From: Verrucomicrobiota bacterium
GTDB taxonomy: Bacteria > Verrucomicrobiota > Verrucomicrobiia > Limisphaerales > VHDF01
Assembly: GCA_016871495.1 (NCBI GenBank)
Contig: VHDF01000001.1
Coordinates: forward strand, 1 to 64,000
Direction: 5' to 3'
Length of the DNA: 64,000 bases
The notes beneath the pieces were generated by a model, which had not been told where the DNA came from, searched no databases, and worked only from the letters and a program-made list of their open reading frames with translations. This document shows, in pieces, positions 1 to 64,000 of the stretch; within the stretch, counting starts at the first letter, position 1, and every line of letters begins with the position of its first letter. The translations under genes and the position numbers were made by a program.

Positions 1-1113
<1,113 letters not shown>

Positions 1114-1161
1114 GATGTAACAAGGGTAAGTTTGGCCCGGGTGGAGGTCAAGGTTGGTTGA

Positions 1162-1215
1162 ACCTCCCGACTCACTTGATGCTGAAGTTACTCATCATCA
1201 AGTGAGTCGGGAGGT
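1162..1215. repeat. Perfect 20-bp inverted repeat (hairpin, 14-nt loop)
   Basis: Arms ACCTCCCGACTCACTTGATG at 1162-1181 and its exact reverse complement at 1196-1215 flank a 14-base loop. It lies between the divergent thiC riboswitch and the thioredoxin-domain gene. There is no T-run on either side, so it is not a standard intrinsic terminator. It could be a short mobile palindrome, a transcription barrier or a protein site. Confidence 0.85.
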
Positions 1216-1470
1216 CTAACCGGATCATTCATACTGAGCTTGAATCCTCGACCGTTTGCCTCGTGAGGGCACGCGGCCTAAAATCGCGCCTGCCTCTGTG
1301 TTTGCAGGCCCGGTGTCCTCATCGGGCGTCCCGTGCATGAAATAGGCAGGTTAAAGCCCCAAAGCCACGGAATAGGGGCGATGACATCCGAGAGAGGACC
1401 ACGAATATTCTTGGTTCTGGACACGACCTCTCCGCTTTACCCTGAGCGGGTGGAGCGTAGATTGAGCCGG

Positions 1471-3732
1471 ATGCCGAATCGTTCAATCGCCTCCTTTCCA
1501 TCGGTGCTTTCCCGACCTCCCAAGCGGCCTGGGGCGCTTGCTTCTCGAACCGCAGCGCTTTGGCTCGCCCTCCTCGTGTCCTCCTGCCAGCCTCCTCCCT
1601 CGCCGAAGCCCACCCAATCCATGAGTTCGATTCCTCCAGCCTCGCATCCCAGCCGACGTCCCAATCAACTTTCTCAAGAGAAGTCGCCCTACCTGCTGCA
1701 ACACCAATTCAACCCGGTGGATTGGCTGCCATGGAGCTCCGAAGCCTTCCGCCTCGCCCGGGAATCAGGGAAGCCCCTCTTTCTCAGCATCGGTTATTCC
1801 ACCTGCCACTGGTGCCACGTGATGGAACGGGAGACATTTGAAAACAAATCGATCGCCTCCTTTCTCAACGCGCATTTCATCTCGATCAAGGTGGATCGTG
1901 AAGAAAGGCCGGACGTGGACAAAATCTACATGACCTACGTTCAATCGACGCAGGGAGGCGGCGGCTGGCCTTTGAATGTTTTTCTGACTCCAGATCTCAA
2001 GCCGTTCTATGGCGGCACCTACTTCCCGCCCGAGGCCAAGCTGGGCCGGCCCGGGTTTCGGCAGTTGCTCGAACACATTCACGAAATCTGGACCGAGCGA
2101 AAGGCGGACGTTTTCGCTTCCGCGTCGCAAACGCACGCTCAACTCCAGAAATTCACCGCGAGGGAGCCGGAGGCTGGTCGTGTTCTGACGTTGCGCGAAC
2201 TCGATCACGCCTTCGCCAAGTTCAAGGATGAATACGACGAAAAGCACGGAGGGTTCGGGAATGCCCCGAAGTTTCCACGACCGAGCCAGCCCGCTTTTAT
2301 GCTCAGGCAGGCAGTGCGGCGCCAAGATGACCGTGCTCTCCGCATGGTGTTGCACACCTGTGAACGAATGGCGGCCGGAGGGCTGCACGACCAACTCGGC
2401 GGCGGATTTTCCCGCTACTCCGTCGATCGGAAATGGCTCGTCCCGCACTTCGAAAAGATGCTCTATGACAACGCCCAACTCGCCGGCCTCTACCTCGACG
2501 CCTACCGCGTTTCGGGCCACCCGGGTCACGCGCAAACGGTTCGCCGGCTGCTTGAATACATTCGCCGGGACATGACGCATCCGGAGGGCGGGTTCTACTC
2601 CGCGGAAGACGCCGACAGCGAAGGCAAGGAAGGCAAATTCTATTGCTGGACGCTCGATGAGATCCGGACTTTGCTCGCCCCGGAGGAAGCCGCCCTCGCC
2701 ATCCGCTACTATGGCATCACCGCCGAAGGCAATTTTCACGATCATAGCGATCCCCAGGCGCTGGCGGGCCAAAACGTTCTTCACGTCGCGGACGCCCGGC
2801 TCTCCCCGGGCGAGGAACCCTTGCTCCAATCCGTCCAAGCCAAGCTCTTCTCGGCGCGCGCCAAGCGCGTTCGCCCGCATCGGGACGACAAGATCCTTTC
2901 TTCCTGGAACGGGTTGATGCTGGGAGCATGCGCCCGCGCCTACGCGATACTGGAGGAACCCGCCTATCTCGAAATGGCCCGCCGCAACCTGCGCTTTTTG
3001 CAACGCCGCCTTTGGGATCCGGATACAAAAACACTCTACCACCGCTGGCGCGAGGGGCACCGGGACGACGTTCAATTGCTCGACGCCTACGCCTTCCTCG
3101 CTTCCGGAGTCCTGGACTATTATCAAGCCACGCTGGAACCTTCGGCGCTGAGCTTCTGCGTCGAGTTGTGCGAGTCGATGTTGAAAGGATTTTTCGACGC
3201 GGCGAATGGCGGTTTTTGGCAAAGCGCCGGCCAGGCTTCCGATCTGATTCTCCGGCTCAAGGAGGACTACGACGGTGCCGAGCCGTCGGGAAACTCGGTG
3301 GCCACCGGGGTCTTGCTTCGGCTGGCCACCATCACGGAACGGCCGGATTTTCGCGAGGCCGCGGAGAAGACGCTGCGTCTGTTCGCCGACCGCCTGCAGG
3401 AACTGCCCCAGGCGGTGCCTCACCTCCTCCTCGCGCTCGATTTTTGGATCGATGTACCCCGCCGGGTGGTCGTCACCGGAAACCCCGCCGAACCGGGCAC
3501 CGCGCAGCTCTTGCGGAACATCCTTCAGGTTTACCAGCCCGGCATGGTCGTGCTGGGAACCACGGGTGCCGTTGAACCCTTCGCCAAGACCCTGCCCCTG
3601 GCCGGAGCCCCGCTCGCCTATGTCTGCACCGGCCAAACCTGCCAGGCGCCGACCCGGGATCCGGCCGCGCTCCGCTCACTCCTGATCGACAGCCCCACCG
3701 GGGGCGCGAACCGCTTGAAACCTCGGGATTAA
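1471..3732 (+). CDS. DUF255 / SSP411-type thioredoxin-domain protein with glycoside-hydrolase-like C-terminal part, probable lipoprotein
   Basis: The mature N-terminus begins with the family signature: [14 protein letters not shown], then NPVDW, then a thioredoxin-like [10 protein letters not shown] motif with a CxxC pair, DREERPDVD and [11 protein letters not shown]. The rest resembles the (alpha/alpha)6 barrel of N-acylglucosamine-2-epimerase/cellobiose-epimerase-like proteins ([40 protein letters not shown]). The family (SPATA20/YyaL) has no firmly established reaction. The start at 1471 is chosen because it gives a basic leader, a hydrophobic stretch and a lipobox-like LVSSC near residue 38. 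The frame is open upstream to 1333, so starts at 1333 or 1381 are possible, as is a cytoplasmic form starting at 1621. It stands alone and is divergent from thiC. Confidence 0.85.
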
Positions 3733-3817
3733 CCGCGCATCCCTTCTTGGTCCCCGCCCCCCCCCTCAGGGCTCGTGACGATTTCGCTTGCGACCTCGCG
3801 GAACAATTGATGCACAT

Positions 3818-3837
3818 ATTTCTGTCATTACAGAAAT
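3818..3837. promoter_or_regulatory. Short inverted repeat upstream of small membrane protein gene
   Basis: ATTTCTGT at 3818-3825 and ACAGAAAT at 3830-3837 form perfect 8-bp arms around CATT. The site sits about 20 bases before the ATG at 3859, in an AT-richer patch. It could be an operator or a small mRNA hairpin over the leader. No regulator can be assigned from the sequence. Confidence 0.35.
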
Positions 3838-3858
3838 GACAAGCACGAAAGGCATCTT

Positions 3859-4290
3859 ATGAATCCTGAGAATCCAACCGTCGCGGCGGGCGACTACGTC
3901 GTTCATACCTACCTCGCCTACCTCCTCATCAGCGTCGCCCTCACGGTCTGGGTGGCGCGCATGATCCATAAGAACGGACGCATTTTTCTCGTGGACAGCT
4001 TCCTCGGGAATGAGCCCCTGGCCGATTCCGTCAATCACTTGCTCGTCGTCGGCTTCTCCTTGATCAACGTGGGCTTCGTCACCCTGGCGCTGAAATCGAA
4101 TGACCCGGTGGATACCACCCGCGTTGCCGTCGAAGCGCTGAGCCTGAAGGTGGGGCGCGTCTTGTTGGTCCTCGGCGCGATGCACTTCTTCAACCTCTAC
4201 GTCTTCTCGAGGATGCGAAAGCGCGCCCTGCTGAACAAGACACCTCCGCCACTTCCCACCACTCTGGGCGCCAAAATGAACCCGGTCTGA
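3859..4290 (+). CDS. Small membrane protein, three predicted TM segments
   Basis: I do not recognise the family. The 143-residue protein has three hydrophobic helices, at about residues 17-35, 60-78 and 98-116. The loops contain basic residues and there is a short basic/proline-rich C-terminal tail (RMRKRALLNKTPPPLP). The segment VDSFLGNEPLADSVNHLLVVGF separates helices 1 and 2. It lies between the DUF255 gene and the Tat-exported lactonase, each with its own spacing of roughly 90-130 bases, so no operon link is clear. The ATG at 3859 is the only good start and follows an AAAGG-like ribosome site. The function is unknown. Confidence 0.75.
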   Translation: MNPENPTVAAGDYVVHTYLAYLLISVALTVWVARMIHKNGRIFLVDSFLGNEPLADSVNHLLVVGFSLINVGFVTLALKSNDPVDTTRVAVEALSLKVGRVLLVLGAMHFFNLYVFSRMRKRALLNKTPPPLPTTLGAKMNPV

Positions 4291-4379
4291 GTCCAATCCG
4301 TGCTTGCCTGTTTTGACGCTCACACCTGAAACTCAGGCGTCCCAAGCAAACTTGTCCGCCGCCATCGCTTTGCTGCCCT

Positions 4380-5492
4380 ATGAATCCTAAACCCCACCCT
4401 GCCACACCCGATCGGCGCGCCTTTCTCAAAGCTTCCGCCCTCGGCGCCCTCTCCACAGCCCTGCTTCCATCCTCCGCCAGCGCCCAGGCCGCTCGCGACT
4501 GGACCGGTGTCATTCCAATGCGCTATCCGGATCCGGATCTGGTTTCGCTTGATCCGCGTTTCGACAAATACAAATTAGGCAACACGCCAGTCCAGCGGTT
4601 GTACCATGACCCAAACATGCTCTGGGCCGAAGGACCCGCCTGGAATGGAGTGGGCCGCTACCTGCTCTGGAGCGACATCCCCAACGACGTGCAATTGCGC
4701 TGGATCGAGGACGACGGACGCGTCACCACCTTCCGCAGTCCCGCCGGCAACAGCAACGGCAACACCTTCGACTTTGAAGGACGCCAAATCAGTTGCGAAC
4801 ACGGCAACCGCCGGGTCGTCCGCTACGAATACAACGGTCGCGTGACGGTCCTGGCGGACCGCTTCAACGGCAAGCCGTTCAACGCCCCGAACGACGCCAT
4901 CGTGCATCCCGACGGCGGCATCTGGTTCACGGATCCGGGCTACGGCAGCATGATGAATTATGAAGGCTGGAAAGGCGCCCTCGAATTGAAGGAAGCCGTC
5001 TATCGGATCGATCCCAAGTCGGGCAAGATCGAAAAGGTCACCGACGAAATCGAAAAGCCGAATGGCCTCTGCTTTTCCCACGATTACCAGAAACTTTATG
5101 TCGCCGACACCGGAGCGCCGCGGAACATCAAGGTCTGGGACATCGCAGGCTCCACCCAACTCAAAAACGGCAAAGTCTTCGTCAACATGGCGATGCAACC
5201 CCGGTCCATCAAAGGACGAGATGGCAACTTCACGGTCGGCGGCCAGGGCGGCTCGGACGGCATTCGTTGCGACGTGGACGGCAACGTCTGGGCCTCGGCG
5301 GGATGGCACGGGGCCGGCTTCGACGGGGTCCATATCTTCGCTCCCGACGGCACGCGCATCGGCATGATTCTCCTTCCCGAAATTTGCTCCAACCTTTGCT
5401 TCGGAGGCAAAAAGCGCAACCGGCTTTTCATGACCGGCAGCTCCTCACTCTACGCCGTCTACGTGGAAACCCAGGGCGCCCATATCACTTGA
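4380..5492 (+). CDS. SMP-30/gluconolactonase/LRE family protein with Tat signal
   Basis: The N-terminus has a twin-arginine signal (DRRAFLKASALGALSTALL, then a SASAQA cleavage region), so export as a folded protein through Tat is expected; tatA and tatC are elsewhere in this window. The body is a six-bladed SMP-30-like propeller with typical segments: LWAEGPAWNGVGRYLLWSDI, PNDAIVHPDGGIWFTDPGYG, EKPNGLCFSHDYQKLYVADT and SDGIRCDVDGNVWASA. The conserved Glu, Asn and Asp metal ligands of the family (EGP, PND, SDG regions) are present. Such enzymes hydrolyse sugar lactones such as gluconolactone; the substrate here is unknown. The TGA stop overlaps the TTG start of rsmH, so the two may be translationally coupled. 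Confidence 0.9.
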   Translation: MNPKPHPATPDRRAFLKASALGALSTALLPSSASAQAARDWTGVIPMRYPDPDLVSLDPRFDKYKLGNTPVQRLYHDPNMLWAEGPAWNGVGRYLLWSDIPNDVQLRWIEDDGRVTTFRSPAGNSNGNTFDFEGRQISCEHGNRRVVRYEYNGRVTVLADRFNGKPFNAPNDAIVHPDGGIWFTDPGYGSMMNYEGWKGALELKEAVYRIDPKSGKIEKVTDEIEKPNGLCFSHDYQKLYVADTGAPRNIKVWDIAGSTQLKNGKVFVNMAMQPRSIKGRDGNFTVGGQGGSDGIRCDVDGNVWASAGWHGAGFDGVHIFAPDGTRIGMILLPEICSNLCFGGKKRNRLFMTGSSSLYAVYVETQGAHIT

Positions 5493-6607
5493 GCGAACCC
5501 CTGCCTCCGCCATCTTCGTCCGCCCCGCACGCAGGTGATTCGGCGCCCCGGCGGCGGAGACCGCGCTATTCAGGGAAATACCCGAGACGATTCGAGGACA
5601 AGTACAAGGAACACCAGCCGGATCGATTCGGTGACACGGTGGCCATAGTGCTGGCCAGCGGCAAGACACCCGCTGGCACCCACCGTCCGATCATGGTCTC
5701 CGAAACGCTGGACGCGCTCCGCCCTCGTCCAGGTGAAATCTTCGTCGATGGCACGCTTGGATACGGCGGCCACGCCTTGGCCATTCTCCCGAAACTGGTG
5801 CCGGGAGGAAAACTGATCGGGATCGACGCGGACCCCATCGAGCTTCAGAAAACCGAGAGCCGATTAAGGGAACAAGCATGGAGTGAAGACCTTGCCGTCA
5901 TCCGGCGCAGCAACTTTGCCGGACTTCCTCAGGTGCTGGCTGCGCTGGGCATTGAAGCGGTGGATGGACTGCTCGTGGATCTCGGCGTGTCATCAATGCA
6001 ACTGGACAATCCGGCCCGGGGATTCTCCGCCAAGTTCGACGGCCCGCTCGACATGAGAATGAATCCGGCCAGAGGCTATCCCGCTTCAGCACTCCTCGCG
6101 AAGTCCTCCCCGGCCTCTCTCCAGCTTTTGTTGGAGTCGCACGCTGACGAACCGCACGCCGCCTTGCTCGCTTCCGAATTGGCTGGACGAAACTTCTCGA
6201 GCACCATGGCCTTGGCGGACGCGATCCGGACGGTTCATGTCCGAGTCTCCAAAGCGGATCAGGACGCTTCGATTCGCCGGGTATTTCAGGCACTGCGCAT
6301 CGAGGTGAACGACGAGTTTTCGGCTTTGGAAACCCTGTTGCGCTTCCTGCCAGGGCTGTTGCGCCCGGGCGGTCGAGCCGCGATTTTGACCTTTCATTCG
6401 GGGGAAGACCGCCGGGTGAAGAAAGCCTTTCTTGCGGGCAAGTCCGGCGGCTGGTTCGACGACATCGCGCCAGAACCAGTCCGCCCCTCGACCGAGGAAC
6501 GCCGGGACAATCCCCGTTCGACTTCGGCTAAACTTCGGTGGGCGCGGCGTTCGACTCGCCTCCCGGAGGATCCGGTTGTTTCCGTTCCCCATCCATCCCT
6601 GAAATAA
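5489..6607 (+). CDS. rsmH: 16S rRNA (cytosine(1402)-N(4))-methyltransferase RsmH
   Basis: This is the SAM-dependent enzyme that methylates N4 of C1402 in the ribosomal P-site. Motifs include THRPIMVSETLDAL, VDGTLGYGGHA (SAM-binding glycine loop), GIDADP, LLVDLGVSSMQLDNPARGFS, DGPLDMRMNP and AILTFHSGEDRRVKKAF. No ATG lies between the SMP-30 stop and residue 69, and starting at the internal ATG (5694) would cut off the conserved HRPIMV segment. I therefore choose the TTG at 5489, which overlaps the previous stop as TTGA and gives 372 residues. The N-terminal 60 residues are proline-rich then basic (RRRRPRYSGKYPRRFEDKYKE), an extension absent from typical RsmH. It is not in a canonical mraZ-rsmH-ftsL division cluster: the next gene is an EPS gene. 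Confidence 0.9.
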   Translation: MSEPLPPPSSSAPHAGDSAPRRRRPRYSGKYPRRFEDKYKEHQPDRFGDTVAIVLASGKTPAGTHRPIMVSETLDALRPRPGEIFVDGTLGYGGHALAILPKLVPGGKLIGIDADPIELQKTESRLREQAWSEDLAVIRRSNFAGLPQVLAALGIEAVDGLLVDLGVSSMQLDNPARGFSAKFDGPLDMRMNPARGYPASALLAKSSPASLQLLLESHADEPHAALLASELAGRNFSSTMALADAIRTVHVRVSKADQDASIRRVFQALRIEVNDEFSALETLLRFLPGLLRPGGRAAILTFHSGEDRRVKKAFLAGKSGGWFDDIAPEPVRPSTEERRDNPRSTSAKLRWARRSTRLPEDPVVSVPHPSLK

Positions 6608-6747
6608 CCGGCACTCCGGCCAGCGTGAGGGGGCCATGGGCTCGACCGATTCATGAATCGGCTCGTGGAACGGCTTCTCCCGCTCACCGTCTGCTCACCT
6701 CAAATTTCCTTCGCCCGCGCCCGCGCCTGTCTTAACCTGCGCGCACG

Positions 6748-8163
6748 ATGAGTCTTGAGGACCGGTTGTATCCCCTGCTCGGCCTGTACGAACGCCTTCC
6801 CGAAAGCGTTCGCCAGGGGTTGGGCTGGTGTTACCGCCGGCTCCCGGCCCGCATGCGCTGGGGACGGTCCTATCTCGATTTTCGGCGGCTGGCAGAGGAA
6901 TCGGAATCCTGGAACGCGGAGGAAATCGAAGCGTACCAGATCAAACAGCTCCGGCGCACCCTGCATCACGCCATGAGCACCTGCCCCTACTATCAGAGCG
7001 CGTTCCTGCAAGCGGGCTTCAAACCCGAACATCTCCAAAATCTCCGCCAGCTTTCCATTTGTCCCACCCTCGAGAAACGCAACCTGATCGACCACCTTCC
7101 CAACCTGGTGTCGAGAGAGGTTCCAGAATCCAAACGCCTTTATATCACCACCGGAGGCTCCACCGGAGTGCCCGCCGGCTTCTATCTCGAAAAGGGTGTC
7201 AGCCGCCCCAAAGAACAGGCGTTTCTTGAAGCCATGTGGAGACGGGCGGGCTACGAGGATGGACTGAAACTCGCCGTGATCCGCGGGCACGTCACGAGTT
7301 CCGATTCCAAAGGCCGTATCGTTTCCCACGACCCAACCCGCAACTGGCTGATGCTCTCCTCCTACCATCTCATGGAGGACCGCCTGTCCGAGTACCTTGA
7401 AGCCCTCGAAACATTCCGTCCGGAAATGTTGCACGCCTATCCTTCCGCGGCCCTGCAACTGGCCGAGTTTCTTGAACGTCACGGACAATCCTGGCGCATT
7501 CCATTGCGGGCGGTGCTCTGCGGGTCGGAACGTCTGACCCTCCCTCAGAAACGCATGTTGGAGCGCGTGTTCGGCTGCCGCGTTTACCGGTGGTACGGCC
7601 ATGCCGAACGCGTGGTGTTGGCCGGCGAAGGGCGAAAAAGCGAGTGGTTCCACTTTTTTCCGGCCTACGGCCTGGTCGAATTCGGCCCCCCCGACGAGGA
7701 AGGTTTGCGGGAAATCATCGGCACCTCGTTCCACAACCAGGCCATGCCTCTCATTCGATACCGAACAGGCGATCTCGCGCGACTGGCGGAGGATTCGGAT
7801 TCAGTCCGGCGCGAATGGCCCTGGCCGGCCGTCGTGGAAGTGGTGGGGCGGGATCAAGAATTCCTCCTCGGCGCCCACGGGCGCAGGATCAGCCTGACGG
7901 CCTTCAATATGCACGACGACGTTTTCGACGGGCTCTATGCGGTGCAGTTCTTCCAGGAGGAGCCCGGAAAGGTGGAATTTCGCTTCGTGCCCGGCCCCCA
8001 GTTTCACCGGTCGCGCCTGGAGCGCGTCGAACAAGGCATCCGGCGCAAGCTCGGCGACGACTTTCAACTCGTGCTGCGCGAGGTCAAGGAAGTGGAGAAA
8101 ACGGCGCGAGGCAAACACCGCTGGCTGGTCAGCACATTGCCGGGCGCCGGTTTACGCAGTTGA
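6748..8163 (+). CDS. CapK/phenylacetate-CoA-ligase-like adenylate-forming protein
   Basis: The 471-residue protein resembles CapK/PaaK-like members of the adenylate-forming superfamily found in capsule and EPS clusters. Visible features are YITTGGSTGVPAGFYLEKG (the P-loop-like STG motif), a tyrosine-rich CPYYQSAF segment, AVLCGSERLTLPQKRMLE, YRWYGHAERV, PLIRYRTGDLARL and a C-terminal basic KEVEKTARGKHRWLV segment like the A10 region. By family it would activate a carboxylate with ATP, perhaps to decorate the polymer, but CapK proteins have no settled reaction. It is the first gene of the co-directional EPS locus, 140 bases after rsmH and 38 bases before the dehydrogenase fusion. Confidence 0.85.
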   Translation: MSLEDRLYPLLGLYERLPESVRQGLGWCYRRLPARMRWGRSYLDFRRLAEESESWNAEEIEAYQIKQLRRTLHHAMSTCPYYQSAFLQAGFKPEHLQNLRQLSICPTLEKRNLIDHLPNLVSREVPESKRLYITTGGSTGVPAGFYLEKGVSRPKEQAFLEAMWRRAGYEDGLKLAVIRGHVTSSDSKGRIVSHDPTRNWLMLSSYHLMEDRLSEYLEALETFRPEMLHAYPSAALQLAEFLERHGQSWRIPLRAVLCGSERLTLPQKRMLERVFGCRVYRWYGHAERVVLAGEGRKSEWFHFFPAYGLVEFGPPDEEGLREIIGTSFHNQAMPLIRYRTGDLARLAEDSDSVRREWPWPAVVEVVGRDQEFLLGAHGRRISLTAFNMHDDVFDGLYAVQFFQEEPGKVEFRFVPGPQFHRSRLERVEQGIRRKLGDDFQLVLREVKEVEKTARGKHRWLVSTLPGAGLRS

Positions 8164-8201
8164 CCCCAAGGGGACAAGACGGTTAATCCCACCCAGCTTT
8201 C

Positions 8202-10379
8202 GTGAAACAAATCGCGCAATACCAGGACGGGCGGCTCGAACTCCAGGAAGTGCCGTTGCCCGCCCTTCCTCCCGGAGGGGTGCTCGTGCGCACGACCCAT
8301 TCCGTCATCAGCATCGGCACCGAGAAGATGAAGGTCGAGCAGGCTCGCATGAATCTCCTGCAAAAAGCCCGCGCCCGTCCCGATCAAGTCCGCAAGGTGC
8401 TCGACACCGCCCGCAATTTGGGATGGAAAAACGCGCTCGAAAAAGTCCGCAACCGGCTGGAGACCCCAACCCCCCTCGGCTACAGCGCAGCCGGAATCAT
8501 CGAGGCGGTGGATCCACTCAACACGCGTTTTCGCGTCGGCGACCGCGTGGCTTGTGCCGGAGCGGAATGCGCCTTTCATGCCGAATGGATCGCGCTGCCC
8601 GATTTGCTGGTGGCAAAAATTCCCGACCGCGTCGAAGGCTGGCAAGCCTCCTACACCACCCTCGCGGCCATCGCCATGCAAGCTGTGCGCCAGGCCGAGC
8701 CATCCCTCGGCGACCGGTTCTTGGTCATGGGCCAGGGGCTCATCGGCTTGCTCATCACCAACCTTCTCCAGTTGGCCGGGGCGCGCGTGCTTGCCGTGGA
8801 TCTTCAAGCGGCCCGCGAAAAATACGCCCGCCTCGCCGGAGCCGAACGTTTTGTCATTCCCGGCGCTCAAAATCTGCCGGATTGCGTCCGGGATTGGACC
8901 GAGGGCATGGGGGTCGATGCCGCAATCGTCTGCACCGCCACTCAAAGCAACGCCCCCATCGAGCAGTCCGCCGAAGCGCTGCGTGACCGCGGACGTCTCG
9001 TCGATGTGGGCATCACCAAGATCGAACTGCCCTGGAAGATTTTTTACGAGAAAGAGCTCGAAGTGCGTTTTTCCCGTTCCTACGGACCCGGACGCTATGA
9101 TCCGTCGTATGAATGGGGCGGACACGATTACCCCGTCGGCTATGTTCGCTGGACCGAACAGCGGAATTTCGACGCGTGCCTTCATCTCATGGCGACAGGA
9201 GGCCTCAAATTGGCCGAACTGACCACGAAGCGGGCGCCGTTCGAGAATGCCCTCGAAATCTATGCCGCGCTCGGCAACCCCGGAACCGAAGACATTGGCG
9301 TGGTCCTGGAATATCGGCCCGGGAAGGCATCCCTTTCAGAGGCGAAACCGGGGGCTCCGGCGCGAAACCTGGAAACGCGAAAGGAATCGAAACTCGACTC
9401 AGCCTGTTCGGTGGTGGATGTCATCGGAGCGGGAAATTTCGCCCGCACCATGTTGCTGCCGCATCTCAAGGGCCGTGTGGAACTCGGCTGGGTGGTGAAT
9501 CAAACCTCGCTCAGCGCCAACCACGTTCGGACCAAATTCGGATTCGCGTCGGCAGGCACCGATCCCGCGCAAGCTCTGAGCGCCGCGGGCCGGCGAGCGG
9601 TCTTGATCGCGACCCGTCATCATCTGCATGAACAGCATGTCGTGGCCGCGTTGACCGCTGGACGCCCCGTGTTTGTCGAAAAGCCCCTCTGCCTCACCCT
9701 GGCGGAACTGAGATCCATCGACCGGACCGTCCAGGATCGCCAAGGGCATGTCCAGGTCGGCTTCAACCGGCGCTTCGCCCCGGCCAGCCTGGAACTCCAA
9801 CGCGCCCTGGCTCGTTGTCCCGGCCCGAAATCGGCAACCTTCCTCGTCAATGCCGGAAGGCTCGATCCCCAGCATTGGTACGCCCATCCGGCGGAAAGCG
9901 GCGGACGTGTTTTGGGCGAGGCCTGCCATTTCTTCGATTACCTGTGTTTTCTGCTCGGCTCGCCGGTGCGACGCGTCACCGCCCAGCCCATCGGCCCTGT
10001 CGGAGGGCGCCTGCCCTTTCCGGACAGCATCGCGGCGCAGATCGAATTTGCCGATGGATCGAGCGGCCAATTGATCTATTCGGGCGACGGAGATTCGTCC
10101 TTTCCGAAGGAGTCGCTCACCGTTTTTGCATCGGGCTTGGTGGGACGCATCGAGAATTTTCAAGAACTCACCCTCCACTCCGGACGCAAAGAGCGCCGTT
10201 TTCGCTACACATCCAAGGGCCATGCGGAGCAAATGGCCTCGTGGCTTGCCTTCCTCTCCGGGCACGCGGAGCCACCCCTGCCCTATGCGGTCGCAAGGGA
10301 GAGCATGCGACTGACCTTCGCCGCGCTGGAATCCATCCGATCCTCGGCCCCCGTCGAAATGGATCGCTTCGAGGCTTAG
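8202..10379 (+). CDS. Bi-domain oxidoreductase: zinc-type alcohol dehydrogenase fused to Gfo/Idh/MocA oxidoreductase
   Basis: The start is GTG at 8202. Residues 1 to about 365 form an MDR/alcohol-dehydrogenase-like domain (GTEKMKVEQAR, TPLGYSAAGIIEAV, FRVGDRVACAG, a GQGLIGLL nucleotide loop, RGRLVDVGI). From about residue 400 a second Rossmann domain begins with VVDVIGAGNFARTMLLPHL and carries the Gfo/Idh/MocA landmark VFVEKPLCLT and a substrate region with HWYAHPAESGGRVLGEACHFFDYL. Fusions of this type occur in surface-polysaccharide clusters, where they are thought to modify a nucleotide sugar or an inositol/sugar acid; the substrate is not known. The stop lies one base before the heparinase-like start, so the genes are probably cotranscribed. 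Confidence 0.88.
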   Translation: MKQIAQYQDGRLELQEVPLPALPPGGVLVRTTHSVISIGTEKMKVEQARMNLLQKARARPDQVRKVLDTARNLGWKNALEKVRNRLETPTPLGYSAAGIIEAVDPLNTRFRVGDRVACAGAECAFHAEWIALPDLLVAKIPDRVEGWQASYTTLAAIAMQAVRQAEPSLGDRFLVMGQGLIGLLITNLLQLAGARVLAVDLQAAREKYARLAGAERFVIPGAQNLPDCVRDWTEGMGVDAAIVCTATQSNAPIEQSAEALRDRGRLVDVGITKIELPWKIFYEKELEVRFSRSYGPGRYDPSYEWGGHDYPVGYVRWTEQRNFDACLHLMATGGLKLAELTTKRAPFENALEIYAALGNPGTEDIGVVLEYRPGKASLSEAKPGAPARNLETRKESKLDSACSVVDVIGAGNFARTMLLPHLKGRVELGWVVNQTSLSANHVRTKFGFASAGTDPAQALSAAGRRAVLIATRHHLHEQHVVAALTAGRPVFVEKPLCLTLAELRSIDRTVQDRQGHVQVGFNRRFAPASLELQRALARCPGPKSATFLVNAGRLDPQHWYAHPAESGGRVLGEACHFFDYLCFLLGSPVRRVTAQPIGPVGGRLPFPDSIAAQIEFADGSSGQLIYSGDGDSSFPKESLTVFASGLVGRIENFQELTLHSGRKERRFRYTSKGHAEQMASWLAFLSGHAEPPLPYAVARESMRLTFAALESIRSSAPVEMDRFEA

Positions 10380-10380
10380 C

Positions 10381-12321
10381 ATGGCCGGCGAACGGCTCTC
10401 CTGGTACTGGCACCGACTGCGCGCGATGAGCGCCGCGGAATGGAAGGGCCACGCGGCCAAAAAGTACGCTCAATGGATGGACGCATGGCGTGGAGATCCC
10501 GGCCCCTTCCCGCCCGGCCCTCGCCAACCCGGCAGTTTTCCCCAATTGCCTGACCGCGCCCGAATGCCATCCACGCTCCTGGACTCCCTCTCCCATGACT
10601 GGCCTTTGCTGGCACGAGGCCAATGGACAGCCTTCGGACATCTCCCGCTTCGGGTTTCCATTCCACCGGACTGGCACAAGGATTACAGGGTCAACGCGAG
10701 TTTCGAATCGCGGAGGCCCGCCGCCCGATTGAATCATCGCCAACTTCCGCTGGGAGCGGACATCAAGCTCATTTGGGAACTCAGCCGCTGGAGCCCGCTC
10801 GTTCGCCTGGCTCAGGCGGCCTGGGCACTCCAAGATCCCATACCGGCGGAACTCGTCCTCCGTCTGCTCGAAGACTGGCTGAGCAAAAACCCGCCCTATC
10901 GAGGCTGGAACTGGACCAGCGCCCTGGAGGCGGGCATTCGCCTGATGCAACACGCCTGGATCGAATCGCTCCTGGAACCTCTTGTTCCGAAGCACGCCAG
11001 ACGGCTCGAAAACATCTCGGGACAATTCCTTCCCGCCCACCTCGCCTTTGTGTGGCGACACCGGTCCTTCGGCTCCTCCGCCAACAACCATCTGTTGGGT
11101 GAACTGGCGGGATTGATCGTCGCTCTGAGCGCGCGGCCCGGGTTGGCTTCATTCGCGAAACCCGTCGATGAGCTGCAGCTTCTGTGGGAAGCCGAGGTCC
11201 TCTCCCAGTTCGCTCCCGATGGCGGCAACCGGGAACAAGCGCTTCACTACCAACTCTTCAGCTTCGAGCTTTGCTGGCAGACCTTGCTCGCGCTGCAATC
11301 CGCGGGCCGGTCCATCCATCCCGCAGTGCTGGAACGGCTGGGTCGCGCGATCGATTTTTTCGTAACGGTCCAATCCGAATCCGAACCGTGGGATTATGGA
11401 GATTCCGACAGTGCCTGGGTTACACCCTTGGCCACCCGGGAGGAGGAGCATGTTCAGACTTGGATGCATTGGATGAACGGGGTGGAAGCGGACAATCCCG
11501 TGAAGTATTGGCTGGGCGGGCCGCCGGCGCCCAGCTCCAGCCCGGCTTGCATCACGCTGGCACCGGGACGGATCCTTTTTCCGGACTCGGGACAACTTGT
11601 CTGGATGGATGGCGGATGGATGGCGCGATGGGACTTGTCCGAGCTCGGTTACTTGTCCACGGCCGCTCACGGTCATTTGGATGCCTTGCATCTGTCGCTG
11701 TGGATCGAGTCGCGGGCCTTCGTCATCGATCCCGGGACGGGCGCCTACTACGGAGACCGGCGTTTGCGCGAGTATCTGGCCTCCTGGAGAGCTCACAACG
11801 GTCCCACTCCGGTGGCCGGAGCGGAGCCGCGCCGCCGTGGTCCGTTCTTGTGGGGCGGAAAACATGACCGTCCCGCGCTGGATCGGACGGAATCCAATGC
11901 CTCGCACGCGATTCTCCGGCTGAACCAAGGATGGGCTGAGCGCACCGTGACACGCTTGGTGGAAGGCAATGGCTGGCAGTTGGATGACAACTTTACACCG
12001 GCTCCGGGCGTGGCCGACCAGCCTTTCACCGTGTTCTGGCAATTCGCCCCGGGCTGGAAAGTCGAGGCACTCCACGAGAGGATGTTTCGTCTAACCCGTG
12101 ACCATCTCGAGGTCGAAGTGGGACTCGATGCGGCATGGCAAAAGGTTGAATGGTTCCTCCCGGAACCGCCTGAAGATCTTGGTTCCTTGCCGGAGGATCT
12201 TGGCGGATTCTGTTCGCAGAAGTTTCGCGAGGTGAGAACGGGGCCGGCCCTGCGGCTGGTCGCCCGGGGCCATAATCCTTGCCTTTTCCGCACCACCTTC
12301 CTAGCCTCCCGCGCTTCATGA
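10381..12321 (+). CDS. Heparinase II/III-family protein (alginate-lyase-like N-domain)
   Basis: The 646-residue protein has an (alpha/alpha) toroid half (WNWTSALEAGIRLMQHAW, NNHLLGELAGLIVALSARP, DGGNREQALHYQLF, GDSDSAWVTPLA) followed by a heparinase II/III-like beta-sandwich (LSTAAHGHLDALHLSLWIE, FVIDPGTGAYYGDRRLREY, RAHNGPTPVAG). Conserved Tyr and His positions (HYQLF; AHGHLDAL; RAHN) match the family's catalytic pattern. There is no clear signal peptide, which is unusual for a lyase. In EPS clusters such proteins may trim the acidic polymer or act in assembly. It starts one base after the oxidoreductase stop and overlaps the next gene by ATGA, indicating tight coupling. Confidence 0.87.
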   Translation: MAGERLSWYWHRLRAMSAAEWKGHAAKKYAQWMDAWRGDPGPFPPGPRQPGSFPQLPDRARMPSTLLDSLSHDWPLLARGQWTAFGHLPLRVSIPPDWHKDYRVNASFESRRPAARLNHRQLPLGADIKLIWELSRWSPLVRLAQAAWALQDPIPAELVLRLLEDWLSKNPPYRGWNWTSALEAGIRLMQHAWIESLLEPLVPKHARRLENISGQFLPAHLAFVWRHRSFGSSANNHLLGELAGLIVALSARPGLASFAKPVDELQLLWEAEVLSQFAPDGGNREQALHYQLFSFELCWQTLLALQSAGRSIHPAVLERLGRAIDFFVTVQSESEPWDYGDSDSAWVTPLATREEEHVQTWMHWMNGVEADNPVKYWLGGPPAPSSSPACITLAPGRILFPDSGQLVWMDGGWMARWDLSELGYLSTAAHGHLDALHLSLWIESRAFVIDPGTGAYYGDRRLREYLASWRAHNGPTPVAGAEPRRRGPFLWGGKHDRPALDRTESNASHAILRLNQGWAERTVTRLVEGNGWQLDDNFTPAPGVADQPFTVFWQFAPGWKVEALHERMFRLTRDHLEVEVGLDAAWQKVEWFLPEPPEDLGSLPEDLGGFCSQKFREVRTGPALRLVARGHNPCLFRTTFLASRAS

Positions 12322-13619
12322 ATCTGAGTGTTTTCGGCCTGGGTTATGTGGGGGCCGTGACGGCGGGATGCCTGGCCCGGCGCGGACACCGGGTGCTGGG
12401 TGTCGATGTCGCGCCCCAGAAAGTCGAACTCATTGCCCGGGGAGAATCACCCATCGTCGAGCCGGGTCTCGGCGAAATGATTCGAGCCGGGCACGCCTCG
12501 GGACAACTCACCGCCACCACCTCCTGCGAAGATGCAGTGCGGAACTCCGAGATTTCTATCATTTGCGTGGGCACGCCCTCAACTCCCGCGGGCGCGCTCG
12601 ACCTGAGCTATGTCCGCCACGTCGCCGGCGAAATCGCGGAAGCGATCGCCCGCAAGCAAAGACCCCACACGGTCGTGTTCCGCAGCACGATGCTGCCAGG
12701 AAGCACGGCGGCGCTGGTGCGGGAATTTTTCTCCGCCGAAACCGTCGCGCCCTTCGCCCGCATCCTCTATTTTCCCGAATTCATGCGCGAGGGGACCGCA
12801 GTCGAGGACTTCGAGCATCCTTCCCTCGCGGTCCTCGGCACCGCCAGGGGAGAAACTCCGCCCGAGTCATTGGCCCAATCCCTGGCCGGTGAACGCGTCG
12901 AGGTGGTTTCCTGGAACACGGCGGAAATGGTCAAGTACGCCTGCAATGCCTTCCATGCCGCCAAGATCGCCTTCGCCAACGAGATGGGCCGGCTCGGCAA
13001 ACAACTCGAGGTCGACGCGCGAAAAGTCATGGCGCTGCTTTGCCAGGACACACGCCTGAACATCTCGCCATACTACCTGCGCCCGGGAAATCCGTTCGGC
13101 GGCTCCTGCCTGCCGAAAGACGTGCGCGCCGTTTCCCACCTCGCCCGCCAAGTCGGCCTTCATCTCCCCATGGTGGAAAGCCTGCTCCCCAGCAACGAAC
13201 GGCACTTGCAGAATCTGCTCGGCCAAATCGTCGAACGAGCCGGTCCAGAAATCGTGATTCTGGGTCTTTCCTTCAAGTCCCAGACGGACGACCTGCGCGA
13301 AAGTTCGATGGTCGAAGTGGCCCAGTATTTCCTGGGCCGGGGCCACCGCGTCCGCATCTATGATCCGGCGCTGAATCTTGCCAGCCTCGTCGGGAGCAAC
13401 AAGCGGCTCATCGACGCGCGCATGCCTCACCTCGCCTCCCTGCTGAAACCGACGCTGGCCGAAGCGTTGGGCTCACAGGGCCTCGTCGTCGTCTCCCAAC
13501 GCTGCGCGACCCTCGACGAACTCAAGAACGCCTGCACTGAAGGCCACTCCTTTCTCGATGTGAACAGCTGGCCCGAGCTTGCCTCCGTGGGCCGGCCCGT
13601 CCACGGATTCTGCTGGTGA
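12318..13619 (+). CDS. Nucleotide-sugar 6-dehydrogenase (UDP-glucose/GDP-mannose dehydrogenase family, AlgD-like)
   Basis: This NAD-dependent enzyme makes a nucleotide uronic acid. The N-terminal Rossmann motif VFGLGYVGAVTAGCLARRGH, the GESPIVEPGL segment, CVGTPS, PEFMREGTAVEDFEHPS, NAFHAAKIAFANEMGRL, the active-site motif NPFGGSCLPKDVRAV (catalytic Cys) and C-terminal LGLSFKSQTDDLRESSMVEVA are all present. The PEFMREG.AV.DF.HPS wording is closer to GDP-mannose dehydrogenase (AlgD) than to many UDP-glucose enzymes, but the substrate cannot be settled by eye. Together with the heparinase-like gene it suggests a uronate-containing polymer. The start at 12318 overlaps the preceding stop (ATGA). 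Confidence 0.92.
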   Translation: MNLSVFGLGYVGAVTAGCLARRGHRVLGVDVAPQKVELIARGESPIVEPGLGEMIRAGHASGQLTATTSCEDAVRNSEISIICVGTPSTPAGALDLSYVRHVAGEIAEAIARKQRPHTVVFRSTMLPGSTAALVREFFSAETVAPFARILYFPEFMREGTAVEDFEHPSLAVLGTARGETPPESLAQSLAGERVEVVSWNTAEMVKYACNAFHAAKIAFANEMGRLGKQLEVDARKVMALLCQDTRLNISPYYLRPGNPFGGSCLPKDVRAVSHLARQVGLHLPMVESLLPSNERHLQNLLGQIVERAGPEIVILGLSFKSQTDDLRESSMVEVAQYFLGRGHRVRIYDPALNLASLVGSNKRLIDARMPHLASLLKPTLAEALGSQGLVVVSQRCATLDELKNACTEGHSFLDVNSWPELASVGRPVHGFCW

Positions 13620-13643
13620 TCCGGACGACAACCTCCCAGGCCC

Positions 13644-14897
13644 TTGACCGCCTCCGCCAACGCCTCTCCCGCCCAACACCCGCCTTCCTCCGGTCGGCCC
13701 GGAGTGCTCATCTTGGTGGAGAATCTGCCGGTCCCGCTGGACCGCCGGGTCTGGCAGGAATCGTGCGCCCTGAGGGATGCCGGATATCAAGTCACCGTGA
13801 TTTGCCCCCGCATGCGCGGGCACATGAAACCGGAGGAGGTGCTCGAGGGCATTCAAATCTACCGCCACTGGATCAGCGAGGAAGCCTCCGGATTCATGGG
13901 GTTCGCCCGAGAATACGCCAGCGCCCTGTTGGGAGAAACATGGCTGGCATGGAAGGCCTGGCTCAAACACCGCTTCAAAATCATCCACCTCTGCAATCCG
14001 CCCGATCTCCTCTTCCTGGTCGCCTGGCCCTTCAAGCTTCTTGGCGTCAAAGTCATTTATGATGTGCATGACGTCTGGCCGGAGATGTTCGAAGCCAAGT
14101 TCCAACGTCGCGGGGCCGTTTATAGCTTGGTCCGCCTGGCGGAACGTTGGACCTACGCCTGCGCTGATGTCGTTCTCGCCACCAACACCTCCGTTCAATC
14201 CATCGCCCTCCAGCGCGGCCACAAAAATGCGGACCGCGTCTTCGTCGTCCGCACGGCACCCCGCGTGGCCGCCTCCAATTATCGCGCCAGCCCTGAACTG
14301 AAAAAGGGGCGTAAATTCCTGGTCGGCTACGTCGGAGTCATGGGCAACGCGGATGGCGTGGACCTCGTTCTCCAAGCCGCCCATCACATCGTGCATGGGA
14401 AGAAACGACATGACGTTCAGTTCCTGCTCATGGGGACCGGGCCGGAGTTCGAGCGCCTCACCACGCTGCGCCGGGAGTTGCAGCTCGAAGATTGGGTGGA
14501 CATGCCGGGTCGAGTGACCAATGAATTCCTGTTCTCGGCCCTGCAAACGATTGACCTCGGTGTGTCAAGCGACCCGATCAACCCGTACAACCACCATTGC
14601 ACGATGAACAAGGTGTTGGAATACATGACCTTTGGAAAAGCGCAGGTCCTCTTCGATCTGAAAGAGGGTCGCGCCTCGGCCGCTGAGGCCGGCCACTACG
14701 TTTCCCCAAGCACCGGACCCGCTCTGGCCCACGGCATTTTGTCCCTTCTCGATGACCCGGTGCAGAGGAAAACCATGGGGGAAGCTGGAGCCCGTCGAAT
14801 GCGCGAGGTCCTCAACTGGGACTGTTCTGTCGAACAACTGCTCGCGGCCTACGCCAAGGTCCTTGAGCCGCAAAAGACAAGAAACAGATTTGATTGA
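13644..14897 (+). CDS. Glycosyltransferase family 4, WbuB-like
   Basis: The GT-B fold is visible. The N-domain has VLILVENLPVPLDRRVWQES, VTVICPRMRGH, IIHLCNPPDLLF and VKVIYDVHDVWPEMFE. The C-domain has VGYVGVMGNADGVDLVLQAAHHI, FLLMGTGPEFERL, VDMPGRV and NKVLEYMTFGKAQVLFDLKEGR. The usual EX7E-like element is seen as MNKVLEYMTFGK...DLKEGR. The likely role is adding a sugar to the lipid-linked repeat unit at the cytoplasmic face. The only start near the beginning is TTG at 13644; a GTG near residue 20 (about 13701) is an alternative. The gene is 24 bases after the dehydrogenase. Confidence 0.88.
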   Translation: MTASANASPAQHPPSSGRPGVLILVENLPVPLDRRVWQESCALRDAGYQVTVICPRMRGHMKPEEVLEGIQIYRHWISEEASGFMGFAREYASALLGETWLAWKAWLKHRFKIIHLCNPPDLLFLVAWPFKLLGVKVIYDVHDVWPEMFEAKFQRRGAVYSLVRLAERWTYACADVVLATNTSVQSIALQRGHKNADRVFVVRTAPRVAASNYRASPELKKGRKFLVGYVGVMGNADGVDLVLQAAHHIVHGKKRHDVQFLLMGTGPEFERLTTLRRELQLEDWVDMPGRVTNEFLFSALQTIDLGVSSDPINPYNHHCTMNKVLEYMTFGKAQVLFDLKEGRASAAEAGHYVSPSTGPALAHGILSLLDDPVQRKTMGEAGARRMREVLNWDCSVEQLLAAYAKVLEPQKTRNRFD

Positions 14898-14959
14898 GCA
14901 AAAGATCAGGGACATTGTCTGACCCATAACCGAGCGCGTCCTTGCGCACAGAGTTCAAC

Positions 14960-15985
14960 ATGACCGAATCGACACAAACCGAATCTGTAGCCAGCAAAGC
15001 ACCGGGAAAATCTTGGCGGGAGGAATTCCTGGACTGCTTGAACGCCATGCCGCAGAAGGGGCTGTTCCTGGTCATGCTTTCCCTTTGGGGGCTCCTCTTC
15101 CATTTCATGGGCAATTCCACCCTCGGTTACAAGGCTTCCCGATCCTTGTTCGTGTGGATGGATTACGCCTACGACCAAAGTGCCGACGACAGCCACGGCA
15201 AGATCATTCCCCTGGTTGTCCTGGGATTCTTATGGTGGAAGCGGAAGGAAATCCTTGATGTCACCAAAGCCCCATGGTGGCCGGGATTGATCCTCGTGGC
15301 GATCGCGCTCGCCGGACATCTTCTCGGTTACCTCATTCAGCAAACTCGAATCTCCATCCTGGCTTTCTTCCTGGGTGTTTATGGGATCGTGGGCGCGGCT
15401 TGGGGAGTCGGCGTCCTGCGAGCGGTCTTCTTCCCGTTCATCCTGTTCGCGTTTTGCTTCCCGTTGGGAACCATGGCCGAAAGCCTGACCTTTCCACTCC
15501 GGCTCATCGCCACCGAAATCACGGCCTTCGTCGCGGGGTCCATTCTGGGTATTCCGATCATCCAGGAAGGCGCCCAGATCGTGGATGCCAAACATACATT
15601 CAGCTATGAAGTCGCGGCGGCTTGCAGCGGATTGCGCAGCCTGACCGCCACACTCGCCTTGAGCACGATCTACGCCTTCGTCTATCTCCGCGTTCCCTGG
15701 AAACGGGTGCTGATGCTGTCCTCGGCCATCCCGCTGGCCGTCCTGGGCAACGTTTTTCGACTGACCTGCATCATTGTCGCGGCGGAAGCTTTCGGCCAGG
15801 AGGCGGGTAACTTCGTTCACGATAACTCCCTCCTGAGCATGCTTCCCTACGTCCCAGCGATTGGAGGACTCTTCGCTTTGGGCTGGCTCCTCGACGAAGA
15901 ACGAGCGCGCAAACCTGCCAGCCCTGTTCCCCCGGAGGATCCCGAGACTCCCCTGGAACCAGCCCAGGACAGCGCCCAATCATGA
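14960..15985 (+). CDS. Exosortase (transmembrane transpeptidase of the EpsH/archaeosortase family)
   Basis: The protein has 341 residues with about eight hydrophobic helices. The exosortase catalytic triad is present in order: Cys222 in AAACSGLRSL, Arg267 in LGNVFRLTCI and His287 in GNFVHDNSLL. By analogy it cleaves a short C-terminal sorting tag of secreted proteins and links the new end to a cell-surface acceptor. The start at 14960 gives a normal leader; an upstream TTG at 14942 adds six residues. It overlaps the EpsI-like gene by ATGA, the typical partner arrangement. A matching VPDAG-tailed substrate is at 49.2 kb. The C-terminal tail (residues 315-341) is proline/glutamate-rich and likely disordered. 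Confidence 0.93.
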   Translation: MTESTQTESVASKAPGKSWREEFLDCLNAMPQKGLFLVMLSLWGLLFHFMGNSTLGYKASRSLFVWMDYAYDQSADDSHGKIIPLVVLGFLWWKRKEILDVTKAPWWPGLILVAIALAGHLLGYLIQQTRISILAFFLGVYGIVGAAWGVGVLRAVFFPFILFAFCFPLGTMAESLTFPLRLIATEITAFVAGSILGIPIIQEGAQIVDAKHTFSYEVAAACSGLRSLTATLALSTIYAFVYLRVPWKRVLMLSSAIPLAVLGNVFRLTCIIVAAEAFGQEAGNFVHDNSLLSMLPYVPAIGGLFALGWLLDEERARKPASPVPPEDPETPLEPAQDSAQS

Positions 15986-16758
15986 AATCCTCCCCAGTCA
16001 CCATTCTCATCGCCTTCGCCATCATGGTCGGGGTCACGGGATTTTTTCTCGGAGGTTTGCAATCCAGCCTCAAACTCGGGCAACCCGGCCTCAAACTGGT
16101 CGCGGAAGAGCTCTTCGACGAAAACAAGAAACTTGCCGCCACCAACGCGGTCTTCCTCCCCCCTCAAGTCGGCCAGTTTAACTCCACGCCATTGGAAGTC
16201 ACCCGGATGGAACTCGACTGGCTTCCCGCGGACACCACCTACGGGCGCAAGCGCTACACGGCCCCCAACCAGTTCGTCGCCGATGTCAGCGTCGTCCTCA
16301 TGGGCCGTGACCGCACCAGCATCCACAAGCCTCAATACTGCCTGACCGGCCAAGGCTTCAAAATCGAGCAAACAGAGCGCGACCGCCTCGTCATTTCCAA
16401 GCCTCAACCCTACGAACTGCCCGTCATGAAGTTGACCACCCGCAAACTGCTTCTGCACGAAGGCCAGAGAATCGAAGCGGTGGGGATTTATGTTTATTGG
16501 TTCGTCTCCGAAGACCAGCTCACCGAGGATCACCTGACCCGCATGTGGTGGATGGCCAGGGATATGGTTCAAACCGGCACCCTGAAGCGATGGGCCTACG
16601 TCACCGTCTTTTCCCTCTGCCACCCCGGCCAGGAGCGAGCCACTTATGATCGAATGAAGGCCTTCATCACGGAAGCCGTCCCCGCCTTCCAAACAACCGC
16701 CGGGATAAACTCCGCCCTGCAAGGTACTTCCAATCCGGCTCTGGCTCGGTTACCTTAG
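15982..16758 (+). CDS. Exosortase-associated EpsI-like protein
   Basis: The 258-residue protein has one N-terminal membrane anchor (residues 5-25, ILIAFAIMVGVTGFFLGG) followed by an extracytoplasmic domain. EpsI-type landmarks are YTAPNQFVADVSVVLMGRDRTSIHKPQYCLTGQGF, a His/Cys pair in HKPQYC, VYWFVSEDQLTEDH and a C-terminal CHPGQERATYDRMKAFI. EpsI proteins accompany exosortases in EPS clusters and are needed for polymer production or sorting; their biochemical role is not established. It is translationally coupled to the exosortase and followed after 54 bases by the sugar-phosphate transferase. Confidence 0.85.
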   Translation: MKSSPVTILIAFAIMVGVTGFFLGGLQSSLKLGQPGLKLVAEELFDENKKLAATNAVFLPPQVGQFNSTPLEVTRMELDWLPADTTYGRKRYTAPNQFVADVSVVLMGRDRTSIHKPQYCLTGQGFKIEQTERDRLVISKPQPYELPVMKLTTRKLLLHEGQRIEAVGIYVYWFVSEDQLTEDHLTRMWWMARDMVQTGTLKRWAYVTVFSLCHPGQERATYDRMKAFITEAVPAFQTTAGINSALQGTSNPALARLP

Positions 16759-16812
16759 CCGCCGTTTACCGGTCCGCACGCCCGGCTTCCGAAACCCCGG
16801 GCACCATAAACC

Positions 16813-18204
16813 ATGCTCCGCCGACAAAGACAAATTCGCACTCAGGTTCACAAGATCCTGGATGCGGGGTTGTTTACCCTGGCGTTCTGGCTCGCCCACC
16901 TCATCCGTTCCCACTGGCGCATCGAGGTTTTCGGCGGCTCGGCCGAAATCAAACCGTTCGAGGACTATGTCTGGCTGACTTTGTTCGTCTTCCCCGTCGC
17001 CCCCATCGTTCTCGAGTTTCAAGGATTCTATTCCCGCTCGCCAGCCGCACCCATGCGAACGGCCCTTTGGCAAGCCTTGCTGGCCTCGGTTTGGATGACA
17101 GGCCTGATCGTGGCCGTCTCGTTCGTCGCTCGCGAGCAACCTGCCCGGTCCGTCATCATTCTGTCCGGCATCGTCAGTTTTCTGATGCTCGCGATCCGCC
17201 TCATCGTTTTTCGGCGCCTGTTGCGCACCGGTTTCGGCCAAGCCCGCCTCGGCACCCGCCTGTTGCTGATCGGATCTCCCGAAGAAACGCAGGCCCTTCG
17301 ACGCGAACTCTCCAAACAAGCTGGGAATTCCCTCGAAATCGCCGGCGAAATGCCGCTCGAGGGCACCGCGGCCGGCAACTTGGTGGAACGTATCCATGAC
17401 CTCTCTCCAAGCGCCGTCGTCATCGCCGCGCGCCATACCTACTTCGAAACGATTGAACGGGCGATCCACGCCTGCGAACTCGAAGGCGTGGAAGTCTGGC
17501 TCATGGCCGACCTCTTCAAAACACAGCTCAGCCAGACTTCCGTGGACGATTTCTTCGGCCGGCCCATCATGGTTTTTCGGTCAGGTCCCGAAGCCTCCTG
17601 GCAAGGCATCGCGAAACAATTCCTCGACATCTTCGGTGCTCTGGCCCTGCTCCTGATCTGCGCCCTGCCCATGGCCCTGGTGGCCTTGCTGATCAAACTG
17701 ACCTCCAAAGGCCCCGTCTTCTTCCGGCAGCAACGGAGCGGATTGAATGGACTCCCTTTTACCATGCTCAAGTTCCGTTCCATGGTCACAGACGCCGAGC
17801 AACGCCAGCATGAACTCGCGGTCCTCAATGAAATGTCCGGCCCCGTCTTCAAAGTCACCCACGATCCGAGGATTACTCCCATCGGCAAATGGCTCCGCAA
17901 ATACAGCATCGACGAATTTCCCCAACTCTTCAACGTTCTGCGAGGCGAGATGAGCCTCGTAGGTCCCCGGCCGCTGCCGGTGGATGAAGTGCGGCGCTTT
18001 GACGACTTGGCCCATCGCCGCCGCCTCAGCGTCAAGCCGGGCATCACCTGCCTGTGGCAAATCAGCGGCCGCAGTAACGTCACCGACTTTCGCGACTGGG
18101 TGCGGCTGGACTTGGAATACATCGACAATTGGTCGCTCTGGCTCGATTTGAAAATCCTCCTGCGCACCGTTCCCGTCGTCCTGCTCGGAACCGGCGCCAA
18201 GTGA
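16813..18204 (+). CDS. Undecaprenyl-phosphate sugar phosphotransferase (polyprenyl glycosylphosphotransferase, WbaP/EpsE type)
   Basis: This enzyme would start the EPS repeat unit by moving a hexose-1-phosphate from a nucleotide sugar to undecaprenyl phosphate. N-terminal hydrophobic helices lie in the first ~130 residues, then a CoA-binding-like domain (LLLIGSPEETQALRRELS). After a further helix (LDIFGALALLLICALPMALVALLIK) comes the catalytic bacterial sugar transferase domain with GPVFFRQQRSGLNG, FTMLKFRSMV, LRKYSIDEFPQLFNVL, GEMSLVGPRPLP and KPGITCLWQISGRS. The length of 463 fits the family. The gene is fully co-directional with the locus and is the strongest indication that a lipid-linked polymer is built here. 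Confidence 0.93.
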   Translation: MLRRQRQIRTQVHKILDAGLFTLAFWLAHLIRSHWRIEVFGGSAEIKPFEDYVWLTLFVFPVAPIVLEFQGFYSRSPAAPMRTALWQALLASVWMTGLIVAVSFVAREQPARSVIILSGIVSFLMLAIRLIVFRRLLRTGFGQARLGTRLLLIGSPEETQALRRELSKQAGNSLEIAGEMPLEGTAAGNLVERIHDLSPSAVVIAARHTYFETIERAIHACELEGVEVWLMADLFKTQLSQTSVDDFFGRPIMVFRSGPEASWQGIAKQFLDIFGALALLLICALPMALVALLIKLTSKGPVFFRQQRSGLNGLPFTMLKFRSMVTDAEQRQHELAVLNEMSGPVFKVTHDPRITPIGKWLRKYSIDEFPQLFNVLRGEMSLVGPRPLPVDEVRRFDDLAHRRRLSVKPGITCLWQISGRSNVTDFRDWVRLDLEYIDNWSLWLDLKILLRTVPVVLLGTGAK

Positions 18205-18217
18205 TCCATTCCGCGGC

Positions 18218-19807
18218 ATGACTGCACCCACGCCCGCTTCCCTTTCCACCCCTTCGCGCACGCCGGAATGGACTCCCGGGCTCCGCCGCTATCTGCACCT
18301 GACCGCGATGCTTTCGGGCGCCGCGGTTCTGGTCGTCGAGATCCTGGGCGCCAAGATGCTGGCGCCCTTCGTCGGGACCTCCCATTTCGTGTGGACCGCC
18401 CAGATTGCGGTCACCCTCGTCTCGCTCGCGTTCGGTTATCAACTGGGCGGGTGGGCCGCCGATCGCACTCCGAAACTCGGGCTCTATTACACTTTTCTCG
18501 CCGCCGCCGGTCTCGCCCTCGTCCTCTGCATGCCACTCGTCGAGCCCATGGCCTACGCCTGCTTGAAGTTTCCTCTGCCCCTGGCCGCTCTGCTCTGCTC
18601 CGCAGGCTTGTTCGTGGTCCCTCTGACGTTGATGGCAACCACGGTGCCCTTTCTCATCCGGGTCATGGCCAGGTCCGTGGAGAATGTGGGAAGCCAGGCC
18701 GGGCGCCTTTCCGCCATCAGCACCCTCGGCAGCGTCGGGGGCGCGGTCATGATCGGTTATGTGCTGCTGCCACTGCTGCCGAACTCCATCACCCTGGGAT
18801 TGACCGCCGCCCTGTTGGCGGTCTTGGGCTTGATCTACGCGCTGATCTGGGGCCGCGCCGGCAAGCACCTCGCGCTCCCCGTGGCCACGCTCTTCGTCTC
18901 CGCCGCCATGACCGCAATTACCTACCGGGCCGAATCTCATCCGCGTTTCAAGGGCATGAAGGAAATCGCCCGGCACAATTCCAACTTTGGCCAACTCCAG
19001 GTGCTGGAGGGACTGGACAGCGGCGATCCGCGCCGAATTTACCTCAACGATTATCTCGTCCAAAACACCTACGACCGCGAACGCAAACAAAGCACCTCGC
19101 TTTTCACGTTCATGCTCCACGGATTGGCCAAGGCTTATACCGAGAAATTGGATCGCGCGCTGTGCATCGGATTGGGCATCGGCATCGTCCCCATGCAACT
19201 GGCCCGGGAAGGGACTCAAGTGGACGTCGTCGAGATCAATCCGGACGTCATCCCACTCGCGCAACGTTACTTCGATTTCGACCCGGCCTTGATGAAGATC
19301 GCCGTGGGAGACGGGAGGCAGTATCTCAACCAGGGGGAGACTCGCTACGACGCGGTCATCCTCGACGCGTTTCTCGGGGATTCCTCACCCTCGCATCTCA
19401 TGACCCGGGAGGCCTTCGCCGCCATGCGACGCCGCCTGGAACCACACGGCGTGCTCGTCATCAACTCCTTCGGCGACTTCGCCGCAGGGGCGGACTTCTT
19501 TGTCGGATCGATCGACCAAACCCTGCGGGCGGTCTTCAAGCAAGTGCGCATCCACGCCTCGGGCAATGGCAACGTGTTTTTTGTGGCCTCCGACCGGGAA
19601 AACCTCTCCATCCTTCGGACGTTCGATTTCGACGCGGTTTATGGCGGCGTGCGCCATCAGGCGCGTGATGCCTTTTCCAGCGTCCGCGAGAATCCCCTGG
19701 GCAGCGGCCGCGTCCTGACCGACGATTTCAACCCGGTCGATTTTTATGACGCCGTCAACCGCGAGAAAATGCGGCGCAACCTGGCGATCTTCGTCCGCGG
19801 ACTCTGA
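18218..19807 (+). CDS. Fused MFS-like membrane domain / spermidine-synthase-like methyltransferase-fold protein
   Basis: Residues 30 to about 225 hold a run of hydrophobic helices (AAVLVVEILGAKMLAPFVG, SLAFGYQLGGWAADRTP, STLGSVGGAVMIGYVLLPLLP). This is followed by a spermidine-synthase-like Rossmann domain (ALCIGLGIGIVPMQLAREG, VDVVEINPDVIPLAQRYF, VGDGRQYLNQ, YDAVILDAFLGDSSPSHLMTREAF). These fusions are widespread and poorly characterised. The domain has the decarboxy-SAM/SAM binding architecture, but true aminopropyltransferase activity cannot be claimed. It follows the sugar transferase by 13 bases and so probably belongs to the same transcript, although it has no obvious polysaccharide role. 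It converges with the next, minus-strand gene. Confidence 0.85.
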   Translation: MTAPTPASLSTPSRTPEWTPGLRRYLHLTAMLSGAAVLVVEILGAKMLAPFVGTSHFVWTAQIAVTLVSLAFGYQLGGWAADRTPKLGLYYTFLAAAGLALVLCMPLVEPMAYACLKFPLPLAALLCSAGLFVVPLTLMATTVPFLIRVMARSVENVGSQAGRLSAISTLGSVGGAVMIGYVLLPLLPNSITLGLTAALLAVLGLIYALIWGRAGKHLALPVATLFVSAAMTAITYRAESHPRFKGMKEIARHNSNFGQLQVLEGLDSGDPRRIYLNDYLVQNTYDRERKQSTSLFTFMLHGLAKAYTEKLDRALCIGLGIGIVPMQLAREGTQVDVVEINPDVIPLAQRYFDFDPALMKIAVGDGRQYLNQGETRYDAVILDAFLGDSSPSHLMTREAFAAMRRRLEPHGVLVINSFGDFAAGADFFVGSIDQTLRAVFKQVRIHASGNGNVFFVASDRENLSILRTFDFDAVYGGVRHQARDAFSSVRENPLGSGRVLTDDFNPVDFYDAVNREKMRRNLAIFVRGL

Positions 19808-19834
19808 TTCCGGCCGATCTCCATTCCGCCGTGT

Positions 19835-20827
19835 TCAGGGCTTGGCGGCTGGCCGGCTTTGCCATCGCTGCCAGGCCAGCCCCGGACGATCCACCCGAAA
19901 AGCGACCAATCGCCGGTGCTCGACTTCCGTGACGTAAACGGTCCGGCCATCCTCGCCTCCAAAACATAAATTGCTCGGCTTGCTTCCCAGGACCCCAATC
20001 TCCTTCAGAATCTCTCCCTTCGGACTCATCTTCACCACGGTGCCTTTGCCATAGCGCGTGATGTAGAGATTCCCGTCGATGTCCGCCCTCATCCCGTCAA
20101 ACCCGAAATCCTCAAATTGACGCACCAGCCGCTTGTCTTTCAAATCTCCCGCCGCGTCGCGTGTCCAGGCCCAGACATTCCGCTGAACGCTCTCGTTCAC
20201 ATAGAGTGTTTTCCCGTCCGGACTCATCTCGATGCCATTGCTGGTCCCAAGGTCCGCGGCCACCTTCTTGACCTTTCCTGACCGATCGAAACGCCAGATC
20301 TGACCCGTGCCCTGACCCCAGTTGGGATCACTGCCATAAAGCATGCCGTCCGGCGCCAGCGCCAAGTCATTCGGCTGATTCATGCCCTTGTCATGCGCGA
20401 AGACGGCAATCTTCCGTGTCTTCGGATCGATTCTGAGGACGTTGTGCCCGGTGTAGTCCGCCACATACATCATCCCGTCGAAACCAAACACAATCCCGTT
20501 CCCGGTGCTGCCCTCAGGCAATGTCACAAAGACTTCCGACCGCCCATCGGGCGCCGTCTTTCCGAGGGTATGCTGACGCGCAAAATTGACGGCATAGATG
20601 TGGCCATCACGATCGCAGGCTGGCCCCTCAATCCCCTCCGTAAAAACCCCTGAAGCCGTCACCGCCCAGGGTTCCCACAAAGTCGAAACGGCTTTGCCCT
20701 TCTCAAGTTGGGCGTTGGCCAGCCACGCCGGGAAAAGAATCAACCCCAGCCCCATCACGGTTCGAATCGAATGTCGCGCGGCTCTCAACACCTCCGCAGG
20801 CTTGACCAAGCTGAAACCTTGTTTCAT
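19835..20827 (-). CDS. SMP-30/gluconolactonase-family propeller protein, secreted
   Basis: A second SMP-30-like propeller in the window, unlike the Tat-exported one at 4.4 kb. From the ATG at 20827 there is a leader with a hydrophobic stretch (VMGLGLILFPAWLANAQ) suggesting Sec export. Propeller repeats follow: FTEGIEGPACDRDGHIYAVNFA, GNGIVFGFDGMMYVADYTGHNVLRID, MNQPNDLALAPDGMLYGSDPN, SNGIEMSPDGKTLYVNESVQRNVWAW and GMRADIDGNLYITRYGKG. The C-terminal PSNLCFGGEDGRTVYVTE is also typical. The frame is open upstream to 20929 but that would overlap the protease-like gene; 20827 leaves a 10-base gap and is preferred. It probably shares a transcript with the two Deg-like genes upstream. Confidence 0.87.
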   Translation of the reverse strand: MKQGFSLVKPAEVLRAARHSIRTVMGLGLILFPAWLANAQLEKGKAVSTLWEPWAVTASGVFTEGIEGPACDRDGHIYAVNFARQHTLGKTAPDGRSEVFVTLPEGSTGNGIVFGFDGMMYVADYTGHNVLRIDPKTRKIAVFAHDKGMNQPNDLALAPDGMLYGSDPNWGQGTGQIWRFDRSGKVKKVAADLGTSNGIEMSPDGKTLYVNESVQRNVWAWTRDAAGDLKDKRLVRQFEDFGFDGMRADIDGNLYITRYGKGTVVKMSPKGEILKEIGVLGSKPSNLCFGGEDGRTVYVTEVEHRRLVAFRVDRPGLAWQRWQSRPAAKP

Positions 20828-20837
20828 GGCGCCCCTC

Positions 20838-22394
20838 TTATCGCGATCGCCTGCCCCCGCGCGAGGCTGTTTCACCCCCGGCACTGGGAGGGGGCACCGC
20901 CCCCGGCGGCAGGGACGCGGAGTTTTCATGAATAACCCTGTCTTTGGGGATTCCGTAACGTTTCAAAATCTGCGGCGTCGATGACTCCGCTTCTTTCGCG
21001 TCCAAAACCAGCCTTCGGATCGCGTCGCCCTTGGCGAATTGCATCCGGTGAAATCCGTCTTTGGACATCGTCAAGGCTTTCGCCACGTCTTGCAACCCGC
21101 CGATCTTCATCCCGTTCAGTTCATCCAGCACCAGCAATCTCATGTCTTGGTAACCCACATTGACCGGATCCGGGAGCATCCCGGTGAGAATCACCATCCC
21201 CGAACGTTCCTCGGTCGGGTCGTCATTCCGATAATAGGCCAGTCTGAAGGGCGCGCGGCGCTTCCAATCATCACCCCAACTGCGAAGGAGCGGAATGCTC
21301 AGGGGTTGGAGAATGAGCCCTCCCACAATCAAGTATTCCGGTTCGCGATCGAACAGTTGTTCCGGAAGGATTTTGGTCCGGTAATTCACCGCCGGGATCT
21401 TGTAACGCACTTCCATCGTCTTGCCGTCCCGCAATACCTGAATGGGAATCTCGTCCCCGGCCCAGCGATGGCGCGTCGCTAAACCTTCCATGTTCAAATT
21501 GCCATAATCGGGATCCCGATAATAACCGTCGCTGTCGATCTCAAATCCATCGACTTTCAAGATCACATCCCGCGGTTTCATGACCGTGCTGGAAACGGGC
21601 TGCTTCGGCACCTCGATCACCACCACGCCGCGCGGTTTGCCCTCCAACTTGAGATGGCTCAACAAATCAGGGTTTTCCGCCTGCTGCCACACGAAATCGA
21701 AGAATCCGAGTCCCCGGTAACCGCCCTCGCGGCGCGCCTTCAGCACGTGTTCAATGGTCGAGGCCGGGATGGCCCGGCAGGTGTTCCCGTTTTGAGACGA
21801 GGCCATTCCGGCAACCTTGTTGCCCAAGATAATCGCCTCACCCCAACCCACCCCCTGGGTCTCGGAGCTCAGTTCAAACTGAATCATCTGCGCCTGGCTC
21901 GTCTTGGCGTCCTCCACCACGCACTGGTTGAACTCCATTTTCCGAACTTCCAGATTGCCGTTGCGCCAGCGCAACAACTGAAATCCTTCTTTGCCAATGG
22001 GAACAGGAGACAAAAACCCAACCGGTTTCAATCCGCTCCAGAACTCTGCTTTCTCCGTGGAAACCACCGCCAGATTGGCATAGTAGTCAATCCACACCAA
22101 CTCGGCGTCATACCACAATCCACGCCCGTCGCGTTGAAATCGCAGAAGGGTGCGGTCATTCAAGTCCTCGGCGGTCGTCAGCACTTCACGCGGACCAATG
22201 ACAATCCCGCTCTTGGTGGTGGTGCGGACGCGGCGCGACCACGGTTGAAACAAATCGTATTGCCGCCGCGTCCCCTCGATCGTCACCAGAGAATCCTTCC
22301 AACGATCGACTGATTTCGAAGGTGAAGAGGCCGCCTCGCTCCCGGCCAACGTCAGTGCGGCCAGCCCAATGTAGGCAAGGTAAGTGTAACGCAT
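20838..22394 (-). CDS. Deg9-like trypsin-fold protein lacking all three catalytic residues (pseudoprotease) with PDZ domains
   Basis: There is a signal peptide (MRYTYLAYIGLAALTLAGSEA), a trypsin-like domain to about residue 215, then two PDZ-like parts (KPRDVILKVDGFEID; LLVLDELNGMKIGGLQDVAKAL) and a proline/glycine-rich tail. The fold follows the intact neighbour residue by residue, but the catalytic positions are changed. His is Glu76 in LTTAEDL, Asp is Asn107 in YYANLAVV, and the NSGG serine is Trp184 in GVGWGEAI. The second half strongly resembles Deg9-type proteins (EYLIVGGLILQPLS, DPVNVGYQDM). A regulatory, scaffolding or substrate-capturing role is inferred. It lies 122 bases downstream of the intact protease gene, same strand. 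Confidence 0.85.
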   Translation of the reverse strand: MRYTYLAYIGLAALTLAGSEAASSPSKSVDRWKDSLVTIEGTRRQYDLFQPWSRRVRTTTKSGIVIGPREVLTTAEDLNDRTLLRFQRDGRGLWYDAELVWIDYYANLAVVSTEKAEFWSGLKPVGFLSPVPIGKEGFQLLRWRNGNLEVRKMEFNQCVVEDAKTSQAQMIQFELSSETQGVGWGEAIILGNKVAGMASSQNGNTCRAIPASTIEHVLKARREGGYRGLGFFDFVWQQAENPDLLSHLKLEGKPRGVVVIEVPKQPVSSTVMKPRDVILKVDGFEIDSDGYYRDPDYGNLNMEGLATRHRWAGDEIPIQVLRDGKTMEVRYKIPAVNYRTKILPEQLFDREPEYLIVGGLILQPLSIPLLRSWGDDWKRRAPFRLAYYRNDDPTEERSGMVILTGMLPDPVNVGYQDMRLLVLDELNGMKIGGLQDVAKALTMSKDGFHRMQFAKGDAIRRLVLDAKEAESSTPQILKRYGIPKDRVIHENSASLPPGAVPPPSAGGETASRGGRRSR

Positions 22395-22516
22395 AGGGAA
22401 TCAGAACCAACCAACCGCCCGGGTTCGAGCTGCAACACGCCGCTTCGTTCTCCATTTCACCCGGACAGCCCCTGCGCCTCGGCGACAGGCTTCGAGCTTG
22501 GAACCCATGGAACCCA

Positions 22517-23971
22517 TCATAACCGCCGATCGTCCGTGATGTTGTAAGCGCGGAGAATATCCGGATTCGCCTTCTCGACTTCCGCCCGGTTCAGACAGTC
22601 GATGGTATTATTAGGAATAGCCTCAATGACGTGAAACTCCGATTCGGCCGAGGCAAAGGCCCGAATCACATCCTCCAGCTTCTCAATGCGAATCCCATTG
22701 ATCCGGTTGATCATGCTGCGCGGCTGAAGTTTCACATTGGCGTTGACCGAATGAGCCAGCACGGACGCAAGCACAATCGGCTCCTGGCGTGTGGTCTTCG
22801 GCGATTCGACTTTGCGGTAATAGAGATCGTAAACCAACTCCGCGGCCGCGGAATCCGACCAATTCCGTCCGAACGTCTTGAGATAATCCAAGCTCAAAGG
22901 GACAAACACCAAACCACCATAGACGTAATAGCGGGGCAGAACGTCGTATTGATTCCCCGTGACCTTGTCGGCGTCATACACCTTCACGGGGAGCTTCACT
23001 TCCATCGCTTTTCCGTCCCGCCAAATCCGGAGAGGCACGGACTCGCCATGCTGGCCCATCTGAAACGCCAAGGCCATGCTCACCCGGTTGTCCTGATAAA
23101 GCACCGTGCCGTCGCTCGCCACGTCAAATCCGCCCGCGTTCAGAATCACGTCCTCCTCCTTCAGCAACTCCTCGGTCGAGGGAATCGGCAGCAACCCGTC
23201 GATCCGAGCCCCCCGGTCGTCGTCCGGCAGCTTGAGGGCGCGCCGGTAAGCCGGGTTCTGGAACGGCGTGAAACGAATGCCGGCCTGCGGAAATCCGTGA
23301 TACGTGCCATCCTCCACGTCCTTCAAAAAGTGATTCACCACCTGGGTGGGAATGAAAAAGCCCGTGTTCTCCAGGCCCGGCGCACCCATGAAGGCAACCC
23401 CGACGACCTTGTCGTCCTGAATCACCGGTCCGCCACTGTTGCCCGGATTGATCGCCGCATCGGTCTGCACACTGAGAAAACTGCGGTTTCCAATGTGAAC
23501 ATAATTCTGGAGTTCGATCCGCGACACCACGCCTCGGGTGTAGGAAATCTGTTCGCCCCCGGCCGGATAGCCATAGGTCACCACCGTCGAGCGCACCTTC
23601 GGCAACTCGCCCAGCTCCAATGGATACAGCCCGTTGAAGAATCGCTCATCCTCCACTTCCAAAATCGCGAGGTCGCAGTCGTGCCCGACAAACGAGACCT
23701 TGGCGGGATAGGGCCGCGGATCCTGATACCGCTTGAGCAAGATCTGCCGGGCCCATGCCACCACGTGGGCGTTGGTCATGATCTTCTTCCCCTTAATGAG
23801 GAAGCCGGTGCCACTCCCCCGCTGCACGGATTGAAACCGCCAGGGCGAGTCCCATTGAGGCGGCTGGGAAAAGGTGAAGACTTGAACCACCGACCGTTCA
23901 GGATCAGCCCCCCAAGTCACCGTCATCGCGCCGAAAAGGACACCGAGGGAAAGTAACGTTTTGAATGGCAC
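22517..23971 (-). CDS. Deg9-like serine protease with PDZ domains, catalytic triad intact
   Basis: With a GTG start at 23971 the protein has a clean signal peptide (PFKTLLSLGVLFGAMTVTWGA) and 484 residues. The catalytic triad is His69 (MTNAHVV), Asp100 (HDCDLAIL) and Ser179 (NPGNSGGPV). The remainder matches the Deg9 pattern: DGTYHGFPQAGIRF, a first PDZ (LLKEEDVILNAGGFDVASDGT), YYVYGGLVFVPLSLDYL and a second PDZ-like part (VNANVKLQPRSMINRINGIRIEKLEDVIRAF). An upstream ATG at 24067 would bury the signal peptide behind 32 residues. It is an envelope quality-control protease by family; its tandem with the inactive homologue suggests a joint function. Confidence 0.88.
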   Translation of the reverse strand: MPFKTLLSLGVLFGAMTVTWGADPERSVVQVFTFSQPPQWDSPWRFQSVQRGSGTGFLIKGKKIMTNAHVVAWARQILLKRYQDPRPYPAKVSFVGHDCDLAILEVEDERFFNGLYPLELGELPKVRSTVVTYGYPAGGEQISYTRGVVSRIELQNYVHIGNRSFLSVQTDAAINPGNSGGPVIQDDKVVGVAFMGAPGLENTGFFIPTQVVNHFLKDVEDGTYHGFPQAGIRFTPFQNPAYRRALKLPDDDRGARIDGLLPIPSTEELLKEEDVILNAGGFDVASDGTVLYQDNRVSMALAFQMGQHGESVPLRIWRDGKAMEVKLPVKVYDADKVTGNQYDVLPRYYVYGGLVFVPLSLDYLKTFGRNWSDSAAAELVYDLYYRKVESPKTTRQEPIVLASVLAHSVNANVKLQPRSMINRINGIRIEKLEDVIRAFASAESEFHVIEAIPNNTIDCLNRAEVEKANPDILRAYNITDDRRL

Positions 23972-24075
23972 GAAGCCAAAGTGGTATCGCTTCCGGAAGT
24001 GGTCAAGCCTCGATTGGCCAGGAAAAATTTCCGATGGCAGCCGCACGCATTGTCTTGCAGTATCCACAGAGTGCT

Positions 24076-24441
24076 ATGAGCCGGTGGATCTTCACAGCCT
24101 TGGCATTCACTCTCCCGACCTACGGGTGGTTTGTCTTCGCCGAGGGCTGGATACCCCTGGCCGCCTACGTTTCCATCGCCGCCGGCGGATTTTTCGGATT
24201 CTTCCTCGCCGCTGCCCACCTCCTCGTCTACGGCACGCTGGAGTACGCCTTGGCGAAGCTCTTGACGGCAGGGCTAACCCATCCTTCTTGTTCAGGCCAT
24301 CTCCGAACCTTCATTCTGGTTCTCTTGAGTTGCTCCCTCGCGGCCCTTCTCCTCTTCCCATGGTATTCGCCGCCAAGCTTGAGCGGTCCAAAGTGGTGCA
24401 ACGGGGTGACGCTTTGGAAGTACTTTCCCTTTCACAAATAA
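24076..24441 (+). CDS. Small membrane protein, unknown family
   Basis: Starting at the ATG at 24076 the 121-residue protein has three hydrophobic segments, at roughly residues 3-22, 24-55 and 72-92. It ends in a polar tail with two cysteines (SGPKWCNGVTLWKYFPFHK). I do not recognise it. The frame stays open upstream through ATGs at 24034 and 23965, but those would overlap the divergent protease leader and add a non-hydrophobic extension. It is the only plausible gene on this strand before the repeat region. Nothing suggests its role. Confidence 0.55.
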   Translation: MSRWIFTALAFTLPTYGWFVFAEGWIPLAAYVSIAAGGFFGFFLAAAHLLVYGTLEYALAKLLTAGLTHPSCSGHLRTFILVLLSCSLAALLLFPWYSPPSLSGPKWCNGVTLWKYFPFHK

Positions 24442-25271
24442 TGAGCCGTCCCTCGCCAAAGGGATCGACGCAAAATCTTATGAGACTTTTCGATGGAACA
24501 ACCCGCGGGAGGAAGCTTCGCCTGGAGTTCCGCGCATCGCTTCGAAGTTCATCGCCCACGAGCGTCGGCTTGGGTGGATGAGAACACCGTGGAAGGTCCC
24601 GGCGCCGGCGCGGCCCCCGGGATCCGGGTGCTGGAAAAGGCCGGCGAGAAATAGCGGCATCCCCGGAAAGTGAAAGGGGTCCCACATCATCAAATGTTTT
24701 TGGAGTGACGACAGAGGTGCCCGTCCGCACGCTACGCGCCTGGCCCGCCTACTTCACGTTCAAGCCCTCCAGCCATGGACCACGCCCTGAACCGCCGCCG
24801 GCGCGGGAAACGACGCTGACGCTGGACTGGCTTGCCCGGCGGTTGAACATGGGCGCGACGGGCTACGCCGCGCCATGCCTGCGCAAGCCTGAGGAGAGAT
24901 GAACCAGGACAAAATCATACGGATATGCGCGGCTGACCCCTTTTCGGAATAGAATTAGACATGGTTCTTATAGGTTCATGCTTGTCGTTAAGGCCGAAAC
25001 CTCCGGACGCAAAAGACCAGGGCTTTCTGTAGTTGATAGGCATCTTCTGTTTGACGCTCCGCGATCCGGCGCACCTGCAAGTTGTCGGGGGGGCGCCGTT
25101 CACGGCGCTTCCGCTCGCGCCCATTGGCCGCGGCGATCTCCTCCCGTTCCATGGCACGCCCTGGGTAGATGCCTTCGCTCTCGACCCTTGCCCCTTGAAC
25201 CGGCCATGCCCCTTTGAAGATACGCCCTGAAGCGGCGTGAACGCCGCGCAACTCACCACCACCTGTGGATG
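24442..25271. other. Gene-poor accessory stretch
   Basis: I see no complete gene here. It holds the transposase-like remnant near 24.8 kb and a GC-rich part with small palindromes, for example GCGGCGTTCACGCCGC near 25232-25247 and an inverted GGCGCCGTTCACGGCGC around 25094. It leads into repeat copy A. The frames present are short and overlap on both strands. Confidence 0.5.
24780..24902 (+). pseudogene. Remnant resembling the C-terminus of a REP-associated (Y1-type) transposase
   Basis: The translated piece ETTLTLDWLARRLNMGATGY followed by AAPCLRKPEER and a stop resembles the C-terminal DNA-binding helix region of Y1/REP-associated transposases, which commonly read like ETT.T..WIA.RL.MG....V. 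No HUH motif or catalytic tyrosine region is found upstream in any frame, so it is only a fragment. It sits in a gene-poor stretch that also holds a dispersed repeat copy. The call rests on a short resemblance. Confidence 0.4.
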
Positions 25272-25428
25272 CACGGTCCGCGATCCGGTGCATCCCGATG
25301 TTGCCGGTGATGCAGGTAGGGCGCGCTCGTCCCGGCGCGCCGCCGGAGCATGATGTTTTGCATCCAGTGGGCGGCGGGCTGGGACAGGCCCGCCCTACCA
25401 ACAACATAGGGATACACGGTCCGCGATC
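25272..25428 (-). mobile_element. Dispersed palindromic repeat, copy A
   Basis: The core 25292-25413 is the reverse complement of copies B (29.2 kb) and C (61.9 kb). Terminal inverted repeats ATCCCGATGTTG (25292-25303) and CAACATAGGGAT (25402-25413) differ at one position. Inside are GGTAGGGCG/CGCCCTACC arms and a GGCGGGCTGGGACAGGCCCGCC hairpin region. The copy is flanked by an exact 14-bp direct repeat, CACGGTCCGCGATC, at 25272-25285 and 25415-25428, which could be a target duplication. There is no coding capacity of its own; frames through it are spurious. Confidence 0.8.
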
Positions 25429-25501
25429 TTGAGATCAATCGCTCCCTTGACAATGCCTTGTGGGTCTGGCACTTTCAGCCCAATGCCACGACGTTCCTGA
25501 A

Positions 25502-26314
25502 ATGTTTTCCTTAGATCGTCGATCCCTCCAGGCGCGGCGAAAGGCCGTGGCAACCGTTCCCACGAAGCGAGGTGGTTTCACCCTTATCGAGCTGCTCGTT
25601 GTCATCGCGATCATCGCCATTCTCGCAGGAATGTTGCTGCCCGCCTTGTCCAAGGCGAAGGAACAGGGCAGAAGAGCGAAATGTATTTCGAACTTGCGTC
25701 AGTTCGGCATGGCGACCTCACTCTATGCGCTCGATCACAAGTCGTTGCTCGCAACCGTCAGCCCGAGTGGCACCTTTCGACTTCCCTCGGTCATCAACGT
25801 AAAATCGGCAACCGGCCCGGACGGTCACAAATTCATCAACCTCGAGAAGATGGCTCCCTACGTGACTGGAGTCACCCTCGAACCGCTCAATGTGGGAGGC
25901 ATTTGGTGGTGCCCAAGCACCAAAGTGCCCGATGCCAAAGCCGTGGCCGAACAGGGCAAAGTCTGGGGATATGTCTCAACCAGCTATTCCTATTTTGCAC
26001 GCGTCGACACTTTTGCGGCAGGAACCGCGAGCAAGCCGGAGGATTTGACAGCCAACGAACTGCTCGCAGACCGACTGCTTATGGCTGATCAACTCTTCTC
26101 CTGGAATGCTGATCGACAATACTATTACAACCATGGAGCAAACGGATGGAAGGGCTCGCGCACTCTGAGTTCATTTGCTGGGATGCACCACCTCTACGGA
26201 GACGGGCGTGTGATCTGGAAGTCGTCCAAACAATTTGACCCCGCGATCACAAAGCCGGCGAACAAAAACTCCGGCTGGGTTGTGAGCTTTTCCACCGACA
26301 CAAGTTTTTATTGA
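25502..26314 (+). CDS. Prepilin-type N-terminal cleavage/methylation protein (type II pseudopilin-like)
   Basis: From the ATG at 25502 a short basic leader ends in RGG, followed by [20 protein letters not shown], the type IV prepilin signature. Cleavage is expected between Gly25 and Phe26, with Glu at mature position 5. The globular part ([22 protein letters not shown]...) matches the large families of pseudopilin-like proteins of Verrucomicrobiota and Planctomycetota, and ends with an H..YGDGRV segment similar to their DG-containing C-terminal motif. These proteins are secreted or surface-assembled by type II/IV-like systems; the role of this member is unknown. No pilus genes are adjacent. 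It lies directly after repeat copy A. Confidence 0.87.
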
Positions 26315-26582
26315 ATTCGCTCCGGCCCCGTTGGCGAGCGTCACGCCATCAAAGCAAAGGCCCCTCATCGCCGAGGGCAGCGGCTAAAGCCTGCCTGGGC
26401 GACTCGAAATTACGCCCAGACATCCTGACCCCAAGCGGGAGATGCGGGACGGATGCAAAAGGGATGTGAGACCAAAGTGACGTGAAGCGGCTCAGTCGCA
26501 AGCCGGAGGCTAGCCAGCGATAAGCCGGTGGTTGAGGAGCGCAGCGACGATCTCACCGGTCCACCTGCTCAGCAACCGAAAC

Positions 26583-26983
26583 CTATCCTCCGGCAAAGAC
26601 CGGACGGAATCCGGCTTCGACAAGGATGCGGGCCACTTCCTGACGCTTGTCGCCCTGAATTTCGATCCGCCCTCCTTCACCGTGCCCCCGGTGCCGCAGG
26701 CTTTTTGCATGGTCTTCGCAAGCGACTCTTTCTCAGGCAACCCGATACCGGTGAATCCGCTGACGACCGTCACCGTCTTGCCCCCTCGATGCGCCGTCTG
26801 ACGAATGATGTCCACCCGTCCGCGGTTCTTCTGAGGTCTGGGACCTTCTTCCGCCGACCGTCTCCCAGCCTCGGCCGGCGATGTTTCACCTCCGGAAGGC
26901 AGACCCTCGTGACGGAGAGCCGCGAAAGGGTTGGGGACGAAGGACTGGCCGCCGTCGATATGAAGACGTTTGTTCCTGCTCAT
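26583..26983 (-). pseudogene. SUI1/eIF1-family translation factor, interrupted by a -1 frameshift
   Basis: From the ATG at 26983 the first part reads into the SUI1 domain: GGKTVTVVSGFTGIGLPEKE, SLAKTMQKACGTGGTVKEGG. At about 26666 the frame must move back one base. The other frame then continues the conserved SUI1 pattern IEIQGDKRQEVARILVEAG followed by FRPVFAGG and a TAG stop at 26583. Both halves of a normal eIF1/YciH-type domain are present, so one base appears to be missing at GAGGGCGGATCG. The N-terminal 60 residues are a charged linker. Without the shift, the first frame runs on to 26510 with an unrelated tail. It could be a real pseudogene, an assembly error or programmed slippage. Confidence 0.75.
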
Positions 26984-27050
26984 CGATTGAAATTCACAAC
27001 TGATGCTCAATACCCCTTCAACTCGAAATGATTCTCGAGGTTGCCCGCGT

Positions 27051-27833
27051 TCACACAACCATTGTCGTCACCTGACCCAGCGAACCGAAATCCGCCAAGA
27101 CTCGGCAGCCAGGCTCGATCGCGACCGGAACGACCGCGGTTCCCGTCGTCACGATGTCCCCCGAGCGCAATCCCGGACCGTAAACGCGGAGTTCGTTCGC
27201 GATCCAGTGCATGGCCCGCCTCGGATCCTCCAAAACATTGGCCCCCTTCCCTTCTCGCATGGGAACCCCATTGATCAGCACCCGGACCACGTGGGTGGCA
27301 AGATCGAGATGGCGCCAATCGCGCACCGGTTCGCCCAGCACGAACTGGAAGGCGCACGCGTCGTCCGCGATGAGTTGGGCATCACCCACCGCACAGAAGT
27401 CGCGAAAACGCGAATCCGGAACTTCAATGGCAGGATGCAGCGTATCAATGGCCTCCAAGACCTCATCGAACTCGTAGGGGCTTGCCTGGGACGGCAAATC
27501 ACGCCGAAGACGAAAAGCGAATTCGGCTTCGGCGACGCGCATACCATTGTTTCCCAACCGAATCGAGGCACCGTCGGCCCCCACACGACCAGCCAGCAAC
27601 CGTCCAGCCAGCGGCCCGTCCACTCGTAGATGCGCCTGTCCCGCCTGGCTGGTAGCAGCAATTTTCCATCCGAGCGTGGCTTGGCCGGAGACCTCGGCCA
27701 ATTGACGTTGCACAGCGTAGCCCTCCGCGCGGCTCCGGGGTCGAAAAGATTCCGGAATCGCGTCGATGCGTCTTTCCTCCGTCCAAGCCTGCCAGATGCA
27801 CTCCGCGGCAGCTTTAGCGGCTTGAGGGTTCAT
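27051..27833 (-). CDS. 2-keto-4-pentenoate hydratase / fumarylacetoacetate-hydrolase-family protein
   Basis: The 260-residue protein resembles MhpD-type hydratases, which add water to 2-hydroxypenta-2,4-dienoate, and related decarboxylases. Visible motifs are GYAVQRQLAEVSGQATLGWKIAATS, RVAEAEFAFRLRRDLP, IEVPDSRFRDF, LIADDACAFQFVLGEPV and LRSGDIVTTGTAVVPVAIEPG. The Glu-x-Glu-like metal motif is seen as EAEFAF. The gene is followed downstream by the SUI1 remnant and preceded by the amidohydrolase (30 bases, same strand), so a small catabolic operon is plausible. The true substrate is not determinable. Confidence 0.85.
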   Translation of the reverse strand: MNPQAAKAAAECIWQAWTEERRIDAIPESFRPRSRAEGYAVQRQLAEVSGQATLGWKIAATSQAGQAHLRVDGPLAGRLLAGRVGADGASIRLGNNGMRVAEAEFAFRLRRDLPSQASPYEFDEVLEAIDTLHPAIEVPDSRFRDFCAVGDAQLIADDACAFQFVLGEPVRDWRHLDLATHVVRVLINGVPMREGKGANVLEDPRRAMHWIANELRVYGPGLRSGDIVTTGTAVVPVAIEPGCRVLADFGSLGQVTTMVV

Positions 27834-27863
27834 GCCTGCCTCCGATAGAGCTTTGACATGGGG

Positions 27864-29108
27864 TTAAACCGACCGGCGATGAAACTCGCCATTCTTCACC
27901 ACCGCCAGCATCTTGCCGCGATCCAGCAACACGCCTGGATCGGCCAACGGATCGCCAGCGACCAACAACAGGTCGGCAAGGAAACCAGGTTGAATTTGCC
28001 CTAATTCTAGGGGCATTCCCATGGCAGCACCGCCGTGCTGGGTCATGCTCAGAATCGCCTCCATCGGGTTGAAATCACAGTAACGGATCAAGTGTTCGAT
28101 GTCGCGCGCGTTGTCGCCATGCGGCGTCACAAAAAAACCGTAGTCACCCCCGCCCAAAATCCGAATGCCGCGCTTTTTCATTTCTTTCAGGCCACGAGCC
28201 GCCCCCTCCAGTTCCTCGCGAAATCCGAATTCCTGAACCTGCTGTTCCGTGAACCACTTCGAGCCGTGGTAGGCTGCCGTCGCGGTGAAACCAAGGTTGG
28301 GGCTCACGAAGACCCAATCCTTATTGGCCTCCAACAAGTCGAGCGCTTCCTCGTCGGCATAGTTCGCGTGGTAGATCACCTTCACCCCGTACTTCACGGC
28401 CAGCTTGACCGAACCGGCGCTTCGCGCGTGAGCGCTCATGCGCTTGCCATGTGCATGCACGACTTCAGCAGCGGCGGCAACCTCCGCCTCGCTCATCACC
28501 GTGCTCTGCGATGGGGCATGCGGTACGAACGTATCACCCGAAATGACAAGCTTGATGATGTCCACACCTTCACGAATGAGTTCGCGGGTCCGGGACCGAA
28601 AGGCCTCCGGTCCATCCAGGACCAACGCCATCGAGCTCATGTGCGGCATGTGCTGGGTGCGCATGTCGCCCAGCCCTCCGGTCACCGTCAGCCAGGGACT
28701 GGCCGCCAGGAGGCGGGGTCCAGGAATCTCTCCCTTCTGGATGGCGTTGCGGATGACCACATCCGTTCGTGGCTTCGCCGACGCCGCACTGATGCAGCTC
28801 GTGATGCCGCAGTCCAGGTAGAGCTTCGCATTCCGCACCGCAATCAGGGTGGTTTCCTCGGGAGGAATCATGCCGATCTTGGCGAGGTCATCGGCATTCT
28901 CAATGCTCAGATGCGCATGGGACTCAATCAACCCCGGCATCAATGTGGCGCCGCGACCTTCAACGAGATCCGCTTGATCGCGCGTCACGCGCGCGGGCAA
29001 GCGCGCCACCTCGGTGATACGATTTCCTTCGACCACGATTTCCCCGGGATAAGGTTGGGCCCCCGTACCATCAAGGATCTGAACTGAAGTGAATACCGTT
29101 TTGGTCAT
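27864..29108 (-). CDS. Amidohydrolase-family protein (imidazolonepropionase/prolidase-like)
   Basis: This is a metal-dependent TIM-barrel hydrolase of 414 residues. The first metal motif is LMPGLIESHAHLS (HxH). Other landmarks are KLVISGDTFVPHAP (the possible carboxylated-Lys position), AHGKRMSAHARSAGSVKLAVKYGVKVIYHANYADEEAL (two further His) and RILGGGDYGFFVTPHGDNARDIEHL (catalytic Asp region). The C-terminal composite sheet follows (IQPGFLADLLLVAGDPLADPGVL). No signal peptide is present, so it is cytoplasmic. Substrates in this family include cyclic amides and dipeptides; none can be assigned. It is probably cotranscribed with the hydratase downstream. Confidence 0.87.
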   Translation of the reverse strand: MTKTVFTSVQILDGTGAQPYPGEIVVEGNRITEVARLPARVTRDQADLVEGRGATLMPGLIESHAHLSIENADDLAKIGMIPPEETTLIAVRNAKLYLDCGITSCISAASAKPRTDVVIRNAIQKGEIPGPRLLAASPWLTVTGGLGDMRTQHMPHMSSMALVLDGPEAFRSRTRELIREGVDIIKLVISGDTFVPHAPSQSTVMSEAEVAAAAEVVHAHGKRMSAHARSAGSVKLAVKYGVKVIYHANYADEEALDLLEANKDWVFVSPNLGFTATAAYHGSKWFTEQQVQEFGFREELEGAARGLKEMKKRGIRILGGGDYGFFVTPHGDNARDIEHLIRYCDFNPMEAILSMTQHGGAAMGMPLELGQIQPGFLADLLLVAGDPLADPGVLLDRGKMLAVVKNGEFHRRSV

Positions 29109-29187
29109 GGCTCGAGATCAAGTAACAAGGACCGAGCATATCGCAAGATTCACGCCGCGCCAAGTGCGTTGACGTCCTCATCCAGGA

Positions 29188-29322
29188 CCCCCGTGTATCC
29201 GGATGTTGTTGGTAGGGCGGGCCTGTCCCAGCCCGCCGCCCACGGGATGCAAAACATCATGCTCCGGCGGCGCGCCGGGACGGACGCGCCCTACCTGCAT
29301 CACCGACAACCTGGAGAGGCAC
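29188..29322 (+). mobile_element. Dispersed palindromic repeat, copy B (right end decayed)
   Basis: The stretch from CCGTGTATCC (29191) to about 29322 matches copies A and C almost base for base through GGTAGGGCGGGCCTGTCCC and the CGGCGGCGCGCCGGGACGGA part. The left terminal repeat is TATCCGGATGTTG and the right one has decayed to CAACCTGGAGAGG. The rest of the 29109-29468 gap holds no recognisable gene. Confidence 0.8.
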
Positions 29323-29468
29323 GGCCAGTCACCGGGCGCGGGACCCAATTCTTCAACCGCCCGGCTTCAAGGCCAGGCAGTGAAAAGAGTGACGAGGAAC
29401 GGGAGGATCCGAAACTTCCGAAGCATCCGCGCTCCCGCGGCGCGCCGCAGCTCCAGCGTGCCTTCATC

Positions 29469-30155
29469 TCAATCAAAGGTTCCGCGGCGAAGAAAGTGCA
29501 CGGTGAGCCGGATGGCCTCGGGATGGCGCATGATGAAAGGATGAGTGGCGTGAACGACGCGATGGCCGGACATCCCTTCCACCTTGGTTCTTTCCACCGA
29601 CACCTTGCCGTCATCGGGCCCTCGAATCATCCCACTGTTGATCCAATTGATGGATCGATCCCCGGCCAACACCCCGACTTCAAAAGTTACCGGACCCAAT
29701 CGAATCGGCGTCGAGTCCCGGCCCGTCCCCAGTTCACGCCCGGCCGGACCGTTCAACGCTCCAAAAAGCCAAAGCCCTGCCAAGCGGTCCACGACCTCGC
29801 TGCCACCATTAGGGGGTCCCAACATTACCACACGTCCGAGTTCGGGAAGCTCGTGACGGCTCAGGTAGCTTCGAACCAGGATTCCCCCCAAGGAATGCGT
29901 CACGAAAGAGATCCGTCTGGCACCCTGTTTCCGGCATTCGCTCACCGCCCGGTCGACAAAGGTGTTGGCCAGCGACTCAACCGAGGCCGTCCTGGATGGG
30001 TAATCGAAGTTCAGCACCCGAAAGCCGGCTGCTTCCAACTCGCCCGCCATCTTCCGCATCGAACGACTGGTCCGGCACATGCCGTGCAACAACACCACCC
30101 ATTCCGCTGCTTCCGTTCCCATCGCTAGTGTGCTCTTCATGAATTGGGTGGGCAT
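29469..30155 (-). CDS. Alpha/beta hydrolase (lipase/esterase-like)
   Basis: The alpha/beta-hydrolase fold is visible: WVVLLHGMCRTSRSMRKMA (oxyanion region), FRVLNFDYPSR, the nucleophile elbow ISFVTHSLGGILVRSYL (Ser in SHSLGG context), VVMLGPPNGGSEVVD and a C-terminal GHRVVHATHPFIMRHPEA containing the candidate catalytic His. It lacks a signal peptide. The start is uncertain: ATGs at 30155 and 30140 lie inside the left arm of the palindromic element, while the ATG at 30122 is just outside it. The first 11 residues (PTQFMKSTLA) may therefore be repeat-encoded. It is downstream of the PQQ gene but separated from it by the element. Confidence 0.8.
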   Translation of the reverse strand: MPTQFMKSTLAMGTEAAEWVVLLHGMCRTSRSMRKMAGELEAAGFRVLNFDYPSRTASVESLANTFVDRAVSECRKQGARRISFVTHSLGGILVRSYLSRHELPELGRVVMLGPPNGGSEVVDRLAGLWLFGALNGPAGRELGTGRDSTPIRLGPVTFEVGVLAGDRSINWINSGMIRGPDDGKVSVERTKVEGMSGHRVVHATHPFIMRHPEAIRLTVHFLRRGTFD

Positions 30156-30403
30156 TTGTTACGCCGATTTGGCGGTTCTGGCTAGGCGCGACGAGGGAGC
30201 ATACCCGCCAGCGGTCTGTGACCGAGGAGCAACAACGCCAGAACCGCCAAAGCGGCGCAACCCTTCGGGCGGCGAGTCTTTCGGCCGTGGGCTTCGTTGC
30301 TCCTCAGTCACGTCTCTCTGCAGATAGGCTCCTTCGTCGCGCCCCGCCCACGGCCAAAATCCTTCGCCGCAAAGGCCCACCCAATTCATGAAGAGCACAC
30401 TAG
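30125..30403. mobile_element. 279-bp palindromic element with 29-bp perfect terminal inverted repeats (REPIN/MITE-like)
   Basis: The outer 29 bases at 30125-30153 and 30375-30403 are exact reverse complements (CTAGTGTGCTC...). Inside, the two halves are homologous in inverted orientation: GGCGCGACGA with GGAGC.TA, and GTGAC.GAGGAGCAAC, occur in both. Each half has its own stem with different bases. In the left half TTTGGCGGTTCTGGC pairs with GCCAGAACCGCCAAA; in the right half GGCCGTGGGC pairs with GCCCACGGCC. The centre is at about 30264. The right arm supplies the TAG stop of the PQQ gene, and the left arm contains two possible starts of the hydrolase. Confidence 0.85.
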
Positions 30404-31863
30404 TTCACCGCCGCTTTGAAGGAATACAACGCTCGGACCGTGCGGATCAGCAGACCAGACTCCGACGCAACCGGAGTTGCGTAGATTTTCTCCTTGAAAT
30501 CGCGAGATCCCAGCAAGCGCCAGCCCGGCTCGTTGGCCATCACGGTCACCACCCCTTGCTCGCTCGAGAAATAAACCTTCCCGTCCGCCGCCACGGGAGA
30601 CGCATAGTAGGCTCCCATTCCCGGGAGCCGTTCCTCCCTCAACATCGTGCCCCCTGCCGCTTCGATCTGAGTCACAATACCCCCGTCCTTCACCATCCAG
30701 AGCACGCCTTGATCCACCAGCGGACTCGCGACATAAGGAACTCCACGCGGATGACTCCACAAGAGATCCGATGCGGGCAATTCCCCCCGGCTGACGGAGG
30801 GGCGCAACGCCAGCAATGCATTTCGAGCCGATTGAAACACGGCCGCATGTCTCTCCCATTCCTTGCGTTCGAGCCAGCCGTTTTGGTCCAGGTCCATGCG
30901 AAAGAAGCGATCCAGCACTTCCGGATTTCCGATTTCGCCCCTGGCGAGACGGCCGTCGCCATCCCGATCCCACTTTCCCACCGCGGCGGTCCAATCCTCC
31001 AGCGCGATCCGTCTGCCCGCATCGCCTCCAGGTGCCCACGAGGCCATGTAAATCCGGTCTTGGGACGGTACTGGAACGGGAATCACAATCCTCGCCAACC
31101 CAAGGGTCCACCACTGCTTCTCGCCCGTTTTCAGATCGTAGCCCGCCAACTCCAAGGCTCCTGCAACCAGCAACTCCGGCTTTCCCCCGCGTTCCCAAAT
31201 CACCGGAGTCGAATAGCTCCGCACCGCGTCCGGCCTCGACGTGCGCCATCTTTCATGTCCGGTCTTCCGGTCGTAGGCCGCCAGAAAACTGTCGGTGTCA
31301 TGGTCCTGCTGCACCACCACCATCCCTCCCGCAATCACGGGAGAACTGCCGGCGCCATATTCGTCCTGAAAAGGCCCCATGCGACGTTCCCAGAGCAGGC
31401 GCCCTCCGGCATCCAGCGCCACCAAACCGTAACTGCCAAACAAAACAAACACCCGCTCGCCATCCGTCGCGGGACTCGGCTGAGCCACGCCTCCCGTGGT
31501 GTGGTGAACCGTCTCCAAAGGCACTTCGGGCACCTCCCACTCCCAACGCTTGCCGCCGGTTTGACGATCGAACGAATTCACCACCAACCGGCGCCGGCTC
31601 ATATCAAAACCGGTCACGACAATCTGATTCCCCATGACCAAAGGTGTCGAATGCCCTGGCGGCGAATCTGAACGCCAGCGCAAGTTGCGCGTATCGTTCA
31701 AATCGAAAGGCAACCCCTTGACCATCGTGGACGCCACGCCATGTTGAGAACGAAAAAACTGAATTCCATGGGAAGCAGCCCGGCCTTCCAACCACGCCAC
31801 CACCATCGCGGCCAACATCGCCAAGACCCTCCACACCCGCATCGATGTTCGCATCTTCCTCAT
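30400..31863 (-). CDS. PQQ-like beta-propeller protein with an inserted EF-hand pair, secreted
   Basis: The 487-residue protein has a signal peptide (VWRVLAMLAAMVVAWLEGRAAS) and repeated PQQ/BamB-type propeller motifs (VNSFDRQTGGKRWEWEVPE, ALDAGGRLLWERRMGP, AAYDRKTGHERWRTSRPD, YDLKTGEKQWW, SSEQGVVTVMANEPGWRLLGS). A calcium-binding insert lies at about residues 285-325: WDRDGDGRLARGEI followed by MDLDQNGWLERKEWE, two EF-hand loops with correct Asp/Asn/Glu spacing. Such proteins are extracytoplasmic; whether PQQ is bound is unknown. The start overlaps the transporter stop by ATGA, and the stop codon falls inside the palindromic element. Confidence 0.87.
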   Translation of the reverse strand: MRKMRTSMRVWRVLAMLAAMVVAWLEGRAASHGIQFFRSQHGVASTMVKGLPFDLNDTRNLRWRSDSPPGHSTPLVMGNQIVVTGFDMSRRRLVVNSFDRQTGGKRWEWEVPEVPLETVHHTTGGVAQPSPATDGERVFVLFGSYGLVALDAGGRLLWERRMGPFQDEYGAGSSPVIAGGMVVVQQDHDTDSFLAAYDRKTGHERWRTSRPDAVRSYSTPVIWERGGKPELLVAGALELAGYDLKTGEKQWWTLGLARIVIPVPVPSQDRIYMASWAPGGDAGRRIALEDWTAAVGKWDRDGDGRLARGEIGNPEVLDRFFRMDLDQNGWLERKEWERHAAVFQSARNALLALRPSVSRGELPASDLLWSHPRGVPYVASPLVDQGVLWMVKDGGIVTQIEAAGGTMLREERLPGMGAYYASPVAADGKVYFSSEQGVVTVMANEPGWRLLGSRDFKEKIYATPVASESGLLIRTVRALYSFKAAVN

Positions 31864-32414
31864 CGCGATCCTCCCGACGCGTCGCGACCATCATTCCCCT
31901 TGCTCTCGACGGCTTTCCCGTGAGCCTCTTGTGGTAACGAGAGGGAGGCGGTCGGTGATGCATCGGACAAGGGTTGCGAAACAGAACCTGCAAGTCCCGT
32001 CACCTGGGCCCAGCGCGCCGGCGCCGGAACTTGACCTCTCCTTTCGCTCCAGGTGATCAATCCCGCGCCCAGCACGATCAGCAACACCCCCGCCCAGCGA
32101 ACCGCGCTCACGTGTTCACCCAGGAGAAATTTGGCGGACAGCGTCGTCAGCACAAAACCGAGCGCGGTCAACGGCCAGACCACGCTCACATCCGCCTCGG
32201 AAAGCAGATAGAGCAAGCCCAGAAAGAAAACCGTCTCCAAAGCCACACCCAGGAGAATAGAAGGATGGGTCGCCAGACGCCCGATCCAGCGTGCCAATTC
32301 CGGCATCGTCATCGCCACGGGAGGACCCGCCGCTTTGAGACCCTTGCTCAGGAAGACCACCCCGACGGCTTCAAAGAGCAGGGCCAACAACAACACCGCA
32401 ACCAGTTTGCTCAT
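31860..32414 (-). CDS. EamA/DMT-type small membrane transporter
   Basis: The 184-residue protein has four hydrophobic helices: LVAVLLLALLFEAVGVVFLSKG, ILLGVALETVFFLGLLYLLS, VVWPLTALGFVLTTLSAKFLLG and VRWAGVLLIVLGAGLITWS. This is one EamA/EmrE-like half-unit. A short proline/serine-rich cytoplasmic tail follows. It overlaps HpnK upstream and the PQQ gene downstream by four bases each, so it is certainly in the same transcription unit. EamA-like genes next to hpnK-type deacetylases occur in hopanoid and lipid loci, suggesting lipid or sugar-lipid transport; this is inference. Confidence 0.82.
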   Translation of the reverse strand: MSKLVAVLLLALLFEAVGVVFLSKGLKAAGPPVAMTMPELARWIGRLATHPSILLGVALETVFFLGLLYLLSEADVSVVWPLTALGFVLTTLSAKFLLGEHVSAVRWAGVLLIVLGAGLITWSERRGQVPAPARWAQVTGLAGSVSQPLSDASPTASLSLPQEAHGKAVESKGNDGRDASGGSR

Positions 32415-33247
32415 GACACCAAATCCGAGTACCTCGCCAGCCGCACTTGGAATCGCTCCACCAATTCCCTCACCCGCGGGCTGGTCAACGCTTCCAACTC
32501 AAAACGAAAGTCATCGACGGACGGATGCGAGTAAAGCTCCGATTCGCCGAACTCCAGTCGCGGCAGCAGCCGGCAAAGATAATCCTCGTCCACTCGACCG
32601 TGTTGGAGCAAACCGAACACTCGCTCGGTGTAAGCGAACCTGTGCTGGCGCAACACGCGCTCCGCCCGCGCGCTCAACACACCAAACGCCGCGGCATGAA
32701 GCGCGCGACGAGAGCAGGAATTCGCTCGCGGATCCAAGACCGCACTCCCACTCAAGGGATCTCGCGTCAGCCTCATCGCCTTCACCCCCCAGCGCAAGGC
32801 CAGGCGCATCACCACCCCAAACACCACCGGATGCAAATGCATGTGCAGGTGCCCATTGACATGGTCGAAAGCCAGCCCGGCCGAGGCAAATTTGGTGAAC
32901 TGCGCCTCCAACTCAGCCTCCAACTGGACCCGGAGTGAAGGGCGAAAGAAAAACTCCCACCCCGCCCGCACGGGATCCGCCCCAAACCGCCCCGTCGCAT
33001 CCACCAATCCCGGCACCCGCTCGGGAGGCATCACCGGAAAACCATCGACCAAGGTCAAATGCAACCCCACCCCCAGCCGCGGACATTGCCTTGCGCATTC
33101 CACCGCCTCCTCAAACGCCTCCCCGCCGGCCATTAAACTCGCCGAAGTCAAGATCCCGCCAACATGAGCCTGCTTCACTGCCGCGTTGATCGCGGTCGAC
33201 CGCCCGAAATCATCGGCGTTGACAATCAGGGTCCTGGTCATCGCCAT
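32411..33247 (-). CDS. hpnK: ChbG/YdjC-family deacetylase, HpnK-like
   Basis: The 278-residue protein opens with RTLIVNADDFGRSTAINAAV, the NADDFG metal motif of the YdjC/ChbG family. It continues with ILTSASLMAGGEAFEEAV, GVGLHLTLVDGFPV and DHVNGHLHMHLHPVVFGVV (metal-binding histidines). HpnK is the hopanoid-associated branch, thought to deacetylate an N-acetylated glucosaminyl-lipid intermediate. Here the gene lies directly after an HpnD-like synthase, which supports that branch. No squalene-hopene cyclase is visible in the window, so hopanoid synthesis as such is not shown. Confidence 0.82.
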   Translation of the reverse strand: MAMTRTLIVNADDFGRSTAINAAVKQAHVGGILTSASLMAGGEAFEEAVECARQCPRLGVGLHLTLVDGFPVMPPERVPGLVDATGRFGADPVRAGWEFFFRPSLRVQLEAELEAQFTKFASAGLAFDHVNGHLHMHLHPVVFGVVMRLALRWGVKAMRLTRDPLSGSAVLDPRANSCSRRALHAAAFGVLSARAERVLRQHRFAYTERVFGLLQHGRVDEDYLCRLLPRLEFGESELYSHPSVDDFRFELEALTSPRVRELVERFQVRLARYSDLVS

Positions 33248-33265
33248 GGCGGCGAGCTATAGGTC

Positions 33266-34147
33266 TCACCCCGCCGTCCCGTAACTCGGCGAAAAGGTGC
33301 CCAGGGTCGCGCGCAGCCAGGCGCGCAAAATCAGACAAGCCTTCGCCATCGAACCCACGCGCGTGGGACGAGGTCCAAACACATCGAACCGAGCCGCGTG
33401 CAACTTCCTGAACAACCGCCAATACACCGCCCCCATCAACTCAGCGGCCACCATCGACCTCCGATCGCGCTCGGGCAGCGCGGCCCTCGCGGCATTAAAA
33501 AAGTGCTCGGCCCTGGAGGCGACCGACGAAGCCACTTTCCAGTAGGATTCGCTGTAGCGGCGTTCGAAAATCTGAGCCTCGGTGACCCCAAAACTGCGCA
33601 TCTCCTCCAGGGGCAGATACAGTCGTCCCCGCTCTGCGTCATTGCGCACGTCGCGCAAAATGTTGGTCAATTGCAGGGCTTTGCCCAAATGCACGGCATA
33701 CTCCCGGCACCCGGGATCCGTGTAACCAAAGATCTCGATGCTCAGCAATCCCACCACCGAGGCCACCCGGTAACAATACAACTCCAACTCCTGGTAATTC
33801 TCGTAGCGGCGGATCTCCAAATCCATTTCAACCCCCTGGATCAATTCATCCAGCAACGAGTACGGTAGACGCCGATTTTGAATCACGGGAAACAGCTCCC
33901 GCAATACCGGCAAGTCCGGTTCCCGCCCACGGCAGGCGTCCGCCACCCCCTCGCGCCAACGCTCCAGCTTCCTGCGCCGGTTCGCCACCGATTCCTGATC
34001 CTCGTCGGCGATGTCATCCACCGCGCGGCAGAAGGCGTAAAGCGCCGTCATGCCCTGCCGCTGCTGCTTGGGCAGAATGACAAAGGCCAGCGCGAGATTC
34101 GAAGCGCTTTGAACCGTGATCGCCTGGCTGTGAACGGGCTCGTTCAA
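33266..34147 (-). CDS. hpnD: Squalene/phytoene synthase family protein (HpnD-like presqualene diphosphate synthase)
   Basis: The trans-prenyl head-to-head synthase motifs are present: the first Asp-rich site in FCRAVDDIADEDQE and the second in LQLTNILRDVRNDAERGRLYLP. YCYRVASVVGLLSIEIFGY is also typical of the HpnC/HpnD/CrtB group. It would join two farnesyl diphosphates into presqualene diphosphate, or two geranylgeranyl diphosphates into phytoene. The HpnK neighbour favours the former. The length of 293 is normal. The ATG at 34147 overlaps the stop of the upstream small gene (ATGA), and HpnK starts 18 bases downstream. Confidence 0.85.
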   Translation of the reverse strand: MNEPVHSQAITVQSASNLALAFVILPKQQRQGMTALYAFCRAVDDIADEDQESVANRRRKLERWREGVADACRGREPDLPVLRELFPVIQNRRLPYSLLDELIQGVEMDLEIRRYENYQELELYCYRVASVVGLLSIEIFGYTDPGCREYAVHLGKALQLTNILRDVRNDAERGRLYLPLEEMRSFGVTEAQIFERRYSESYWKVASSVASRAEHFFNAARAALPERDRRSMVAAELMGAVYWRLFRKLHAARFDVFGPRPTRVGSMAKACLILRAWLRATLGTFSPSYGTAG

Positions 34148-34613
34148 TGCAACGGAGGCTGGGTGGTTCCGTCCTTCAAGGGGGGAAGTCCTCCGGTCTC
34201 CGCCAGCGTCGGATTCCGGGGCCGATGGTCTCGGCGCTGCCGTCTGCGCTTGCGCCGCCGCCGCGTCACGACTTCTCCCCGTTCCCCTGTATTCTCCTCC
34301 TCACCATCTTCCTCCTCGACTTCTTCCTTCCGAAGAGGGCTCTCCTCTCCAACCCTCGACCGGGAACGCCCTGACGAGGTGCGCCAGGCGCCTGAGGAGG
34401 AACTCCCGGACGGCTTCCGCAGATACTTCGCCCACAGAACCAGCACGACCCCGATTCCCAAGGCCGCCAGGATCACCCACCCCAGATCCCCCATCAGCAC
34501 GCTGCCCCCGCGGGAGCCCGTGGCTCGGGCCGACGGAATGACATCCAGCGCGGCCCACACCGTCGGCGCAAGGACGGGTAACGCAGCAAGACAAAAACAA
34601 CGTTTCATGAACA

Positions 34614-34617
<4 letters not shown>
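34144..34617 (-). CDS. Small secreted/membrane protein with highly basic tail, unknown
   Basis: Unrecognised. It has 157 residues: an N-terminal signal-like stretch (RCFCLAALPVLAPTVWA), a second hydrophobic helix (LGWVILAALGIGVVLVLWAKYL), then a charged region with an acidic run (KEEVEEEDGEEE) and a very basic run (TRRRRKRRRQRRDHRPRNP). It ends in the motif NPTLAETGGLPPLKDG. The topology suggests a single-span protein with a cytoplasmic basic tail able to meet nucleic acid or acidic lipid. It overlaps the response regulator gene upstream and the HpnD gene downstream by four bases each, tying the regulator and the terpenoid genes into one transcript. Confidence 0.7.
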
Positions 34618-36028
<1,411 letters not shown>

Positions 36029-36029
<1 letters not shown>

Positions 36030-37453
36030 TACCTCAGCTTCATCATCGTTCCCGCGGGCAAACTTAGGATGAAGGCCGTGCCCTTTCCAAGCTCGGATTC
36101 GACGGAAACCTTGCCCCCGTACAATTCCACGTTGTGCTTCACAATCGCCAGCCCCAACCCCGTCCCTTTCTCCTTCGTCGTAAAATACGGCTCAAAAATC
36201 TTCTCCCGAAATCCGGGATCAATCCCAGGCCCGTCGTCCGCAATGCGCACCTCCACCGCAAATCCCTCCGTGTAGGAGGAGGAGACGGAAACGCGGCCCC
36301 GGCCCTTCAACGCTTCCCGCGCGTTCTGCAGCAGATTCCCCAAAACCTCCCCCAAATGCGCCCGCTGCATCATCAAAGGCGGCAAATTCCGAGCCAGCGA
36401 ACGGTCCACTTCCACGGTGTAACCCGCGCCGGAAGGAAACACACTCGCCACCGCCCGCTCGATTTCGACGTTCAAATCCAACCGCTCCACCCGGCCCTCG
36501 ACCAGTTGCGCGTATCCCATCAACTCCGTAATGATCCGATCGGAACGCTGGACTTCCTCCCGAATGATCTCCACCTGCTGCAGCAGTTTCGGGTCCGCAT
36601 CCTTCGCCACCCTCTGCAGCGTGTAGGCGGCATTGTTGATGATCCCCAGCGGATTCTTCAACTGATGGGCGATTTCCGCCGCCAACCGCCCCGCGGTCTG
36701 CAATTGGGCCTGCCGCTGCGCAAATGCGTCCGCCTCCCGCTCCACCAACCGCTCCTTGTCAAACAACACCTGCACCCCGTAACCGCACGCCGTCACCAAC
36801 AACAGCAAGACCACCCTCAACACCACGGGCTCCGCAGACTCACCCATCCCCACATCCGTGGTGCCATACGGCGAAATCGACCCGATCAAGTCCGCCTCCG
36901 CGTCCCCCACCGAATTCTCCAACAACCCCGCCAGCGTGTAATAAAAGCAGGTCATCAAATTCACGACCACCTGCGGTATCCCCTCCGGAATGATCAACGC
37001 GTTCCGAATCAACAGCCCGATAAACACCCAGTAAACCAAACTCTCAAACCCTCCGGAAACCACCGTCAACCCCCCGAGGAATACACCGTCCACCATCGAC
37101 ATCGCAAAAACCGACCGGCGCACCCATTCGAACGGAACCTGGTCCATGCCCAAAATCAAGGCGCTGGAACCCACACAAAGGAAAAAATAGATCAGCGTAA
37201 ACGAGCGAACCATCTGCAGCGCTTCCGCCCTCGGCAAGGTCAGGCCCTCGTACCAATTGGAGAAAAAAAGCAGATAGATCGAAAGCAGCAAGAACACCGC
37301 TTTCACCGGCACCAGCAGCCCCCGCTCAATGAACCGAATCCGGTCCGCCACCGCCCCGGCCGGGGGCGAGGATCGCAACCGCAGGGCCTGCCACTTCGCG
37401 AGCCTCGCCAGCAACCCGGCCCATTCCCGCTCCGCCTTGCCCGTCAAGTCCAT
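36029..37453 (-). CDS. Membrane sensor histidine kinase, partner of the NtrC-type regulator
   Basis: The first ~240 residues contain about six hydrophobic helices (GLLVPVKAVFLLLSIYLLFF, SFTLIYFFLCVGSSALILGM, VVLRVVLLLLVTACGYGVQV). The kinase core follows: phospho-acceptor His in RLAAEIAHQLKNPLGIINNA, N-box NLLQNAREAL, G1 IADDGPGIDP and G2 KGTGLGLAIVKHNVELYGG. The N-terminal sensor has no recognisable ligand domain, so the input is probably sensed in the membrane. The stop overlaps the regulator start, making the pair a single two-component unit. Confidence 0.92.
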
Positions 37454-37471
37454 GGCGTGGCGCGCAGCAGC

Positions 37472-38023
37472 TCAGCCCAACCGTTCCATAACCCTCCGCA
37501 CAATGACCGCAGGTTCCGTCAACCGGCCCGCGCCTTCATAGCCGCATGAAAGCATGCCCTCATCCGGTCCGATAAACTCCACTCCTCGCGAGCGCAGCAG
37601 CGCCACATTGGATTGCGTCGCCGGATGGGCCCACATTTTGCCATTCATGGCAGGGGCCACCAGCACCGGTTTGCCGGGTTCCATCGCCAGCGCCACGCAG
37701 CCCAGCGCGTCATCCGCCAGCCCATGGGCCAGTTTCGCCAGCGTCTGCGCGGTCGCCGGCGCGATTAACAACAACGATGCCTCATCCGCCGCTCGCACGT
37801 GCGAAGGACACCACCCCTCTTCCTCGTCGTACAAATCCGTGATGACCGGATTGCGGGAAAGGGTCTTGAAGGGCAAGGGCGTCACAAATCGCTGCGCGTC
37901 ACGGGTCATGACCACCCGCACTTTGAGGCCCTGCTGACGAAGCAAGCTCGTGATCTCCACCGCCTTGCAAGCCGCGATCGATCCCGTCACGGCTTGCACC
38001 ACGCATTTCTCGCTCATGGTCAT
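37472..38023 (-). CDS. coaC: Phosphopantothenoylcysteine decarboxylase (CoaC only)
   Basis: This flavoprotein decarboxylates phosphopantothenoylcysteine in coenzyme A synthesis. The CoaC part is complete: VVQAVTGSIAACKAVEITSLLRQQG, VMTRDAQRFVTPLPF, LLIAPATAQTLAKLAHGLADD, PVLVAPAMNGKMWAHPATQSN (with PAMN) and SCGYEGAGRL. It ends after about 183 residues without the CoaB ligase domain found in the usual bacterial CoaBC fusion. The start is at 38023 or 38017; the open frame upstream to 38185 overlaps gmk in another frame and is not used. It follows gmk by 32 bases. Confidence 0.88.
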   Translation of the reverse strand: MTMSEKCVVQAVTGSIAACKAVEITSLLRQQGLKVRVVMTRDAQRFVTPLPFKTLSRNPVITDLYDEEEGWCPSHVRAADEASLLLIAPATAQTLAKLAHGLADDALGCVALAMEPGKPVLVAPAMNGKMWAHPATQSNVALLRSRGVEFIGPDEGMLSCGYEGAGRLTEPAVIVRRVMERLG

Positions 38024-38055
38024 GTCTTTCGTTGTCGGTTCCGTCCCCCGCCCGC

Positions 38056-38688
38056 TCACCTCCAGGAGGTCAGCGGTCCGGACCGGAACACGCGCAGCTT
38101 CTCGGCTTCCAGAATGGCCTCCAGTCGTGCCGCGTCGCAGTCCATCGAACCGCTGACGAGAAGATAATCGAAGGTCGGCCAGCACGCGACCTCTTCTTTG
38201 GCCATGGCCAGCCTCCGTTCCACCACTTCCAACGCGTCCTCCCCCCGCGCCCGCAATCGACGCTCCAGTTCTGCCGGCTCCCCCGGAGTGAGAAACACGG
38301 TCACCAGGGCCCGCCTCAATCTCGCCTGTTCCGCGGCCCGCGCCCGCGCCTGGATCAATCGCACTCCCTGCACATCCACGCTCAACACGACGTCAAATCC
38401 AGCATCCATCCTTTCGAAAACCTCACTCGCCAGGGTGCCGTACTGGTTCCCATACACGGTGGCATGCTCGAGAAACAAACCCGCCGCCACCTTCGCCTCG
38501 AAAACCTCCGGGCTCAGAAAATGATATTCCACCCCGTCCCTTTCTCCACCCCGGGGAGCCCGTGTCGTGCACGTCACCGCCCGGCGCAAATCCGCCCGGC
38601 GCTCCAGCAACCGCTTCATCAGCGTGGTCTTGCCGCCTCCCGAAGGAGCGGAAAGGACCAGAAACACTCTGGCGAACTCATTCGACAT
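38056..38688 (-). CDS. gmk: Guanylate kinase
   Basis: It phosphorylates GMP to GDP with ATP. Evidence: the P-loop VLSAPSGGGKTTLMKRLLE, TCTTRAPRGGERDGVEYHFLS, ATVYGNQYGTLASEVFE and VVLSVDVQGVRLIQ. At 210 residues it is of normal length. The ATG overlaps the 3' end of yicC by about 11 bases, the common yicC-gmk pairing in bacteria. The rpoZ gene that often follows gmk is absent; coaC comes next. Confidence 0.95.
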   Translation of the reverse strand: MSNEFARVFLVLSAPSGGGKTTLMKRLLERRADLRRAVTCTTRAPRGGERDGVEYHFLSPEVFEAKVAAGLFLEHATVYGNQYGTLASEVFERMDAGFDVVLSVDVQGVRLIQARARAAEQARLRRALVTVFLTPGEPAELERRLRARGEDALEVVERRLAMAKEEVACWPTFDYLLVSGSMDCDAARLEAILEAEKLRVFRSGPLTSWR

Positions 38689-39556
38689 TTTGGACCTGCT
38701 CCCGGAACTTTTCCAATTCGGTCTTCAACACCACCACCTCGCGGGCAATCGCGGCATCATTCGCCTTCGATCCGATGGTGTTGATCTCCCGGTTCATCTC
38801 CTGCGCCAGAAAATCCAGCGCGCGCCCCACGGGCTCGCCCGACTTCGCGATCGTTTCAAACTGGGCAAAGTGGCTGTCCAGGCGGGCGAGTTCCTCCGAG
38901 AGATCCGAGCGATCGGCAAAGATGACCACCTCTTTCAGCAAGCGATCGTCATCGTGCGCGGGAAGTTCAAGCCCGGCACTTCGGATGCGCTCACGCAGTT
39001 GCTCCCGATACCGCTCCAGAACCTTCGGCGCCTGTGCCCGCACCCGCGCCGCCGCCGCGCGCATCGTCTCCACCCGCCCTTTCAAATCCTCCTCTAGATG
39101 ACGCCCCTCGGCTTCCCGCATGCCTACCAAGGCCGCCAACGCATCGCCCAAGGCCTCCTGCACAAGCGGGAACCAGCGCTCGATTTCCTCCGCCCCCTCC
39201 GGCGGCTGCAACACCCCGGGCACACGCAATAACTGCTCGAGCGTCACGCCTCCTTCCAATCCCAGCTCGCGCGCCAGCGCCCCAAGTTCCAACGCGTAGG
39301 CCCTGGCCAATTCCCGATTGACCCGCACCCCACCCGTCCCCCCCACGCCTTCCTGGCACACAATCTTGGCGTTCACTCGCCCCCGGGAAATCCGCGCGGC
39401 CAACTCGTCCCGCACCCGCGACTCCAGCGCGTCCAGGCCATTCGGCAAATTGATGGCGTACTCCGCCTGCTTCCGGTTGACCGCGCTCAACTCCACCGTC
39501 GCCTTGCATCCGTTCGCCGCGGCTTCGCCCCGTCCGTATCCCGTCATCGATTTCAT
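38678..39556 (-). CDS. YicC-family endoribonuclease
   Basis: The 292-residue protein begins with KSMTGYGRGEAAANGC, the YicC N-terminal signature. It continues with VELSAVNRKQAEYAINLP, VRDELAARISRGRVNAKI, DRSDLSEELARLDSHFAQF and the C-terminal PVGRALDFLAQEMNREINTIGSKAND, all diagnostic. YicC proteins are stress-linked endoribonucleases. The ATG at 39556 is chosen because it starts at the conserved MKSMTGYG; an upstream in-frame ATG would overlap trpB. Seven bases separate it from the trpB stop. Confidence 0.92.
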   Translation of the reverse strand: MKSMTGYGRGEAAANGCKATVELSAVNRKQAEYAINLPNGLDALESRVRDELAARISRGRVNAKIVCQEGVGGTGGVRVNRELARAYALELGALARELGLEGGVTLEQLLRVPGVLQPPEGAEEIERWFPLVQEALGDALAALVGMREAEGRHLEEDLKGRVETMRAAAARVRAQAPKVLERYREQLRERIRSAGLELPAHDDDRLLKEVVIFADRSDLSEELARLDSHFAQFETIAKSGEPVGRALDFLAQEMNREINTIGSKANDAAIAREVVVLKTELEKFREQVQNVE

Positions 39557-39563
39557 CGGCGCC

Positions 39564-40772
39564 TCAGAGCTGAATCTTCGCGGCAACCTGCGCGACGTCC
39601 TTGTCACCGCGGCCCGACAAATTCACGATCACCACGGCTCGGGAATCCATGCGCGGAATCCGCTTCAGCGCCTCCGCCACCGCATGCGACGACTCAAGGG
39701 CCGGAATGATCCCCTCGATCCGCGCCAGTTTCATGAATGCCCCCAGCGCCTCCTCATCCGTCGCGTAGGAATACTCCACCCGCCCGGCATCCTTCAACCA
39801 GGCGTGTTCAGGCCCCACCGCCGCGTAATCCAAACCCGCGGACACACTGTGCGTGGATTGAATCTGTCCAAATTCGTCCTGCAAAATATACGAGCGCGTG
39901 CCTTGCAAAACCCCGAGCGACCCGCCTTGAAATCGCGCCGCGTGTTTCTCCGGCTCAATGCCTTCGCCGCCCGCCTCAACCCCGACCATGCGCACACCCG
40001 GGTCGGTCAGGAACGGATAAAACAAGCCGATGGCATTCGAACCGCCGCCCACGCAGGCCACCAGCAAGTCCGGCAGGCGCCCCTCCTTCGCGAGGATCTG
40101 GCGGCGCGCTTCATCACCAATCACACGTTGAAACGAACGCACCATCACCGGATACGGGTGCGCGCCATAGGCTGTTCCCAAAATGTAATGCGTGTGCCTC
40201 ACGTGGGTCACCCAGTCGCGCATGGCTTCGTTCACCGCCTCCTTCAACGTCTGCTGCCCCGCCTTCACCGGGACAACCTCCGCCCCCAGCATCTTCATGC
40301 GGAACACATTCAACGCCTGCCGCTCGCAATCAACCGCTCCCATGTAGATCACACACTTGAGTCCAAACATGGCGGATACCGTCGCCGTCGCGACCCCGTG
40401 CTGGCCCGCTCCCGTCTCCGCAATAATCCGCGTCTTGCCCATGCGCCGCGCCAACAGGACTTGACCCATGGCGTTGTTGATCTTGTGCGCCCCCGTATGC
40501 AGCAGATCCTCGCGTTTCAAATAAACCCGCGCGCCTCCCAGTTCCCGGGTTAACCGCTCCGCCAAGTACAACGGGGTCGGACGTCCGCAAAATTCCCGGA
40601 GGTAGTAATCGAGTTCCTCCCGAAACTTCGGATCCTGCATCGCCCTCCCGTACTCCGCTTCCAACTCCTGCAGGGGATGCATCAGCGTCTCCGGCACATA
40701 GCGTCCCCCGTAAGGTCCAAAACGCCCTTGCGCGTCAGGAACGGAAACGAAGTCAGGCGGCGTCATTTGCAT
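39564..40772 (-). CDS. trpB: Tryptophan synthase beta chain
   Basis: This PLP enzyme condenses indole with serine. Features: [57 protein letters not shown] (PLP lysine in HKINN), [35 protein letters not shown] and [18 protein letters not shown]. The 402 residues match TrpB1. There is no trpA next to it: the downstream neighbour is yicC, so the trp operon is split. The upstream gene is 41 bases away, same strand. Confidence 0.95.
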
Positions 40773-40813
40773 GCGGCCGATGCTCCCCCAAAACCCGTTC
40801 CATCGCCAATCCT

Positions 40814-42394
40814 TTACTTCACCCCCAAGCCCGTCCCCGAAAACCGCAGGCGCGAATCGTCCAGCCGCAGTCGATACAAGACTTGATTGTAGTCGTAGCG
40901 CGGTGTCTTCGATTGGGCTCTCGAGAAAGAGGCGGTGTAGGTGCCTTCAAAATAAATGACGCGGCCTCCCTCCCGATCCAGGAAAGAATGATGCACGGGA
41001 TTGTAAAAATTATAGTCCAGATGCGAAGCCACCTTCTTCGCTTGCGTCCAAGGACCCGTCGGCTGCTCGCACTCGGAATACCAGATCTCCCCCGCTTCGC
41101 CCGAGGCCAGCATGATCCACCGATTCCGATGGGCATTCCACGCCACCGATCCCCGACCACCCTCGACTTCCTTCCCCGAGTCCACGTCCCGCAGTCGCAA
41201 CCACTGCTCCTCCGGCTTGATCTTTCCCCACCGCGTCAATTCCCGCAACCGGCCCTTGTGCAACCGATCCGCGCCCGGCTTCCACGAATACACCGCCGCT
41301 CCCGAGGAGTCCCGGTCGATTTCGGTCAGTTCTCCCTTCAACTTCCCGTCGCCAGCCACACAGGTCCACGCTTCATACCGCTCCAACCGCCGCACCTCCT
41401 CCAACTCAGCCAGGACGCGGTAATTGGGATACAAATAAAGGTAATCCTTCTGCTGGCACCGATGCTGGAAAGGATGCGCGGAATCATGGCCCTCATGCCA
41501 ATCCCACGCCGTATCCACCTCGAACCCGCCTCGCTTCTCGTCGAATTTCATCAGATACCATCCCAGCGCCGGCCCCAAATCCTTGTGATGGGCCACCCTC
41601 GCCATCAAATGCTCCCGGCCTCCATGCTCCAGGGTGAAAACGGACTCGATCCAGCGCAGTCCATGATTCGGCTCCGGACACATCGGACGCGAAAATCCGC
41701 CTCCATCCACGAAGTAGGACAACTCAATGCCCCGCTCAACGTCGAATCCCTTGCTTCCCGGCAAGGCCGACGTGGCGCCCGCCGCTCCGAAATGGCCCAA
41801 GGGATAGCTCAATCGCTCCGTGTCTCCCCAAAACCAGTGCAATCGTCCGCGAAACGGAACGGCAATGACCGTGTCCTGCCCCAACACCAGGCCGTTCAAC
41901 AAAGGCTCGCGAATCGGAACCTTCAATCCCAGCAGCACCGAATCCCGATAAATGCCCTCCCCCGTGATGCGATACATCCGCTCCGCCAACTGCGTGCGCC
42001 TCATCCGAACCGTGTGCCTCTGGCCCGGAAGAACGCGCACCTTGAATCCCGCATAACCGAAGCCATCCCTCGGAATCTCGTAACCGTCGCTCCGCAAATG
42101 AAAGTAAACCTCTCTCCCTCTCCATCCCGGCTCCCCTATCGCCACCCACCCCTGACTGTCCGTCCAATGCTTCACCTGATGGACGGAAGACAACTCCGCC
42201 AGCGGAATGCCGCGCCCCGATTCCTCGTCCACCACCCGAATTCCAAAATAATCCGACGCTTCGGGACAAAACGGAAATGCAATCCACGCCAGAAGCAAGA
42301 TCCGAAAAACCAGGCCAGCCACAAACCGGCCCGGCTTCGATAACGCTTCGCTATCCGCGGGACCCATCCGCCCAGGCTGCGCTCGAAGTTTCAC
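40814..42394 (-). CDS. Secreted beta-propeller-like protein of unknown function (DUF4185-like)
   Basis: The 526-residue protein has an N-terminal hydrophobic export segment ([17 protein letters not shown]). A carboxypeptidase-regulatory-like beta-domain follows ([20 protein letters not shown]...[12 protein letters not shown]). The large C-terminal part carries glycan-binding propeller-type motifs, for example [39 protein letters not shown] and [17 protein letters not shown]. It resembles GH43/DUF4185-type five-bladed proteins, but no catalytic acids are certain. Two long insertions rich in His/Tyr make the family assignment tentative. It could bind or cleave polysaccharide outside the cell. 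Confidence 0.7.
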
Positions 42395-42407
42395 CTCGTT
42401 CCCGGGT

Positions 42408-42908
42408 TCACGCCGGTCCCTGCACTGACTTGGATCGCGCCAGAGCGCCTGACTGCATCGGAATAAAATTGCCTTGCTCGCAGCAACGCACGAACGCTTC
42501 CGTCACACTCTTCAGATCTTCCCAGCGGGCGCGGATTTTTTTCGCCTCGTCCGGGGTGATGTGATTATCTCCCGCCGCCGCCGCAATCACCGACAACAGA
42601 TCCGCGAATTCCTGCAAAATCTCGTTGGTGGCCGGAATCAAGCAATCCGGGTGCGGATGGGTGGTGGCCGGATTCTTGATGAAAAATCCCCCTGCCTTTT
42701 GGCAAATCCATTGCGTGATGCGATGATCCTGGGCACAGCGTTGCAGCACGGCCACGCGGTCCAATGGATTTGCCGCCCCGCTGCCTGAAACGTCGTCGGG
42801 CGGCTCCGCCCATTTGTAAACCATCGAAAGCGAGAGCCCCATCTCCGCAGCGATCTGCTTGGCACTGGACTGGCGAAAAACCTCCTTCAACAATTCATGG
42901 GAATGCAT
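42408..42908 (-). CDS. Phage CII-like helix-turn-helix protein (Phage_CP76-type)
   Basis: From the ATG at 42908 the 166-residue protein has an N-terminal helix-turn-helix, SAKQIAAEMGLSLSMVYKWAE. An alpha-helical body follows (NPLDRVAVLQRCAQDHRITQWICQKAGGFFIKNP and LQEFADLLSVIAAAAGDNHITPDEAKKIRARWEDLKSVTEAFVRCC). This is the layout of the phage regulatory CII/CP76 group, often found as host genes in Verrucomicrobiota and Proteobacteria. There are no other phage genes here. It sits about 100 bases downstream of tatC, same strand. The targets are unknown. Confidence 0.7.
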   Translation of the reverse strand: MHSHELLKEVFRQSSAKQIAAEMGLSLSMVYKWAEPPDDVSGSGAANPLDRVAVLQRCAQDHRITQWICQKAGGFFIKNPATTHPHPDCLIPATNEILQEFADLLSVIAAAAGDNHITPDEAKKIRARWEDLKSVTEAFVRCCEQGNFIPMQSGALARSKSVQGPA

Positions 42909-43005
42909 GCGCCCCGCATCATGCGCCTTTCTCCCCCACCCAATCAAGCAGCCATGCCCGCAAGCATCGCTCCTCTAACCCGTCGCGGAGCACGGACTTC
43001 AGCCC

Positions 43006-44046
43006 TCAACCGCGGCTCACGAAATCATCCGTGCTGGTCGCGTCCTGCAATGCGAGTTTCCGGTCGCGCCTCTCCCAATACCAGGCGATCCACACGCTGA
43101 TCTCGTAAAGAATCTGCAAAGGAATGGCCATCATCACTTGCGTCAAGACTTCAGGCGTTGTCAGCACGGCACCCAACACCAGATTGATCGCAATCATGTA
43201 CCGGCGAAAACCAGCGAGTTGCTCGTGGCAAAGGATGCCCAGCTTCACCAGCGTGAGAATCACCACCGGCAGCTCAAATCCCAGCCCCATGCCCAGCAAA
43301 AACTTGCAGACAAAACTGATATACTCCTCCGCGCGCCACTGATTCGCCGAAAACCCCAACCATTCGGAATACTTGACCGAAGCCCCCAGCGCCAGAGGCA
43401 TCATCACAAAATAACAAAACGAAACGCCTCCCGCGAAGAGAAGCGTGCCAATCGCAAATCCAGGCAAAATGTGCTTCTTCTCACTCCGCCTCAGCGCGGG
43501 CAAAATGAACATGCCGACGTAATACAAGACAAAGGGAGCCGCCAGGACAAACCCGCCGTAAATCGCCACCTGGAAAGCCACATAAAACCCGCCGGCCGGA
43601 TTGAGGTTGAGCAATTCAACCCGCTCCGCGAGGGTTTTCTTCGGAGGGACGTTGTTGGTCTGAAGCTGAAACGCCAGGAAGGTGTTCGTCGAACCGGGCA
43701 AAGGCAACGCCACCAAATTCAGCGTGATGTCCGGTGCCTGGCCGAGATCAAGCGTCCCCAAACGATTCGTTCCCAATCGCAGGCTGCCGACGATATTGGT
43801 TCCGATCGAAACATGGACCTGCTGATTCGTCCCCGCAGGTGTGATCGTAGCCCTCCCCAGCGGCCACTTCAGAACATTAACAAGCCAATTGCCCGCAATC
43901 AGACAGACGAGCATCGAGATGCCGAGGACCGTGGCACACCGGATGAAGACCCATCGCAGGTCCTCCAAATGCTCAAAAAAAGACTTTACCGGTCCGCCCT
44001 CTTCCTCTTCGACATCTAAGGGCGGTCCCTCCGGTTCAGTCGCCAT
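43006..44046 (-). CDS. tatC: Sec-independent protein translocase TatC, with an enlarged first periplasmic loop
   Basis: TatC is the core of the twin-arginine receptor. The N-terminal acidic stretch is followed by FFEHLEDLRWVFIRCA, the conserved TatC signal-peptide-binding segment (E/L/R). TM helices include VLGISMLVCLIAGNWLVNVL, VAFQVAIYGGFVLAAPFVLYYVGMF, ILPGFAIGTLLFAGGVSFCYF and FELPVVILTLVKLGIL, and the conserved FE..FELP region is seen. The protein is 346 residues, against roughly 250 for E. coli. The excess lies between TM1 and TM2: about residues 60-150 form a beta-strand-rich, Gly/Thr/Asn-rich insertion. tatA is directly upstream (24 bases). Confidence 0.93.
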   Translation of the reverse strand: MATEPEGPPLDVEEEEGGPVKSFFEHLEDLRWVFIRCATVLGISMLVCLIAGNWLVNVLKWPLGRATITPAGTNQQVHVSIGTNIVGSLRLGTNRLGTLDLGQAPDITLNLVALPLPGSTNTFLAFQLQTNNVPPKKTLAERVELLNLNPAGGFYVAFQVAIYGGFVLAAPFVLYYVGMFILPALRRSEKKHILPGFAIGTLLFAGGVSFCYFVMMPLALGASVKYSEWLGFSANQWRAEEYISFVCKFLLGMGLGFELPVVILTLVKLGILCHEQLAGFRRYMIAINLVLGAVLTTPEVLTQVMMAIPLQILYEISVWIAWYWERRDRKLALQDATSTDDFVSRG

Positions 44047-44069
44047 GCTTGATACCCCTCAGCCGCCCC

Positions 44070-44408
44070 CTAGGCCTTGCGAACGTCTTGGGCAGGCGTG
44101 GTCGCACCCGTGCCGGCGACCGGCGTGCCGGACGCCGCAGAAGGAGCACCCTTGGCCGAAGCAGCAGAAGCCGAGGACTGAGAAGTCTGAGATTGTTGAT
44201 ACTGCTGATGATGGAGGTCATCATCAATGGCTCGATGGATCTCATCCTGCGCATCCCGCGTGGCGCGCTTGAACTCTTTGATCGATTGGCCCAGCCCGCG
44301 GGCTAACTCCGGCATCTTGCGACCGCCAAAAAGGATGAGCACCACAACCAGGATGAGGACAACCTGCCATCCCCCCACACTCAGAAACGCCAGTGAAATT
44401 GCATTCAT
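44070..44408 (-). CDS. tatA: Sec-independent protein translocase TatA/E
   Basis: The 112-residue protein has one N-terminal helix (GGWQVVLILVVVLILFG) followed by GGRKMPELARGLGQSIKEFKRATRD, the classic TatA amphipathic helix. The remainder is a Gln/Ser/Ala-rich, disordered tail. TatA forms the translocation path for folded proteins and works with TatC. The Tat-signal lactonase at 4.4 kb is a likely client. Confidence 0.93.
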   Translation of the reverse strand: MNAISLAFLSVGGWQVVLILVVVLILFGGRKMPELARGLGQSIKEFKRATRDAQDEIHRAIDDDLHHQQYQQSQTSQSSASAASAKGAPSAASGTPVAGTGATTPAQDVRKA

Positions 44409-44474
44409 AGAATCATTCTAACTTACGGTTACAGTACCGCAATCAGGATCAGCCGTAAAGCTTCCTTTGGCCCC

Positions 44475-45098
44475 CTATTGCGGCTTGGGCCGAAGCAGAA
44501 TGAACTCGCCGCGGCGATTCTTCGCCCAGGCTTCCTCGTTTTCTCCTTGCACGGCCGGCTTGTCCTCACCGTAGCTCAAGGTGCGAATCCGCTCCGGTCC
44601 CACCCCTAAATGCGCCAGCATCTCCCGCAAAGATTGCGCCCGCCTCTCTCCGAGAGACCGGTTATATTCCTCCGTCCCACGCGAATCGCAATGCCCCTCA
44701 ATGAGCAATTTGTTCGCCATGTCCCCTTTCAATTGCGCCGCAACCGCTTCAACCTTCGAGCGCTCCGAAGCCTTGACATTAAACCGGTCAAAATCGAAGT
44801 AAACGGTGTAATTCGCCAGGGCTGCCGGATCCTTCAACATCCCCTCAAATTCTTCCAAACCCGTAGCGGAAAACGTCCCATCCGGATTGGCCCCGATTCG
44901 GGTCGTTCGCGACGCGTCGTCCCCGCCCGGAACCACAGGACCACGTCCCACCGGCGGAAAACCTTCATCACCCGTCCTGGGCACTTGCGCCCTTTGCCCG
45001 GGAATTGGGGTTGGGCCTTTCAACGTGCGTTTGCACCCCGTCATTCCCAGTGCGAAGATGCACAACGCCACCGGGAGAATCAAACCAATGCGTTTCAT
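44475..45098 (-). CDS. pal: Peptidoglycan-associated lipoprotein Pal (OmpA-like)
   Basis: Lipoprotein signal with lipobox LGMTGC, so the mature protein is lipid-anchored. A proline-rich linker leads to an OmpA-like peptidoglycan-binding domain: YFDFDRFNVKASERSKVEAVA, LLIEGHCDSRGTEEYNRSLGERRAQSL and LSYGEDKPAV. Pal links the outer membrane to peptidoglycan and works with TolB. At 207 residues it is slightly longer than E. coli Pal because of the Gly/Pro-rich linker. The gene lies directly downstream of tolB. Confidence 0.93.
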   Translation of the reverse strand: MKRIGLILPVALCIFALGMTGCKRTLKGPTPIPGQRAQVPRTGDEGFPPVGRGPVVPGGDDASRTTRIGANPDGTFSATGLEEFEGMLKDPAALANYTVYFDFDRFNVKASERSKVEAVAAQLKGDMANKLLIEGHCDSRGTEEYNRSLGERRAQSLREMLAHLGVGPERIRTLSYGEDKPAVQGENEEAWAKNRRGEFILLRPKPQ

Positions 45099-45130
45099 GT
45101 TGTCGTCTTAAACTTTTGAAATGGAAGAAC

Positions 45131-46294
45131 TTACCTGCCCCAACTCGGCTGCGAAGAGCTTCCCGAGATGCGCGCGATATCTTTGACGCGTTTGGTGGGA
45201 ACGTCAAGCAAAGAGAGGACTCTCTTGCCACCTCCCACCCGCCGCGTAAAAACAACCGTCCGTGAATTGGGCGCCCAAGAGGGATCTTCACCCGCCACCA
45301 ACACTTTGGCCTCACCTCCCTGAGCCGGAACGATACAAAGGTCGAAACCACCCGTCTGGGATGTGAAAATAATCCACTTGCCGTCCGGCGACCAGTCCGG
45401 CTCAGTCAAGTTTCCACCCACCCCAACCGTCGACACCCGCCGCATTTCCCCGCCTTCCGCCGAGATCTTGTAAAGTGCCGCGCGCCCACCCACCTGGGAC
45501 GAAAAACACAAGGTCCGTCCATCCGGCGACCAACACGGAGACGATTCGGACTCCTTGGTCCGGGTCACACGGCGAAGATTCTTCCCATCCATGTCACACA
45601 CATAAACGTCAGGACTCCCGTCCTTGCTGCAAATAAGCGCCACTTTCGAACCGTCCGGCGAGATGGCCGGGCTCGTGTTCAACCCCGAATACCGGGCCAA
45701 GATCCGGCGCTCGCCCGAGGCCGGATAATAAACATAAACGTCCGGATTGTCCTTCATGTAGGACGTAAAACAAAGCACCTTGCGACCCGCACCCCAGTTT
45801 GGCGCCGCCACAATGGATTGATCAGACGTGACTGCTCGCGCCCCGTGTCCGTCGTAATCCGCCACAAAAATCTCGCTCGTCTTGCCAAAATCACCTTTGA
45901 AAGCGATGCGCGTCCTCGCAATGCCTTTCACGCCCGTCAATTTCTCGATGATGTCATCCGCGAAAGTATGCGCCAGGGTGCGCGGCGACGCGCCGCGATA
46001 TTCCTGTCCGAGCACCTGAGCCTTGCTGACCCGATCGGTCACGCGACCCACAAGGCTGGCACCGTTCGATCCCGACACCCAGTATTGAGCCTTGTCGGCG
46101 GCCACGACGCTGAACCCGCAAATCTCCAAGTCGAACTTCAACACGGATTCCACCTCGCCCGTGAATCCACTGAGCGAGATCGGAATGGTCTTCACCCCGC
46201 CGGCCAATCGTTCAATGTCGATCTCCTCGGCGGCCCTCACCCCCAGGACCAGGGACACCCACGCCAGCACCTGCAACATCAATCGCTTTTTCAT
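45131..46294 (-). CDS. tolB: TolB-like beta-propeller protein of the Tol-Pal system
   Basis: A signal peptide (QVLAWVSLVLGVRA) precedes an N-terminal TolB domain (TIPISLSGFTG..., GVTDR-like ALVGRVTDRVSKAQVLGQEY), followed by a six-bladed WD40-like PD40 propeller. Typical repeats are NTSPAISPDGSKVALICSKDG, SSPCWSPDGRTLCFSSQVGG, TEPDWSPDGKWIIFTSQTGG and DPSWAPNSRTVVFTRRVGG. TolB is periplasmic and binds Pal. It overlaps the TonB/TolA-like gene by four bases and is followed by pal after 32 bases. Confidence 0.93.
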   Translation of the reverse strand: MKKRLMLQVLAWVSLVLGVRAAEEIDIERLAGGVKTIPISLSGFTGEVESVLKFDLEICGFSVVAADKAQYWVSGSNGASLVGRVTDRVSKAQVLGQEYRGASPRTLAHTFADDIIEKLTGVKGIARTRIAFKGDFGKTSEIFVADYDGHGARAVTSDQSIVAAPNWGAGRKVLCFTSYMKDNPDVYVYYPASGERRILARYSGLNTSPAISPDGSKVALICSKDGSPDVYVCDMDGKNLRRVTRTKESESSPCWSPDGRTLCFSSQVGGRAALYKISAEGGEMRRVSTVGVGGNLTEPDWSPDGKWIIFTSQTGGFDLCIVPAQGGEAKVLVAGEDPSWAPNSRTVVFTRRVGGGKRVLSLLDVPTKRVKDIARISGSSSQPSWGR

Positions 46295-47301
46295 CCGTTC
46301 ATTCGTTTTTCCCGCAAGTTGAATCGTATCCGAAACGTCCGTTTCTCATCCTTCGCCCCCTCCGGAAAGGGCGCCACGAAACGCACTCGATCAAGCGCCT
46401 TCTGCACCGACCGATCCAGGGCGTCGTTACCCGAACGGCGCGTGATGAAGGTTCGATCCATCGCCACGCTTCCGTCACGCCGAATCTCAATGCTGGCCAC
46501 GACGGTCAACGACTCGTCCACCCCGTCGCCAGGATCCTGCCAGGCATTGTCGTACACCGTCCGAACGACGGAATTATAATTGGCGTAAGCCTCACCTCCG
46601 GCGCCCGGGATCTCCACCGAAGTGCCCTTGCTCAATTTGCCCGAAAGCGCGGACACCGCCCCGCGAATGCTGGCCGCGCGCTCTGTCGCCACTTTCTCCG
46701 CCGCGGCTTGCCGCGCGGCTTGAGCCGCCGCCGCCTTGGCCTCTTCCTCTCGACGCTTCTTCTCCCGATCCGCCTTCGCATCCGCGGGAAATCGCTTCGC
46801 CAAATCCAAATTGACTTTAATCTCCTTCTTCTCCTTCAACGCGGTTTTGGCGCTCTCGGGATCCTTGGAAGTCGTGTCCTTTTTGTTCTTCTTGGGCAAT
46901 ATCGAGTCCGGATCGTCCTTCACTTCCGGAATCTTCTTGGGCTCCGGCGCGGGTTCGGAAACTTTCTTCCGCTCGAGCGGCTTTTCCACAGGAGGTATTT
47001 CTTTCCGGGGCTCCGGCTCGACCGGTGGGGGGGGATCGGAAGCAGCGCGGACCGGCGTCTCGACGGGCGCTTGCGGAGGCAAAGGCGGCACATCCGGACG
47101 CACGTTGGGTGGTGGCGCGTTGGGGGTCCCACCGCCGGAGAAGAGTTCGTCGGTGGTCTTGAACGGGATGATCTCGAGGAGTGGATACTTCTCTTCCGGC
47201 GGCTGTTGATCGAGGAACGCGGAGCCCACGATGGCGGATCCGATGAGCACCACGTGAAGCAACGCGGAGGTCACCAAGCATTTCTTTTGCAGCCGGTTCA
47301 T
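46291..47301 (-). CDS. TolA/TonB-like energy-transducing protein
   Basis: An N-terminal inner-membrane anchor (CLVTSALLHVVLIGSAIVGSAF) is followed by a proline-rich stretch (PPPNVRPDVPPLPPQAP), a long charged helix with KK and EE repeats (ADREKKRREEEAKAAAAQAA) and a C-terminal TonB-like domain (VVASIEIRRDGSVAMDRTFITRRSGND, ALDRSVQKALDRVRFVAPFP). The middle helix corresponds to the coiled domain II of TolA. It would couple proton-driven TolQ/R to TolB/Pal. The symbol is left blank because TolA and TonB cannot be separated with certainty; the position between tolR and tolB favours TolA. Confidence 0.9.
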   Translation of the reverse strand: MNRLQKKCLVTSALLHVVLIGSAIVGSAFLDQQPPEEKYPLLEIIPFKTTDELFSGGGTPNAPPPNVRPDVPPLPPQAPVETPVRAASDPPPPVEPEPRKEIPPVEKPLERKKVSEPAPEPKKIPEVKDDPDSILPKKNKKDTTSKDPESAKTALKEKKEIKVNLDLAKRFPADAKADREKKRREEEAKAAAAQAARQAAAEKVATERAASIRGAVSALSGKLSKGTSVEIPGAGGEAYANYNSVVRTVYDNAWQDPGDGVDESLTVVASIEIRRDGSVAMDRTFITRRSGNDALDRSVQKALDRVRFVAPFPEGAKDEKRTFRIRFNLREKRMNG

Positions 47302-47714
47302 CGACGCTCGTTGGGATTGCCCGCCAGACTGATCGGAATTTCTCGTTTCGAAAGCATTTCGAACAAGACGAACATTTTTTCGTAGTGCGTGGACTTGTCG
47401 CCTCGGACGAAAACCGCCAGGCGCGGATTCAATTGCCTCTCTTTGGCCAGAGCGGCTTCGAGTTGCTCGAAAGTCAGCCGGGTGCCCCCCATGACATATT
47501 CCCCGGCGCGAGAGACCTCGACGGTCTTGAAATCCTCCTTGCGGCGGGGTTTGTCCGAATGGCCGCCCTTGGGCAGCTTCAACTCAAGGCTTCCATCGAG
47601 CAGCGGAGTGGTGATGACGAAAATAATGAGCAGCACGAACGCCAGATCGAGCAAGGGGGTGATGTTGAGATCGCTCAAAGTCACCAGCGAGTTGCGTTGG
47701 GAAAAGCGGCGCAT
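47298..47714 (-). CDS. tolR: TolR/ExbD-family biopolymer transport protein
   Basis: The 138-residue protein has one membrane helix with the TolR/ExbD motor motif SDLNITPLLDLAFVLLIIFVIT (the conserved Asp inside the helix) and a periplasmic domain (GEYVMGGTRLTFEQLEAALAKE, AVFVRGDKSTHYEKMFVLFEML). It forms the proton-driven motor with TolQ. It overlaps the TolA-like gene by four bases. Upstream, 35 bases away, is the zinc-ribbon gene rather than tolQ directly. Confidence 0.93.
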   Translation of the reverse strand: MRRFSQRNSLVTLSDLNITPLLDLAFVLLIIFVITTPLLDGSLELKLPKGGHSDKPRRKEDFKTVEVSRAGEYVMGGTRLTFEQLEAALAKERQLNPRLAVFVRGDKSTHYEKMFVLFEMLSKREIPISLAGNPNERR

Positions 47715-47749
47715 GGCGTGAAATCAGGCCTCAACGAAGGCAGTGTTCG

Positions 47750-48097
47750 CTACTCGACCGGCGCAGGCTGAAACTCCGCGAGCATGACAATGATCTTGTA
47801 AGCGAGGAGAATGCTGGCCACGAGCAAAACCAAATGGATCAATTTCACCTTGCCCTTGGATTTTCTCGAGAGCCGGTTCTCAATTTTTCTCCATAAGCCG
47901 CGATGCAGCCGCTGTCCGCAATCGTGGCAGTGGCTGCGCACCCGGGCATTGTGGGCTCCACACGCATTGCACGACACATAAAGGTGCGAGCCGCAGCGGC
48001 GGCAGGTGTGCTTGCCCGCGTCATTGACATGCTCGCATTTCGGGCAGGCCACGCCCTGCGCCGAAGTCGGATTCTCGCGGCGCTTGGATTCCTTCAT
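47750..48097 (-). CDS. Double-zinc-ribbon membrane protein inserted between tolQ and tolR
   Basis: From the ATG at 48097 the 115-residue protein contains four CxxC pairs in two zinc ribbons: CPKCEHVNDAGKHTCRRC (residues 18-35) and CNACGAHNARVRSHCHDC (residues 43-60). A basic segment (LWRKIENRLSRKSKGKVK) and one C-terminal helix (IHLVLLVASILLAYKIIVML) follow. The ribbons should lie in the cytoplasm, with the C-terminus anchored in the membrane. It overlaps tolQ by four bases, so it is made together with the motor proteins. I know no standard Tol-Pal component like this; a role in regulation or assembly is speculative. Confidence 0.8.
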   Translation of the reverse strand: MKESKRRENPTSAQGVACPKCEHVNDAGKHTCRRCGSHLYVSCNACGAHNARVRSHCHDCGQRLHRGLWRKIENRLSRKSKGKVKLIHLVLLVASILLAYKIIVMLAEFQPAPVE

Positions 48098-48819
48098 GCT
48101 CCCTCCTCGTCCTTCAAAAACTCGCTCTCCATCCGTGAAACGAGGGCCTGGGCAAAATTGTCCAACTCGACGGTGAGCACCCGCAGATAATGCACCAGCC
48201 AGTTGTAACCAAACATTGAGGGAATGGCGACCAGCAGACCCGCCACGGTCGTGATCAAGGCCGCCGCCACCCCCGGCGCCATGGCCTGCAACGTAGCCGA
48301 GTTCTGCAACGCCACCTGCCCAAAGGTGCTCATCACCCCCCACACCGTCCCCAGCAATCCGAGAAACGGAGCCCCGCTCACCGCAATCGCGAGCAAAATC
48401 AAACCCGACTCGAGCCGCAGCGACTCCCGCGCGACGGCCGCCTCCAAACTTCGCTTCACGTGCTCCATGGCCTTCAAGGAGGCCTGCTCCTTGCGCGCGC
48501 CCCCGCCTGACTTCAACCGGGCATCCAGTTGCATGCATCCATCCTGATAGACGGAAAACAACGGGCATCCCTCCACACGCACCCGGCGATCATAAATCCC
48601 AAACACGGTGGTCTGGGACTGAAATTCGGAATCAAAAAAGGCGTTGAGCTTCCGGGCACGCCTCATCTGCATGGCTTTGTAAGCCATGACCGACCACGCG
48701 AAAATCGAGAAGAACACCAGGATGACAATGATGACCTTGGCCTCGGGCCGCGCCTGGTTCCACACATAAACCAGCTCAGCCTGAGTGCTGTCAGCCAGCA
48801 AAAAACCGGAAAAATTCAT
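48094..48819 (-). CDS. tolQ: TolQ/ExbB/MotA-family proton channel protein
   Basis: The 241-residue protein shows a first helix (AKVIIVILVFFSIFAWSVMAYKAMQMRR), a cytoplasmic loop, and the conserved pair of helices LILLAIAVSGAPFLGLLGTVWGVMSTF and LQAMAPGVAAALITTVAGLLVAIPSMFGYN, where the GTVWGVM and TTxxGLxxAIP segments are MotA/TolQ hallmarks. It is the first gene of the Tol-Pal run and likely defines the operon's 5' end. Confidence 0.93.
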   Translation of the reverse strand: MNFSGFLLADSTQAELVYVWNQARPEAKVIIVILVFFSIFAWSVMAYKAMQMRRARKLNAFFDSEFQSQTTVFGIYDRRVRVEGCPLFSVYQDGCMQLDARLKSGGGARKEQASLKAMEHVKRSLEAAVARESLRLESGLILLAIAVSGAPFLGLLGTVWGVMSTFGQVALQNSATLQAMAPGVAAALITTVAGLLVAIPSMFGYNWLVHYLRVLTVELDNFAQALVSRMESEFLKDEEGA

Positions 48820-49192
48820 TTCATAAGTCGAGCCGCCGCGATGGGAACGAAGCGTGTCCGTTCAGGTTTAGCCGCCACGCTGCGCGAGGTCAAATCATCA
48901 AAGAATGACGAAGGACTCCCCAAAACCCCCGCCACTCAACTCTATTCCCACCAAAACTGTCGGCTTTCATTACAACTGACTCGAATCAACGCAAGAAATT
49001 CAATGCGAATCATTAACGAATCCAATTCCTTAAAATCAGATGCTCAAGTGTCGGATTTCTTAACAGTTTGGGGCCATTTCCCCCACTTCACCCTCCTAAT
49101 CAAATCGAATTCTTGGATCTTAACCTGCTGAATACGAACATGTTGAACGACACATTCAAAATCAAGGCACTTAAATTGCTGCCCTTCTCACG
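48820..49192. other. AT-richer divergent intergenic region
   Basis: About 370 bases between the tolQ start (minus) and the VPDSG-protein start (plus). The part from 48900 to 49190 is clearly more AT-rich than its surroundings, with CTTAAAATC and TTAACAGT stretches. It likely holds promoters for both directions, but no motif is convincing enough to call. No gene, tRNA or terminator was recognised. Confidence 0.5.
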
Positions 49193-49858
49193 ATGAAAAC
49201 CCACCCACTTCTGGTCCTTGTTGGTACGGGATTCCTGCTGTCCCAAACCGCGTTTTTAGCAGGATTTGTATCCCCAACCTCCTATGACATGCCCAACGGC
49301 AACGGCCATGCCTCAGGAGGGACCTTCAATTATTGGGATCAGGAATACACGGGCGCAGGCTCGACGACCGTCGATAACGCTCCTCTGAGCGGAGGATTGG
49401 GCAACCTCACCGACGGCGTCATCCCAACCGATAACTGGCACCTGGTCGAAAACCACGCCGGAACCGGACCCTACGTCGGCTGGACACTCGATCCCACGAT
49501 CACCTTCAACTTCGCCGGTCCGGTTTACATCGATGACATCATTCTCCACCTCGATGACGCCAACGGTTTCGGAGGAGTGCAACTGCCTTCCGCCATTTCA
49601 GTCTCGGTGGACGGCGGCCTGCCCGGCGTGCAGGTCGTCATCGACCCCGTCACGGCAAATCCCATCGCAGTCACCATCGATCTCAACCAAACGGTCACCG
49701 GCACCATCGATATCGGACTCAAAAGAAGTTCGTTCTGGGTGTTCCTCAGCGAGGTGCAGTTTACAGGCGCCACTTCAGGGGTCCCGGATGCCGGAAGCGG
49801 ATGGATGATGCTCGGTGGATCCCTCGCCTTCTTGGCCTCGATTCGTCGCCGCCGCTGA
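49193..49858 (+). CDS. VPDSG-CTERM-type exosortase-sorted secreted protein
   Basis: The 221-residue protein has a signal peptide (KTHPLLVLVGTGFLLSQTAF) and a beta-rich domain with galactose-binding-like or discoidin-like features (YVGWTLDPTITFNFAGPVYI, IDDIILHLDDANGFGG). The C-terminus has the exosortase tripartite tail. VPDAG at about residue 197 stands at the place of the VPDSG motif, then comes a hydrophobic helix (WMMLGGSLAFLASI) and a basic RRRR end. It should be processed and anchored by the exosortase at 15 kb. The domain may bind sugar; the function is unknown. The start follows the AT-rich region. Confidence 0.88.
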   Translation: MKTHPLLVLVGTGFLLSQTAFLAGFVSPTSYDMPNGNGHASGGTFNYWDQEYTGAGSTTVDNAPLSGGLGNLTDGVIPTDNWHLVENHAGTGPYVGWTLDPTITFNFAGPVYIDDIILHLDDANGFGGVQLPSAISVSVDGGLPGVQVVIDPVTANPIAVTIDLNQTVTGTIDIGLKRSSFWVFLSEVQFTGATSGVPDAGSGWMMLGGSLAFLASIRRRR

Positions 49859-49904
49859 TCGCGCAACATTCGAAATCATTCCGCGAAGGCCGGGGCCGGG
49901 AGAT

Positions 49905-50675
49905 TCATCCCCGGTGCCGGCCTTTGGCTCTCAACATCGAGTACTTCAAATAAACCTCCCTCGCGCAGAGCCCGGCGATTTCCCACCCGCGTTGTCCATC
50001 CAGAAATCCCGCGCGAAAAACATACCCTCGCACCCAGCGGTGAGCCGCGTGCAGCAACGCGGAACCCACTCCCGCGCTCCTGCCCTCCGAAAGCTTGGTC
50101 TCTGCCCACAAGCGGGCGTAATGTTCCCCGCGCTTTCGAAAGTCCTCCGCGTCCGTGAACGAATAATGCTCCAAATCACCCTGCAGAGGCTCGATCTCGC
50201 CTTCGATTTCCAGTCGTTCATGAACCTGGCCGCCGGCAAAGCGCGCCCGATCCTTGCGAAATAATCGCACCAAACGATCCGGATACCAGTCTCCATGCCG
50301 AATCCATCGTCCTCGATAAAAGACGCATCGCGGCATCGAGTAACCGCTGACCCTCGCCGGCTCTTCACCGGATCGAAGCCGGGCGATCTCCTCCCGCAAG
50401 CGCGGGGATAAAGCCTCGTCGGCGTCGATGCTGAAGATCCAGGAATGCGAAGCGTGTTCGATCGCGAAGTTCTTTTGCCCGACATAACCGCGCCAAGGCT
50501 CGCCCATCACCCGCGCACCGAAATCACGGGCGATCTCCACCGTTCGATCCCGGCTTCCTGAGTCCACCACCACCACCTCATCCGCAAGACCCGCGAAACT
50601 CTCCAGGCACCGACCCAACTGCGCTTCCTCATTGAGGGTGATCAAACAAAAGCTGATTTTCCACGGACGGTTCAT
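49905..50675 (-). CDS. Glycosyltransferase family 2, WaaE-like
   Basis: GT-A signatures: ISFCLITLNEEAQLGRCLESF, DEVVVVDSGSRDRTVEIA (donor binding), WRGYVGQKNFAIEH and the DxD-type FSIDADEALSP. C-terminal EPLQGDLEHYSFTDAEDFRKRGEHYARLWA is typical of WaaE/KdtX-like LPS core glucosyltransferases. Starting at the ATG at 50675 it overlaps the upstream glycosyltransferase stop as ATGA, which I prefer over the ATG at 50684. It would act on the cytoplasmic side in LPS core synthesis. It is the second gene of a two-gene unit. Confidence 0.88.
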   Translation of the reverse strand: MNRPWKISFCLITLNEEAQLGRCLESFAGLADEVVVVDSGSRDRTVEIARDFGARVMGEPWRGYVGQKNFAIEHASHSWIFSIDADEALSPRLREEIARLRSGEEPARVSGYSMPRCVFYRGRWIRHGDWYPDRLVRLFRKDRARFAGGQVHERLEIEGEIEPLQGDLEHYSFTDAEDFRKRGEHYARLWAETKLSEGRSAGVGSALLHAAHRWVRGYVFRAGFLDGQRGWEIAGLCAREVYLKYSMLRAKGRHRG

Positions 50676-51769
50676 CGCGGGCACCCCCGCCGTTCCTGCG
50701 CCGCGAGGTGCAACACCGCCAGCGTCTCCTCCACGTTCCGCTCCAAATCAAGCTTCAATGAATCCACCTGCGCGGGCGCCAAGCGCGCTCGATCCCCCCA
50801 CCGCCGCAGGACCTCCACGACCGCGCCGGTATCGGACGGATCCTCGATCACCTCGCCGAACACGCCGCCCTCAAGCAGCTCAGATGCCCCGTTGCTCGAG
50901 GTGGTCACCACCGGCAGTCCCGCAGCCAGCGCTTCAATCACCACATTGGCCGATGGCTCATAAATGGGCAAAAAAACGAATAAATCCGCGGCGGCACAGA
51001 GATCGGCCAGAGAGGCCACCGGACCGGTAAAGAGCACTCGGTCTGGCGCCGGACACGGTGGGTTCCCTTTTCCCGCCACAATCAAACGCTTGTCCGCGCG
51101 ATCCCACGCTGCAAAAGCCCGCAGCAGAAATTTCAGCCCCTTCCGTTCCCAACCTGAGCCGGCAAACAACAGACATCGCTCGGTCTCACTCACTCCCAAG
51201 GCCCGGCGTGTCTCCGCCCGCTTGCCCGCTCGCAACAACGCCGTCCGAACCCCGTTGCGAACCAAATGGATTCTCTCGTCCGGAAATCCAAACCGGGCGG
51301 CAAGGTCCACACCCACCATCCTCGAGTTCACAATGATGTGTCGGGTGTTGGAAGCATCGAAGGTCCGCCGTTCCAACTGAAGCATGGTTCGGTGGAAACC
51401 GCCCCAGCCTACCCAGGGCTTTTTCCACCACGGCGCGAATTTGCGCCGCTGATCGAGCCAGGTGGCATGCACCCCGTCCCCGGCCCGATACACATCCTGC
51501 CGCAGGGTCCGCTCCAGGCTGAACACAACATCGAATTCCCCCGGCTGCACCGCGGCACGCACCGCCTCCGCAAAACGCCGCGGTCGCAACGAACGCGGAC
51601 CCGTGGCCTCAATCGAATGCAAGACACAGGCACCGCCTTCCTGAGGCCAGGTCTCGGCGAAGAGATGCACTTCATGCCCTCCTTCCACCAAGGCCTCGAT
51701 CAACCGTTGCAAATAACGCTCCGCGCCGCCCGTGGCAGAAAACTGTCGCCGGATCAATGCGAGCTTCAT
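50672..51769 (-). CDS. Glycosyltransferase family 4, WaaG-like
   Basis: The GT-B fold begins at KLALIRRQFSATGGAERYL, the WaaG-like N-terminus of LPS core glucosyltransferases. It continues with LVEGGHEVHLFAETWP, CVLHSIEATG, VYRAGDGVHATWLDQRR, CLLFAGSGWERKGLKFLLRAFA and YEPSANVVIEALAAGLPVVTTSSNGASELLE (EX7E motif). It would add a sugar to the LPS core. The ATG at 51769 (or 51772) is chosen because the next 64 upstream residues are not conserved and cross the divergent intergenic region. Confidence 0.9.
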   Translation of the reverse strand: MKLALIRRQFSATGGAERYLQRLIEALVEGGHEVHLFAETWPQEGGACVLHSIEATGPRSLRPRRFAEAVRAAVQPGEFDVVFSLERTLRQDVYRAGDGVHATWLDQRRKFAPWWKKPWVGWGGFHRTMLQLERRTFDASNTRHIIVNSRMVGVDLAARFGFPDERIHLVRNGVRTALLRAGKRAETRRALGVSETERCLLFAGSGWERKGLKFLLRAFAAWDRADKRLIVAGKGNPPCPAPDRVLFTGPVASLADLCAAADLFVFLPIYEPSANVVIEALAAGLPVVTTSSNGASELLEGGVFGEVIEDPSDTGAVVEVLRRWGDRARLAPAQVDSLKLDLERNVEETLAVLHLAAQERRGCPR

Positions 51770-51962
51770 CATGCCAGCGTCCGTATCCTGTCCCCCCGCT
51801 GTCAAGCACCCGGCAACCCTGCCCGGGGGACGGAAAGGCCTCCCTCCCCGAACGCTCCAGGAGGACCTGATCGATCGAGGCCCATCAGGTTGCGATGGTT
51901 CCCGCTTGATTGCCTTTGGCGTCCTTTGATGGAATTCCCGCCTCCGATGCGGTGACGCAGCC

Positions 51963-52235
51963 ATGAACGCCTTTCAAATCCTTTTCTTCATTGTCGTGTC
52001 CGTGGTGGCGCTGGCGTTGGTGCTGTTCCTGGCCAATATGATCCTGGGTTTGCTGGGATTCCTCGGTGCGCTCACCTTCGGGTTGCTGCCGCTCGTGCTC
52101 GCGATCGCGGGCCTCGTCAGCTGTTGGAAATCCACCCAACCCTCCAACACCAAGATTTTGTGGTCGATCATCATCGTGTTGGCGCCGATCCTCGGCCCCT
52201 TGCTCTGGTTCTTTTGGGGCAAAAAAAACACCTAA
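51963..52235 (+). CDS. Small PLDc_N-like membrane protein
   Basis: The 90-residue protein has two or three hydrophobic helices (ILFFIVVSVVALALVLFLANMILGLLGFLG and ILWSIIIVLAPILGPLLWFFWG). The second part matches the phospholipase-D-nuclease N-terminal (PLDc_N) domain pattern, W.iiivl.PilGpllwf..gk. Such proteins have no known catalytic function. It is followed after 20 bases by purF, and could be on the same transcript. Confidence 0.75.
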   Translation: MNAFQILFFIVVSVVALALVLFLANMILGLLGFLGALTFGLLPLVLAIAGLVSCWKSTQPSNTKILWSIIIVLAPILGPLLWFFWGKKNT

Positions 52236-52255
52236 GCCGCTTGACCCCTCCTTTC

Positions 52256-53719
52256 ATGCCGTCCTCTTACCCCAAGCATTATTGCGGTGTTTTCGGAGTC
52301 TTTGGGCATCCGAAGGCCTCCGAGTTGACCTACTTCGGCCTCTACGCCCTGCAACATCGCGGGCAGGAAAGCGCGGGCATCGTCTCGCTTCATGAGGGCA
52401 ACTTCCAAGTCCACCGCGGCATGGGCCTGGTCCCACACGTGTTCGAAGGAGACGTGCTGCAACGGCTCCCGGGCGACGTCGCGATCGGGCATAATCGATA
52501 CTCGACCACCGGTTCGTCCCGTTTGGAAAACGCACAACCCCTCACGGTGGATTGCGCCCAAGGCCAAATCGCCATCGCCCACAACGGCAATCTCACCAAC
52601 GCCGCCCAACTCAGAGAGGAACTCGAATCGCGAGGCTCCATTTTTCAAACCACCGTCGACAGCGAAATCATCCTCCACCTCATGGCCCAACCCACCCTGG
52701 GCGGGCGCGAGAATAATCTCGTGCAAAGCGTGCGCCGCATCGAAGGGGCCTTCTCGCTGGTGATCCTCACGGAACAGGAGATGATCGGCGTGCGCGATCC
52801 GCATGGGTTCCGCCCTCTTTCCCTGGGCCAAGTGGATGACGCGTGGGTCCTGGCCAGCGAAACGTGCGCGTTCGACCTGATTGGCGCCCGCTTTGTGCGA
52901 GACATCGAACCGGGTGAAATCGTCATCATCAACCGTCAAGGCCTTCGCAGCCTCAAAGCCTTCCCCGAATCTCAACGCCAAGCTTTCTGCATTTTCGAAT
53001 ATGTCTATTTCGCGCGCCCCGACAGCATGATCGAGGGGCGTAATGTGTACAAGGTTCGGGTGGACATGGGCCGCAAACTCGCCCAGGAACACCGTATCGA
53101 GGCGGACTTGGTCGTGCCCGTGCCCGACAGCGGCAATTGCGCCGCGCTCGGCTATTCCCTCGAGTCCGGCATCCCCTACGAAATGGCGTTCGTGCGCAAC
53201 CATTACGTCGGACGATCCTTCCTCCAACCCTCCAAGTTGATCCGTAACTTCAACGTCAAAGTGAAGCTCAATCTGATCGCCGACTTGGTCCGTGGCAAAC
53301 GCGTCATCATCGTGGACGATTCAATCGTCCGCGGCACCACATGCCGCACCCGCGTCAACAGCCTGAAGGAAGCGGGCGCCCGGGAGGTTCACGTCCTCGT
53401 GAGCTGCCCTCCCCATCAACATCCATGCGTCTATGGCATCGACTTCCCGGACCGCAAGGACCTGATGGCCGCGAACCACACGTTGGATGAAATCCGCCTG
53501 TTTCTGAACGCCGACTCGCTGGGCTACCTTTCCCAGGAAGGCATGATCGCCGCCACTGGCCTTCCCAAGCAGAGCTTCTGCATGGCGTGCTACGACGGAG
53601 TTTACCCCGTGCCCTACAATCCCGAACTCGACAAACACATCATGGAACGCCGCCGCCGCCGTTCCTCAGCCCTGGGCGATTCCCTCGCGGCAGAAGAACG
53701 TCAGCCGAAACTCCTCTAG
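52256..53719 (+). CDS. purF: Amidophosphoribosyltransferase
   Basis: It catalyses the first step of purine synthesis, transferring amide nitrogen from glutamine to PRPP. Class II glutamine amidotransferase N-terminus: HYCGVFGVFGHPKASELTYFGLYALQHRGQESAGI (Cys10 becomes the N-terminal nucleophile after processing). Other landmarks are GDVAIGHNRYSTTG, QIAIAHNGNLTNAAQLR, the PRPP loop RVIIVDDSIVRGTT and AREVHVLVSCPPHQHPCVYGIDF. The length of 487 is typical. The ATG at 52256 is preferred because the residues before it do not match the family. It lies 20 bases after the PLDc_N-like gene. Confidence 0.95.
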   Translation: MPSSYPKHYCGVFGVFGHPKASELTYFGLYALQHRGQESAGIVSLHEGNFQVHRGMGLVPHVFEGDVLQRLPGDVAIGHNRYSTTGSSRLENAQPLTVDCAQGQIAIAHNGNLTNAAQLREELESRGSIFQTTVDSEIILHLMAQPTLGGRENNLVQSVRRIEGAFSLVILTEQEMIGVRDPHGFRPLSLGQVDDAWVLASETCAFDLIGARFVRDIEPGEIVIINRQGLRSLKAFPESQRQAFCIFEYVYFARPDSMIEGRNVYKVRVDMGRKLAQEHRIEADLVVPVPDSGNCAALGYSLESGIPYEMAFVRNHYVGRSFLQPSKLIRNFNVKVKLNLIADLVRGKRVIIVDDSIVRGTTCRTRVNSLKEAGAREVHVLVSCPPHQHPCVYGIDFPDRKDLMAANHTLDEIRLFLNADSLGYLSQEGMIAATGLPKQSFCMACYDGVYPVPYNPELDKHIMERRRRRSSALGDSLAAEERQPKLL

Positions 53720-53731
53720 CCCGCGCCCAGG

Positions 53732-54619
53732 ATGAAATTTCCAGGCCAGTGCTTTGTGCGTTCCCTCCCGCTTCCATTCCCCCGCCAGCTCAGGCTAGCC
53801 TCCCGCAAGGCCACAATGGCCTTCGCCTGCCTGCTCCTGCTCAGCCTCGCTTCACCAACCCTCGCGGCGCCACCTCCGAACCAGGAAGAATTGCCCAAGG
53901 CGGAGGCATTGATGGAAAAGGCCATCGCCCGCATCAGGCAAGTCCAGGCGCAACCCCATCCTCCCCGCTTCGTCTACCTGAAAACTTCCGTCACCGAGGA
54001 GTTGGATTCCAAAGACAAGGTTCAGTCAAAACAGGAAAAAGAATACGAGGTCACCCAGGTCGGCACCGCCACCCGCCAGCGCTTGCTCAAACTGAACGGC
54101 AAGGAACTGGCCGAAACCGAAGCCAAATCCCACGAGGCCCGGATGCGGAAACAACGAGGCGAAAGTTCTGACCCGGTCGAAAAACCCAAAGATCGCGGGC
54201 GGGAACGATCCGGATGGCTGACCGAAGATCTCATCCGCAAGTTCGAGTATCAAGTCCACCGCCGGGAAGTGCTTCAGGGGCGTTCCTGCGTGCTGCTTTC
54301 CTTCAAACCGCGCGCCCACGACTTGCCCGCCACCCAACTGGCCGATCGCATTTTCAACAAACTTTCCGGTTCCATCTGGTTCGACGAGCAGGAATCCGAA
54401 ATCTGCCGCCTCGAAGTCAGCCTCAAGGAGAAAGTGTCCGTCTGGGGTGGTCTGCTCGGATCGATCCAATCCTTCGACATGAACCTGCAACGTGAGCGTT
54501 CCTCCTACGGCCCCTGGTTCAACAAGTCCTTCAAACTCACCCTCGAGGGACGTCGTTTCCTCGACACTCTTCGCCTCCGTGTCGCAGAGGAAGCACGGGA
54601 TTTCCAACGCCGGGAATGA
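53732..54619 (+). CDS. DUF1571-type secreted protein
   Basis: The 295-residue protein starts with a basic N-terminus and a hydrophobic signal (MAFACLLLLSLASPTLAAPP). The mature part matches DUF1571-like outer-membrane-associated proteins: EALMEKAIARIRQVQAQPHPPRFVYLKTSV, EELDSKDKVQSKQEKEYEV, a charged KSHEARMRKQRGE linker and IWFDEQESEICRLEVSLKEKV. Members are thought to be lipid- or glycan-interacting beta proteins but are uncharacterised. It starts 12 bases after purF and overlaps the epimerase by four bases, so it may be part of that transcription unit. Confidence 0.78.
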   Translation: MKFPGQCFVRSLPLPFPRQLRLASRKATMAFACLLLLSLASPTLAAPPPNQEELPKAEALMEKAIARIRQVQAQPHPPRFVYLKTSVTEELDSKDKVQSKQEKEYEVTQVGTATRQRLLKLNGKELAETEAKSHEARMRKQRGESSDPVEKPKDRGRERSGWLTEDLIRKFEYQVHRREVLQGRSCVLLSFKPRAHDLPATQLADRIFNKLSGSIWFDEQESEICRLEVSLKEKVSVWGGLLGSIQSFDMNLQRERSSYGPWFNKSFKLTLEGRRFLDTLRLRVAEEARDFQRRE

Positions 54620-55572
54620 GCGCCCTGGTCACCATTCAAGCGATCGATTCCCACACGGCGGGTGAACCCACCCGCGTGGTCATCGCCGGAGGCCCCCCGC
54701 TCGGAGGCGGCCCTGTCGCCCGCCAGTTGCAGGTTTTCCGGGACCAGTTCGATGGCTGGCGCTCTGCAATCGTCAACGAACCCCGCGGATCGGATGTTCT
54801 GGTCGGCGCGTTGCTCTGCCCGGCGGAAGAGGCCACGTGCGCCAGTGGGGTGATCTTCTTCAACAACGTCGGCTTCCTCGGCATGTGCGGCCATGGAGCC
54901 CTCGGCGTAGTCAAAACCCTCGCCCACATCGGACGCCTCCAACCCGGAACAGTCCGCCTGGAAACCTGCGTCGGGGTCGTCTCGGCAACCCTCCACCCCG
55001 ACGGCGGCGTGAGTCTCGAAAACGTTCCCAGCTTTCGAAAACACCCCAAGATTCCCGTGCCGGTACCGGGCCTTGGCATCATCCACGGCGACGTGGCTTG
55101 GGGAGGGAATTGGTTCTTTCTGGTGGATTCCGCCGACATCCCGGATTGCCCAAGCTTGACGTTGAAGAACTCCGAATCGCTGACCGACCTGGCGTGGCGC
55201 CTCCGCCAGGCGGTCAACTCACAGGGGTTTCCCGAAGTGGATCACATCGAAATCTTCGGCCCGCCGTCCGCCGCCCCAAGCCGATCGCGAAACTTCGTCC
55301 TCTGCCCCGGCAAGGCCTACGATCGGTCGCCTTGCGGAACGGGCACCAGCGCCAAACTCGCCTGTCTCGCCGCCGAAGGCAAGCTGGCCCCGGGTGAACC
55401 CTGGGTGCAGGAAGGCATTCTCGGCAGCTCCTTCACTGGGTCCTACCGCTGGCTGGGAGAAGACCGGAATCTCATCGTGCCCACCCTCCGCGGCACCGCT
55501 CACATCACTTCAAGGCTCGATCTCTTGCTCGACCCGGAAGACCCCTTTCAATGGGGAATTCGTCCTCATTGA
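54616..55572 (+). CDS. Proline racemase-family epimerase (4-hydroxyproline 2-epimerase-like)
   Basis: This PLP-independent enzyme moves an alpha-proton between two cysteines. Both catalytic cysteines are present: NVGFLGMCGHGALGVVK and YDRSPCGTGTSAKLACLAA. DSHTAGEPTRVVIAGGPPLGGG and GWRSAIVNEPRGSDV are also typical. The Gly/Ser context around the cysteines separates 4-hydroxyproline epimerases from true proline racemases, but not safely by eye. It overlaps DUF1571 upstream and precedes the cytochrome and FAD-dehydrogenase genes, supporting a D-amino-acid or hydroxyproline catabolic unit. Confidence 0.88.
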   Translation: MSALVTIQAIDSHTAGEPTRVVIAGGPPLGGGPVARQLQVFRDQFDGWRSAIVNEPRGSDVLVGALLCPAEEATCASGVIFFNNVGFLGMCGHGALGVVKTLAHIGRLQPGTVRLETCVGVVSATLHPDGGVSLENVPSFRKHPKIPVPVPGLGIIHGDVAWGGNWFFLVDSADIPDCPSLTLKNSESLTDLAWRLRQAVNSQGFPEVDHIEIFGPPSAAPSRSRNFVLCPGKAYDRSPCGTGTSAKLACLAAEGKLAPGEPWVQEGILGSSFTGSYRWLGEDRNLIVPTLRGTAHITSRLDLLLDPEDPFQWGIRPH

Positions 55573-55611
55573 CACTTTTTCAAGTCCTCGGTGTTCTATC
55601 GGGAATCAAAC

Positions 55612-58600
55612 ATGAGACTTCATGCCATGCTCGCCCTGCTCCCTTGGACCCTGGTCCACCTTGTTGCCGCGGAGCTCGCTCCCGTCGCAGGACCCAAGCC
55701 TTTTACCTACACGAATGCGACCGACGCGCTGCCCCATTACATTTCGGGAGCCCAATGGGGGACAGAAGGCTCCCCGATCAAGTCCATGCAGGTGCCGATG
55801 AGCCCGGAAGCTTCGGCTCAACGCGTCGTGCTCCGCGAGGGATTCCAAGCCGCAAGGTGGGCGGCGGAACCGCAGATCAAAAAACCCCTGACCATGACGT
55901 GGGATGCGCGAGGCCGGCTCTGGATCGCGGAAACCGTCGATTATCCAAACGAACTTCAGCCGCCGGGCCAGGGCCGGGATCGCATCCTCATTTGCGAGGA
56001 TCGCGACCAAAACGGGCGCGCGGAGACCTTCACCGTTTTTGCGGAAGGACTCAGCATCCCTACCGGCATGGTGCACTCCCGGGACGGACTGATCGTCATC
56101 GAAAGCGGGCGCACGCTCTTCCTGCGGGACTCCGACGGAGACGATAAAGCCGATGAGCGCGTGGTGCTGTTCGAAGGCTGGGGCATGGGCGACACCCACG
56201 CCACCGCCAGCAACCTCCGCTACGGCCACGACAACTGGATTTGGGGGGTGGTGGGTTACAGCGGGTTTCGCGGCACGGTCGGAGGACGTTACCACGAGTT
56301 CGGCATGGGCGTGTTTCGATTCACCCCGGATGGCAAGCATCTCGAATTCATGCGCTCCAGCAATAACAACACCTGGGGCCTCGGCCTCAGCGAAGAAGGG
56401 TTCATCTTCGGCTCCACCGCCAACAATAACGCCAGTTGGTTCCTGCCCATCCCCAATCGATACTATGAACACGTCCGCGGCTGGTCCGCCGCCCGGATGG
56501 AATCCATTGCCGACTCCCAGGCTTTCCACCCCATCACGGACAAGGTGCGCCAGGTCGATGCCCATGGACGCTATACCGCCGGGGCCGGCCACGCCCTCTA
56601 CACCGCACGAGGCTTCCCCAAAGATTATTGGAACCGAATCGCGTTCGTCGCCGAACCCACCGGCCATTTGATCGGGCATTTCCGACTCGAAGGCGAAGGC
56701 GCCGATTTCAAAGCCCTCAACCAAAAGAGCTTCCTCGCCAGTGACGACGAATGGTTCGCGCCCATCATGGCGGAGGTCGGCCCCGACGGCGCACTCTGGT
56801 TCATCGACTGGTACAATTACATCATCCAGCACAATCCCACGCCGCGAGGATTCAAGACCGGCAAGGGCAATGCCTACGAAACACCGCTGCGCGACAAACG
56901 GCATGGCCGAATCTACCGGGTCACTCATCGTGACGGAAAGTTCCCCAAAGCTCCCGTCCTCGATCCCAATGCTCCCGGCGATCTCGTCGTCGCGTTGACC
57001 TCGGACAATATGCTCACCCGGCTGCAAGCCCAGCAACGGCTCGTCGAGCGCGGCCAGCGCGACGTCGTCGCCAGCCTCTGCGGACTGGTCCGCAACCTGT
57101 CATCTGATGAACTCGGCCTCAACCCGGGCGCTCTTCACGCGCTCTGGACCCTGCACGGCTTGGGCGCCATTCAAAGCGGCGTCGGGGCCGCCTACGACAC
57201 GGCGGTCTCCGCGCTCCGTCATCCCTCCGCCGCGGTCCGCCGCGCCGCTCTGCAAACGATTCCCCGCAATCCCAACACCGAACAAGCCATCGCCGAAGCC
57301 GCCTCCTTGCTCGATCCCAACGCTCAAGTCCGCCTCGCCGCACTCCTCGCCCTCGCTGAATTCCAACCGAGCACCCAACTCGGACAAAAGGTCTACGCCT
57401 CGCTGCAAAGTCCCCTCAATCATCAGGACCGCTGGCTGCGGGACGCCATCGTCTCCGCCGCCGCCCGCCACCTCGACGGCTTTCTCAAGCAAGGCTTGCT
57501 GGCCGACAAAAACCCGCTTTCGTTGGACCCCGCCGCTTGGCCTGCGGTCGAAACGATCGTTGCTCACCTCGCCGCGGACCATCCCGCCAACGTCGTCACC
57601 GCCGTGCTGGTTCCGTTGCAAGCCGCCGAAGCCCCCAAGGCGAACGCGGTCCTTGACGGCCTCGCCCAAGGCTGGGGCGACGCGCCCCCACCCGCCTTGA
57701 CGGACCAAGACCAAGAGCAGATCCGTAATCTCTACGCTTCGATCGAAGCCTCGTCGAAGGATCGCCTGATCGCCCTGCTCGGCAAATGGAATCACCTCCA
57801 GCCTTTCAACAAAGAACGAACGGAAACAACCCTCCGCCTGGCGGCCCAACTCGCCCATCAGGCCACCCCTGAATCCACCCGCACCGCCGCCGCCCGCAAC
57901 CTGATCCGCATCGCGGATACCCCCGCCACCATCCAAAGCATCGTCGCTTTAATCCACCCCACCACCTCTCCCAGACACGCCGCCGAACTCGTTCAGACCA
58001 TCGCGCTCAGCAAGCAGGCTTTTGCCGGATCGGGATTGCTGTCCGGTTGGGCGCAAATGACACCCTCAGCCCGGCGAGCCGCAGCCGCGGTCCTGCTGCG
58101 ACGCCCCGAGTGGGCACAACTCCTCCTGGATGCAGTGGAAAAAGGTGCCGTCCATCGCAATGATCTTGGACGCGATCACTGGTCGCAGCTCCGACAACAC
58201 CCGGACGCAAAGGTTTCGGATCGCGCCCGCAAACTCCAAACCGCCGCGACCGCCTCCAAAGGGTCCGCCGAACTCGAAGCCACCATCGCGCGCTTGCTCC
58301 CCGTCGCCACCAAACCTGGAAACGCCAAACACGGCCAGGGAGTTTACGAGAAAAACTGCCAGGTCTGCCACACCCCCACCCCCCAGGGATTCCGCATCGG
58401 ACCCGATCTCATCGGCATCGGAGCCCGTCCCAAAGCCGACGTACTGGTCGACATCCTCGATCCCAACCGCTCCGTGGAAGCCAATTACCGGCTTTGGAAC
58501 GTCACCACCAAGACCGGTGAAAGCTTCGCCGGACGCCTCGATTCCGAATCGGCCACCGCTGTGGAAATCCTGGACACCGCCGGTCAAAAACACGTGCTGC

Positions 58601-58734
58601 AACGTTCCGCCATCGACCGCATGGAGGCCTCGACTTTGTCCCTGATGCCCGGCGGATTCGAGCAACTTTCGGAGACCGACCTCTCCGCCTTGCTCGAATA
58701 CCTCGCTTCGCAAACCGAACCGGCTCGTCGCTGA
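55612..58734 (+). CDS. PVC-type propeller/HEAT/CxxCH cytochrome-like dehydrogenase
   Basis: A large protein of 1040 residues with a signal peptide (HAMLALLPWTLVHLVAA). Residues 60-470 form a beta-propeller like sorbosone/L-sorbosone dehydrogenases (LTMTWDARGRLWIAETVDYPNE, IPTGMVHSRDGLIVIESGRT, DTHATASNLRYGHDNWIWGVVGYSGFRG, ALWFIDWYNYIIQHNPTPRG). An alpha-solenoid HEAT region follows to about residue 880. Near residue 916 is a haem-binding CQVCHTP motif in a C-terminal cytochrome domain. This architecture is abundant in Planctomycetota and Verrucomicrobiota and links sugar or polyol oxidation to electron transfer outside the cell. It lies between epimerase and D-amino-acid dehydrogenase genes, which is odd. 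Confidence 0.9.
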   Translation: MRLHAMLALLPWTLVHLVAAELAPVAGPKPFTYTNATDALPHYISGAQWGTEGSPIKSMQVPMSPEASAQRVVLREGFQAARWAAEPQIKKPLTMTWDARGRLWIAETVDYPNELQPPGQGRDRILICEDRDQNGRAETFTVFAEGLSIPTGMVHSRDGLIVIESGRTLFLRDSDGDDKADERVVLFEGWGMGDTHATASNLRYGHDNWIWGVVGYSGFRGTVGGRYHEFGMGVFRFTPDGKHLEFMRSSNNNTWGLGLSEEGFIFGSTANNNASWFLPIPNRYYEHVRGWSAARMESIADSQAFHPITDKVRQVDAHGRYTAGAGHALYTARGFPKDYWNRIAFVAEPTGHLIGHFRLEGEGADFKALNQKSFLASDDEWFAPIMAEVGPDGALWFIDWYNYIIQHNPTPRGFKTGKGNAYETPLRDKRHGRIYRVTHRDGKFPKAPVLDPNAPGDLVVALTSDNMLTRLQAQQRLVERGQRDVVASLCGLVRNLSSDELGLNPGALHALWTLHGLGAIQSGVGAAYDTAVSALRHPSAAVRRAALQTIPRNPNTEQAIAEAASLLDPNAQVRLAALLALAEFQPSTQLGQKVYASLQSPLNHQDRWLRDAIVSAAARHLDGFLKQGLLADKNPLSLDPAAWPAVETIVAHLAADHPANVVTAVLVPLQAAEAPKANAVLDGLAQGWGDAPPPALTDQDQEQIRNLYASIEASSKDRLIALLGKWNHLQPFNKERTETTLRLAAQLAHQATPESTRTAAARNLIRIADTPATIQSIVALIHPTTSPRHAAELVQTIALSKQAFAGSGLLSGWAQMTPSARRAAAAVLLRRPEWAQLLLDAVEKGAVHRNDLGRDHWSQLRQHPDAKVSDRARKLQTAATASKGSAELEATIARLLPVATKPGNAKHGQGVYEKNCQVCHTPTPQGFRIGPDLIGIGARPKADVLVDILDPNRSVEANYRLWNVTTKTGESFAGRLDSESATAVEILDTAGQKHVLQRSAIDRMEASTLSLMPGGFEQLSETDLSALLEYLASQTEPARR

Positions 58735-58739
58735 TCGAG

Positions 58740-59993
58740 ATGGGTCGCCGCATCCTCATCATCGGCGGGGGCGTTATCGGGCTCTGCTCCGCCTATGCCT
58801 GCGCCCGCCTCGGCCACCAGGTCCACGTGGTCGATGCCGGATCTGAGGACCATGCTGGCTGCTCGTATGGCAACGCGGGCATGATCGTGCCCAGCCACTT
58901 CACACCGCTTGCAGCCCCCGGCATGGTGGCGATCGGCTTGAAGTGGATGTGGAATCCCGAATCGCCTTTTTACATCAAACCGCGTCTGGACGCCGGACTG
59001 TTGCGCTGGGCGGCGGGATTCTGGCGCTCCGCAACCGTGGCTCACGTTCAGCGCGCCGCCCCGCTCCTGCGGGATCTCCACCTGCGCAGCCGCGCCTGGT
59101 TCGAAACCTTCCACGATTCGGATCAACTCGATTTCGGATTACAACGCCATGGTCTGCTCATGTTATGCCAGGGTCAGCACGCCCTCGACGAGGAAGCGGC
59201 CGGGGCCGAAAAAGCCCGTGCCCTGGGCATCCCCGCCGAAGTGCTCGATTCGAAGGAAACCGCCCGACACGACCCGGCAATCACCATGAACGTGGCGGGT
59301 TCAGTCTATTATCCAAAGGATTGCCATCTCGCCCCGGATCGCTTCATGAGCGCCTTGCGAAAGACTTTGGCCGGCCTGGGAGTGCAGTTTTCCTGGAACA
59401 CGCCGATTCGAACCTGGCGGTGCGACCACGCCCGCGTCATCGCCGCGGCGGGAACATCCGAAAACTTCCACGCCGATAGGTTCATCCTCGCCGGCGGATC
59501 ATGGTCTCCCAGCCTAGCTGATGAGGCTGGACTTCGCCTGACGATGCAAGCCGGAAAAGGCTATAGCCTCACCCTGCCTCATCCCCCGCAACTGCCACGC
59601 TTGTGCTCAATTCTCACCGAAGCCCGCGTCGCGGTCACTCCCATGGGCCAAACCCTCCGCGTCGGTGGGACCATGGAGATCTCCGGACTCGACGAATCGA
59701 TCGACCCTCGCCGCGTCCGCGGCATGATCCGGGCGATGTCCGCTTATTACCCCGAGTTTCGACCCGAACATTTCGAGGGAATCCAGCCTTGGGCTGGTTT
59801 GCGACCTTGTTCCCCGGATGGCTTGCCCTATCTGGGCGTTGCCCGGCGTTACCCCAATCTCATCGTCGCCACCGGCCATGCCATGATGGGATTGAGCCTG
59901 GGTCCTGTCACCGGAGAAATCGCCGCCGACCTCGCCTCGGACCGCAAACCTGGCTTCGATCTCTCGCTCCTTTCGCCCGATCGGACCTGTTGA
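58740..59993 (+). CDS. FAD-dependent D-amino-acid dehydrogenase (DadA-like)
   Basis: The 417-residue protein opens with the FAD-binding motif RILIIGGGVIGLCSAYACAR and contains GCSYGNAGMIVPSHFTPLAAPG (the DadA substrate-loop signature), HDPAITMNVAGSVYYPKDCHLAP and the C-terminal GLRPCSPDGLPYLG. It oxidises D-amino acids to keto acids, passing electrons to the respiratory chain. Next to a hydroxyproline-type epimerase it fits D-hydroxyproline dehydrogenase (in the Pseudomonas pathway the D-isomer is oxidised next). It starts five bases after the cytochrome stop. Confidence 0.87.
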   Translation: MGRRILIIGGGVIGLCSAYACARLGHQVHVVDAGSEDHAGCSYGNAGMIVPSHFTPLAAPGMVAIGLKWMWNPESPFYIKPRLDAGLLRWAAGFWRSATVAHVQRAAPLLRDLHLRSRAWFETFHDSDQLDFGLQRHGLLMLCQGQHALDEEAAGAEKARALGIPAEVLDSKETARHDPAITMNVAGSVYYPKDCHLAPDRFMSALRKTLAGLGVQFSWNTPIRTWRCDHARVIAAAGTSENFHADRFILAGGSWSPSLADEAGLRLTMQAGKGYSLTLPHPPQLPRLCSILTEARVAVTPMGQTLRVGGTMEISGLDESIDPRRVRGMIRAMSAYYPEFRPEHFEGIQPWAGLRPCSPDGLPYLGVARRYPNLIVATGHAMMGLSLGPVTGEIAADLASDRKPGFDLSLLSPDRTC

Positions 59994-60053
59994 GATCCCC
60001 TCGGAAATCAAGAACCACCGGCAAAATCACGGCTGATCGAAGCGTCGCAGGCA

Positions 60054-60082
60054 GGAAAAAAGAAACGGCAATGGCCGCTTCC
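60054..60082 (-). terminator. Rho-independent terminator of the rpsP-khpA-trmD-rplS operon
   Basis: On the minus strand, AAGCGGC and GCCGTTT pair (one G-U) around the loop CATT, followed by TTTCTTTTTT. The hairpin sits about 30 bases after the rplS stop (60111). The stem is at 60063-60080 and the T-run at 60054-60065 on the plus-strand coordinates. Confidence 0.7.
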
Positions 60083-60110
60083 AGGCTAAATCGACTCGGA
60101 CTCAGCCGGC

Positions 60111-60485
60111 CTATGCTTTCTTTGCGGGTGAAGCCGCTTCCTTTTCCTTCACCGTCACGGCACCTTTGCCCACGCGATGGCGGAGGTAGGTGAGCTTGGC
60201 GCGGCGAACCGCTCCACGCCTTTCCACTTCGATCTTCTCCACGCGCGGAGAATTCTCGGGGAAAATACGCTCCACACCTTCGCCGTAGCTGATGCGCCGG
60301 ACCGTAAACGTGGAGTTCAACCCCCGTCCGCGCCGCCCAATGACCACTCCGGAAAAAATTTGAATGCGTTCCTTGTCGCCTTCCACGACCCTCGTATGCA
60401 CTCGGATGGTGTCGCCAACGTTGAATTTCAGGGGTTCTTTGCGGAATTGCTCCGTTTCGATTTTGTCCAGAATTGCTTGGCTCAT
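60111..60485 (-). CDS. rplS: 50S ribosomal protein L19
   Basis: From the ATG at 60485 the protein begins [20 protein letters not shown] and carries the L19 signature [63 protein letters not shown] and [21 protein letters not shown]. The 124 residues match the family. The frame is open upstream but conservation begins at 60485, two bases after trmD ends. A rho-independent terminator follows. L19 sits at the 30S/50S interface. Confidence 0.96.
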
Positions 60486-60487
60486 AA

Positions 60488-61201
60488 TCAGTTGATATTT
60501 TCTCGGTTCAGACTGGGTTCGAGGTCCCGGCTTGACCTCAACAGGTCGGGGCGTTCCCGCTCCGTGCGGCGGATGGATTGCTCCGCCCGCCATGCCTCGA
60601 TGGCCGCGTGGTTGCCGGACAACAACACATCCGGCACACGCATCCCGCGAAATTCCGCCGGACGCGTATATTGGGGATATTCCAGCATCCCCTTTGCAAA
60701 AGATTCTTCAACCGCACTGGTTTCATCCCCCAGCGCCCCCGGAAGCAAACGCGCCACCGCGTCGATCACAACCATCGCCGGCAAAGCGCCGTTCGTAAGC
60801 ACATAATCGCCGATCGACAGGGAATCGTCTGCCAACGCCTCACGAATACGCTCGTCGAACCCCTCGTAACTGCCGCAAACAAGCAACACATGCTCCCTCC
60901 GGCTCAACTCCTGCGCAATCGACTGGGAAAATCGCCGCCCGCCTGCGTCCATCAAAATCACATGCGTGGACTCCTTTGCCAAAGCATCCACCGCCTCGAA
61001 AACCGGCTCCGGCTTCAGCAGCATTCCCGGCCCGCCCCCAAACGGCCGGTCATCGACCGTCCGGTGCCGGTCATGCGTATAATCACGCAAATGATGGATG
61101 CCCAAAGACAACACTCCCGCTTCGCGAGCCCGCTTGACGATGCTCTCGTCGAGCGGGCCGGCGAACATGCCGGGAAAGAGTGTCAGGACATCGATGCGCA
61201 T
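60488..61201 (-). CDS. trmD: tRNA (guanine(37)-N(1))-methyltransferase
   Basis: The SPOUT-class enzyme that methylates G37 of certain tRNAs. Signatures: [51 protein letters not shown] (the TrmD GGGPGM region), [15 protein letters not shown] and [29 protein letters not shown] (knot). The start at 61201 (second ATG) is preferred to 61207 because alignment begins at MRID. It lies in the standard order between khpA and rplS. Confidence 0.96.
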
Positions 61202-61246
61202 GACCAAAGTTCCAAATCATACCGATCGCGGAATCGCCGATCCAGC

Positions 61247-61501
61247 CTACGAACGCCCCCCTTCATCCCCGTCTTCGACGATCTCCAGCGAACATCGCTT
61301 GCCTTGCTTGGCCGCACCGACTTGCAACAAACCTCGGATGGCGTGGATGGTGCTGCCCTGCTTGCCAATAATGCGACCCACGTCCGCTGGATCCAGCCGG
61401 ACCTCGAGCACGGTGGAATCGCCTTTCGTCACGGGCGTGACCATCACCGCCTCCGGTCGGTCCACCAATCCCTTCACGATAAATTCGACAAAGGCTTGCA
61501 T
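61247..61501 (-). CDS. khpA: KH-domain RNA-binding protein KhpA
   Basis: The small KH-domain protein begins MQAFVEFIVKGLVDRPEAV and contains the GxxG loop GRIIGKQG, with STIHAIRGLLQVGA following. It binds RNA and is a partner in rRNA and envelope regulation. The 84 residues (from ATG 61501) match the 75-85 of the family; upstream frame extensions are not conserved. Its place between rpsP and trmD is canonical. Confidence 0.92.
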   Translation of the reverse strand: MQAFVEFIVKGLVDRPEAVMVTPVTKGDSTVLEVRLDPADVGRIIGKQGSTIHAIRGLLQVGAAKQGKRCSLEIVEDGDEGGRS

Positions 61502-61537
61502 CGCGTTTCGTCCCGCGTCAACGGGCACCGGTGAACG

Positions 61538-61783
61538 CTAGGCCGCCCGCGCGGCTTTGCGCAGAAAACTTGCCACCGTGTCGCTCGGCTTGGCTCCCTT
61601 GCTGATCCAATAGCGGGCGCGCTCAATGTCCATTTGCACATTGCTTCCCTTGACCAAGGGATGATACGTGCCCAATTCCTCGATGAATTTCCCGTCACGA
61701 GGACTGCGCGAGTCGGTCACCACGACCCGGTAAACCGGCGTATTGCGGGCACCCACGCGCTTCAAGCGAATCTTGACTGACAT
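61538..61783 (-). CDS. rpsP: 30S ribosomal protein S16
   Basis: The 81-residue protein begins [31 protein letters not shown] and includes [11 protein letters not shown] and the C-terminal [12 protein letters not shown]. These are the standard S16 signatures. It is the first gene of the ribosomal-protein/tRNA-modification operon, 36 bases before khpA; the promoter should lie in the 61784-61900 region beside repeat copy C. Confidence 0.96.
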
Positions 61784-61901
61784 AGCAATTTAACTCAGTA
61801 GTTCCAAACGAGTGATTCCGTCCCGGAACCACTCAAAAGAGCGGTGAGGGTATGCACCCCCCCCGGCCTTGGCAAGCCCTGATTTTGAACCCCGGTGGAG
61901 G

Positions 61902-62045
61902 TCCGTGTATCCCGATGTTGTTGGTAGGGCGGGCCTGTCCCAGCCCGCCGCCCACTGGATGCAAAACATCATGCTCCGGCGGCGCGCCGGGACGGACGCG
62001 CCCTACCTGCATCACCGGCAACATCGGGATGCACCGGACTCCGTG
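61902..62045 (+). mobile_element. Dispersed palindromic repeat, copy C (best preserved)
   Basis: Perfect 12-bp terminal inverted repeats ATCCCGATGTTG (61909-61920) and CAACATCGGGAT (62019-62030). Internal arms GGTAGGGCG and CGCCCTACC are perfect, with GGCGGGCCTGTCCCAGCCCGCC as a smaller hairpin. TCCGTG flanks both ends as a direct repeat (61902-61907, 62040-62045). It lies upstream of rpsP on the other strand. Frames through it, for example one reading VGRAGLSQPAAHWMQNIM, are not genes. Confidence 0.85.
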
Positions 62046-62081
62046 CTTGAACGAGCGCCCGGTTTGATGTACCGTTCCAGA

Positions 62082-62309
62082 ATGGACATAGAGGGAATTC
62101 GACAAGCGTTGCACAAGCAACCGTTCGATCCTTTTTCGATTCGTCTGGCAGACGGTCGTGCGCTGCCAGTCCCCCATCCCGATTTCGTCGCGGTGTCGCC
62201 ACGTCGCATCATTGTCGTCGCGGAAGATGGTTCCTGGTCTGTAGTCGAGCCCATCCTCATCGTCTCCCTCGATCATAATGGTGCACGTTCTGTCCCGCCG
62301 CAGGTTTGA
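62082..62309 (+). CDS. Small conserved hypothetical protein
   Basis: The 75-residue protein MDIEGIRQALHKQPFDPFSI continues with RLADGRALPVPHPDFVAV, SPRRIIVVAEDGSWSVVEPIL and IVSLD. This pattern (LxxxPFxPFxIRLADGR..PVPHPDFV) is one I associate with small proteins common in Planctomycetota and Verrucomicrobiota, with no assigned function. The start at 62082 gives the conserved N-terminus; an ATG at 62067 adds five residues. It is directly after repeat copy C, and its promoter may overlap the repeat. Confidence 0.7.
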   Translation: MDIEGIRQALHKQPFDPFSIRLADGRALPVPHPDFVAVSPRRIIVVAEDGSWSVVEPILIVSLDHNGARSVPPQV

Positions 62310-62470
62310 CGGATCGCCGAACCAAGCGCTCCGCGCGAATCGCCGCCACGAGCCTCCACCCCGGTGCACCAGGGTGATCGGACGCCGGATTCGCTGCCAG
62401 CCCCCCTCGCCTGCGGCGGTCGGTGAGCTGAATCGTTCTGTGCATTGACAGTATGGCTGCGGCAAATTCA

Positions 62471-62815
62471 ATGCGTTCTTGGCTTCCGGAGATGCTCGAT
62501 GAACTGCAGGAAACGTGGAGTCGGTCCTTGAGGTGGGAGGAATATTTATCGATTTGTGACCGCATGACCACGATTCGGACGCGGATTCGTCAGGAGCGGG
62601 GCGTCAAGGGGCCAAAGATGTTCTGTCGTCACTGCCAGGAGGTTCACGAGATGAACCTCGGTCCGGTGACCATTCGGTCGGTGCTGTTTGCGCTCAGTAA
62701 GAGAGGATTGCTGACAGATGAGGAACTTCAGAACATGGATGCGGAGTGGCGACGGTATAGATCGAAGCATCGGTTGGATGGCAGTGGCAGAAAACGCGCA
62801 GAACCAGGGCGCTGA
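62471..62815 (+). CDS. Conserved small hypothetical protein with a CxxC motif
   Basis: From the ATG at 62471 the protein begins MRSWLPEMLDELQETWSRSL, a pattern I recall in a broad family of uncharacterised small proteins (RxSWLPexLdELq..W). It contains MTTIRTRIRQERGVKGPKMF, a CRHCQEVHEM motif that may bind metal, VTIRSVLFALSKRGLLTDEEL and a basic C-terminus. A start at 62453 is also possible. It stands between the small protein at 62.1 kb and the MBL-like gene, in a region with few other genes. The function is unknown. Confidence 0.75.
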   Translation: MRSWLPEMLDELQETWSRSLRWEEYLSICDRMTTIRTRIRQERGVKGPKMFCRHCQEVHEMNLGPVTIRSVLFALSKRGLLTDEELQNMDAEWRRYRSKHRLDGSGRKRAEPGR

Positions 62816-62996
62816 AAACCAGAACAACAGATGAGATGTTTCGCTTCGCGAAAGCTCGAACGACCTCTCCGCCGTCCATGCGGATGCTCGCGCGTTACGA
62901 CGAGGATCATGGCGAGTTCGAGGTTGATCTCTGGAAACGTGGCAAGGGCTTCAGCCTGCGCCGCTCTGCCGCCACCCTCGGAAGGCACCGGTCTCC

Positions 62997-63632
62997 TCAG
63001 TCAAGATCAGCGGACGGCAAGAGTCTTCGAATGACCTCCGAAGCCCGATCCAGCAACGGAGGTCCGTGCGCGAAGACAGCCCGTTGAAAAGCGGGTATTA
63101 TGTCGATCCATTGTCCCAGAGATCGTCGCAGCAAGGCCGCATCCTGACAGTACTTGTCCGGAAGGATCTCGAGTCCGCGCACATTCACCACCGCATCCCC
63201 AAAAACCACCAAGCTTCTGGCGCGATCGAAAAGCACGAGTTCTCCCTCCGCGCCCCCGGGTAGTTTCCATACCTGCCAGCCACCCCCGGGCCATTGGAAC
63301 TCCTCCACTGCTGATCCCCCACCCTTGCTCCAAATCGAGTCAGCCGGAACCCGCACCAGAAGTTTTTCCGATAAGATGGATACTCCCCATCGCGCAGCCA
63401 GTTCCTGAGAAAAGCGAGGGTGATTCGAATTGGTGAGCAAGATCCGCCCCGGCGGGGCCATTTCCATCAATGCGGCCTCGAACTGCGGAGGCAGGGGGAT
63501 CGGATCAATGCAATCCCAACTGCCCGAGCCCAGGACCGCGTGCGAAGTGAGCTCGACGCGATGTTCGCGCGACTCGACCGACCACTCCCACACCCCGTGG
63601 CAAAGTTCTATCACCGGTGAACCCAACTCCAT
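62997..63632 (-). CDS. Divergent metallo-beta-lactamase-fold-like protein
   Basis: The 211-residue protein has an MBL-like outline: RILLTNSNHPRFSQELAARWG (the position of the HxHxD motif, but largely degenerate with a single His), LLVRVPADSIWSKGGG, WKLPGGAEGELVLFDRARSLVVFGDAVVN (GD, the usual metal Asp) and RAVFAHGPPLLD (HGxP). Loss of most first-motif residues suggests either a non-hydrolytic member or loss of activity. It is adjacent to a short-chain dehydrogenase (six bases between stop and start), likely in one unit. Confidence 0.65.
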   Translation of the reverse strand: MELGSPVIELCHGVWEWSVESREHRVELTSHAVLGSGSWDCIDPIPLPPQFEAALMEMAPPGRILLTNSNHPRFSQELAARWGVSILSEKLLVRVPADSIWSKGGGSAVEEFQWPGGGWQVWKLPGGAEGELVLFDRARSLVVFGDAVVNVRGLEILPDKYCQDAALLRRSLGQWIDIIPAFQRAVFAHGPPLLDRASEVIRRLLPSADLD

Positions 63633-63638
63633 TTCAGC

Positions 63639-64000
63639 TCACCTTCCCGGTGCGGTTAGAGGGGATCCGTTGTCGGCAGGTCCAAGCGCCAGAAGAAAGG
63701 GCACGGCCCTTCGAGCCCAAACCTCGGGCGTCGGATAGTGCGCCGCTCCTTTTCCAAAACAACTTCGCAGCATGTCGGTGTCGATGACCCCGGGATTCAA
63801 CGGCACCGCGCACATGCCCGCGGGCAACTCCTGGGCCAACGCCTGGGTCAAGCCCTCGATCGCCCACTTGGTGGCGCAATACGGCGCGACTTCGCCGGCC
63901 GTCGAACGGCCCCAACCCGAACTGAAGTTCACCACCACACCGGCCCCGCGCTCAATCATCGCGGGGAGAAAATGGCGCAGCACGTTGGCCACGCCTTTGA
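63639..64000 (-). CDS. SDR-family oxidoreductase, C-terminal part (runs off right edge)
   Basis: The frame is open to the window end and its start lies outside. Visible: NVLRHFLPAMIERGAGVVVN, FSSGWGRSTAGEVAPYCATKWAIEGLTQALA (catalytic Ser, Tyr and Lys in YxxxK) and AVPLNPGVIDTDM (cofactor/substrate loop). The family reduces or oxidises small carbonyls with NAD(P). The Rossmann GxxxGxG is in the missing part. It is followed six bases later by the MBL-like gene. Confidence 0.85.
   Translation of the reverse strand, partial: KGVANVLRHFLPAMIERGAGVVVNFSSGWGRSTAGEVAPYCATKWAIEGLTQALAQELPAGMCAVPLNPGVIDTDMLRSCFGKGAAHYPTPEVWARRAVPFLLALGPADNGSPLTAPGR

Follow-up and report, generated by a model that had tools for sequence, protein, structure and literature searches.

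The window is a stretch of 64,000 nucleotides from a Verrucomicrobiota bacterium. A complete tolQRAB-pal cluster lies in it on a single strand, and between tolQ and tolR the cluster holds a gene for a protein of 115 amino acids, here called DZR-TM. The features of the region are:

48094..48819, minus strand: tolQ (MotA_ExbB 5.3e-30; TIGR02796 1.5e-46, below the equivalog cut-off)
48094..48097, minus strand: ATGA overlap of the tolQ stop and the DZR-TM start (sequence)
47750..48097, minus strand: tolQ-tolR intergenic DZR-TM gene, 115 aa (open reading frame; Pfam DZR 2.9e-7; homologues in the same slot)
47993..48046, minus strand: putative zinc ribbon 1, C18-x2-C21-x10-C32-x2-C35 (invariant in 33/33 aligned copies; AlphaFold2 block pLDDT 93-96, residues 21-40)
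47918..47971, minus strand: putative zinc ribbon 2, C43-x2-C46-x10-C57-x2-C60 (invariant in 33/33 aligned copies; AlphaFold2 block pLDDT 94, residues 41-60)
47777..47833, minus strand: predicted transmembrane segment, residues 89-107, within model helix 68-108 (hydropathy, charge, AlphaFold2 model)
47298..47714, minus strand: tolR (ExbD 1.1e-19; TIGR02801 1.1e-20, below the equivalog cut-off)
46291..47301, minus strand: tolA (TonB_2 2.6e-14; TIGR02794 3.7e-17)
45131..46294, minus strand: tolB (TIGR02800 2.1e-74, below the equivalog cut-off; PD40 repeats)
44475..45098, minus strand: pal (OmpA 4.2e-19; TIGR02802 1.4e-34, just below the cut-off)
44070..44408, minus strand: tatA, downstream neighbour (TatA_B_E 6.7e-19)
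43006..44046, minus strand: tatC, downstream neighbour (TatC 6.4e-54)

The DZR-TM gene begins with an ATG at 48097, and its stop ends at 47750 on the minus strand. The ATG and the tolQ stop share 4 nt, and a gap of 35 nt precedes tolR. Named by Pfam and NCBIfam profiles, the cluster reads tolQ - DZR-TM - tolR - tolA - tolB - pal - tatA - tatC, with tolB and pal recognised by the TolB propeller and Pal/OmpA profiles. The initial annotation had made the gene part of the Tol operon on the strength of its overlap with tolQ and its location before tolR; the coordinates and profiles support this, and the tolQRAB-pal set is complete.

The operon order and all core components, as identified by profile, are those of Tol-Pal. 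The differences are the extra gene between tolQ and tolR and the presence of tatA-tatC after pal. The tol operon of Escherichia has extra genes of its own, ybgC and cpoB, which are not of the zinc-ribbon type, and to our knowledge no known Tol component matches the DZR-TM protein. The same view was taken in the initial annotation. No account of a tol operon with a zinc-ribbon gene, and no paper combining tolQ, tolR and ‘zinc ribbon’, was found in the literature searched, most subscription journals lying outside its reach. The word ‘zinc’ occurs nowhere in the accessible part of PMC12204202. In the window, tatA and tatC (43006-44408) are located downstream of pal on the same strand. Since TatC is again encoded after Pal at several related loci, a common operon for the Tol and Tat genes is possible within the host's order.

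In the window protein a double zinc ribbon is followed by a basic stretch and then by a single helix predicted to span the membrane. Pfam DZR (PF12773) is matched at E = 2.9e-7, with 31.0 bits against a curated gathering cut-off of 27.3. DZR occurs widely in proteins that are otherwise unrelated, and names a fold, not a function. The two Cys4 sets presumably bind zinc. From the last ribbon to the helix there are 10 K/R residues versus 1 D/E. The hydrophobic segment at residues 89-107 has a mean Kyte-Doolittle value of 2.64, and 8 residues lie beyond the helix. An AlphaFold2 model built on a 33-row alignment has a mean pLDDT of 84.5 and a pTM of 0.48. The block means are 93-96 across residues 21-60, which hold the ribbons, and residues 68-108 form one helix.

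Several identities for the protein were rejected. It is not a second TolR/ExbD, having no ExbD match at E<=1 and no Asp in its hydrophobic segment. The best NCBIfam match, PRK14559, reaches 28.5 bits against a required 374, and the protein is not a member. Residues 42-105, which cover ribbon and helix, weakly match NCBIfam teico_TcaA (0.0058); at 15.5 bits against an equivalog cut-off of 550, membership is rejected. The DZR-TM protein further differs from TcaA in its context and in having no large part past the membrane. A PADLOC match of 0.0067 was taken as noise.

Among solved structures, the profile best matches double zinc ribbon and ankyrin repeat protein 1 (1e-7). Single ribbons superpose, with weak scores, on ribosomal eL40 and on RanBP2/NZF-type fingers, several of which have structures in complex with Ran, ubiquitin or RNA. 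There was no Foldseek match at E<=0.001 and no VIA-align match at Z>=5. As the structure matches are weak and mostly to single small fingers, no functional claim is rested on them.

The distribution of the gene was followed through the host's order. A first search covered 58 genomes, including the window's own, which is the sole member of its family there. Matches at E<=0.01 were present in 24 of the 58, and the loci returned included 12 relatives between tolQ and tolR. The window copy and 11 of these 12 same-slot relatives formed the search profile (alignment A1). This profile matched in 44 of 146 order genomes at E<=1e-6, the best 31 candidates per genome being scored. A tolQ match at E<=1e-40 was found in 133 of the 146. 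Among the matches listed, the tolQ survey kept 133 loci of 131 genomes; it omitted second matches of ~41-44% identity, including the sole matches of G054 and G108. At 35 of the 133 tolQ loci (among the matches listed), a DZR-TM match is situated immediately downstream of tolQ on the same strand. These 35 linked genomes span 15 families, as counted from the profile matches, and at the start of a contig there is one further tolQ-linked copy (L054). With starts chosen by script, 24 of the 35 linked copies begin before the tolQ stop.

The remaining 98 loci have no linked match, and 97 were examined (G078 left out). Of these, 94 have tolR, one lies at a contig end and two are extra copies in G067. 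Thus 94 of the 128 order Tol loci in which tolR was found carry neither DZR-TM nor a CxxC-rich open reading frame in the tolQ-tolR gap, among the matches listed. The spacing between tolQ and tolR is 253-1798 nt (median 370.5, n=34) with the gene and -4 to 534 nt (median 20.5, n=94) without it. Five gene-free loci have gaps above 140 nt (153-534 nt), two of which house another small gene. In L108 (G023) and L112 (G010), the slot is filled by a 23S rRNA-intervening-sequence protein (PF05635; E 1.3e-30 and 6.5e-35) and there is no zinc-ribbon gene. The two extra tolQ-like genes of G067 (L155, L161) have no tolR match downstream. The initial annotation had counted absence from close relatives against its own reading. 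On this point the outcome is divided: the gene is present across the 15 families, but missing from the majority of loci, including those of the four genomes nearest the window on the TolQ/TolR tree, which belong to family f15.

A ribbon-motif scan of a genome contig collection, which sees motif-keeping copies only, gave 40 stretches. Of these, 28 adjoin tolQ and/or tolR, and both genes were found for 25 of the 28. Judged by length, at least six of the contigs (L208, L209, L210, L211, L217, L235) had already been counted in the order survey, and the two tallies therefore overlap. The record titles of the 28 name Verrucomicrobia, Verrucomicrobiota or Verrucomicrobiales in 24 cases, Akkermansia muciniphila in three and Omnitrophota in one. 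Going by these titles and by how large the related groups are, the order is probably the one named Limisphaerales or Pedosphaerales in GTDB. The Omnitrophota record, L229 (JAMCZD010000255.1), contains a tol operon with a zinc-ribbon gene resembling that of the host's order. It is probably mis-binned or misnamed, because its tolQ is as close as the order's own (E 2.4e-102). The three Akkermansia muciniphila records (L201, L214, L231) also carry the zinc-ribbon type of tol operon, and their titles are probably wrong.

Outside the order, a search of the phylum drew 240 genomes, with the best 19 candidates taken from each; the genomes listed were all outside the host's order, and 218 of the 240 were not among them. 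At E<=1e-10 it returned the window's own genome and one other, the latter with a match in an open frame of 1101 aa. An outgroup check started from 86 genomes with a tolQ match (the window's own included) and took in 29 tolQ loci from outside the order. None of these 29 has DZR-TM, and tolR follows within -7 to 126 nt. As far as searched, and at the sensitivity used, DZR-TM appears to be restricted to one Verrucomicrobiota order. Given its absence from the 94 order loci, including the nearest on the tree, and from 29/29 outgroup loci, the gene looks like a derived addition that Tol does without.

This pattern weighs on one candidate role, that of an assembly factor for TolQR, in which the helix and basic stretch would aid TolQ insertion or TolQ-TolR pairing during translation from one mRNA. 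The location exactly between both partners, the overlapping start codons and the single helix with only 8 residues past it in the window protein would all suit such a factor. The gene-free loci of the order and the outgroups do not, and the zinc ribbons and their expansion are left unexplained. The assembly role is regarded as quite unlikely.

A tree of TolQ and TolR was built with FastTree from 142 rows, the two extra G067 copies being left out. Gene presence requires at least 14 changes on this tree, 7 of them forced by starred branches, versus 31.4 in shuffles; 47 of the 139 inner branches are open, there is a long-branch warning, and gain and loss cannot be told apart from the tree. The gene is found in 5/5 rows in each of families f2, f7 and f27, in 1/5 rows of f21 and 1/4 of f52, and in 0/4 of f15, which stands beside the window's row. 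Gain inside the order with repeated loss is the likeliest history, and the gain is placed there because the outgroups (29/29) are without the gene. Several gains inside the order are the alternative. A horizontal cassette is not favoured, as the loci with the gene group together on the tree and several families have it throughout.

All eight cysteines are invariant in 33/33 aligned linked copies, three array proteins being left out of this alignment and two copies coming from one genome. Extraction of the open reading frames demanded four CxxC pairs, by which none of the 35 linked genomes was lost, and the profile might miss copies with broken ribbons. A DZR match at E<=0.01 is likewise present in 33/33. 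Outside the two Cys4 sets, L39 alone is invariant and N25 almost so, and the non-cysteine residues of GVLCxKCEHLNP are conserved in many copies. The cysteine conservation that the initial annotation had made a condition of its reading was observed.

The dN/dS of DZR-TM is 0.077-0.321 in 7/7 close pairs, three of which have one genome in common, versus 0.011-0.143 for TolQ. The dN exceeds that of TolQ in 7/7 pairs and the dN/dS in 5/7. The DZR-TM protein is under purifying selection and is evolving faster than TolQ. A chance or shadow open reading frame is ruled out by the linked homologues, the eight invariant cysteines and the dN/dS.

A clear helix is present in 31 of the 35 scored linked copies. 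In these the flank on the ribbon side contains 246 K/R versus 31 D/E, and the other side 54 versus 31; this basic bias points to the ribbons lying inside the cell. A topology of cytoplasmic zinc ribbons and one membrane helix is thus well predicted from sequence. Two cytoplasmic ribbons and a single helix had been proposed from the window alone, and the DZR score above cut-off, the charge bias and the one hydrophobic segment bear this out. At the hydropathy threshold applied, a clear helix is missing in the four other scored copies (G051, G060, G100 and G125), G125 having none whatever.

The number of ribbons is variable. Proteins with 6 ribbons (12 CxxC pairs, 247-291 aa) and with 16 ribbons (32 CxxC pairs, 592 and 595 aa) occupy the tolQ-tolR slot, each with one C-terminal hydrophobic segment. 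In the order survey such arrays occur in 3 of the 35 linked genomes (G063, G094, G117), and the other 32 have single double-ribbon proteins only. Of the 28 motif-scan stretches beside tolQ and/or tolR, 14 have 2 ribbons, nine have 6, two have 16 and three are cut by the stretch end. Two tandem DZR-TM copies are present in G076. The two 8-unit (16-ribbon) arrays come from different MAGs and show a positional best match in 7/8 units, making an assembly artefact less likely. The model of a 6-ribbon (3-unit) protein has a pLDDT of 64.3 and a pTM of 0.24; only its ribbons (block means 71-85) and helix are usable, and the inter-ribbon segments fall below pLDDT 50. The arrays are predicted, at low overall confidence, to resemble beads on flexible linkers.

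These properties bear on two further roles. The initial annotation had suggested that the protein might sense redox or metal conditions. As a redox or zinc sensor, zinc loss or cysteine oxidation would alter ribbon folding and slow or release TolQR. The eight invariant cysteines, predicted to face the cytoplasm, are consistent with this, and Tol rotation, being costly, could be subject to gating. Cys4 ribbons of this type, however, usually play a structural part, and the spacing and fold here are those of ordinary Cys4 ribbons. A range of 2 to 16 ribbons is odd for a sensor, and past the Cys4 sets invariance is confined to L39, with N25 close to it. The variable ribbon number would suit multivalent binding or avidity better than sensing, and the sensor is considered improbable. 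A membrane-tethered cytoplasmic store or buffer of zinc would account for up to 16 ribbons per chain. It is very unlikely, as single double-ribbon proteins are all that 32/35 linked genomes have, no zinc-uptake gene was found among the eight operon genes by profile annotation, and conserved non-cysteine residues such as those of GVLCxKCEHLNP are needless for storage.

The order survey also gave 29 profile matches, among those listed, that are not just downstream of a kept tolQ match. Several lie within larger frames. One, in G134, is tolQ-linked after all, and another is found ~3 kb upstream of the tolQ of G036. Three loci, L045 (G051:C42), L048 (G117:C127) and L049 (G133:C397), encode unlinked single double-ribbon membrane proteins whose C-terminal part resembles that of the window protein. 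The linked copy of G051 looks decayed, with a weak helix and no ATG found by script, and its unlinked copy looks more intact. A function outside Tol is, on this account, conceivable. A comparison of 12 unlinked loci, with flanks of ~1.5 kb or less in most, brought out no common neighbour. Shared flanks were seen in two loci of one genus only. L019 and L207 have a repeat-protein similarity in common, at different distances, and the remaining loci share the gene alone, plus scattered short pieces.

Residues of TolQ and TolR were compared with the presence of the gene. Before control for the tree, 635 tests gave a best Fisher value of 5.6e-7, at TolQ 234. In tree-controlled pairs, at the 7 of the top 20 sites for which the outcome was examined, no TolQ/TolR residue tracks the gene (median p 1), with only 7 independent pairs and little power.

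The main rival to a role in Tol stays an autonomous one, because of the unlinked copies, the gene-free relatives and the lack of a tracking TolQ/TolR residue. The protein would be a zinc-ribbon membrane protein that binds RNA, ribosomes or other proteins in a cell-wide role, using the slot for expression only and making no contact with the motor. Copies of the same type that lie apart from tolQ in several genomes and have no common neighbour, and the frequent absence of the gene where Tol is kept, are what it would lead one to expect. Nucleic-acid binding would be compatible with the basic linker and with the resemblance to eL40 and RanBP-type fingers. Against it, tolQ-tolR is the sole recurrent context found across families and the slot is filled in 15 of them, with copies of 1, 3 and 8 double ribbons. 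The autonomous role is judged unlikely, though well ahead of the remaining alternatives. Points for a Tol role include the linkage at 35/133 loci (among the matches listed), the wider tolQ-tolR spacing where the gene is present, the clustering on the tree, the overlap with the tolQ stop, the low dN/dS, the charge bias and the arrays in the slot. Besides the unlinked copies and the gene-free loci, the four copies with no clear helix and the faster evolution relative to TolQ weigh against it.

A possible parallel is the gliding motor of Myxococcus. A 2024 study by Attia et al. is said to have found that the cytoplasmic zinc ribbon of GltJ binds MglA. Like DZR-TM, GltJ/AgmX of the gliding machine, whose motor is AglRQS, is a membrane protein with, reportedly, a zinc ribbon in the cytoplasm; it works with a MotAB-like motor. 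According to PMC12288465, MglA activates gliding via effectors, among them GltJ and also AglR, which belongs to the MotAB-like motor. The C-terminus of GltJ is described in PMC8262864 as a TonB-like domain. This end belongs to the GltJ chain, whereas the ribbons and TolA are here the products of separate genes, and the ribbon here is of the DZR type. Identity with GltJ is rejected, since there is no TonB-type match and the helix of the model stops at residue 108 in a chain of 115.

The reading tentatively preferred, at a little short of an even chance, is that DZR-TM is an accessory, lineage-specific subunit of TolQR(A) that acts as a cytoplasmic multivalent docking module. It would be a single-pass inner-membrane protein with its N-terminal zinc ribbons in the cytoplasm, and its synthesis would be coupled to that of TolQ and TolR. 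The helix would sit beside the TolQ-TolR complex, and the ribbons would capture a cytoplasmic partner, such as a division, cell-shape or polarity factor. Docking of the partner would set the place or the time at which the proton-driven motor engages TolA-TolB-Pal, and proteins with 6 or 16 ribbons would give the dock greater reach and avidity. Regulation of the motor, which the initial annotation had also raised, is plausible. A more specific version, by analogy with MglA-GltJ, is doubtful: a scaffold anchored in the membrane, with 2, 6 or 16 ribbons, that would wire TolQR to a cytoplasmic network and form a sixth subunit in these lineages. Tol itself works without DZR-TM, as the gene-free loci of the order indicate.

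In the usual picture of Tol-Pal, the proton gradient is the input, division proteins set the place, and the motor steadies the outer membrane. Added to it here is a Tol accessory gene that is, as far as searched, specific to one order and absent from the literature searched, together with ribbon arrays that were invisible from the window. If the link to the motor is true, it would offer a direct handle on how the Tol motor might be addressed from the cytoplasm, with a parallel in the gliding motor. The related families with and without the gene provide a natural experiment.
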